DNA of 35,127 bases, taken from Planctomycetota bacterium (lineage in GTDB: Bacteria; Planctomycetota; Planctomycetia; Pirellulales; Pirellulaceae). This document shows positions 1 through 35,127 of this stretch, one piece after another (the stretch's first letter is position 1; each line of letters begins with the position of its first letter). A program made the position numbers and the translations under genes. The notes beneath the pieces were generated by a model. The model was not told the DNA's origin. It searched no databases and saw only the letters and a program-made list of their open reading frames with translations. The DNA lies in assembly GCA_029977825.1 (NCBI GenBank), contig JAPOKD010000003.1, positions 1 to 35,127 of the forward strand. The letters are read 5' to 3'.

Positions 1-903
1 ATTCCGCGGCGAATGTTCTGCTGTCGTTGATTGCGAACCAGAAAAGGAATCCGATGCCACGGGCCGACTCAACACAGCATTGCTGGTCGATAAGTCCTTG
101 TCGGACGGTGTCCCCCCCGGTCCAGTTTCCGAACTACTCGCGATAGCGTATTGGCCTGTGGGTTCTTGGGCATCGTGCGCGCCCCGATTGGACTCTGCGA
201 GGGTTACTCCAGAAGAGCCGGCTTCCATAGCAGCCTTGGGCAAACTGATCTCCTGATCAGCGTTATACTCGAGCCAATCACGACCATCTGCCAGCGAGGC
301 ATCGTCAGCGTCATCTTTGCCAGCCCGCCCGGTGTACAAAGCGGCAGCGACAACCACAAGAAGCAGGGCGACGACGATTCCATGTGAGCCAATGGAGTCC
401 ATCCAGGATCTTCCAGCCGGCCTGTCAGTCGGTGGCGGATTGGCCGTTCCCTTCGTTTCTGGCGATTGAATATTCCCACCATAACGCGAGATTGATTCGC
501 GGTTGACGCCAGCGGACTTATCCGTTGCCGGCGTCGCTATACCACCCATAACGGCCGGCGGCGTGGGGAAACGTGGTTCATCATCGTCACCGCGGCCTGA
601 TTGTGTGGCATTCGCAGTTGGTTGAATCGTCGGCGTTGGCGCTGCAACCGCCCCATCATATCTGGCACTTGAAAATGGCATCTCGGCCACCTGTTGGCCG
701 AAATTGTGTCTCTCGAGCGTTGATGCTGAGTCCGGAATTTCGGTTCTCTTCGCGTCAGTCGTCCGATCAGCACGCAAGTTAGGCAGCTGAAAAAGGGTTG
801 GGGGCAACGCAACAGGAGGCCCGACTGGCTGGGCCGAGTCGATATTTCCCTCCTGAAATGGTGGTTTTTTCCCCTCATCTGGCCATTTTGGCGAGACGGT
901 CAT
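1..903 (-). CDS. Pro-rich single-pass membrane protein, C-terminus cut by the window edge
   Basis: An uninterrupted reading frame of 301 codons runs from an ATG at 903 down to base 1 without a stop, so the gene continues outside the window. AGGAAG lies five bases before the ATG and supports the start. Residues 1-165 are hydrophilic and rich in Pro, Thr, Ala and Ser. One hydrophobic helix (GIVVALLLVVVAAALY) lies at about 175-190, with Arg residues before it and an acidic stretch (KDDADD) after it, which suggests N-terminus inside and C-terminus outside. The last 100 visible residues are low-complexity Ser/Gly/Thr. I recognise no catalytic motif and no family. Long tethered, low-complexity membrane proteins are common in Planctomycetes, so a scaffold or envelope role is possible but is a guess. 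It is divergent from metH. Confidence 0.72.
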   Translation of the reverse strand, partial: MTVSPKWPDEGKKPPFQEGNIDSAQPVGPPVALPPTLFQLPNLRADRTTDAKRTEIPDSASTLERHNFGQQVAEMPFSSARYDGAVAAPTPTIQPTANATQSGRGDDDEPRFPTPPAVMGGIATPATDKSAGVNRESISRYGGNIQSPETKGTANPPPTDRPAGRSWMDSIGSHGIVVALLLVVVAAALYTGRAGKDDADDASLADGRDWLEYNADQEISLPKAAMEAGSSGVTLAESNRGAHDAQEPTGQYAIASSSETGPGGTPSDKDLSTSNAVLSRPVASDSFSGSQSTTAEHSPRN

Positions 904-908
904 GCGAT

Positions 909-914
909 CTTCCT
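909..914 (-). promoter_or_regulatory. Ribosome binding site of the Pro-rich membrane protein
   Basis: On the minus strand AGGAAG sits five bases upstream of the ATG at 903. It is one of the better Shine-Dalgarno matches in this window and fixes the start of the left-edge gene. Confidence 0.6.
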
Positions 915-1156
915 GAATGGGCGAGTATCTGAAGGTTCAAGGTCGAGAATTTCGGACATGAGCGACGACGCTACCGCCGAGCTCCCGAGACTCGAAAAGC
1001 ACTTGTGCGATTTTTCTGCATCTGCGGAATAGCCAAACTGAGACGCTGAGGCAAGATTGAATCTGAATCTCTCCCAGTTCGGGTTGTGAATCGGGGGATT
1101 GGCAACGAAACTATCCACTACTTTCTTGACACTATTGCGTGAAACTGGCTCCCAGC

Positions 1157-4100
1157 ATGCTCCAAGCCGATACCAAGTCCTCCCTTATCTCCGATCTGAT
1201 TCGCGAACGAATCCTGCTTTTAGACGGTGCGATGGGCACCATGATTCAGCGTCTGAAGCTCGACGAGACTGCAGTCCGTGGAGAACGATTTGCTGAACAC
1301 CACAAAGACTTGAAAAACTTCTCGGACATTCTTTGCCTGACGCACCCAGACAAGATCACAGGAATACATCACGCCTACTACGAGGCGGGCAGTGATATCG
1401 TCGAAACAAATTCTTTTGGGGCATCCCCTGTCGGAATGCAGGAATTTGATTTACCCGTCGAACTAGTTGATGAGATCAACCTTGCAGCCGTCAACTGCGC
1501 GCGAAAAGCGGCTGATGAGTGGACAGAGCGAACACCTGACAAACCTCGTTTTGTCGCAGGCTCAATTGGCCCGACAACCAAGCAAACGGCGATTAGCACA
1601 AATGTTGATGATCCTGCACATCGGGACACCACATTTGACGAAATGCGAGCCAGCTACCGGATGCAGGTGGATTCTCTTGTCAAAGCCGGGGTAGACATCC
1701 TTCTGCCCGAGACCGCCATCGATACTCTCAACCTGAAGGCATGCTTGTTCGCGATTCAGGATTTTTTCGATGCTGGTGGAAGAAAGATACCCGTCATGGT
1801 CAGCGGCACTTTTGATCAGGGCGGACGAACGTTTGTAAGTGGACAGAGCGTTGAAGCATTCGTGACCTCCCTTTCACACTTCCCAATGTTGTCGATTGGA
1901 ATGAACTGTGCCCTCGGGCCGGATGTCATGCGTTCCCACATTGAGGAGATGTCCCAGTCGACTGCCATCCCCATCAGTTGCCACCCAAACGCCGGCCTCC
2001 CGAACGACATGGGTGAATTCGATCTCGGTCCAAAAGCCATGGCAGATATTGTTGGCGAGTATGCGGACAACGGATGGATCAATATTCTTGGCGGTTGTTG
2101 CGGAACAACGCCTGATCACATTCGGGCGATGGACGCTCGGATCCACGGTTTGCGACCGAAACAGGACACCGCAGGACCAGTATGGACACGTTTGTCAGGC
2201 CAATTACCGATGGTGATGCGGCCTGAAATTCCTTTCACGATGGTTGGTGAACGCACCAACGTCACCGGCAGTCGAAAATTTGCACGCTTGATTCGTGAAG
2301 AACTTTACGAAGAGGCGGTCGAGGTAGCACGCGAGCAGGTACAGAACGGTGCTACCATCATCGACATCAACTTCGACGACGCTCTTCTGGACGGAGCCGA
2401 AGCCATGACGCGGTTTCTGCGTCTGATTTCAGGTGACGATATCGTTGCAGCAGTCCCCGTCATGATCGACAGCAGCAAGTGGGAAGTCATTGAAGCTGGT
2501 TTGCAAAACACGCAAGGCAAAGCGATCGTCAACTCGATCTCGCTGAAAGACGGTGAGGCAACGTTTCTGGAACGTGCTCGTCTGGTCCGGCAGTATGGCG
2601 CCGCAGCAGTAGTAATGGCGTTTGACGAGGAAGGTCAGGCAGCGGACGAGGACAGCAAGGTGCGCATCTGCAAACGCGCCTACGATTTGCTGGTAAATGA
2701 GGTAAATTTCCCACCTGAAGACATTATCTTCGACCCCAATATCCTGACGGTAGCCACGGGCATTGAAGAGCACGACAACTATGCCGTCGACTTCATTAAT
2801 GCAATTCGACGTATCAAGCAAGAATGCCCCAATGCCAAGACCAGCGGTGGTGTCAGCAATATCAGCTTCAGTTTCCGTGGAAACGACCGCGTGCGAGAAG
2901 CCATGCACAGCTCGTTCCTGTTTCATGCGGTCAAAGCCGGGCTGGACATGGGCATTGTGAATGCCGGCCAACTTGAGGTTTACGAAGAGATACCCAAGGA
3001 ATTGCTGGAATGTGTCGAAGATGTCCTACTGAATCGGCGTCCTGACTCAACAGACCGACTACTAGAACTTTCTGAAACGGTGAGAGGGACCGGTAAGAAA
3101 AAGACTGGAGAAGACCTGACGTGGCGTGAGGCTCCAGTCGCAGAACGGATGCGACACGCATTGATCAAGGGCATCGATAAGTACATCGTTGAAGACACCG
3201 AGGAAGCGCGGCAACAATTCGATCGCTGTCTGCAGGTAATCGAGGGTCCTCTTATGGACGGCATGCAGATTGTTGGCGATCTATTCGGCGAAGGAAAGAT
3301 GTTCCTTCCCCAAGTCGTCAAATCTGCGAGAGTAATGAAAAAAGCAGTCGCCTACCTTGAGCCCTTCATGGAAGAAGAGAAACGGATCGCGGGCATTGAA
3401 TCCGACTCATCACGAGGCAAGTTTCTGATTGCTACTGTCAAGGGTGACGTCCATGACATTGGCAAAAACATTGTTGGTGTCGTTCTTCAATGCAACAACT
3501 ATGAAGTCATCGACATGGGTGTCATGGTCTCAACAGATGCAATCATCGATGAAGCCGAGAAGCAGAATGTAGACATGATAGGGCTCAGTGGACTGATCAC
3601 TCCAAGTCTTGATGAAATGGTACATGTTGCCAGAGAGATGAAACGCAAGAAACTGGAAATTCCATTGCTCGTTGGAGGCGCAACGACAAGCGCCAAACAT
3701 ACCGCTGTCAAGATTGCACCTGTTTACCCTGGCCCCATCATTCACGTGCTGGATGCCAGTCGCAGTGTAAATGTAGTCGAGAAACTGCTGAACAAAGAAA
3801 CGCGTGGCAACTTCATTGAAACGAATGCGGAAGAACAGAGGAAGCTGGTTGCGGGCTATGAGGGTCGAAAACAGAAACTTGTCACCTACGCCGATGCACT
3901 GAAAAACCGCTTTGCAACCGACTGGGACAGCGTGAATATCGATAAGCCATGCTTCACTGGCACACAGGTCTTACATGATTTCCCGTTGTCAGAAATCAGA
4001 GAATATATCGACTGGTCGCCTTTCTTCATGACATGGGAATTGCGAGGCAAATTTCCCAAGATATTTGATGATCAAGTTGTCGGAGAACAAGCCAAAGAGC

Positions 4101-4858
4101 TCTACGCCGACGCTAATGCGATGCTTGATCAGATCATCGCTGATAAGTCACTCACTGCAAATGCCGCGTATGGTTTCTGGCCTGCTGCCAGCGATCAGGA
4201 TGATATCATCCTATTCACCGACGAATCCCGAACCGAGGAATTGACCCGCTTTCACATGTTGCGACAGCAGTGGGAACGCCGAGGTCAAAAAGACTATCGG
4301 TCTCTTGCCGACTATGTCGCACCGGTAGATTGCGGCCGAGAAGATTACATAGGCGGTTTTGTGGTCACAACAGGCATTGGAGCAGACACTCTTGCCGATA
4401 AGTTCAAAGCAGATCTTGACGACTACAAAGCCATCATGGTCCAAGCTGTTGCCGATCGGCTTGCCGAGGCGTTTGCCGAGTTAATGCACGAGCGAGCAAG
4501 GAAGGAATGGGGATTCGGCGACGGAGAAGCCCTGGAAAAAGAGGATCTGATTGCTGAGAAGTACCGCGGCATTCGCCCTGCGGCTGGTTATCCTGCGTGT
4601 CCGGATCACACGGAAAAGAGGACTCTTTTCGACCTGCTGCAGGCGGAAAAGAATACCTCAGTCGAACTCACATCAAGTTTTGCAATGGCTCCCGGCGCAA
4701 GTGTCAGCGGCTTGTATTTTGGTCACCCAGGTGCGCGTTACTTTGCTGTCGATCGTGTCACACGAGACCAGATTGAGTGCTATGCAAAACGCAAAGGTAT
4801 ATCGATTGAAGAAGCTGAACGATGGTTGAGCCCAAACCTCGCCTATGATCCTGACTGA
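1157..4858 (+). CDS. metH: Cobalamin-dependent methionine synthase
   Basis: Transfers a methyl group from 5-methyltetrahydrofolate through cobalamin to homocysteine, giving methionine and tetrahydrofolate in the cytoplasm. All four modules are present in order. The homocysteine domain has zinc ligands Cys257 (GMNCALGP) and Cys320-Cys321 (GGCCGTT). The folate domain begins near [10 protein letters not shown]. The B12 domain has DVHDIGKN with the cobalt ligand His772. The C-terminal activation domain contains [15 protein letters not shown] and [12 protein letters not shown]. Residue numbers count from an in-frame GTG at 1139. The ATG at 1157 (MLQADTKS) matches the usual family N-terminus better; neither start has a clear Shine-Dalgarno. 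The full length of about 1,233 residues equals the E. coli enzyme. I see no cobalamin or SAM riboswitch signature in the 253 bases upstream. It is a single-gene unit. Confidence 0.97.
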
Positions 4859-5516
4859 CGCAACAAACAATTGTCTCCATCAACGCCACAGTGATGTAAC
4901 CAGACAATCTCCAGCGTCTGACAGAAGGTTCGCAGGTGACGTGACTGGGCAACCACGAGAAAGTCTCCACACACGAACAAGATAGTGCAGGGCAGTGCAG
5001 TGCAGGGGAAAGTTGCTGCAAGTGCTCGTCACAGTTCTGCTGTCCTTCACAACGGCCAGCCAATTTGCACCTTATACAGGCAGTTGCGCTGTTTACCTTC
5101 AGTTGAGTGGTCTTTTGTTCGAGGTGTTTTCGTCTTCTTGCAGCGCATCGGATTTGCTCTCTATTCGCTTGGGAGTGCAACCCCATGTCGATACGCAAGA
5201 CAAATCTCTGTTTTTAAGAAACTTCAGCGAACCTACAACCTGAATCAGGTGTCAAAGTTACGAGCGGTCAGCGATCGTAGCTGTTCCCCAACCACGGGCC
5301 CGCCGATTGGCCCCTTCTTTTCCATCATCAAACGATGGTCCTCTCAAGCTGCCCATCCTCTTCCGGACACGATCGCATGACTCATGCGGACTTCCGGAGC
5401 ATCAGAGGGGTAGAGGGTCAGGGAAATGCCTGTTTCCGCCTCATTTTGGCGAGCAACGGTGACAAGATCAGTCTTCTCCCGGTCCAACATTGAACCAAAT
5501 CGGCTATGTTTTCATT
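4859..5516 (+). other. 658-base region without a recognised gene, upstream of RNase R
   Basis: Frames here code for short Cys/Ser-rich peptides with no family resemblance, so I call no gene. The stretch holds a 7-base inverted repeat ATTGTCT/AGACAAT at 4870-4876 and 4902-4908, which could be a weak structure after metH but has no T-run. It also holds short GCAGTGCAG repetitions near 4986-5005 and a nested palindrome at 5362-5398 listed separately. One GTG-started frame (4995-5243) begins with a signal-peptide-like stretch but then becomes featureless. The region probably carries the rnr promoter and a long 5' leader. Confidence 0.5.
5362..5398. repeat. Nested palindrome upstream of rnr
   Basis: A perfect inverted repeat CGCATGA-C-TCATGCG occupies 5374-5388. 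It is flanked by two copies of TCCGGA (5362-5367 and 5393-5398), itself a palindrome, so the two copies can pair as an outer stem around the inner hairpin. It lies about 120 bases before the RNase R start. It has no following T-run, so it is not a standard intrinsic terminator; an operator or a structured leader is possible. Confidence 0.5.
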
Positions 5517-7772
5517 ATGGATATATCAACAGAACTGGCCGATCGCGTGATGCGACTGGTCGTCTCAGCCGACTATCGGCCCAGCAAGCCCAAGCAAATT
5601 GCAAATACACTGAAGCTTGACCTCGATGAGTATCGAGAACTTCGTCGTGTCATCAAACAACTCGTTCTTGAAGGACGGCTGATTTACGGTTCCAACCATT
5701 TGGTGATCAGCGTGGGCGCGATTGGAGGCCCCGATGATTCACTGCGTGGAACATTTCGCAGGGCCATGGGTGGTGACTTTGGATTTGTGCGGCCCAACCA
5801 TGCAGAAAATGACTCTGATGTGCCGGAGGACATCTTTATACCTGCCGGCTGCACAGCTGGGGCGATGGAGGGAGACCTTGTCAATGTTGAGGTCCGTCCA
5901 AGCCGGCGAGGCGGAAATGAAGGACGCGTGACAGAAGTTCTGCAACGCGCCCGCAGACAATTCACGGGCACTTTCAAAACGATTGAGGGCGAGGCGGCAG
6001 TCTTTCTTGATGGCACACACTACGAGGCCCCCATCAGCGTGGGTGACATTCGGGGTTTACCACTGAGCAACGACGACAAAGTCTTTGTCGAAATTGTCCA
6101 TTACCCGGATGAGAGTGGTGTTGGTGGTGAAGCAGTAATTCTGGAACGTCTGGGAAGTAACAAGAACCCTGCCATCGACACACTATCGATTATTCGACAA
6201 TACGCACTTCCGGATGCATTTCCAGAGAGCGTTCTGGACGCAGCAAGGCAGCAGGCAGATGCATTCAGCGATGAAGAAGTGCCGGCGGCACGCAAAGACT
6301 TGACAGACATGCTTACGATCACAATCGATCCATTCGACGCGCGTGATTTTGATGATGCAATTTCACTGCAGCGAGAAGATGGACGTTGGCGCCTCTGGGT
6401 GCACATCGCGGATGTAAGTCACTTTGTGCCCGCCGGCAGCCCGATCGACGAAGAGGCACGTAAACGTGCTACCAGCGTTTACCTTCCTGATCGTGTAATT
6501 CCAATGATCCCCGAGATCATCAGTAATCATCTCGCCAGCCTTCAGCCTGATCGCATGCGTTTGGTAAAAACGGTTGAGATCGAAATTCTGGATGACCTGA
6601 CAGTCACACACACTGAAGTACATAACGGCGCTATCCACAGTGACTTGCGTTTGAATTACGAACAGGTCGATCAATTCCTTGCGAACCCTGAATCGCGGCT
6701 GGAAGCATGGGGAGCACCCATCTGCGACTTGCTAAAGGAAATGCACACTCTTGCAATGAAGATGCGAAAGGCAAGGTTCAAGGGAGGAGCTCTCTCAATG
6801 GACATGCCCGACATCAAACTGGATCTCGACAAGAATGGAAAAGTCCGTGGAGCCCATCGTGTTGAGCATACAGAAAGTCACCAGATCATTGAGGAGTTCA
6901 TGCTGGCAGGAAATCAAGCGGTTTCCACATGGCTGGATGATCTGGGTCTGAATCATCTTCACCGAATCCACCCTCCACCAGATCGTCGCAAACTTCGCCA
7001 ACTCTCCAATTTCGTGAAAGATCTGGGTATCGATTCCGGCACTGTTGAAAGTCGATTTGATATTCAAAAAATTCTCGACTCGGTCAACGACACACCACTG
7101 GAAGATGCCGTTAACTTTGCAGTGCTCAAGAGCATGAACAAGGCAATTTACGCTCCGCAACTTGAAGGGCACTACGCTCTGGACATGGAGCACTACTGCC
7201 ACTTCACCAGCCCCATTCGAAGATACCCCGACCTGACCGTTCACCGTTTGGTACAGAAGATTCTGGACAAGAAATCGACGCCGGACGACCCATTCGCTTC
7301 CCTTGTAAAACTGGGGCACCACTGCAGCGACATGGAACGCAATGCTGCGGCGGCCGAGCGGGAACTTATCCAGCTGAAACTTCTGCACTTTCTCAACAAG
7401 CATGTGGGTGAAACCATGGAAGCAGTGATAAGCAGAGTCTTTGCGGACGGTATACATGCCCGCTGCGTCAAGTTACCCGTCGATGGATTCATTCCTATCA
7501 CGACACTTCCCAACGACCAATATCGTTTTGAACGACGCGGGCAAATGATCAGCGGGTTCAGACAAGGGAACCGATTCCGTCTTGGCGATCTCTTGACCGT
7601 CAAAGTTTCGAAGGTTGATTTGCAAGACCGGCAACTTTATCTGAACGTCGTAAAAAATCATACGGTCCATGCTGAAACAGAATCCCATCAGCCCAAATCG
7701 ACCAAACCCAAATACAAGTCCAAACGTCAGAAAGATCGAAGAGACAAGCGTAAAAAGAAGCGCAAACGCTAG
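5517..7772 (+). CDS. rnr: Ribonuclease R (3'-5' exoribonuclease)
   Basis: Processive hydrolytic 3'-5' exoribonuclease that degrades structured RNA in the cytoplasm. The order is: N-terminal winged-helix segment (about 1-65), cold-shock-like OB domains (about 70-230), RNB catalytic domain, S1 domain (about 630-715), and a Lys/Arg-rich tail with about 25 basic residues. The catalytic motif DPFDARDFDDAIS gives Asp271, Asp277, Asp279 and Asp280, matching the E. coli quartet shifted by one. The RNB hallmark HFTSPIRRYPDLTVHR starts at His562. I chose ATG 5517 (MDISTELADRV) because it starts the helix-turn-helix directly; a TTG 27 bases upstream would add nine residues with no support. The length of 751 residues is normal for the family. 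It stands alone; the next gene follows after 175 bases. Confidence 0.95.
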   Translation: MDISTELADRVMRLVVSADYRPSKPKQIANTLKLDLDEYRELRRVIKQLVLEGRLIYGSNHLVISVGAIGGPDDSLRGTFRRAMGGDFGFVRPNHAENDSDVPEDIFIPAGCTAGAMEGDLVNVEVRPSRRGGNEGRVTEVLQRARRQFTGTFKTIEGEAAVFLDGTHYEAPISVGDIRGLPLSNDDKVFVEIVHYPDESGVGGEAVILERLGSNKNPAIDTLSIIRQYALPDAFPESVLDAARQQADAFSDEEVPAARKDLTDMLTITIDPFDARDFDDAISLQREDGRWRLWVHIADVSHFVPAGSPIDEEARKRATSVYLPDRVIPMIPEIISNHLASLQPDRMRLVKTVEIEILDDLTVTHTEVHNGAIHSDLRLNYEQVDQFLANPESRLEAWGAPICDLLKEMHTLAMKMRKARFKGGALSMDMPDIKLDLDKNGKVRGAHRVEHTESHQIIEEFMLAGNQAVSTWLDDLGLNHLHRIHPPPDRRKLRQLSNFVKDLGIDSGTVESRFDIQKILDSVNDTPLEDAVNFAVLKSMNKAIYAPQLEGHYALDMEHYCHFTSPIRRYPDLTVHRLVQKILDKKSTPDDPFASLVKLGHHCSDMERNAAAAERELIQLKLLHFLNKHVGETMEAVISRVFADGIHARCVKLPVDGFIPITTLPNDQYRFERRGQMISGFRQGNRFRLGDLLTVKVSKVDLQDRQLYLNVVKNHTVHAETESHQPKSTKPKYKSKRQKDRRDKRKKKRKR

Positions 7773-7947
7773 CGAGAGCACGCGATTGGATACGTCCGAA
7801 TCACGCTGTAGCCGTCAGGACCAGTCTTTCCAGACCACAACATTGGACCTCTGTGCCAGAACACAGTCCTAAGTCACTCAGCAGTCCGACCATAGACTAG
7901 ACTTGAAGGCAGTGTGTCTCTTCATTCCGCAGGCGGTATCCAGATTG

Positions 7948-9333
7948 ATGAGAAAATTCCTCGTCCTCATACTTCTGCTGCTGATCGCCGCCAAAACGGC
8001 TGCAGTTCTGCTGGGGGGACCTGCCCCCATTCAACGCGATGCCTTTGGTTACTGGAAACTGAGTGCATTGGTGATGCAGGGCGATCTGCTGATGCTGCAG
8101 GCCCCCATCGCTTATCGCACCCCGATCTACCCGTGGTTTCTCGCGATCCTGAGACTAATAAGCGGTACGCACTCCCTACAAGTCCTGGCTGTCATACAAG
8201 GACTGTTCTCTTTGGGTTCGTTAGTCATTGCAGCGTCAATCGCAGCGAGAATTACCAAACTGCCCAAAGCATTCGTGTTGACGCTGGTCCTGTCCCTGCC
8301 CATCGTTTCGAGTCTTACCTTTGATGCTGCAGTTCTCTCCGAGTCCATGTTCATCTTTCTATTCATGCTCAACCTTCTGGCAATTCTCGACTATGCCAAA
8401 TACGGCACAGCTACACGTGCATCATGGGTTGGTTTTACATTTGCGATGACTCTACTGACACGTCCAATTGTAATTTTGATATGGATACCGCACCTCTTCT
8501 TTCTTTTGCTGATTCACCTTCGCAAGAACGGTCGGCTGCGCAGCCTGTCCATGAATCCAATCCCGTACCGAGTCCGAGGCTACCACCTTTTGCTTGCCGG
8601 CCTGATCGTAACTGCCTGCTCGGCCCCCTGGATGTTTCGCAACCAGCTACTATTTGGAAAACCATTCCTCACAGAATTTGTCGGCCGAAACATCTGGATT
8701 GTTACGTTTCGAGATGGCTCCGGTGCCGGACTGACACTGCCACTCAGCAGCAGCGCCGACCAGCTTCGTCAACGCCTCAACCAGGTTGATGCTGCAGATC
8801 AATGGCAAGACACATGGCAAGTATCAAATGCTCTCGTGCGCTCCGGACTTAATGATGCGACTGCTGATCAGCTGATGAAGACGGTTGCCCTGCAAACGGC
8901 CCAGCAAGACAAATCAGCCTTTGCTTACAAAGCATTTCGCAGAGTTATCAATTACTGGCGCTGCGCCGCCAGTGAACTTCCCTCACAGGGAAAATCCAAT
9001 GGTCCTTTTTATGGTCAACAGACATGGGCTGTTTCCATCCCGGTCATCGAATTTGCTCTACAAAATCGTTTCAGCCAGTCGGTAAATCTGAATACCATGC
9101 TTCTCAGCGGGCTAGCGTTCTGCGTCATGCTGTTGATTGTGAATTATCCGACACGAGCATATGGAATCTGGATATTCACCATTCTGGCCTACTTTTCGCT
9201 GGTCACAGGCATACTCGAGATTCCGGATTATCGCTACCGAATCGTAGTTGAACCTGTCGTCGTCCTTTCTTTTGGTGCAGCTTTGGCAATACTGTTATCA
9301 AGGCTTCGAAAAACAGCAAAAGCCGTGAACTGA
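7948..9333 (+). CDS. GT39/ArnT-like membrane glycosyltransferase
   Basis: A polytopic protein of 461 residues with about ten hydrophobic helices. The first helix (FLVLILLLLIAAKTAAVLL) is followed by RDAFGYWKLSALVMQG and then YRTPIYPWFLAIL. The acidic residue plus Tyr after helix 1, and the YRTPxYPxFLA stretch, are typical of GT-C transferases of the PMT/ArnT/GT39 type. Those enzymes take sugars from polyprenyl phosphate on the outer face of the membrane. I use the ATG at 7948 because it sits directly before the first helix; TTG 7903 or GTG 7912 would add up to 15 residues. Substrate unknown. Just downstream is a polyprenyl-phosphate-sugar-synthase-like GT2, which would supply such a donor, so the two probably work together. 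Confidence 0.75.
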   Translation: MRKFLVLILLLLIAAKTAAVLLGGPAPIQRDAFGYWKLSALVMQGDLLMLQAPIAYRTPIYPWFLAILRLISGTHSLQVLAVIQGLFSLGSLVIAASIAARITKLPKAFVLTLVLSLPIVSSLTFDAAVLSESMFIFLFMLNLLAILDYAKYGTATRASWVGFTFAMTLLTRPIVILIWIPHLFFLLLIHLRKNGRLRSLSMNPIPYRVRGYHLLLAGLIVTACSAPWMFRNQLLFGKPFLTEFVGRNIWIVTFRDGSGAGLTLPLSSSADQLRQRLNQVDAADQWQDTWQVSNALVRSGLNDATADQLMKTVALQTAQQDKSAFAYKAFRRVINYWRCAASELPSQGKSNGPFYGQQTWAVSIPVIEFALQNRFSQSVNLNTMLLSGLAFCVMLLIVNYPTRAYGIWIFTILAYFSLVTGILEIPDYRYRIVVEPVVVLSFGAALAILLSRLRKTAKAVN

Positions 9334-9466
9334 GTGTGAGTCAATGAACTGATTGCAAAAACATGCGTATAAGCCGACATCTTGTGCGTTGGGCAAACCG
9401 TCTAAGTCCTGACGCATACTACGATCCCCTTCAACTTTCCTTTCCAGCATTGAAGCTGATGACAGC

Positions 9467-10630
9467 ATGACTGAACCGCCCGAGTTATCCGTTGTCATGC
9501 CTTGCTTGAATGAAGCAGACACCGTCGGCATCTGTGTTGAAAAGGCAGTGCGAGCCATGCAGGAACATGGTGTGAATGGTGAAGTTGTTCTTGCTGACAA
9601 CGGCAGCAGCGATAATTCGAAGGAAATCGCAATATCCAGGGGCGCCAGGACGGTCGACGTCGCTGAACCGGGATACGGTGCTGCGTTGATGGGGGGGATT
9701 GAAGCAAGTCGTGGCAAGTACGTCATCATGGGGGACTGCGATGACAGCTATGACTTTCTCGAAATCCCAGCGTTCGTTGACCAGCTTCGGCAAGGATCTG
9801 ATCTGGTACAAGGCTGTCGTCTTCCACGTGGTGGAGGCCAAGTACTCCCTGGTGCGATGCCGTTCCTGCACCGGTGGTTTGGGAACCCCGTTCTGTCATG
9901 GCTGGTGAGGCTGATGTTTCGGATCCCCATTCACGATGTTTACTGTGGCATGCGTGGATTCACTAGGAACCTTTACAACAGCCTCGATCTTCGATCTCCC
10001 GGGATGGAGTTCGCTACAGAAATGATTATCAAGAGCGGCCTACACAACGCAAAGATGGCTCAAGTGCCAATAACTCTGCACCCTGACGGACGTCAGGAAC
10101 ATGGCCCGCACCTGAGAACCTTCCGTGATGGCTGGAGAACACTGAGACTGTTCCTTGTATTCAGTCCGAAGTGGACTTTTTTTCAGCCTGGTTTATTACT
10201 GATCCTGATCGGGTTGATCGGTTACGCACTCGCGCTGCCACAGATTCGCATTTTCAATGCAGCCTTGGATGTGCATACACTTTTGATCGCAAGCCTCGCG
10301 ATCCTGTTAGGCTGGCAGTGCATTCTGCTGGCTACTCTTGCGCAGATTTTTGCAGCTCGCGAAGGAATGATGCCTGCTTTACCGAAACTGGAAAAGATAA
10401 CCGTGGAACATGGCATCGGGTTTGGGTTGATCATGTCCCTGATTGGTATCACGTTGATCGCCATGGTAATTTTCACGTGGTGGCAGGGCGATTTCGGAAA
10501 ATTGGATTACCCACAAACGATGCGACTGGTTGTTCCTGGGGTCACCCTGATTGCTGTCGGTTTTCAGACCGCGATGGCATCCTTGATGGCAGGAGTACTG
10601 CGGATGCAACGGCGTAACCATCACGTCTAG
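9467..10630 (+). CDS. GT2 glycosyltransferase, polyprenyl-phosphate sugar synthase type
   Basis: Residues 5-215 are a GT-A domain: SVVMPCLNEADTVG at 8-21, ADNGSSDNS at 43-51, and the metal-binding MGDCDDSYDF at 88-97 with Asp90-x-Asp92. This belongs to the DPM1/DPG-synthase-like group, which transfers a sugar from a nucleotide donor to a polyprenyl phosphate on the cytoplasmic face. Four hydrophobic helices follow (about 235-375), as in the membrane-anchored members of the group. ATG 9467 directly precedes the first beta strand. It lies 133 bases after the GT39-like gene on the same strand, and could form the lipid-linked donor used by it. The sugar is unknown; glucose or mannose would be usual for the family. 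Confidence 0.85.
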   Translation: MTEPPELSVVMPCLNEADTVGICVEKAVRAMQEHGVNGEVVLADNGSSDNSKEIAISRGARTVDVAEPGYGAALMGGIEASRGKYVIMGDCDDSYDFLEIPAFVDQLRQGSDLVQGCRLPRGGGQVLPGAMPFLHRWFGNPVLSWLVRLMFRIPIHDVYCGMRGFTRNLYNSLDLRSPGMEFATEMIIKSGLHNAKMAQVPITLHPDGRQEHGPHLRTFRDGWRTLRLFLVFSPKWTFFQPGLLLILIGLIGYALALPQIRIFNAALDVHTLLIASLAILLGWQCILLATLAQIFAAREGMMPALPKLEKITVEHGIGFGLIMSLIGITLIAMVIFTWWQGDFGKLDYPQTMRLVVPGVTLIAVGFQTAMASLMAGVLRMQRRNHHV

Positions 10631-10739
10631 TACTACCCACGCCCAAGTCGAATCCACCAACGCTGCACAATCATTCCCAGCGTCTCTTTACCAGCAAATC
10701 GCTTGATTTTGATACCGATACCTTTTCATCACAGGCACC

Positions 10740-11480
10740 ATGAACACTTTCGCCACTGACCACGACGACACAACAGTGATCGAAAGACATATTCATTCAG
10801 GTGCTGTTTGCTGCGATCCAGCTTGGGAAGAAGCATACAAACGTTTTGAAAGTCCAGAGGAGGAGATTGAAAAATTCATCAAAAGGCTCCGTTTGATGGG
10901 TTTTGAAAACCGACCACGCGATATCCGGGTTGCTGAGTTATTTTGTGGGAGAGGCGGAGGTCTGGTCGCTCTGACAAGACTCGGTTTCACGAACATTGAA
11001 GGAGTCGACCTCTCTGAAACGCTACTGCTTCAGAACCAAACGGGGGCTACGCTTCACCTGGCTGACTGTCGGGACTTACCTTTTGAAGATGCCAGCGTAG
11101 ACGCAGTGATCATTCATGGCGGTTTGCATCACCTGCCCACATTACCTGAGGATCTGGATCAGGTTCTAAGCGAGATTCACCGCGTATTGTGTGATGAGGG
11201 AACCTTTCACGCTGTTGAACCCTGGTTGACGCCATTCCTTCGTTTCGTTCATGCAGTGATTGAAGTTCCAGCGGTTCGAAAGTTCTACGCAAAAGGTGAC
11301 GCACTTGCTGTGATGATCCAACATGAGCGAGAGACTTACGAACAGTGGTTAAACCAACCTGCTGCAATCCGTAAGTTACTTGGTAAGTACTTTAAATCCG
11401 GAATGAATCGTACGGCTTGGGGAAAAATAATTTACACCGGGGTAAAGGACAAGTTTGCGAGTGAAATCCCAGCGTCTTGA
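10740..11480 (+). CDS. Class I SAM-dependent methyltransferase
   Basis: A 246-residue cytoplasmic protein. Motif I is VAELFCGRGGGLVAL at about 64-78, motif II IEGVDLS follows, and motif IV reads DAVIIHGGLHHLP. The pattern fits the Methyltransf_11 fold (seven-strand Rossmann). The HGGLHHLP stretch is close to the YxxxLHHLP loop seen in small-molecule and lipid methyltransferases. The C-terminal half (about 165-246) is a lid-like helical part with many aromatics. Two glycosyltransferase genes precede it on the same strand with a 109-base gap, so methylation of a glycan or polyprenyl-linked product is possible. The substrate cannot be read from the sequence. Confidence 0.82.
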   Translation: MNTFATDHDDTTVIERHIHSGAVCCDPAWEEAYKRFESPEEEIEKFIKRLRLMGFENRPRDIRVAELFCGRGGGLVALTRLGFTNIEGVDLSETLLLQNQTGATLHLADCRDLPFEDASVDAVIIHGGLHHLPTLPEDLDQVLSEIHRVLCDEGTFHAVEPWLTPFLRFVHAVIEVPAVRKFYAKGDALAVMIQHERETYEQWLNQPAAIRKLLGKYFKSGMNRTAWGKIIYTGVKDKFASEIPAS

Positions 11481-11504
11481 CCACATTGCCGAAATTGTCA
11501 GACT

Positions 11505-12608
11505 TCACTGCAACGAAACAAATGGCAGGCTAAAAGCCTCTGCAACTGCAGCATTAGTCGCTTGGTGTTCATGAATATTGATCGCATCAACAAGCGGCTG
11601 ACAATCAATCAGGGCCTTATCAAGTCCAAGATCTGCCAAACGCGTAATCCAGCTCAGAGTCGCATTGCATAATGCAAATGTGCTGGTGCGTCCCACTGCC
11701 CCCGGCATATTGGCAACACAATAATGCACAACCTCATCAATGACATACGTGGGATCACTATGCGTGGTGGGCCGACTGGTTTCAACGCATCCGCCCTGGT
11801 CGACAGCAACATCGATCACAACGCTTCCCGCTTTCATCAGGCTGAGGTCCTCGGCGCGGACCAACTGCGGAGCCTTTGCACCAGGAATCAACACCGATCC
11901 GATGACCAAGTCTGCCCTGCGTAATTGTTCAAGGATGTTATGCCGATCGCTATATAGTGTATTGACGTTGGCTGGCATCACATCATCCAGATAACGTAGA
12001 CGGTCCAAATCAACATCCAGTATTGCGACATCCGCTTGAAAACCTGCGGCAATACGTGCCGCATTTGCACCAACCACACCCCCACCCAGAATCGTGATGT
12101 GTGCTGGCGCAACACCGGGCACGCCCCCCAATAAGATCCCGCGGCCCATTTGAGGACGTTCAAGATATTTGGCCCCCTCTTGAATGCTCATCCGACCGGC
12201 CACTTCACTCATCGGAGTCAGCAGGGGCAATCGTCCCTGGGAATCCTTGAGTGTCTCGTAAGCGAGGCAGGTAGCACCCGAGTCAATCATCGCCTCGGTC
12301 AATTCACGACTGGCTGCAAAATGGAAGTAGGTGAACAGCAACTGTCCCTGACGCAGGAGACCGAACTCTGAAGCCTGAGGCTCCTTGACCTTGATAACCA
12401 GGTCGGCACGGCTGAAAAGTTCTTCTGCACTGTGGACCAACGAAGCTCCAGCTCGAAGGTAATCATGATCTGCGATACCCGAACCTAGACCTGCACCGGC
12501 TTGAACCAAAACCTGATGCCCTCGACCAACTAGGTCTTCCACACCAAAGGGTAACATGGAGACACGGTACTCATCCGTTTTAACTTCTGTTGGCACACCG
12601 ACAATCAT
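11505..12608 (-). CDS. ald: Alanine dehydrogenase
   Basis: Reversible NAD-dependent oxidative deamination of L-alanine to pyruvate and ammonia. The 367 residues match the family's usual length of about 370. Conserved residues sit at the standard positions: Arg15 (TDEYRVS) and Lys75 (KVKEP) for substrate binding, the catalytic His96 (TYFHFA), and the catalytic Asp in VIDVAVDQGG near 270. The NAD fold reads ITILGGGVVGANAARIA at about 172-188. ATG 12608 gives the classic MIVGVPTEVK N-terminus. It is the last gene of a minus-strand row (kinase, acyltransferase, ald), 58 bases after the acyltransferase, and converges with the methyltransferase gene with only 24 bases between stops and no terminator that I can see there. 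Confidence 0.96.
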   Translation of the reverse strand: MIVGVPTEVKTDEYRVSMLPFGVEDLVGRGHQVLVQAGAGLGSGIADHDYLRAGASLVHSAEELFSRADLVIKVKEPQASEFGLLRQGQLLFTYFHFAASRELTEAMIDSGATCLAYETLKDSQGRLPLLTPMSEVAGRMSIQEGAKYLERPQMGRGILLGGVPGVAPAHITILGGGVVGANAARIAAGFQADVAILDVDLDRLRYLDDVMPANVNTLYSDRHNILEQLRRADLVIGSVLIPGAKAPQLVRAEDLSLMKAGSVVIDVAVDQGGCVETSRPTTHSDPTYVIDEVVHYCVANMPGAVGRTSTFALCNATLSWITRLADLGLDKALIDCQPLVDAINIHEHQATNAAVAEAFSLPFVSLQ

Positions 12609-12666
12609 TTATCTCACCATTCAATTTGAGTACTTATCGTTCTCGATCATCAACGGATCCAGTCAA

Positions 12667-13887
12667 TCAGCAACAATCTGAAAAAGGCCGTGCTTCGCTG
12701 GCCAAATTCTCCAACATTTCCTCTAACTGCGTTTTCAGCTGGAACATCAACGGATCAACATCAGCACGAGGTGCTTTTTCAGCTGGAACAGTGATCGGTT
12801 CACCAATTTGAATCACTGCTCGCAGGGTGACACCACAGTCAGCTTTTCCGAGGATCGATTCCTCAATACGCTGAATAGTCTCCACAATTCTTGTGTCTGT
12901 GACTTGATCAGCATCAAGATAGGAGTCTGGATAGGAGATAATCTCCTGAACCATGTCCACCGCCACCACATCTTGCCGAAAATGGATTTTCAAAGCCTCA
13001 TCTACATCCTCGCGAAAAAACTGTGATGCTATTTCAGCTCGAATAGCTCTCACTCGCTCTCGTGTAGTTTCCTGGCCAGACACAAGCCCCAACCTGTTTT
13101 CAATGCGTTGCAGAATGCTTGCGATTAACGCATCACGCCTTTGGTTCAGTGTGCCCACTCCCGGTTCTCCAAGATACTGCACTTCTCGCAATGCAAATGC
13201 ACCTTTGACAAGTCTTCTCGTCCGCTGCAGGATTGAAAAATCAGGCGGTGCCTGCCAACCAAAACCTTTCTCCAATGCCAACAGTCGTTCCTGTGCCCAA
13301 GGGCAGATATCGTCCGTGCAAAGATACTTGATCCCAACCGGATGGATCACAACTTTGCCGTTCGATTGTTTCTTACGTCGTCGCGCTGCCGATCTTGCGA
13401 TGAATGACACCCCATCAAGAAGTGGTTTCAAAACATCATTGCTTCTGTTAGTCGTTCCTTCGGGGAATAAAATCAATGGTCTTTCAGCTGTTGCCAAAAT
13501 CGTCATTGCGGTATCAAGAGCTTGGCGGTCAACCCCTTCCCGGTTAATGCTGAATCCCCCCATTTTCTGTATGGCGAATCCATCAAACTTTCCTTGATTG
13601 AATAAGTGCCATGAGGCCATCGCGAAGACATTTGCCTTCAGCAGGCGGGCAGGCCAGCCCAGCACGAGCGGATCGGCGTAGCGGCAGTGATTTGGCGCCA
13701 GCAAAATTCCATCACCGCGATCCAAAGACTCTTTGAGGTGCTCGAGTCCGCGGCATTCCCACGAAACGACGCCCTCTTTGCGTCTTAGATACAAGTCAAC
13801 GAGGCGCAGTTTTTGAGTAAAGAATGGCCAAAGCGAGCCACGATGTGGCGGCACAAACTCATAGGTCCGGTCAAAAACAACAGTCAT
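12667..13887 (-). CDS. PlsC-type acyltransferase with a long C-terminal extension
   Basis: A 406-residue protein of the glycerolipid acyltransferase (PlsC/LPLAT) superfamily, which transfers acyl chains to lysophosphatidate or similar acceptors at the inner membrane face. Motif I is NHCRYAD with His67 and Asp72 (HX4D), motif II is GGFSINREGVD with Arg116, and motif III is LFPEGTTNR at 140-148. The catalytic domain ends near residue 220. The remaining 185 residues are hydrophilic and helical, without a known motif, and are longer than in plain PlsC proteins of about 240 residues. It follows the Ser/Thr kinase gene after 42 bases on the same strand, so cotranscription is likely. The acceptor is not determinable. 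Confidence 0.85.
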   Translation of the reverse strand: MTVVFDRTYEFVPPHRGSLWPFFTQKLRLVDLYLRRKEGVVSWECRGLEHLKESLDRGDGILLAPNHCRYADPLVLGWPARLLKANVFAMASWHLFNQGKFDGFAIQKMGGFSINREGVDRQALDTAMTILATAERPLILFPEGTTNRSNDVLKPLLDGVSFIARSAARRRKKQSNGKVVIHPVGIKYLCTDDICPWAQERLLALEKGFGWQAPPDFSILQRTRRLVKGAFALREVQYLGEPGVGTLNQRRDALIASILQRIENRLGLVSGQETTRERVRAIRAEIASQFFREDVDEALKIHFRQDVVAVDMVQEIISYPDSYLDADQVTDTRIVETIQRIEESILGKADCGVTLRAVIQIGEPITVPAEKAPRADVDPLMFQLKTQLEEMLENLASEARPFSDCC

Positions 13888-13929
13888 TGGTGATTCGCCC
13901 GATTTCTACGCCTGCCACGGGACATTTCA

Positions 13930-15495
13930 TCACCCGAAGACACCACCCGCCAGGAAACCGATAAACAACGATACCAAAATGCATGCGATCAGTAAGGCCA
14001 CCGCCAGCATGGGATCGATTCCCCTCGAGCGTCCACCCGAGCTACGTCCGCTAATACTGCTGACACTCTTCGAAGTGCTACCGTGCTGAGAATCGGCAAT
14101 GCCGACATCAGATGCACCCGATTTGGAAACTGGTCGTACTTTATCTGGCTTGGCTTGCTTCTCGCCTACCTGCGAATTCGGTCGATAACCGGACTCGGAC
14201 TGAAGATCGAGAAAACTTCCACCCACAAGATCAGGACGCGGCTTCACGTCGACCAGCCGGCCACTATCACTGGTACTCAGCCCCTTCTTTCGGACGAGCG
14301 CCGATCGATTATTTGCCAGAGTGTCGTCATTCTTGTTGCTGATGGTATCGCCATAACGCGACGAAGAGTCATCGTCGTCGAGCGAAATGGAAGAGGATTC
14401 ATCAGTATCAAACTCGGGCATGTCCCCCAACCCAGCAGTCACCTTGGTGCCTTTGGGTACCTTACTGGTGAATTTTTCAAGGACCTCTGCAACATCCGCA
14501 GCAGACTGGTACCGGTAACGGGGATCCTTCTGGATCATCTTGACGCAAATCCCCTCCAACTCGCCCGGGCAGTCGGGCCGCAATTGTCGGATTGCCGTCG
14601 GCATTTCGGTTTGATGCTTTGCTATTCTCTGTGCCAGAGTTCCGTCGCTGAATGGCGGTTTGCCTGTCAACAGAAAGTACATAGTGCAACCCAGACCATA
14701 GATATCAGCTCGATGATCAACCTCGTGACTGTTCAAGGCCTGTTCTGGCGCAAGGTAATCTGCCGTGCCAAGAACATTCTCGTTGTTCGCTACTGTCAAT
14801 GACTCATCATCCGTTGCAGTGACGAGGGCAAGTCCCATGTCAAGCAAGCGAACCACACCATCAACATCAATCAACAAGTTGGCGGGCTTAACGTCACGGT
14901 GAATCACACCCTTATTGTGAGCATGCGCCAATCCTCGAGCACCCTGCGCGATCAGGTCAGCCGCTGTCGACGGATCAACAGCACCATCCCGCTTCACCAA
15001 CTGCTGTAAATCCAGACCATCGACATATTCCATCACGATGTAATGCACATCGTCTTCATTGTCGATGTCGTAAGCCAAAACAATATTTGGATGGTTGAGT
15101 GAAGCAATCGCTTTGGCTTCAAGCATAAAGCGAGCCAGATAGGTTGCATCATTCACTCGACTTTTGGGCAACACTTTGATGGCACGCTTGTCGCCCATCT
15201 TTGTGTGCTCAGCCAGATACACACTGCTCATACCGCCGGTGCCAATATGGCCCAACAGTTTGTATTTGCCGAGAAAGAAACCCTTGTACTTTCCGGCAAG
15301 CAACTTCTCTACATGCCACTCGGTCAGCAGCTCTTCTCTGACGAAAAGCGCAGCAAGCTTTCTCGGACTCGAAGGGAGTCCGCCATCAAACTTTTTGCGT
15401 ACCTTTCCTACAAGGCGATCCGAGGCTTTCGCATCGACAATGCCGCTCTTGGCAACCATCTGTAGGAAGCGTTCTGATGTCAGCTTTTGCGTCAT
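13930..15495 (-). CDS. Membrane-anchored Ser/Thr protein kinase
   Basis: The first 75 residues form a small helical leader ([13 protein letters not shown] ... [12 protein letters not shown]), often seen ahead of planctomycete kinases. The Hanks-type domain spans about 78-345: glycine loop GTGGMSSV 85-92, Lys107 in AIKV, Glu126 in helix C, HRDVKPAN with Asp201, Lys203 and Asn206. The metal-binding motif reads D219-M-G rather than DFG, with the Asp kept, so activity is expected. Residues 350-490 are a Ser/Asp-rich linker, a plausible phosphorylation-rich region. One helix ([23 protein letters not shown]) closes the protein at about 496-518, so the kinase is cytoplasmic and tail-anchored with almost no outer part. 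It heads a row with the acyltransferase and ald; its substrate is unknown. Confidence 0.95.
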
Positions 15496-15831
15496 GGACA
15501 GCCAGCCGTGACCCCATGGAGTTCGGTGTATCGAAGTGAGAAGATAACAGGTTTCGTTAAGCTGGTTAAGCGACGAGACATGAACTTACGTGACTTTCAT
15601 AGAGACACGCGAAGATCCGATATCTTATCCGCAGAACTTTATCGTCCGTGTTGAACTCTAAGTCTACCACAGGTCCGGTGCGACGATATTTCCTCTTCTG
15701 AAGCTTAGTCAGCCCTCCTCAGACGACGGATATACCGGTTAGCATCAGAAAAGCAGGCGTTGCCCCGCCCCATGCTTTGCCTCAATTGAGTCCTCGACCT
15801 TTCCCGTTGCTCCCAAAACCGCAGTATTTCC
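15496..15831. other. 336-base divergent intergenic region
   Basis: It lies between the kinase gene (-) and the DUF2064 gene (+) and must hold both promoters. I see no recognisable -35/-10 pair, operator repeat, RNA gene or riboswitch. The plus-strand frame of the DUF2064 gene is closed by a TGA at 15787-15789, which limits how far upstream that gene can start. Confidence 0.5.
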
Positions 15832-16575
15832 TTGCAAAATCAGCCAAACCAGACAGTCTCGCTTGGACTCATGACAAAATACTGGACTCCTGGAAGTGTC
15901 AAAACCCGCTTGGGCAAAACGATCGGCATGGCCCCTGCTGCAGATCTACACCAACTTTTTGTCTCGAAGTTATGTGACACTCTGTCCACTGCAGCAGATC
16001 AACGGTATCTGTGCATCACACCGAATGAACATCTCTCAAGCGTACGGTTGGCACTTGAAAACTGGCAGTTATCCGAAAAATGGCAAGTAGTATTGCAGGA
16101 ACCGGGAGACCTGGGGGCAAAAATGAGCGGTTGGTTCCGGCGTGTCCTTGGAGCCAGCGGAACTGACACTGCTATCCTCATAGGAGGGGATTGCCCACTT
16201 TTGTGCAAAGAGGACATTACGCAAGCGGTTGATCGCCTAAGTCAATTTGACGTGGTTCTCGGCCCCGCACGGGATGGTGGCTATTATCTAATTGGAATCA
16301 CCGGACCGTGGCGTCCCGAGTTGGAAGCGATCTTTGATCAGATACCCTGGAGTACCGATCAGGTGCTCTCAATCACACGCCGGAAGCTAGCGACAGCTGA
16401 TCAAGCTGTGTCAGAACTCGAGCCCCGTGAAGACATCGATACCGAAAGGGAACTTATCCACCTGCTGCAGTCCCAGACGCAAGAACAACAAATGACGAGC
16501 CAGCACGAAGATTTCTTTTTGGCCGTCAACTCCATCCTCGAAAGCTCAGCATTATCTGACTGGAGGGACCGATGA
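15832..16575 (+). CDS. DUF2064/TIGR04282-type GT-A-like protein
   Basis: A 247-residue protein of the DUF2064 family, a nucleotide-sugar-transferase-like GT-A fold. Family hallmarks are LMTKYWTPGSVKTRL at 13-27, GGDCPLL at 118-124 with Asp120, and GPARDGGYYLIG at 144-155. Some relatives are annotated as arsenosugar biosynthesis glycosyltransferases (TIGR04282), but the substrate of most members is unknown. The start is the TTG at 15832: the first beta strand (TVSLGLMTKY) must be included, and there is no ATG before it after the in-frame TGA at 15787. Its stop overlaps the next gene's ATG (ATGA at 16572-16575), showing translational coupling with the ThiO-like oxidase. No other arsenosugar gene lies nearby, so that pathway is not supported. 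Confidence 0.8.
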   Translation: MQNQPNQTVSLGLMTKYWTPGSVKTRLGKTIGMAPAADLHQLFVSKLCDTLSTAADQRYLCITPNEHLSSVRLALENWQLSEKWQVVLQEPGDLGAKMSGWFRRVLGASGTDTAILIGGDCPLLCKEDITQAVDRLSQFDVVLGPARDGGYYLIGITGPWRPELEAIFDQIPWSTDQVLSITRRKLATADQAVSELEPREDIDTERELIHLLQSQTQEQQMTSQHEDFFLAVNSILESSALSDWRDR

Positions 16576-17726
16576 GTAAATCCATTACTGTCGTCGGTGC
16601 AGGTGCGATCGGTCTTAGTACAGCATGGGAGCTCTCTCAACGAGGTTTCGATGTTACGGTTATCGACAAAAGCGTCACCGGCAGAGGAACGTCCTGGGCA
16701 GGCGCTGGCATTTTGCCACCAGCGAATCTGGAAAACTCATTTGACCCAATCGACCGTTTACGTGGTCTCAGCCACCAACTATTCCCGGAATGGGCAGAGA
16801 AGCTGAAGACTGACACGGGGATCGATCCGGGTCTCCAACGTTGTGGTGGTCTTTATCTGGCCGAAACTGTTGGTGAAATTGCGGCCATGTCGGGGATGAC
16901 CGAATATTGGCAGGAGATGGAGATTGAATGCAAGCAGCTGACGCCAGACGAAATCCTCGACCAAGAAGCGGCATTGGCGGACTGGTGGCACAAGACGGAC
17001 AATGCCGCTGTATGGCATGTGCCCGATGAATATCAGTTGCGACCGCCAAGTTACCTTGCTGCTTTAAAAACGGCCTGCGAAAAACTGGACGTGACTTTTA
17101 TTGAAAACACCGATGTGACGGATATCCGGTGTCGGGGCGGAAGAGCTGAAATCCAGCACACAGGTCATTGGCATTCAGGTGATGACAGGATTGTTCTTAC
17201 AACCGGTGTTTGGACAGGCCAAATTGCATCATCGCTGAAACTGGAATTAAGCATTGTGCCGGTCCGTGGTCAAATTTTGCTGCTCAAAACATCGAGGCCC
17301 CTGATTCGGAACATCATCAATATGGGGCAAAGGTACGTTCTTGCCCGCGAAGATGGCCACACATTGATTGGCTCGAACGAAGAAGAAGTGGGCTTCGAAC
17401 TGGGAACAACAGGCACCGTGTTGAATTCTCTCATGGATTTTGCAACCCGCTTGCTGCCAGATTTGAAATCAGCCGAGCATGTCAAATCCTGGTCTGGTTT
17501 GCGTCCAATGACATTCGACGGATTTCCGATGATTGGCCCTGTAACGGACGTCGAGAATCTTTATGTTGCCGCAGGTCACTACCGCAGTGGCTTGCACCTG
17601 TCAGCGGGCACTGCCGTACTGATCGCGGATATGCTGAGTGAGGTAACACCCCAAATTCCGATCGAAGCTTTTCAGATTCGAAAACAACCAGGCAACCCGA
17701 CCACTCGATCCTTCACTACAAAATGA
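16572..17726 (+). CDS. thiO: ThiO-like glycine/D-amino acid oxidase
   Basis: FAD-dependent oxidase of the DAO family. ThiO oxidises glycine to dehydroglycine for the thiazole part of thiamine. The FAD motif VVGAGAIG lies at 7-14, with the acidic end of strand 2 at VTVID (28-32). The stretch RGTSWAGAGILPPAN (38-52) is the FAD-contact loop seen in ThiO. The C-terminal part, with WSGLRPMTFDGFPMIG and AAGHYRSGLHLSAGTA, matches the family's substrate-arginine and flavin-binding end. The length of 384 residues is usual. It overlaps both neighbours by ATGA. No thiG, thiS or thiC is in the window, so a role in thiamine synthesis is inferred from family only; oxidation of another small amine such as sarcosine is the alternative. 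Confidence 0.82.
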   Translation: MSKSITVVGAGAIGLSTAWELSQRGFDVTVIDKSVTGRGTSWAGAGILPPANLENSFDPIDRLRGLSHQLFPEWAEKLKTDTGIDPGLQRCGGLYLAETVGEIAAMSGMTEYWQEMEIECKQLTPDEILDQEAALADWWHKTDNAAVWHVPDEYQLRPPSYLAALKTACEKLDVTFIENTDVTDIRCRGGRAEIQHTGHWHSGDDRIVLTTGVWTGQIASSLKLELSIVPVRGQILLLKTSRPLIRNIINMGQRYVLAREDGHTLIGSNEEEVGFELGTTGTVLNSLMDFATRLLPDLKSAEHVKSWSGLRPMTFDGFPMIGPVTDVENLYVAAGHYRSGLHLSAGTAVLIADMLSEVTPQIPIEAFQIRKQPGNPTTRSFTTK

Positions 17727-18418
17727 ACAACCCTCCCAAACCTGACATGGATATGACACTAGATCCTCCCGGATCCATTGCAATTGTAGGAGCTGGCACG
17801 CATGGCATCGAAGCTGGTCTTTACGGCCGCTTTCTCGGCTACGATGTAACGGTTCTTGAGCGTGGTTCGATCGGGAACAACATGCTTAATGACAGCGATG
17901 CAGATTTGGTTGTTTTACCTGATCAATGCCTTTCGCCCCTCGCACTGTCTGCGGTAGCGACTCAGCATGCCGCCGAACATCCCGAAAGTGGACCGCTAGT
18001 ACATCCAGCGACAGTTTCAGCATGGATTGAAGAAGGATTGATTCCCTTGTCAGAATCAGACTTGTTGCGTGGCCGCGTCAAAACGGATCACCTAGTCACC
18101 AGCATTGATACTGTTCCGATTGAGCCCGAGGACGAGTCAGAGGCTTCCTCCGATTATCCTGCAGATTTCCTCATTCACTTTACTGATTCGGACGGAGCAG
18201 AGTCCAATCTGAGAGTTGAGGCTGTCTTGATTGCCACGGGCAGCCAATGCGACATTGAATTCATGTTTCCTCTGCCATGTCCATACCTTCATCGTATTGA
18301 ATCCACCTCACCTCACGACGCTGCCGGGCTCATTGGCGGTCGACGCCAAATTGTAGAAATCTACTCCCAGTTGGCAGGTCGGCAAGATCTGGATTTGTAC
18401 CGTCCGCCACGAGTATGA
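17723..18418 (+). CDS. Short flavoprotein-like Rossmann protein
   Basis: A 231-residue protein. It has a dinucleotide motif IVGAGTHGIEAGLYGRFLGYDVTVLERG (GxGxxG at 23-28, acidic strand end at VLE) and a second FAD-type motif VLIATGS at 168-174. It lacks a second GxGxxG NAD(P) domain and a C-terminal FAD-closing motif. The stretch YxRFLGYDVxxxERG followed by SPLALSAV and IPLSESDLLRGRV recalls longer single-chain oxidoreductases (400 residues or more) I associate with Planctomycetes; if so, this copy is shortened and may not be catalytic. Its ATG overlaps the stop of the ThiO-like gene (ATGA), so it is made with it. Function unknown; an electron partner or assembly subunit of the oxidase is possible. 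Confidence 0.65.
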   Translation: MNNPPKPDMDMTLDPPGSIAIVGAGTHGIEAGLYGRFLGYDVTVLERGSIGNNMLNDSDADLVVLPDQCLSPLALSAVATQHAAEHPESGPLVHPATVSAWIEEGLIPLSESDLLRGRVKTDHLVTSIDTVPIEPEDESEASSDYPADFLIHFTDSDGAESNLRVEAVLIATGSQCDIEFMFPLPCPYLHRIESTSPHDAAGLIGGRRQIVEIYSQLAGRQDLDLYRPPRV

Positions 18419-18638
18419 ATCCTGACGGTTATATGGATCATGTCAGCTGTGTTTATCAGGTCACGCCGGTAAGCCAGGGATTCTTTTCAGCCTGCCGCGA
18501 CGATGCCTCCAATGTGTCCTAGCATTACGTGACGCAGGTCGAATCAGTCCACTTGGCTTTCCTACCCGCGTCTGCGTATCCGCCTTTTGGGACTGTCGTT
18601 CCTGCTTTAGGGCATTCACGCGACTCGGGGGTAACTTC

Positions 18639-18878
18639 ATGATCAAACTGACTCGACTGGATGGCGAACCATTCGTCCTTAATGCGGACTTGATTCGTTA
18701 CATCGAACGCCGGCCTGACACCTTTATAACGCTCATCAGCGGTGAGCGAATTGTTGTAGGCGAGACCATGGAAGTGGTGATAGAGCGTGCTGTGCAGTAC
18801 CAGCAGCAGAAGCACTTCATGCCCATGCCAACCGCAAGCTTTACAACAGCCACGGTGCCTACGCCCGCCACGAACTGA
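18639..18878 (+). CDS. flbD: FlbD family flagellar protein
   Basis: A 79-residue protein whose first 60 residues match the FlbD family: MIKLTRLDGEPFVLNADLI at the start, then IERRPDTFITLISGERIVVGE and a short helix. The family is small, cytoplasmic and found at the head of motility operons in Gram-positive bacteria, spirochaetes and others; its molecular role is poorly known. It is not the Caulobacter FlbD regulator. The last 20 residues are Thr/Pro/Ala-rich and beyond the family core. It is 18 bases ahead of motA and 220 bases after the preceding gene, so it is the probable first gene of the flagellar operon. Confidence 0.9.
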   Translation: MIKLTRLDGEPFVLNADLIRYIERRPDTFITLISGERIVVGETMEVVIERAVQYQQQKHFMPMPTASFTTATVPTPATN

Positions 18879-18896
18879 TCATCACAGACACCAAAC

Positions 18897-19658
18897 ATGG
18901 ATATTGCCAGTATCGTCGGCTTGCTTTTAGCGGTCGGCCTCATCATCGCCTCCATCATGCTGGGAGAAGCTCCCTTCACTGCCTTCTTGGATCTTCCTTC
19001 CATGTTGGTTGTGTTTGGTGGTGCTGTGGCCGCAGCCATGATCTGCTTTCCACTGCACAGCATGCTGAAAGCCCCGATGATCGCGCTCAAGGTGCTGATG
19101 AACAAAAACGAGGATCGAATTGGTTTGATCAACCAGATCGTTGAGCTCGCTGAAACAGCCCGCCGTGATGGACTTCTGGCCTTGGAATCGAAAGTACTGG
19201 AAATTGACAATCCACTTGTAAAGACCGGTATACAAATGGCCGTTGACGGCAGCACTCCGGATGTTGTTGAAGAAGTTCTGAGAACAGAAATCGAGGCGAT
19301 TGCCAGTCGCCACCGTGAAGGCAAAAGCATGATGGATCAGTTGGGAAGATTCGCACCTGCCTACGGAATGATCGGAACACTGATTGGACTGATCATGATG
19401 CTGCAGGACATGAGCGATCCCTCTGGAATTGGCAAAGGAATGGCTGTTGCGCTGATCACCACCTTGTACGGCGCGATCATTGCCAATGTGTTCTTCAGCC
19501 CGTTTGCCGAAAAACTGGGTCTGATGAGCCGTAACGAAATGGTCAGTTTCGAAATTGCGGTGCGCGGTGTGATGGCCATTCAATCTGGTGAAAGCCCTCG
19601 TGCGATCGATCAGAAACTAAGAACGTTTCTACCCCCGAAACAGCGTGATCTGGAGTAG
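18897..19658 (+). CDS. motA: Flagellar stator protein MotA
   Basis: Proton or sodium channel subunit of the flagellar stator; with MotB it forms the MotA5B2 ion-driven torque generator in the inner membrane. The 253 residues carry four helices: about 4-22, 35-52, 155-175 and 187-207. The cytoplasmic loop between helices 2 and 3 contains the charged region with RTEIEAIASRHREGKSMM. The conserved prolines appear in FAPAYGMIGT (helix 3) and FFSPFAEKL (end of helix 4). Length and N-terminus fit the short MotA/PomA type. It sits between flbD and motB; three bases separate its stop from motB. Confidence 0.96.
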   Translation: MDIASIVGLLLAVGLIIASIMLGEAPFTAFLDLPSMLVVFGGAVAAAMICFPLHSMLKAPMIALKVLMNKNEDRIGLINQIVELAETARRDGLLALESKVLEIDNPLVKTGIQMAVDGSTPDVVEEVLRTEIEAIASRHREGKSMMDQLGRFAPAYGMIGTLIGLIMMLQDMSDPSGIGKGMAVALITTLYGAIIANVFFSPFAEKLGLMSRNEMVSFEIAVRGVMAIQSGESPRAIDQKLRTFLPPKQRDLE

Positions 19659-19661
19659 GCC

Positions 19662-20438
19662 ATGAACGACGAACCAGAAGAAATGGGAATTCCCGAATGG
19701 GTCGTCACTTTTGGTGACATGATGAGTCTGTTGCTGACTTTCTTCATCATGCTTGTTTCGCTGAGTGAGATCAAAGACGACGAGACATATCAGAAACTGG
19801 TGGATTCTGTTCAACGCGAGTTCGGCTATTCACGTTCTTCGGAGTCTCTTTCACCGGGTAAAAAACGACCTCGCAAAACAGAGTTCACACCGCTGGCAAC
19901 CACCGGTCGGGCCAAACGCAAGGACACGACCAAAGGTGGAATTCCTGTCAAAGCTCCATCTGGCGAAGAGCCCCGAGTACGCATTGTGCGTCCTGGCCAA
20001 TTAACGGCCGTAGGCTCGGTGATTTTCTTCAAGATCGGAAAAGCATCACTCACCCCAGCGGCACGAAGCGAGATCAAGCAACTCGCAGACAAACTGCGGG
20101 GAAAACCCCAGAAAATTGAAATTCGCGGTCATGTGTCACCCGTTTACGCTAATCGCGTTGACGACACCAAACTAACCATACAGCTGGGCTTTGAGCGTGC
20201 ACTGAATGTACGACAGGCTTTGGTCAACGAAGAAGGCATCAATCCCGCAAGGTGCCGTGTCGCATCCGTTGGAGACAACGAGCCAGTGGACACCTCGGCA
20301 TCTGGTGATTCGAGCATTCCAAACCCGAGGGTCGAAGTATTCATGCTTAGTGAATCTTTCGCAGATCCAAACGAACGTGATTCCCAAAGAACACCTGCCA
20401 CAGCCAATGAGGCAACAAAGGAGAAAAGTAATGGCTGA
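19662..20438 (+). CDS. motB: Flagellar stator protein MotB
   Basis: Stator subunit that anchors the motor to peptidoglycan. Residues 10-34 are the single N-terminal helix with the plug of the family, WVVTFGDMMSLLLTFFIMLVSL, where Asp19 is the ion-carrying aspartate. A basic linker (about 55-100) leads to an OmpA-like peptidoglycan-binding domain (about 108-230) with VIFFKIGKASLTPAA, IRGHVSP, and NPRVEVFML near its end. GGAG lies nine bases before the ATG, inside the end of motA. The gene overlaps the start of fliL by eight bases, so motA, motB and fliL are probably coupled. Confidence 0.95.
   Translation: MNDEPEEMGIPEWVVTFGDMMSLLLTFFIMLVSLSEIKDDETYQKLVDSVQREFGYSRSSESLSPGKKRPRKTEFTPLATTGRAKRKDTTKGGIPVKAPSGEEPRVRIVRPGQLTAVGSVIFFKIGKASLTPAARSEIKQLADKLRGKPQKIEIRGHVSPVYANRVDDTKLTIQLGFERALNVRQALVNEEGINPARCRVASVGDNEPVDTSASGDSSIPNPRVEVFMLSESFADPNERDSQRTPATANEATKEKSNG
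20418..20423 (+). promoter_or_regulatory. Ribosome binding site of fliL
   Basis: AAGGAG ends seven bases before the ATG at 20431, inside the end of motB. It settles the fliL start against longer in-frame options that would run back to about 20206 through the motB coding region. Confidence 0.7.
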
Positions 20439-20979
20439 GAACGAGCAAAAAACAGAAGATACCACTCCTGTCGCCAGTGGTCTGGGTGGCCGCGGCATGA
20501 TCATCGCATTCGTTTCCGTCGTCGTTCTGATGGAAACAGCAATGTTCTTCTTTTTCATTCCAAGTGCTGATGAAGTCAGTGCCTTGGCCGAGGAGCGTTT
20601 GGTCGCATCGATTCAAAAGGGTGAAAACGATGCCGAAAAGAAAATCAAAGACGAAAATCAGATCAAAGAATGTACGATCGGAAAGTTTGGCGAGACCTTC
20701 AGCCCTCAGGACACCGAGCTTACCTACCGGGTTGAAATAGAGGTCTATGGTCTGGTGAAAGAAAAGCACGCAGATGACTTCCAAACCGAATTCGAAGAAA
20801 AAGAGGGGCGTCTGAGGACAGCAATTCGCCAAAAAATCCGCAATAGTGACCTCGAAGAGCTAAGCAAGAACAATTTGGGCTTGCTAGAACGACGCATTTT
20901 GACGGAATGTAACCATCTACTGAAAGACGATCTGTTGATGGGCGTTGGATTTACCAGCTATCAACTCATCGAACAGTGA
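20431..20979 (+). CDS. fliL: Flagellar basal body protein FliL
   Basis: Single-pass inner membrane protein that surrounds stator units and supports torque. The order is: a short hydrophilic N-terminus, one helix at about 23-43 (MIIAFVSVVVLMETAMFFFF), then a periplasmic FliL domain. The C-terminal part has KEGRLRTAIRQKIRN and ends with GVGFTSYQLIEQ, the family's typical last beta strand. The length of 182 residues is normal. The start at 20431 is fixed by AAGGAG seven bases upstream; it overlaps motB by eight bases. Sequence is more divergent than motA and motB, as usual for FliL. Confidence 0.85.
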   Translation: MAENEQKTEDTTPVASGLGGRGMIIAFVSVVVLMETAMFFFFIPSADEVSALAEERLVASIQKGENDAEKKIKDENQIKECTIGKFGETFSPQDTELTYRVEIEVYGLVKEKHADDFQTEFEEKEGRLRTAIRQKIRNSDLEELSKNNLGLLERRILTECNHLLKDDLLMGVGFTSYQLIEQ

Positions 20980-21045
20980 TCCCATCTCGCAGCCTGAGTC
21001 CGTGAAACAGGCGCGGGAAACATTCTGGCATCAATTCCAGTCCAT

Positions 21046-21052
21046 GGAAGGA
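21046..21052 (+). promoter_or_regulatory. Ribosome binding site of fliN
   Basis: GGAAGGA ends seven bases before the GTG at 21060 and supports that codon as the start of fliN although no ATG is used. Confidence 0.6.
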
Positions 21053-21059
21053 CGACGCT

Positions 21060-21563
21060 GTGGCTGATCCAAACGACGAATCGACGCAAGCTGATGCAAC
21101 CGATGAAGTTGCTGCCCAAGAAATCACAGCCACCCAGAGTGATGGTGATGCTGTCTCCAATGATTCAGCAAAAGATGGCAATGACGTGCAGACGGCAGAC
21201 ATCGAAAAATTGCTTGATCAGGCAACAGAGTCTCTTGAAAAGGCAACCGGTGAAACAGCTTCGGGTGAAGCCGCGCCTGCCCCATTCGATCTCAATGATC
21301 TCTCACCAACAGTAGAAACTTCGGAACGACAACCCATCGATTTGCTTGGGGAAGTCGAAATGGACCTCCGAATTGAATTGGGGCGAACCCAAATGTGTCT
21401 CGATGAAGTCCTCCAGCTACGAGGCGGATCGGTTGTTGCACTCGACAAATTAGCGGGAGATCCTGTGGACGTTTTCGTCAACGGCCGACTGATCGCGCGC
21501 GGAGAAGTATTGGTCATGAACGACAATTTCTGTATACGAGTGACAGAACTGGTGGGCGCTTAG
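21060..21563 (+). CDS. fliN: Flagellar motor switch protein FliN with acidic N-terminal extension
   Basis: C-ring subunit of the flagellar switch. Residues about 93-167 are the SpoA (FliN) domain: IDLLGEVEMDLRIELG, then LDEVLQLRGGSVVALDKLAG, DPVDVFVNGRLIARGEV and the closing IRVTELVGA. Before it lies an acidic, low-complexity extension of about 90 residues rich in Asp, Ala, Thr and Glu, with the short peptide ADIEKLLDQA at 46-55, like the EIDALL peptide at the N-terminus of FliM and FliY. The GTG start has a good Shine-Dalgarno. It follows fliL after 80 bases; the usual fliM is absent between them. Confidence 0.9.
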   Translation: MADPNDESTQADATDEVAAQEITATQSDGDAVSNDSAKDGNDVQTADIEKLLDQATESLEKATGETASGEAAPAPFDLNDLSPTVETSERQPIDLLGEVEMDLRIELGRTQMCLDEVLQLRGGSVVALDKLAGDPVDVFVNGRLIARGEVLVMNDNFCIRVTELVGA

Positions 21564-21625
21564 GCTCACATGCCAGCGTTTTAGAAAATCATCAGGTTGC
21601 ATCACCACCTTGCGGAAAAACGGTT

Positions 21626-22354
21626 ATGAAGAAGTTGCTTTACCCTGCCTTGGCCGCAATTTTATGCGTTAGCATCTCTGCGGGCCACGCTTCAGGTCAG
21701 GAAGGTGCCAACCTGATCCGCAAGCCAGGTATCGCAAAGCCGGTCGCCGCAGATTCGATGCGTGTCCCGTTAACACACCGCATACCGTCAGCGCAAACAC
21801 CTCAGAACAGACTTGTAGAAAATACTTCGACGATCGGATCGGAGCAATCTGCAGCAAATGCCTTTCCCAGCCTGATACCAACTGCAGGTCCCAGTGACGG
21901 ATCCAACCTGGAAAGAAAACCACAGTCGGGATCCACCAGTCCCCTGATTACCGTCAGTTCCAGCTTGGCAGTTGTACTTGGCTTATTTGCAGCCTTGATC
22001 TGGGCCACCCGTAAGTTTGGCACGCGAGGAGGAGGTAACAAGAACATTCCCAAGGAGGTCTTCCAGACACTGGGGACTACCTCTATCGACCCGCGTACGC
22101 AAGTTTCACTACTACGATGTGGGCAACGAATTCTAGTCATTGCGCGCACTAACAATGGTGTGCATCCGCTGGGAGAAATCACTGATAAAGATGAGGTAAG
22201 CCATCTGATTGCCACTTGCACTGGTGACTCGAAGCAGGACTTCCATCGTGCGTTGGCATCCATTGAGTCGGAGCCCGCTGAATCTGGCTACATCGGCAGT
22301 CAAGCTGAAGCAGCAAACGCTCGCTCACGTGGTCGGTTGTTCGCGAGTGTTTGA
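21626..22354 (+). CDS. fliO: FliO-like flagellar export-gate assembly protein
   Basis: FliO helps the FliP/FliQ/FliR export gate assemble. The protein has a signal peptide (about 1-24, LLYPALAAILCVSISAGHASG), a Ser/Pro/Thr-rich periplasmic part, one helix at about 110-127 (SLAVVLGLFAALIWATRKFG), and a cytoplasmic domain. That domain has VFQTLGTTSIDPRTQVSLLRCGQRILVIA, the typical FliO pattern of a Lys/Arg-flanked beta sheet. The 242 residues include a longer periplasmic part than in E. coli FliO, as in some FliO/FliZ proteins. It follows fliN after 62 bases and is the last flagellar gene in the window; no fliP follows, because the next gene is on the other strand. Confidence 0.85.
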   Translation: MKKLLYPALAAILCVSISAGHASGQEGANLIRKPGIAKPVAADSMRVPLTHRIPSAQTPQNRLVENTSTIGSEQSAANAFPSLIPTAGPSDGSNLERKPQSGSTSPLITVSSSLAVVLGLFAALIWATRKFGTRGGGNKNIPKEVFQTLGTTSIDPRTQVSLLRCGQRILVIARTNNGVHPLGEITDKDEVSHLIATCTGDSKQDFHRALASIESEPAESGYIGSQAEAANARSRGRLFASV

Positions 22355-22404
22355 GCGACACAGTAGCTAAGACCATGAACGCGTCAGATCCCCATCAGGC
22401 CTTC

Positions 22405-23334
22405 CTACGACTTGGGTAACATTCCCAGACGCCTCAGCCAATTTTGACACAGTCCGGGCCACTGCGATGCGCCAGACAACTGTCGAGCCAAACCCACGCC
22501 GTGTCTTCCCTCGGGAAAAACATGAAACTCTGATGGTACGCGGTTTCTTTGCAATGCCAGGTAATAGTGCAAGCTGTTCTCGACCGGTACGACCTTATCC
22601 TCAGCAGTGTGGAAAATAAAAGTAGGAGGCGTATCTTTCGTCACCCTGCGTTCATTTGACAATTCCTCAATTAATTCCGGATCAGGATTTTTACCAATGA
22701 GGTTCTGCTGGCTTCCGCGGTGGGTATACGGTTTATCAAAGGCAATGACCGGATAACACAGAATTGAAAAATCCGGCCGTGATGAAACTCTTGCTATGGG
22801 ATCGTCGGATGCCGAATCAGCCGCCAGGAAATGCGTCGATACGGTTGAACACAAATGTCCACCGGCTGAGAAACCGATTACACCCAAACGCTCAGGATCA
22901 ATATTCAATTCTTTCGCCCTTGCTCTTAATGTTTGGATCGCACGCTGAGCATCCTGCATTGGCCTTGGATGCCCATAGCCTTTTCCATTGTTGCCCTTAC
23001 CGCGAAGGCGATAAGTGCAGATAGCAGACTGGATTCCCATCGCTGCGAACCAATCAGCAAACTCATACCCCTCATGTCCCATGGCATGTCCGTGGTACCC
23101 CCCCCCGGGCAAGATCACAACGGCAGCCGTGGGAAGCTCCGATGCAACCTGGGTGATGATCAGTTGCGGAACATCTCCATCTTTCTCACCGCCCGCGCCC
23201 GGTGCCCCACCGGGCCACAACAATTCGGTTTTGCGGCTAGCTGCTCCAGAATTTGCATCCTGCGCCCACGCGGGCAAGACAATCAGAATTGCCAGTGGCA
23301 GGAAAACGAAACTGGCTAAGGACCTTCGGATCAT
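22405..23334 (-). CDS. Secreted alpha/beta hydrolase, acetyl-esterase type
   Basis: A 309-residue exported enzyme. Its signal peptide (1-24) ends at AWA-QD. The oxyanion region is ILPGGGYHGHA, and the nucleophile elbow is GFSAGG with Ser156. The acid and base candidates are Asp in TAEDKVVP and His in EGRHGVGLA. The pattern is that of the BD-FAE/acetyl-xylan-esterase-like group, which removes acetyl or feruloyl esters from plant or algal polysaccharides, though xylan itself is not implied. I use ATG 23334 (MIRRSLAS) because it begins the signal peptide; a TTG 33 bases upstream would add eleven residues. It converges with fliO and stands alone. Confidence 0.85.
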   Translation of the reverse strand: MIRRSLASFVFLPLAILIVLPAWAQDANSGAASRKTELLWPGGAPGAGGEKDGDVPQLIITQVASELPTAAVVILPGGGYHGHAMGHEGYEFADWFAAMGIQSAICTYRLRGKGNNGKGYGHPRPMQDAQRAIQTLRARAKELNIDPERLGVIGFSAGGHLCSTVSTHFLAADSASDDPIARVSSRPDFSILCYPVIAFDKPYTHRGSQQNLIGKNPDPELIEELSNERRVTKDTPPTFIFHTAEDKVVPVENSLHYYLALQRNRVPSEFHVFPEGRHGVGLARQLSGASQWPGLCQNWLRRLGMLPKS

Positions 23335-23635
23335 CACAAACAACCTCTCGAGAGTATCAAACAGCAATTTGGTGCCTGCTGAATTTTAGACAAAAAGCCA
23401 GCCGCATGGTGCAGACCAGTTGTTTGGCCGGCGTTTTTCAATGCAACGCTCGACTGCGGCTGGTTTACGGACTTAACTGCTGGTGCCTCGACAGATTCGA
23501 TGACCCGCGAAATACCCTAGCTGCTGGATCTGATGTTGTCCCACCTGCCAAAAACGCTGCAAAAAGCTTAGGCTGGATTCCTGCTCCGCATCGCAAGAGG
23601 TTGCAAAGCACATGTCACCATGGATTTAAGTCGTC

Positions 23636-24532
23636 TTGTCAAGCTCCGTGTTCAACACTGAAACCAATGCTCGCACCACTGGCCAAAAGGTGGGCTGGAA
23701 GCTGTCTCTGTGGCGTGCCATTTTGAGCACAGCATTGGGCGAACGCCTCGTTTATCGTGGCGATTTTGCCTTGGGCACGCTGATGCGTTTCCTGCCCATC
23801 GTGACTCAAATATTTCTTTGGTACGCAATTTTCGACTCCATTGAAGCGACCCGCGGGGGCAATCTTGAAACCACTGAGATTCGTGGATTCCATTTCACTG
23901 ACATCGTTGCGTACTACCTGCTCACAATGGTCGCGAGAGCATTTTCCAGCATGCCCGGCCTGGCTTCGGGCATCGCCCGCGAAATTAGAGACGGAGAAAT
24001 CAAACGATACCTGATTCAGCCAATTGACCTGATCAGCTTTCTCCTGCTCACGCGGATCGCGCACAAATTGGCCTACTACGCCATTGCGATTCTTCCCTTT
24101 GCCCTCGTGTTTTTTCTGTGCCGCAACTACTTCGCCTCCGGTTGGCCCTCATGGCATGTGCTGGTTGCCTTCGCTGGCTCACTTGTCATGGGATTTCTGA
24201 TTGGTTTTTTTCTTGAAGCAGCGATTGGCATGATCGGATTCTGGTTCCTCGAAGTTTCGTCGCTTCTCTTTGTGTACATGCTGTTCAGTTTTTTTCTATC
24301 AGGACATATGTTTCCGTTGACCATGCTGCCGGACAACGTGGCAGCATTCGTGAATTTCCTGCCGTTAAAATATCTAGCTTATTTTCCCGCGGCTATTTTT
24401 CTCGGAAAGATACCTGAAGATGAACTGCCAATGGAACTTGCCATAGAAGCTTGCTGGCTGACCTTTTTCATCATCGTCTGCCGGATTGCATATTCCCGTG
24501 GTGTGCAACGCTACAGCGGTTTCGGGGGTTGA
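23636..24532 (+). CDS. ABC-2 type permease, first of a pair
   Basis: A 298-residue membrane protein with six hydrophobic helices and cytoplasmic N-terminus. It fits the ABC-2/DUF990 permeases (COG4587 type), where two such permeases pair with one ATPase. Features include LGERLVYRGDFALGTLMRFLPIV at 35-57 and the coupling stretch ASGIAREIRDGEIKRYLIQPID. The start is the TTG at 23636; a GTG at 23648 would serve equally, and neither has a clear Shine-Dalgarno. The next gene begins two bases after this stop. No ATP-binding protein gene lies beside them in the window, so the ATPase must be elsewhere. Substrate unknown. Confidence 0.8.
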   Translation: MSSSVFNTETNARTTGQKVGWKLSLWRAILSTALGERLVYRGDFALGTLMRFLPIVTQIFLWYAIFDSIEATRGGNLETTEIRGFHFTDIVAYYLLTMVARAFSSMPGLASGIAREIRDGEIKRYLIQPIDLISFLLLTRIAHKLAYYAIAILPFALVFFLCRNYFASGWPSWHVLVAFAGSLVMGFLIGFFLEAAIGMIGFWFLEVSSLLFVYMLFSFFLSGHMFPLTMLPDNVAAFVNFLPLKYLAYFPAAIFLGKIPEDELPMELAIEACWLTFFIIVCRIAYSRGVQRYSGFGG

Positions 24533-24534
24533 AG

Positions 24535-25404
24535 ATGCAACAGGAGTCAGGATCTGACCGAAAAAAGTACTGGAAGGTTTTTTTGACGTTTGCGCGCAAT
24601 AGCCTTGTTCGGGACATGACGTTCCGCACGAACTTTGTGCTGCAATGTGTCAGTAGCCTCGGCTGGACATTGATGAACGTTGGTTTCTATCTCATCATCT
24701 TCCAATACACCACTTCGATCGGCGCTGACAGTGGTTGGGACCGCGACAAGTTCTTTCTGTTCATTGCAACAACATGGTTCATAAACAGTCTGGTCCAAGC
24801 CTTCTTCATGCCTAATGCGGAAGAGTTCAGTGAGTTGATCCGCACCGGAGGCCTCGATTTTGCTCTCCTAAAACCAATAGACACTCAATTCCTGATCTCT
24901 TTCCGGCGAGTTGACTGGAGCGCGTTATCCAACTTTGCCGCAGGACTCATCATTGCCCTGGTCGCTTTGTACTCTCTCGCAACCCGACAGAATGATCCAA
25001 TGACACCAAGTATTCTGTCCATCGTACTTTACATCTTTTTCGTAGGCTGTGGTGTTGCCATCATGTACTCCTTGATGATCTGCTTGAGTGCTACCAGTAT
25101 CTGGTTGGGTAGAAATCAAACGTTGTACAACTTCTGGTTTTATATCACCAACTTCAGTCGCTATCCGATGGAAATATACGATCGTGGCTGGGGCAGACCA
25201 CTGTACGGATTTTTCACGTTCATCATCCCTGTCCTGTTAGTTGTGAATATTCCGGCGCGTATTCTTGCCAGACCAATCAGCCCCCAAACATCGGAAGATC
25301 AACTGCTGATTGCATGGGGCATTGCAGCAACACTACTAAGTCTTTGGATCAGCCGCTGGGTATTCAAACGCGCGCTACTCAGCTACCGGAGCGCAAGCTC
25401 GTGA
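24535..25404 (+). CDS. ABC-2 type permease, second of a pair
   Basis: A 289-residue membrane protein with six helices, of the COG3694-like DUF990 permease type. The N-terminal ARNSLVRDMTFRTNFVLQ precedes helix 1, and LIRTGGLDFALLKPIDTQFL is the conserved cytoplasmic coupling stretch, parallel to the one in the first permease. ATG 24535 lies two bases after the upstream stop, within GGGGTTGAAG that could act as the ribosome binding site; a longer in-frame reading would overlap the first permease. Both are expected to form one heterodimeric exporter. Confidence 0.82.
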   Translation: MQQESGSDRKKYWKVFLTFARNSLVRDMTFRTNFVLQCVSSLGWTLMNVGFYLIIFQYTTSIGADSGWDRDKFFLFIATTWFINSLVQAFFMPNAEEFSELIRTGGLDFALLKPIDTQFLISFRRVDWSALSNFAAGLIIALVALYSLATRQNDPMTPSILSIVLYIFFVGCGVAIMYSLMICLSATSIWLGRNQTLYNFWFYITNFSRYPMEIYDRGWGRPLYGFFTFIIPVLLVVNIPARILARPISPQTSEDQLLIAWGIAATLLSLWISRWVFKRALLSYRSASS

Positions 25405-25507
25405 TTGGCTGCTGACCTGACGATCTGACTGCGAGCAGCGCATCTTCCCGGCCAGCTCAAGCGATAATTCAGCTGACTTGCTACGTAGACTGAAGCGCGT
25501 GCATCAG

Positions 25508-27760
25508 TCACTTACTGTTGGAGTTTTTCCATTTCAAGACTGCAGGTGGCGACTCAATTCCTGCGGAGTTGACTGTAAAAACGCGGTATTCACGATTCTT
25601 CGCCCCCAAATCTTTCCGGTCAATCAATTGCATGATGGCAAGAGGCTGACTCGGAGTGCCAGAGTAGTTCATCACTTGAAACAGGGGTCGACCATAGCGA
25701 GACACTGGCTCCTCAGGCAGTCGGGCAATCGTTTCACCATTTCGCTCGATTCGAAATCCACCAATTCCACTTTCAAAATCAGCCTCTGCTTTCCAACTAA
25801 GCACGATACTGTCGCCATCTTTACGCGCAGACAATGAGTCAGGCGGCATCGGCGGAGACAAATCTGGCACACTTCCTAGCCGTAAAAACGCGGACCAACG
25901 AGATGCAAACAACTCATCAGGCAACCATGAAGCATCGTTTTTTTCATCCGGATAGTCGTCTGATGAAAAAACTTCACCCGACTCCAATCCAAACCATGAA
26001 CGCGACATATCAATCGGCCGCAATTCCGACGAGTTCGAAATGTCATCTGATAGCCGGAGACTCAAACAGCTATCAAAAAATGGAATCGCAAGATAACGCG
26101 AATCGCCACACTCATGGCCTGTGCGTGGATCAGGCGCGATACCGAACGGCGCACCTGAACGCCGATACGCAGTCTTCATCGCGTGCAAACCATCCCATGC
26201 ACGATGAAATCTTTCGTGAGTACGTTCTTTGGCACCGGGGCACGCCATCACCGGCACTTGATAAACGCCCGGTCTCAGTTCTGGTGCGACCACATCACCT
26301 TGATTCCAGTAACCAAATGCCGTGCCTGATTGCAGCCAAATCCCAACAATGCGTTCTGGATACATTGTTTGCATCAAACTTGCCCAGAATCCTCCACCAG
26401 AGTGTCCCCACAGGCACCATGGCACCTGATTCAGTTCGTCATGTCCCGTCTGTTCAGCAAATTGGCTCAGTGCTTGCAGGAATCGCTCAGCTGAGCCGTT
26501 TCTTGGATCACACCACTGACGACAGCCACTACCAACTCTTCCCTCATAGGACGAACCAAGTAACGCGCAGTCCCATTTTTTCGCCAGTGCTCGCCAGTGC
26601 AAATCACAGACTGCCGTCAGCCCGGCGTTGGACGCGCCTGGACCACAGCCATGTTGATGCACAATCACTCCCCGAATCTGATCAACGCCTGATGGCAACC
26701 AGAGATCATAATCCACAAACAGATCCAACTCTCCAGACATGCTCGAAGCGGGAAAATAACAACGATATACATCACGGTACTCCGGCTTCGAAGCGTCCTG
26801 ATGACGCAACACACGGGCAGCAATCTGCTTGCTGATATCTGCTGAGATTTTCTCAGCTTCGGCTAGTGGCAAGCCAGGCTTCATCCCCGGGCGATCGTGT
26901 CCCACATGACTTAACCAGGCTGCGTGCATGATTTTTTGCCGCCGATCAACCAGGGTTTGCAGAGACTCATCTGATTCAATCTGGTCGGGTAAACCCCAAG
27001 CTTTCAGCACGGCAGCGGCGAGCACGGTGTGTCCCTGATGGTTCAAGTGAACGCCATCAGGAGACATGGTGAACAGTGGATTTATCTTTCGTTTCGCCGT
27101 GACGTATTTTGAAACCGCTGAATGAAGGTCAATCACTCCTTCCACTTGGTCTTTTTGTTTCAGAACCCACTGGGCATAACGCGACATGACAGAATCGTAA
27201 CCGTCGTAAATCGCCTTCCATGAGTACTGTTTTTCACCTTTCGGCAAGAGCTTGCCTTGCTGCTTCAGCGGCAAAGAATCAAAAGCCGGCGGGGTCATCA
27301 GGAACAGCTTTGCATCAACAGCTTTCACTTTGGAAATAATCTGCTGAATGCCCGCCTGGTAGGCCGCGAAGCGTTCCTGGGAAAAGGGGTAGTAAATCCC
27401 ATCATTCATTCCATAACACGCGACCACAAGATCCGGTTGCGTCTTCTTCAAAGCGGCGTCGATTCTTGAGTGGACATTAGGTCTGGGAAACGGATGTTCC
27501 GGCTCCGACAGACCACTGCATGTCTCACTTGGTAGCCCCAGATTGATCAAGGTGCCCTCGTAACCTCGAAGACGCAATTGCGTTTCGACCAGAGAAATGT
27601 AGTCTCCAGCATGAGTGATTGAGTCACCGAGAAAGAGAATGCGTTTCGCTCCTGCGGGTAATACTTCCTCGGCAGAGGAGTCTGGTACCGATGCACAAAA
27701 CGCCAATACAAGTCCAAGCATTCCGAAAATGCGATGGGCAATCCTGATTTCAACGAACAT
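25508..27760 (-). CDS. Secreted SGNH hydrolase + alpha/beta hydrolase + FN3-like fusion
   Basis: A 750-residue exported protein with three parts. A signal peptide (1-31) is followed by an SGNH/GDSL esterase domain (about 40-280): FLGDSIT with nucleophile Ser47, YGMND for the oxyanion Asn, and SPDGVHLNHQGH with the Asp-His pair. A second hydrolase domain (about 310-600) has HQHGCGPG as oxyanion loop, LWGHSGGGFW with Ser454 and a late RTGHECG that may supply His. The last 110 residues have an FN3-like pattern (VLSWKAEADFESGIGGFRIERNG). ATG 27760 has GAGGAAG four bases upstream; a TTG at 27811 would add 17 residues with no role. It follows the symporter after 57 bases, suggesting deacylation of an imported glycan or organic ester. 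Confidence 0.85.
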   Translation of the reverse strand: MFVEIRIAHRIFGMLGLVLAFCASVPDSSAEEVLPAGAKRILFLGDSITHAGDYISLVETQLRLRGYEGTLINLGLPSETCSGLSEPEHPFPRPNVHSRIDAALKKTQPDLVVACYGMNDGIYYPFSQERFAAYQAGIQQIISKVKAVDAKLFLMTPPAFDSLPLKQQGKLLPKGEKQYSWKAIYDGYDSVMSRYAQWVLKQKDQVEGVIDLHSAVSKYVTAKRKINPLFTMSPDGVHLNHQGHTVLAAAVLKAWGLPDQIESDESLQTLVDRRQKIMHAAWLSHVGHDRPGMKPGLPLAEAEKISADISKQIAARVLRHQDASKPEYRDVYRCYFPASSMSGELDLFVDYDLWLPSGVDQIRGVIVHQHGCGPGASNAGLTAVCDLHWRALAKKWDCALLGSSYEGRVGSGCRQWCDPRNGSAERFLQALSQFAEQTGHDELNQVPWCLWGHSGGGFWASLMQTMYPERIVGIWLQSGTAFGYWNQGDVVAPELRPGVYQVPVMACPGAKERTHERFHRAWDGLHAMKTAYRRSGAPFGIAPDPRTGHECGDSRYLAIPFFDSCLSLRLSDDISNSSELRPIDMSRSWFGLESGEVFSSDDYPDEKNDASWLPDELFASRWSAFLRLGSVPDLSPPMPPDSLSARKDGDSIVLSWKAEADFESGIGGFRIERNGETIARLPEEPVSRYGRPLFQVMNYSGTPSQPLAIMQLIDRKDLGAKNREYRVFTVNSAGIESPPAVLKWKNSNSK

Positions 27761-27764
27761 TTTT

Positions 27765-27771
27765 CTTCCTC
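27765..27771 (-). promoter_or_regulatory. Ribosome binding site of the fusion hydrolase
   Basis: GAGGAAG on the minus strand, four bases before ATG 27760, is a strong Shine-Dalgarno. It decides this ATG, directly at the signal peptide, over the TTG further upstream. Confidence 0.65.
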
Positions 27772-27817
27772 GCGAGCGACAACACGCGTTTCCATCGTTT
27801 TTAAAAATCAATACGAC

Positions 27818-29992
27818 TTATGCACCGATACCAGCCAACCACAACAGCAAGCCAATGATTAAGGCACACACGATGCATGAAATCACAAAACCTGCCACAT
27901 CCATTTTCGTCGGATGAACGAATTCCCAGTCAGAATTCGGAAACAGCTTGCGACTTATAGTTGAAGAAGGATCCTGATAGGCAGCTTCCAAGGCTTTGAC
28001 ATCGGCTTTCGGATCAGACTGCACAGGAGTCTTCATTTTCGCAAAGTATCTGTTCAGGACAGCCTCACTTCCGCGTGGTGTGACGAGGCTCAGGAAGAAT
28101 AGAACCGCAAATGGGAGCAGCAACCGGATCGGTAACCGAAGTGTCTCGAGTGTTGCCTTGTTGGCATTCGAAAGATCAATCCCCATCAGACCATAAAGAA
28201 GGAAATCAATTTTCAGGGATCCCTCGCCTCTCTGCTTCCCAACCCACCGTTCAGTCTTCACGAGCATGCCAGCCTCTTTGGTCTCACTCACCAACTCCTT
28301 TGAAAGTGAATCGACCGGAACGAGTTTTGTCCAGTAAATCGGTTGCCCCCCGCTCTTGATGACAACTTCAATTGGCTCGCCCACGTTTGCAACAGGTGGT
28401 TCTGGGCCTAAGCCAGCAAGTTGATTTTTCAGATCACTTCTGACATCTTCATTCGAGCTGTTGGCTATCTGATCCTCCAATTCGCTACCTGCAGCGACCC
28501 ATGCCTCATGCCTCGCGATATCAGATTCCGTAGCCGGCCGCTCGAGTGTTTTTGTCACCAGATTTGTTGTGGTCGCCAGATTCTGGTTTGTGCTCAAGTC
28601 GACCAATTTCGGCACCACGACGGGTAGGACAAAAAACAACATCAATGATGTAGCAATCGTTGCCCAGACAGCGAAGCGATTGACTCGCCGCCAGTACATC
28701 CCCAACCAGAACGGTGCTGCAAACAGGATGGGCAGTTCAATAGCCATTTTGAATTGACCAAAAACATCGGCATAAGTCAGCGAGATGAACGCCGCGCCAA
28801 CAATGATGATCAGGCCAGTCAATCTGCCAACTTGGACATATTTTTTTTCGTCGGCATTTGCGTTGATGTATGGCGCATAAACGTTGCGAACCACCAAAGC
28901 AGAAGTCACGATCATGTAGGTATCCGCCGAGCTCATCATGGCTGCCAGCAAACAGGCCAACATCAAACCCACCAATCCCAGGTTCATTGGGCCTAGAATC
29001 TCGCGTGCCGCAACTCCCCAGACCCGGTCCGGATCGGCAGCGATTTCCGCACTCCCCGCCAAAAGTGCAAGCGCAATCAATGCAGTCAACGCCCAACCCA
29101 CAGTACACAATCGTTTCAGAAAGTTACCAACAACCAATCCGATACGCGCTTCTTTCTCCGTCTTGGCAGATCCACCTCCCGTGGCAATGAAGTGGGGTTG
29201 CACCACCACTCCGACAATACTGATCAAGGACAGGGAGATGATGAATGGCAACGGAAATTCACCGCTGCTCGGTCCTGAGAACAAGCTGAAACAATCCGCA
29301 GATACGCGTTCATGCATGATGCGGAACCCATCCATCAAACCCTGCTCACCGGGCCCACCAAACGTTTCCGCGATCGACCACAGACCGTACGGAATCAACA
29401 AAACTGACAGGATGATAATGAACAGACCCTGAATGAGATCTGTCCAATAGGCTGCAGCCAATCCGCCCAGAACACCATACAGAATGACAACGCCAGCGAT
29501 CACAGGAATCAGGGTGTACTTCAAGTCATAGCCGAACAGTCCCACCTCAACACCCAGTAAGGGTGCTGAAAATTTTGCGACAGCCGAGAACATCGTCGAC
29601 AGATAAAACATGTAGAAGACGATGGCAAACAGCGTGTATGCAACTCCCATCGAGCGTGATTCATAGCGTTCGACAAACCAGTCACCCAACGTCAGATGCC
29701 GCATCCGGCGGTACCAGACTGCAGTGATCCAATAAACCGGAGTCACAAAAAGCCACATCAAGGCTGACCAGACACCGCTCAGTCCACTCGTCCACGCAGT
29801 CTTGCCAACCATCACCGGTTCATGGGCTCCTGTGCCGGCGCCAAATGCCGCGAAGGTCTGCAGCAGCTTTCCAAAGCCACGCCCACCCATGAAATAGTCC
29901 TCCTGGTCCTTCACCCGTTTCATGGCCCAAAAGCCGATGGCGATCATTCCCAGGAAATACAGAACCAAGACGATGTAATCGATCAGTTGCAT
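27818..29992 (-). CDS. SSS-family sodium:solute symporter with large inserted loop
   Basis: A 724-residue membrane protein of the solute:sodium symporter family (LeuT fold). Helix 1 starts at LIDYIVLVLYFLGMIAIGFW. FAAFGAGTGAHEPVMVGKTAW is the family's unwound helix-1 region, and AAYWTDLIQGLFIIILSV is the conserved segment of helices 5-6. About 13 helices run to residue 460. A hydrophilic stretch of about 130 residues (465-595), rich in Asp, Glu and Ser, then separates the core from two to three more helices (near 596-650 and 695-720). That loop and tail are absent from ordinary SSS proteins of 500-550 residues. The substrate is unknown; the linked hydrolase suggests a sugar, uronate or organic acid. 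ATG 29992 is the natural start. Confidence 0.88.
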   Translation of the reverse strand: MQLIDYIVLVLYFLGMIAIGFWAMKRVKDQEDYFMGGRGFGKLLQTFAAFGAGTGAHEPVMVGKTAWTSGLSGVWSALMWLFVTPVYWITAVWYRRMRHLTLGDWFVERYESRSMGVAYTLFAIVFYMFYLSTMFSAVAKFSAPLLGVEVGLFGYDLKYTLIPVIAGVVILYGVLGGLAAAYWTDLIQGLFIIILSVLLIPYGLWSIAETFGGPGEQGLMDGFRIMHERVSADCFSLFSGPSSGEFPLPFIISLSLISIVGVVVQPHFIATGGGSAKTEKEARIGLVVGNFLKRLCTVGWALTALIALALLAGSAEIAADPDRVWGVAAREILGPMNLGLVGLMLACLLAAMMSSADTYMIVTSALVVRNVYAPYINANADEKKYVQVGRLTGLIIIVGAAFISLTYADVFGQFKMAIELPILFAAPFWLGMYWRRVNRFAVWATIATSLMLFFVLPVVVPKLVDLSTNQNLATTTNLVTKTLERPATESDIARHEAWVAAGSELEDQIANSSNEDVRSDLKNQLAGLGPEPPVANVGEPIEVVIKSGGQPIYWTKLVPVDSLSKELVSETKEAGMLVKTERWVGKQRGEGSLKIDFLLYGLMGIDLSNANKATLETLRLPIRLLLPFAVLFFLSLVTPRGSEAVLNRYFAKMKTPVQSDPKADVKALEAAYQDPSSTISRKLFPNSDWEFVHPTKMDVAGFVISCIVCALIIGLLLWLAGIGA

Positions 29993-30050
29993 AGCGAATC
30001 TGTTGGCTGGACCCCGGCGAAAGGGGCGAGAGGGGGATAAGGGGAAAGGT

Positions 30051-30129
30051 AAAACACGGCGTATTTTAGTAGCAAATGGTCCGCGGATGCGGCATTGCAG
30101 CAGATTTAACGGCGTGACACGCCGTGTTT
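30051..30129. repeat. Palindromic element between divergent transport genes
   Basis: AAACACGGCGT (30052-30062) and ACGCCGTGTTT (30119-30129) are a perfect 11-base inverted repeat. The right arm is part of a second, tighter palindrome, ACGGCGTG-A-CACGCCGT (30109-30125), with a single central base. Thus three copies of the half site ACGGCGT lie in about 80 bases. It is between the symporter start (29992, -) and the ABC exporter start (30220, +). An operator for both genes, or a small dispersed palindromic repeat, are the two readings. Confidence 0.6.
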
Positions 30130-30219
30130 CAGGGCCTCAGACGATTAAAAACCTCCGGCTCAGACGGCTTTGAAGCGTCAGCGGTTGTAGGAACGGTTGC
30201 TCCCCACTAACAATTACGC

Positions 30220-32166
30220 ATGCCAACCCAACCCAGCCGCCATCGTTTTTCTGAATATCGTCAAACCGTCCGTGACCGTAATGCGAGCGGTCAGCGACCG
30301 CAAAGTCACGGCCACAGCGAGCGAAATCCCAAGAAACTTGGTGAAAGAGACCGAAGATTCTGGGAACTGTTTTCACAGTTCCTAGCACTCACCGCGAAAC
30401 ACCGCGGACAGATTTTTACAGCACTAGCTTTGTTGACAATCGGGATTGGGCTGCGTCTGATCCCTCCTTTGGGTACCAAGCTTGCGATTGACTCAGCGTT
30501 AACAACGCCTCCCAAACAATTGCCGACCTGGTTGCAGGTACTGCCACTGCCCACCGATCCCATGAATCTGCTGCTGACGATTGCAGGACTCGTTGTAGTC
30601 GTCACTGTGATTTCCACTATCGTTCATCTTTTCAGTCGATGGATCGCAACCAAGGCCGTTAACCAAACTCAGGTTAACATTCGACGCCGCGTCTTCGAAC
30701 ATGCAGTCAAATTGCCATTGAATAATGTCTACGACATGAAGAGTGGAGGTGTGGCCAGCCTGATACGTGAAGATGCGGGAGGAGTCGCTGATCTCATTTT
30801 CAGCATGCTTTACAATCCTTGGCGGGCCATCATTCAATTTGTTGGCAGTCTGGTCATCTTGATGCTTGTGGACTGGAAACTGATGGTTGGTGGTTTACTA
30901 CTGCTACCCATTGTCTGGGTAACCCACCGCACCTGGATCAATCGCATTCGTCCACTCTATCGCGACATTCGGAAACAACGCCAGCGGATTGATGGCAACG
31001 CGACCGAAACTTTCAGCGGTATTCGAGTGGTTCGGACTTTTTCTCAAAGCCGAAATGAATCATCCCGCTTTGTGCGTGAAGGTGACTTCCTGGTGCGACA
31101 ACAACTTTTTACTTGGTGGTGGACTCGGATTATCGAGACGATTTGGGAAGTCGTCGTGCCTCTGGCATCGACTGGTTTATTGCTTTATGGCGGTTACCAG
31201 ATCATCTACAACGAATTGACACTTGGTGATCTGATGATGTTTCTGGTTTACCTCACCATGCTCCTGGATCCGCTGGCGACCATCGCGGCAAGTGCGGTCT
31301 CGTTCCAGAACAATCTTGCTGGACTTGATCGCGTGCTGGATGTTTTAGAAATCGAGGACGAACTGGAAACCCATCCCGACGCAATAGCCCTTCGTCGTGA
31401 GAATGTGGGAGGTGCGGTGTCGATACGTGATGTGTCTTTTTCGTATCCTGAATCTGACACCATGGTGCTGCAGGACATAAACCTGGAAGTCCAAGCAGGA
31501 GAAACGGTAGCATTGGTGGGCCGTAGTGGGGCTGGCAAGACCACCATGACCAACCTGATCGCCAGATTCTACGATGCCAATTCGGGTAGCATCTGCCTGG
31601 ATGGCCGAGATCTTCGAGATATCAAACTGAACAACTATCGCAGTTTACTGGGCATTGTCGAACAGGATGTCTTTCTCTTTGATGGCACCATCCGTGAGAA
31701 CATTGCCTACGCCAAACGCAACACCGATGATTCACAGATCATCGAAGCAGCCAAGGCTGCCGCTGCTGATGAGTTCATCGAGCAATTACCCGATGGCTAC
31801 GATTCGATCATCGGCGAACGCGGTGTGAAATTATCCGGAGGACAGAGGCAACGCATCGCAATTGCACGAGCGATTCTCGCCGATCCGAAGATCCTGATAC
31901 TGGATGAAGCCACCAGCAATCTGGATAGCGAGAGTGAGCGACTCATTCAGAACAGTTTGGCTGATCTGTTGCAGGATAGAACTGCGTTCGTCATCGCTCA
32001 TCGCCTCAGCACGATTTCCGGAGCTGACAAAATTGTCGTACTGGAAGATGGACGTGTCGTTGAAGTTGGCAGTCACGAACAACTGCTGAATGACGGCGGC
32101 AGGTACCGAGACATGGTCATGTTGCAGATGAGCGACTCGGCCAAGGATGCAACGGAGAATCAATAG
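30220..32166 (+). CDS. ABC exporter, fused membrane and ATPase domains
   Basis: A 648-residue half-transporter that should work as a homodimer, of the MsbA/lipid-and-drug exporter type. Residues 1-55 are a basic, Arg/His-rich cytoplasmic extension. Six helices follow (about 65-345). The nucleotide-binding domain (about 375-615) has Walker A GRSGAGKTT with Lys440, the Q-loop at VEQDVFLFDG, signature LSGGQ 538-542, Walker B ILILDEATS with Asp562 and Glu563, and the switch His in IAHRLST. Substrate cannot be told. The N-terminal extension is longer than usual. It is divergent from the symporter gene. Confidence 0.93.
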   Translation: MPTQPSRHRFSEYRQTVRDRNASGQRPQSHGHSERNPKKLGERDRRFWELFSQFLALTAKHRGQIFTALALLTIGIGLRLIPPLGTKLAIDSALTTPPKQLPTWLQVLPLPTDPMNLLLTIAGLVVVVTVISTIVHLFSRWIATKAVNQTQVNIRRRVFEHAVKLPLNNVYDMKSGGVASLIREDAGGVADLIFSMLYNPWRAIIQFVGSLVILMLVDWKLMVGGLLLLPIVWVTHRTWINRIRPLYRDIRKQRQRIDGNATETFSGIRVVRTFSQSRNESSRFVREGDFLVRQQLFTWWWTRIIETIWEVVVPLASTGLLLYGGYQIIYNELTLGDLMMFLVYLTMLLDPLATIAASAVSFQNNLAGLDRVLDVLEIEDELETHPDAIALRRENVGGAVSIRDVSFSYPESDTMVLQDINLEVQAGETVALVGRSGAGKTTMTNLIARFYDANSGSICLDGRDLRDIKLNNYRSLLGIVEQDVFLFDGTIRENIAYAKRNTDDSQIIEAAKAAAADEFIEQLPDGYDSIIGERGVKLSGGQRQRIAIARAILADPKILILDEATSNLDSESERLIQNSLADLLQDRTAFVIAHRLSTISGADKIVVLEDGRVVEVGSHEQLLNDGGRYRDMVMLQMSDSAKDATENQ

Positions 32167-32219
32167 ACAGCTGGCACCTACCTTCGACTGAAACACAATA
32201 AAATAAATCCGGGAACGCC

Positions 32220-32228
32220 TGCTACAAT
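32220..32228 (+). promoter_or_regulatory. Possible extended -10 promoter of the beta-propeller gene
   Basis: TGCTACAAT matches an extended -10 (TGnTATAAT with one difference) 66 bases before the ATG at 32295. No good -35 is seen 17 bases further upstream, where AAAATA lies, which is acceptable for extended -10 promoters. Suggestive only. Confidence 0.3.
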
Positions 32229-32294
32229 ACCGGTACGCTCAAAATGCTGTCCGCTTGAAACTCAATTTCGTTTCCCTGCTCACAACGAAAGCAT

Positions 32295-33587
32295 ATGAAG
32301 TATCTCTTACTTGTGTTGCTGCTTACAATTTCCAGTCAGTTCCACTCGGCAAGAATGCATGCCGGTGACGCAGACTGGCCGCAATGGCGAGGTCCAAATC
32401 GCGATGGCCATTCCCCTGCAAAAAATCTGCTAAGAACTTGGCCTGAGCAGGGGCCAAAGATCAAATGGAGCTTCGCTGATGCCGGAATCGGCTACTCTAC
32501 AATCACAGTTGTGGATGACTGCGTTTACACACTGGGTTCCAACGATAACGTCTGTTTTGCACTGTGCCTGAATCTCCAAAATGGCTCATTGAAGTGGAAA
32601 ACCGACTTCAGCAGGGCAGGTAACCGCGAAGATTACAATCAAGGCTGGGGAGGCGGTCCCAGAAGCACACCCACCGTAAATCAAAATCAGGTTTTCGTAC
32701 TCAGCGACATCGGGGTGTTGGCATCACTCGACAAAGAAACGGGCAACATCCAGTGGAAGACAGACATCACCAAAGACCATGGCGGCAGAATTCCGACTTG
32801 GGGCTATAGCGAATCACCCTTGGTTGATGGCAACCGTGTTGTCGTAACTCCTGGCGGCGAAAATTTCTTGCTAGCCGTTGATCGGTTCACTGGTAAAAAG
32901 GTTTGGCACAGTCGAGGATACGAGGAGGGGGCCCAATACGTTTCTGTCATGAAAGGTAAGGTTGGAAACACCAATTTCTACATCTCCGCCAGTAAGGCGG
33001 GGCTGGTAGCTTTCGACACCGAGAGAGGCGAACGCTTGTTTTCTGATGCTGCAACTGGTAACCCAACTGCTGTCATTCCAACTCCCATTCTTCATCTGCA
33101 ACAGATCTACCACAGCAGTGGTTATCGGGCTGGTAATGCACTGATAAACCTTGCCGAAACAGGGAAGGGCAGTGTGACTGCGGATCCGGTCTACCATTTG
33201 ACCGGCAAAACGATGGAGAATCACCATGGTGGGGTAGTGCTCGTGAACGGGACCATCTACGGCTTCAGCAAAGCCAATGGTGGTGTTTGGATGGCTCAGG
33301 ATCTCCAAAGTGGCGAGATACTGTGGGAGGAAAAAATACGCCCCAACAAAAGTGGTTCCATCTGCTACGCCGATGAGCGTCTTTATTGTTACAACGACAA
33401 AGACGGCACGGTTTTTCTAGTCGAGCCGAGCCGTTCTGGATGGCAGCAAAGGGGACTTCTGAAGCTCCCCAAGCAGACAGAAATATCACGCGAGAAAGGC
33501 GCCATCTGGGCCCATCCCGTCGTCGCTGATCAGACCTTGATCATCCGCGACCAGGATTTGATTTATGCCTACGATCTTGTCCGATAG
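32295..33587 (+). CDS. Secreted PQQ-like beta-propeller protein
   Basis: A 430-residue exported protein. A signal peptide (1-23, MKYLLLVLLLTISSQFHS) is followed by DADWPQWRGPNRDG at about 26-39, a stretch typical of planctomycete secreted propellers. The body has PQQ-type blades of the pattern LDKETGNIQWKTDI, VDRFTGKKVWHS, FDTERGERLFSD and QDLQSGEILWEEKI, each a Trp-docking repeat. The fold resembles BamB. No heme-binding CxxCH or obvious PQQ-dehydrogenase active residues are seen, so enzymatic activity is doubtful; binding or scaffold function is more likely. It is 128 bases after the ABC exporter. Confidence 0.88.
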   Translation: MKYLLLVLLLTISSQFHSARMHAGDADWPQWRGPNRDGHSPAKNLLRTWPEQGPKIKWSFADAGIGYSTITVVDDCVYTLGSNDNVCFALCLNLQNGSLKWKTDFSRAGNREDYNQGWGGGPRSTPTVNQNQVFVLSDIGVLASLDKETGNIQWKTDITKDHGGRIPTWGYSESPLVDGNRVVVTPGGENFLLAVDRFTGKKVWHSRGYEEGAQYVSVMKGKVGNTNFYISASKAGLVAFDTERGERLFSDAATGNPTAVIPTPILHLQQIYHSSGYRAGNALINLAETGKGSVTADPVYHLTGKTMENHHGGVVLVNGTIYGFSKANGGVWMAQDLQSGEILWEEKIRPNKSGSICYADERLYCYNDKDGTVFLVEPSRSGWQQRGLLKLPKQTEISREKGAIWAHPVVADQTLIIRDQDLIYAYDLVR

Positions 33588-33722
33588 CCTGCCAGGCGAG
33601 AGGCGAGCTGATCGCGACTGACGCATCAAAATGCCAGACGGAGGTCGCCACATTCGATTATGAGACTGGCTCAAACCGTTGCATGCAGCAGCAACCTTGA
33701 TACCAGCGGCGGGCCTATGATC

Positions 33723-34769
33723 CTAGCGTTGGTAAATAGGCAGATAACCCTTGTCCAACTGCAGCATGATCAAATTACAGGCTGTCACATAAACAGGATG
33801 CATTGAGCCTTGGGATCCCCAGAAGCCATCAGGACTCTGCTGTCCGACGATCTTATCGTAAAGTCGATCCCTGAAAGGTTTCCAAAGTTCATCACCCTGG
33901 CGGTAAACCACCTGACTGTAATAGAGATAAGTATAGTGCCAATGCCCAAAGGACCGTCCGCCTAGATCGTGTAACGATTTCTTGGCGTACTCCAACATAT
34001 CGGGAACATGCTCGCTATCGTAGTCACCCGCGTTGTAGAGCGCTGCAAGCGCGGCAGCCGTAATCGCAGGTCTACTGGATCCTCTCTGTTTACTGCTGTA
34101 ACTGATGCCTCCATCAGGGTTCTTGCAGCCATAGATATATTCTTTTGCGTTCTCGATCACTTTGCCGCTGACGGGAATCCCAGCGTTACGGCATCCGCGG
34201 AGTCCCTGCACCTGAGTGATCGTCGTTGATCCCTCATCGAAATTGTTTCCCTGTGCGGCGGAAACATATCCCCAACCGCCAGCTTCAGTTTGTGCGTTGC
34301 CGCTGAACTGAACCGCTCGCGTCAACACATCGACCAGTTCTTCTCGTCGATCTATCAGCCCCTCCTCACCGAGCACTTGAGACATCAGCAACATGGCGAA
34401 GCCGTGACCGTATGTGTAACGCATGTCTGTCTGCGGGTCACCAATCAAACCATTGGGTCGACTCTTGCTGATGAGGTAATCCGTCGCTCGCCCAATTTGC
34501 TTCGCGTAAGGTCCTTGCGTGGTCGTACTGCCGCTAGCGATCAGGGCAGTCGCTGCAAGCGATGCCATCGCGGTAGGATAGTTACTCGTGTTCCACTTCC
34601 CTCGTGCAGATTGCGTCCGACTCAGCCACCGCAGACCTTTTTCGATTGATTCCTCCCATGCAACCTTGGAGTCAGCGGCATTCACGGAGCCCACGATCCC
34701 GCTGGTTGCCGTTAAGACTGCCGCGTTGCGAAGCCAATCTCGGCGTGTCTGACTATATTTCATGACCAT
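33723..34769 (-). CDS. Tat-exported prenyltransferase/squalene-oxidase repeat protein
   Basis: A 348-residue protein with a Tat-type signal: TRRDWLRNAAV (8-18) is followed by a hydrophobic stretch ending at VNAAD near 32. Alpha/alpha-toroid repeats follow, of the kind in terpene cyclases and prenyltransferase beta subunits: ALRW-like GLRWLSRTQSARGKW, TEAGGWGYV, NPDGGISYSS and QQSPDGFWGS, each with the QW-type ending (QxxxGxW). No cyclase DxDD motif is visible. Members of this type in Planctomycetes are annotated as prenyltransferase/squalene oxidase repeat proteins of unknown role. Two ATGs, 34769 and 34763, are in frame; I use the first. It converges with the beta-propeller gene. Confidence 0.85.
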   Translation of the reverse strand: MVMKYSQTRRDWLRNAAVLTATSGIVGSVNAADSKVAWEESIEKGLRWLSRTQSARGKWNTSNYPTAMASLAATALIASGSTTTQGPYAKQIGRATDYLISKSRPNGLIGDPQTDMRYTYGHGFAMLLMSQVLGEEGLIDRREELVDVLTRAVQFSGNAQTEAGGWGYVSAAQGNNFDEGSTTITQVQGLRGCRNAGIPVSGKVIENAKEYIYGCKNPDGGISYSSKQRGSSRPAITAAALAALYNAGDYDSEHVPDMLEYAKKSLHDLGGRSFGHWHYTYLYYSQVVYRQGDELWKPFRDRLYDKIVGQQSPDGFWGSQGSMHPVYVTACNLIMLQLDKGYLPIYQR

Positions 34770-34887
34770 GTTCTCATCTTGTCACGCATATCAAATTCGG
34801 AGTGTTTTCACCGCGTTGAACGAATTCACCGCCTATCCGATCCACTCATCAGCTTATTGTACTGGGTGGTGTCAACGTAATGGGACT

Positions 34888-35127
34888 TTAAATTGTTCGG
34901 ATAGTGTGATGTAAACCTCGTCGCTGCTGGCATTTAGGGCAAAAGAACGTACTGCGTTGGGCCTGCACGATCCGCCTGATCCGGCCTTTTTTGCAACGGA
35001 TGCACGATTGATCAACCCGGTCATAAACGCGGTGATAATTCTGATAACCGCCTTCACCATTGAGTGCATTCCGGTAAGTTCCGTCGCTGAGAGTACTTCC
35101 CTCATGCTCAATTGCTTCCTGCAGAAC
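34888..35127 (-). CDS. mutM: Formamidopyrimidine-DNA glycosylase MutM, C-terminus only
   Basis: The frame enters from the right edge and codes for the last 79 residues before a TAA at 34888-34890. It shows the Fpg/Nei signature: [25 protein letters not shown] and then the zinc finger with Cys42, Cys45, Cys63 and Cys66 of the visible part (CIRCKK and FCPKCQ), with QRSTFF between. The conserved Arg of the finger (QAQRST) contacts the DNA phosphate at the lesion. Fpg excises oxidised purines such as 8-oxoguanine. The rest of the gene lies beyond the window. It is upstream of the prenyltransferase-repeat gene on the same strand, 118 bases away. Confidence 0.9.

Follow-up and report, generated by a model that had tools for sequence, protein, structure and literature searches.

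The three overlapping genes described here raise the question of whether a glycosyltransferase-like protein, an amine oxidase, and a short flavoprotein serve one pathway. They lie in the window, i.e., the whole stretch of 35,127 nucleotides analyzed from contig JAPOKD010000003.1 of a Planctomycetota bacterium, where three forward-strand ORFs span positions 15832-18418. The original prediction joined them through two ATGA overlaps, whose positions were confirmed exactly. The features of the cassette are the following:

15832-16575, + strand: DUF2064/TIGR04282 GT-A-like nucleotidyl/glycosyltransferase-type protein, 247 aa, with a TTG start (start site uncertain)
16562-16567, + strand: GGAGGG within the DUF2064 gene, Shine-Dalgarno-like site preceding the ThiO ATG, read from the sequence
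16572-16575, + strand: ATGA overlap of the DUF2064 stop and the ThiO start, read from the sequence
16572-17726, + strand: ThiO-type FAD glycine oxidase, 384 aa, assigned by family profiles and structure matches
17334-17336, + strand: ThiO Tyr255, corresponding to 1ng3_A position 267 in the alignment (Y in 86/86 rows)
17502-17504, + strand: ThiO Arg311, corresponding to 1ng3_A position 323 in the alignment (R in 85/86 rows, 1 gap)
17583-17585, + strand: ThiO Arg338, corresponding to 1ng3_A position 350 in the alignment (R in 84/86 rows, 2 gaps)
17723-17726, + strand: ATGA overlap of the ThiO stop and the start of the third gene (P3), read from the sequence
17723-18418, + strand: P3, FAD-domain-only flavoprotein, 231 aa, with the NAD(P)H domain excised (alignment, lengths, and model)
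17789-17806, + strand: P3 GAGTHG, retained GxGxxG dinucleotide-binding loop (sequence motif)
18242-18292, + strand: P3 junction region, from which about 190 long-form residues (the NAD(P)H domain) have been cut (alignment)
18380-18400, + strand: P3 RQDLDLY, C-terminal motif common to short and long forms (motif comparison)

The sequence upstream of the P3 ATG contains no Shine-Dalgarno-like site, in which case the coupling of P3 would have to be reinitiation. Promoter and terminator scans gave no signal above shuffles. Rfam scans of the window and of six thiamine loci found neither a TPP riboswitch nor any other RNA at gathering score; the region 15400-18700 contains one sub-threshold match (E 0.66).

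The gene order is kept across the host genus. DUF2064 lies directly upstream of ThiO in all its 22 genomes, and ThiO directly upstream of P3 in 21 of them; in the remaining one (G016), P3 follows the 3' piece of a ThiO interrupted by contig ends. This regularity indicates that the cassette order is more than chance. The overlaps themselves vary more: ATGA is found at the DUF2064 stop in 14/22 genus genomes (23/56 across all fetched loci) and at the ThiO stop in 8/22, one being cut by a contig end (12/86 across all fetched loci). The synteny in other Planctomycetes that had been proposed as a check was also found. DUF2064 and ThiO form a real recurrent pair, adjoining in 53 of the 79 genomes having both, or 54 if G042, whose ThiO is in two pieces and whose DUF2064 neighbor was uncounted, is included. 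For the co-occurrence counts, weak single matches were excluded, which kept 103/111 ThiO genomes (best E <1e-38), 84/85 DUF2064 genomes, and 107/108 ThiG genomes. Separation of the genes in relatives, named beforehand as an argument against a common unit, was observed in part: ThiO and P3 are not directly adjacent in 33 of the 81 genomes having both (more than 600 bp apart, on the other strand, or on another contig, which includes some contig breaks), yet they lie within 3 kb in 56 of the 81.

The profiles confirmed the ThiO-type oxidase family. The window ThiO scores 244 bits with the DAO profile and 243.7 bits with TIGR02352, 7 bits under the cut-off of 250.8, which 7 of 10 selected orthologues pass (range 243.3-277.9 bits). 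Among solved structures it comes closest to glycine oxidases (4ysh, E 2e-50), and 1y56_B also matches it. The three aligned positions of 1ng3_A, i.e., 267, 323, and 350, are those that we take to be Tyr246, Arg302 (at the substrate carboxylate site), and Arg329 of the Bacillus subtilis glycine oxidase. The residue check suggested for the substrate-arginine site returned the Tyr and both Arg, and the glycine oxidase site is kept in the window ThiO.

That no thiamine gene is near holds for the window ORFs scanned, but the host genome, whose assembly is 86% complete, carries thiS-thiG on contig C59 and thiC on contig C943. According to PMC9046217, dehydroglycine is made by glycine oxidase in aerobes and by ThiH in anaerobes. 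The host genome yielded no strong ThiH match (best 24 bits, cut-off 380) and no candidate source of dehydroglycine other than ThiO, whose only close copy is that of the cassette (next match, E 6e-16). An ordinary thiamine role therefore explains ThiO: its residues are those of glycine oxidase, and no other dehydroglycine candidate was found alongside thiS, thiG, and thiC in this genome. Most likely, ThiO makes dehydroglycine for thiamine, and the unrecognized amine-oxidizing pathway put forward in the original prediction is not supported by these data.

Across genomes, ThiO and ThiG co-occur in 97 of 117, and ThiG does not lie within 20 kb of ThiO in any of the 97. The thiG/thiS genes beside ThiO that had been considered as contrary evidence were thus not seen; instead, one genome (G097) has DUF2064 directly before thiS-thiG, and this DUF2064 belongs to the same clade as the window copy. 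Strong ThiO occurs without a ThiG match in six genomes, including G008 and G020, two members of the host genus that carry the cassette and whose listed completeness is 98 and 99%. Conversely, ten genomes have ThiG without strong ThiO, four of them with ThiH-like matches. Such matches (E <1e-80) appear in 11 genomes, none passing the ThiH cut-off, and they are commoner without strong ThiO (6/14 vs. 5/103; Fisher p 3e-4, kinship uncorrected). Their open frames of 451-622 aa, measured against what we assume to be the length of HydG, suggest that they encode HydG-like proteins, and the association was therefore given no weight.

The first protein passes the profiles of DUF2064 (PF09837; 100.1 bits, cut-off 25.8) and TIGR04282 (159.3 bits, cut-off 134), as predicted, and its closest solved structure is 3cgx (E 5e-21). 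It falls in a clade of 62 sequences, apart from 7 other copies (SH-aLRT 100). Among these 7, L314 is a fusion with TIGR04283 that adjoins an ArsS gene, L324 is a fusion with family 2 glycosyltransferase domains, and L316 stands alone. The window copy was not assigned to an arsenosugar cluster, since it is outside the clade of the arsenosugar-type copy. The statement that no arsenosugar gene is near stands for the window ORFs scanned, where the nearby methyltransferase reaches 16.3 bits against the AsSugarArsM cut-off of 400 and the nearby family 2 glycosyltransferase 32.5 bits against the TIGR04283 cut-off of 182. DUF2064 lies away from ThiO in 26 genomes, from which six loci, G097, and a few more were examined; a Pfam scan found no thiamine genes among nine neighbor proteins at the six loci.

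P3 had been described as a truncated flavoprotein. It is indeed shortened, but by an internal excision and not by a simple truncation: P3 is a FAD-domain-only derivative of a flavoprotein of about 420 aa with two dinucleotide domains (P3L), from which the NAD(P)H domain was excised. The lengths of 85 of the 86 extracted proteins of the family (G111, cut by a contig end, was dropped) are bimodal, with 35 at 215-274 aa and 50 at 405-462 aa, and short and long forms align at both ends, while about 190 central residues are absent from the former. Profile matches of P3 are limited to the Rossmann motif and remain below curated cut-offs. Its structure model (pLDDT 88.8, pTM 0.87) aligns through residues 17-220 to residues 4-324 of 7a76_C (Z 16.4, rmsd 2.9, identity 17%), a match that takes in only 168 of 325 residues. 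The short forms have mostly lost the flavin-ring contact motifs and have kept the adenine-dinucleotide loop, the fold, and the C-terminal RxDLDLY; a role of P3 other than NAD(P)H-dependent reduction is probable. The short P3 is under purifying selection, with dN/dS values of 0.07-0.11 in five close pairs (two further pairs were saturated), compared with 0.09-0.12 for ThiO in seven; the high dS of the pairs used (0.7-1.7) makes these values rough. The idea of P3 as a pseudogene in decay, carried along behind ThiO, which the loss of a domain and of flavin motifs might evoke, was rejected because dN/dS is about 0.1, like that of ThiO; P3 is also open in the 22 genus genomes, with no stops inside the matches, and has a confident fold, which makes decay extremely improbable.

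The long form points to the origin of P3. The P3L model matches 7a76_D with both domains aligned in the fold (TM 0.83 by target length), and P3L is a flavoprotein of the thioredoxin reductase/bacillithiol disulfide reductase fold that probably passes electrons from NAD(P)H. A survey of 294 genomes of the phylum Planctomycetota found the family in 17, 13 of them outside the order, and all 13 relatives outside the order are long, indicating that the long form is probably ancestral. None of the 13 P3L loci fetched from there shows ThiO, and in 9 of them radical SAM and metallophosphoesterase genes stand beside P3L. A strong radical SAM match is absent from all 35 short-P3 genomes and present in 31 of 50 long-P3 genomes, being absent from the other 19. 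A paired comparison did not significantly link excision with radical SAM absence (2.3 pairs in favor, 0 opposed, 1.7 equal; median p 0.5). The number of excisions varies by tree, from 2-3 on the P3 trees (the long branch G033 was left out of the rooted one) to 5 on the ThiO tree. In the clade of Rhodopirellula, Rubripirellula, and Stieleria, no strong radical SAM match was found in the genomes searched, and the metallophosphoesterase gene is absent at the P3 locus. In G108, the radical SAM gene comes directly after ThiO, with no P3 between.

We consider the cassette likely to be a composite that joins two older gene groups, a DUF2064-ThiO unit and, beside it, the remnant of the P3L module. ThiO would use O2 to convert glycine into dehydroglycine (2-iminoacetate) for the ThiG encoded with ThiS on another contig, and DUF2064, as a GT-A/nucleotidyltransferase-type enzyme, would be tied to the ThiO step. 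P3 would be the leftover of a P3L-radical SAM-metallophosphoesterase module scattered through the Planctomycetota; in the Rhodopirellula-Rubripirellula-Stieleria clade, both the NAD(P)H domain and most of the contacts to the flavin ring are gone from it, and selection retains it there. We have counted against the composite and thiamine reading the TIGR02352 score of ThiO, the lack of ThiG linkage and of a TPP riboswitch, and the genomes with only one of strong ThiO and ThiG, as well as the 19 long-P3 genomes without strong radical SAM, the non-significant paired test, and the G108 arrangement. A doubtful extension is that P3 was cut down, probably more than once in the order, to a single-domain adenine-dinucleotide-binding partner of ThiO that forms with DUF2064 an unrecognized accessory set of the thiazole branch, for dehydroglycine handling or a missing nucleotidyl step.

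It seems unlikely that the three proteins make up one uncharacterized pathway, in which ThiO oxidizes a specific amine, DUF2064 adds a nucleotide or sugar, and P3 is an accessory subunit. The order kept in the genus, the overlaps, the equal constraint on P3 and ThiO, and the two nearly complete genus genomes with the cassette and no ThiG match would fit such a pathway, but they are opposed by the glycine oxidase residues of ThiO, the unlinked thiS-thiG, the separation of ThiO and P3 in relatives, the P3L loci outside the order with radical SAM and phosphoesterase genes and without ThiO, and the fact that DUF2064 was not found in 24 of the 103 strong-ThiO genomes. Similarly improbable is a dedicated ThiO partner that stabilizes or delivers the short-lived dehydroglycine in a ratio set by translational coupling: the adjacency in the genus, the ATGA at 8 of its 22 ThiO stops, and the loss of flavin contacts with fold and RxDLDLY kept could be read in this way, whereas the overlap is not conserved and short P3 lies on a different contig from ThiO in G058 and G066 and about 1.5 kb from it in G049. 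Far less probable is a two-flavoprotein amine dehydrogenase such as hydrogen cyanide synthase HcnBC or the archaeal L-proline dehydrogenase, which we take as comparison families for the P3-ThiO pair. The pairing of a DAO protein with a thioredoxin-reductase-fold protein is the same, and 1y56_B matches ThiO, but 1y56_A is absent among the best 60 of 100 P3L profile matches and most flavin-contact motifs are lost in short P3.

The composite reading directs attention to the source of dehydroglycine for thiamine in these bacteria, to whether the ThiO-linked DUF2064 clade serves the dehydroglycine step, and to the task left to a FAD-domain-only reductase remnant that no longer has either the NAD(P)H domain or the radical SAM neighbor. 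It also points to an uncharacterized flavoprotein-radical SAM-metallophosphoesterase module scattered through the Planctomycetota. The literature search, which left most subscription papers outside its coverage, returned no paper on the cassette or on DUF2064, and works unrelated by title on TIGR04282, on ThiO/glycine oxidase in Planctomycetes, on the thiamine thiazole in Rhodopirellula, and on the P3L module in Pirellula.

Among known systems, the window ThiO shares with the B. subtilis glycine oxidase ThiO (TIGR02352; 1ng3/1ryi, 4ysh) the fold family, the FAD loop, the Tyr, and the two Arg, but it is encoded away from thiS/thiG, behind DUF2064, and scores 7 bits under the family cut-off. The DUF2064 protein passes the same TIGR04282 and PF09837 cut-offs as the family named arsenosugar biosynthesis glycosyltransferase, but belongs to a clade separate from the arsenosugar-type copy. 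P3 has in common with Bdr/YpdA (7a76) and the TrxR-like ferredoxin-NADP reductases the FAD-domain fold and the GxGxxG, but it is devoid of the NAD(P)H domain and of most flavin-contact motifs. PMC5627308 is no precedent for the excision in P3, as the missing NADPH domain there refers to a search model used in crystallography and to a pseudo NADPH domain. P3 can be likened to the atypical thioredoxin reductase DvTRi described there, a flavoprotein of the TrxR fold that makes no use of NADPH; DvTRi retains a pseudo NADPH domain, whereas P3 has lost the whole domain.

The three open reading frames and both ATGA overlaps of the cassette were borne out, and so were the family assignments of the original prediction, i.e., DUF2064/TIGR04282, a DAO-family oxidase closest to the glycine oxidase ThiO, and a short flavoprotein-like third gene (P3). 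The observation of the cassette itself is sound. It comprises:

15832-16575, + strand, DUF2064
16572-17726, + strand, ThiO, whose start overlaps the DUF2064 stop (ATGA, 16572-16575)
17723-18418, + strand, P3 (231 aa), whose start overlaps the ThiO stop (ATGA, 17723-17726), with a dinucleotide-binding Rossmann start as its sole recognisable family feature

The source of the window is a 6.45-Mb draft genome, 86% complete; among named organisms, isolates of Rhodopirellula and Rubripirellula come closest to it. The proposed synteny of the three families held as gene order across the genus, with DUF2064 immediately 5' of ThiO in 22 of 22 genomes and ThiO 5' of P3 in 21, the exception being G016, whose ThiO is broken by contig ends. 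The exact overlaps, however, are not constant (ATGA at the DUF2064 stop in 14/22 genomes and at the ThiO stop in 8/22), and adjacency is partial beyond the genus: among 117 genomes from genus, family, and order, DUF2064 and ThiO are neighbours in 53 of the 79 having both, and ThiO and P3 in 48 of 81 (within 3 kb in 56). An opposite-strand serine/threonine kinase gene upstream is retained wherever the genus loci extend that far, and FlbD-MotA-MotB lies downstream in many of them. In the window, three genes occupy 18639-20438, 3' of the cassette: FlbD, recognised by Pfam, and two ORFs that we take to be MotA and MotB from our own labelling; these three genes are absent from the locus in some relatives while the cassette persists. 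Genome G004 carries two cassette copies (contigs C7 and C410; ThiO identity to the window 77% versus 85%), perhaps reflecting mixed strains in the bin. The ThiO of G003 (L048:8480-9705) is broken across two frames, possibly by a frameshift or an assembly error, and that of G042 (L066:6711-7996) likewise spans two overlapping frames.

P3 exists in two discrete sizes: among 85 proteins, 35 have 215-274 aa and 50 have 405-462 aa, with none in between. In the alignment, the short form corresponds to both ends of the long form (P3L), and about 190 central residues are absent. The P3L model (pLDDT 95.7) has an FAD domain and an NAD(P)H domain, arranged as in thioredoxin reductase and bacillithiol disulfide reductase. 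Residues 17-220 of the short P3 model (pLDDT 88.8, pTM 0.87) span positions 4-324 of chain 7a76_C, matching its FAD domain (Z 16.4, rmsd 2.9; 168 of 325 residues aligned), so the NAD(P)H domain has been excised, leaving the FAD domain's two halves joined. The predicted truncated flavoprotein is thus indeed shortened, but the loss is internal and both ends are kept.

The motif comparison covered 63 long forms and 35 short ones, 29 of them from the window clade and six from elsewhere. The window clade retains GxGxxG (28-29 of 29) with its following acid (28), and the C-end RxDLDLY in 29/29. The loop WxxVxxFSPF, present in most long forms, is substituted, and the C-terminal YxLGxKSYGR is mostly lost (second G and R gapped in 24/29, first G retained in 16/29); the six remaining short forms retain pieces of the latter. 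Judging from these motifs, window-clade P3 may still bind the adenine part of a dinucleotide, and flavin chemistry by it is doubtful. P3 is nevertheless a selected protein: its dN/dS against close relatives is 0.07-0.11 (five pairs; two further pairs saturated), versus 0.09-0.12 for ThiO and 0.15-0.23 for DUF2064, figures that are rough because dS is high. The surprising element is that so trimmed a flavoprotein is maintained by selection.

A draw of 294 phylum genomes yielded 13 P3 relatives outside the order, at an E limit of 1e-20 that a highly divergent short form could escape. Every one was long, so the short form is probably the derived state. The excision likely happened more than once, the number differing by tree: five length changes are required on the ThiO tree (at least four forced by well-supported branches), three on the P3 tree (two forced), and two on the rooted P3 tree without G033 (one forced).

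None of these 13 loci contained ThiO, and one (L346) contained DUF2064. In nine, P3L is followed by radical SAM and metallophosphoesterase genes:

L343, L344 (after a 1.7-kb gap), L346, L347 (e.g., L347:2511-5473), L348, L351, L352, L354, L355, P3L - radical SAM - metallophosphoesterase

The three-gene module occurs here and there across the phylum, and two examples scanned against NCBIfam matched no named family above cut-off. Its radical SAM protein, of about 300 aa, carries a C-terminal GACxTCYQxGAICSN in four sequences. Within the order, the radical SAM gene lies immediately 3' of P3L in 28/28 genomes whose fetched loci contain both, and the metallophosphoesterase gene follows it in 22/22; in G108 the radical SAM gene comes after ThiO with no P3 in between. 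Strong radical SAM matches (E < 1e-100) were found in 32 of the 117 genomes, i.e., 31 of 50 with long P3, none of 35 with short P3, and G108; 19 long-P3 genomes likewise lack one. On independent pairs (2.3 for, 0 against, 1.7 equal; median p 0.5), the association of short P3 with radical SAM absence is one-sided but not significant.

One shared amine-oxidation pathway, as originally proposed, was not borne out, given a ThiO with glycine oxidase residues and the 13 P3L loci outside the order, none of which showed ThiO. The cassette is most simply two units side by side, DUF2064-ThiO and a trimmed leftover of the flavoprotein - radical SAM - phosphoesterase module. In a bolder reading, P3 and DUF2064 may be accessory factors in the supply of dehydroglycine, the ThiO product expected to feed ThiG in thiazole synthesis.

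In a tree of 69 DUF2064 copies, 62 split from seven others (SH-aLRT 100), and all 53 copies labelled ThiO-adjacent fall among the 62. Three of the seven were scanned: L314 is fused with TIGR04283 and adjoins an ArsS-type radical SAM gene, as in the arsenosugar type, L324 is a fusion with family 2 glycosyltransferase domains, and L316 stands by itself. The DUF2064 of G107 sits inside an 835-aa open frame (L165:6540-9044), possibly fused to a further domain. G097 has a DUF2064 copy from the ThiO-type clade immediately 5' of thiS and thiG (L305:6991-9116), with ThiO elsewhere; this is a second, independent tie of that clade to thiazole synthesis, seen in one genome of the 77 that have DUF2064 as well as ThiG. 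DUF2064 was not detected in 24 of 103 strong-ThiO genomes, so it is not strictly required.

Two observations count against a thiamine role of ThiO. ThiG lies within 20 kb of it in 0 of 97 genomes, and six genomes have a strong ThiO and no ThiG match, including G008 and G020 of the window's genus (listed completeness 98 and 99%). Both carry the cassette; an assembly gap or a real loss is possible. On the other side, the best solved-structure matches of the window ThiO are glycine oxidases (4ysh, E 2e-50). The suggested profiling of the substrate-arginine site showed the glycine oxidase Tyr and both Arg retained: in the alignment, Tyr255, Arg311, and Arg338 fall on the active-site residues of the B. 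subtilis enzyme, which we take to be Y246, R302, and R329. Of 86 aligned rows, 86, 85, and 84, respectively, share these residues, and the others have gaps there. The window protein scores 7 bits below the TIGR02352 cut-off, which 7 of 10 chosen orthologues pass, including that of G012 from the same genus. A search of the 86% complete draft found no second close ThiO; the genome encodes thiS-thiG (contig C59) and thiC (C943), and its best ThiH match, at 24 bits, falls short of the 380-bit cut-off. Aerobes are known to obtain dehydroglycine from an O2-using glycine oxidase (PMC9046217). Together with this, these features make thiamine the ordinary reading, and the DUF2064-ThiO unit very probably serves its synthesis.
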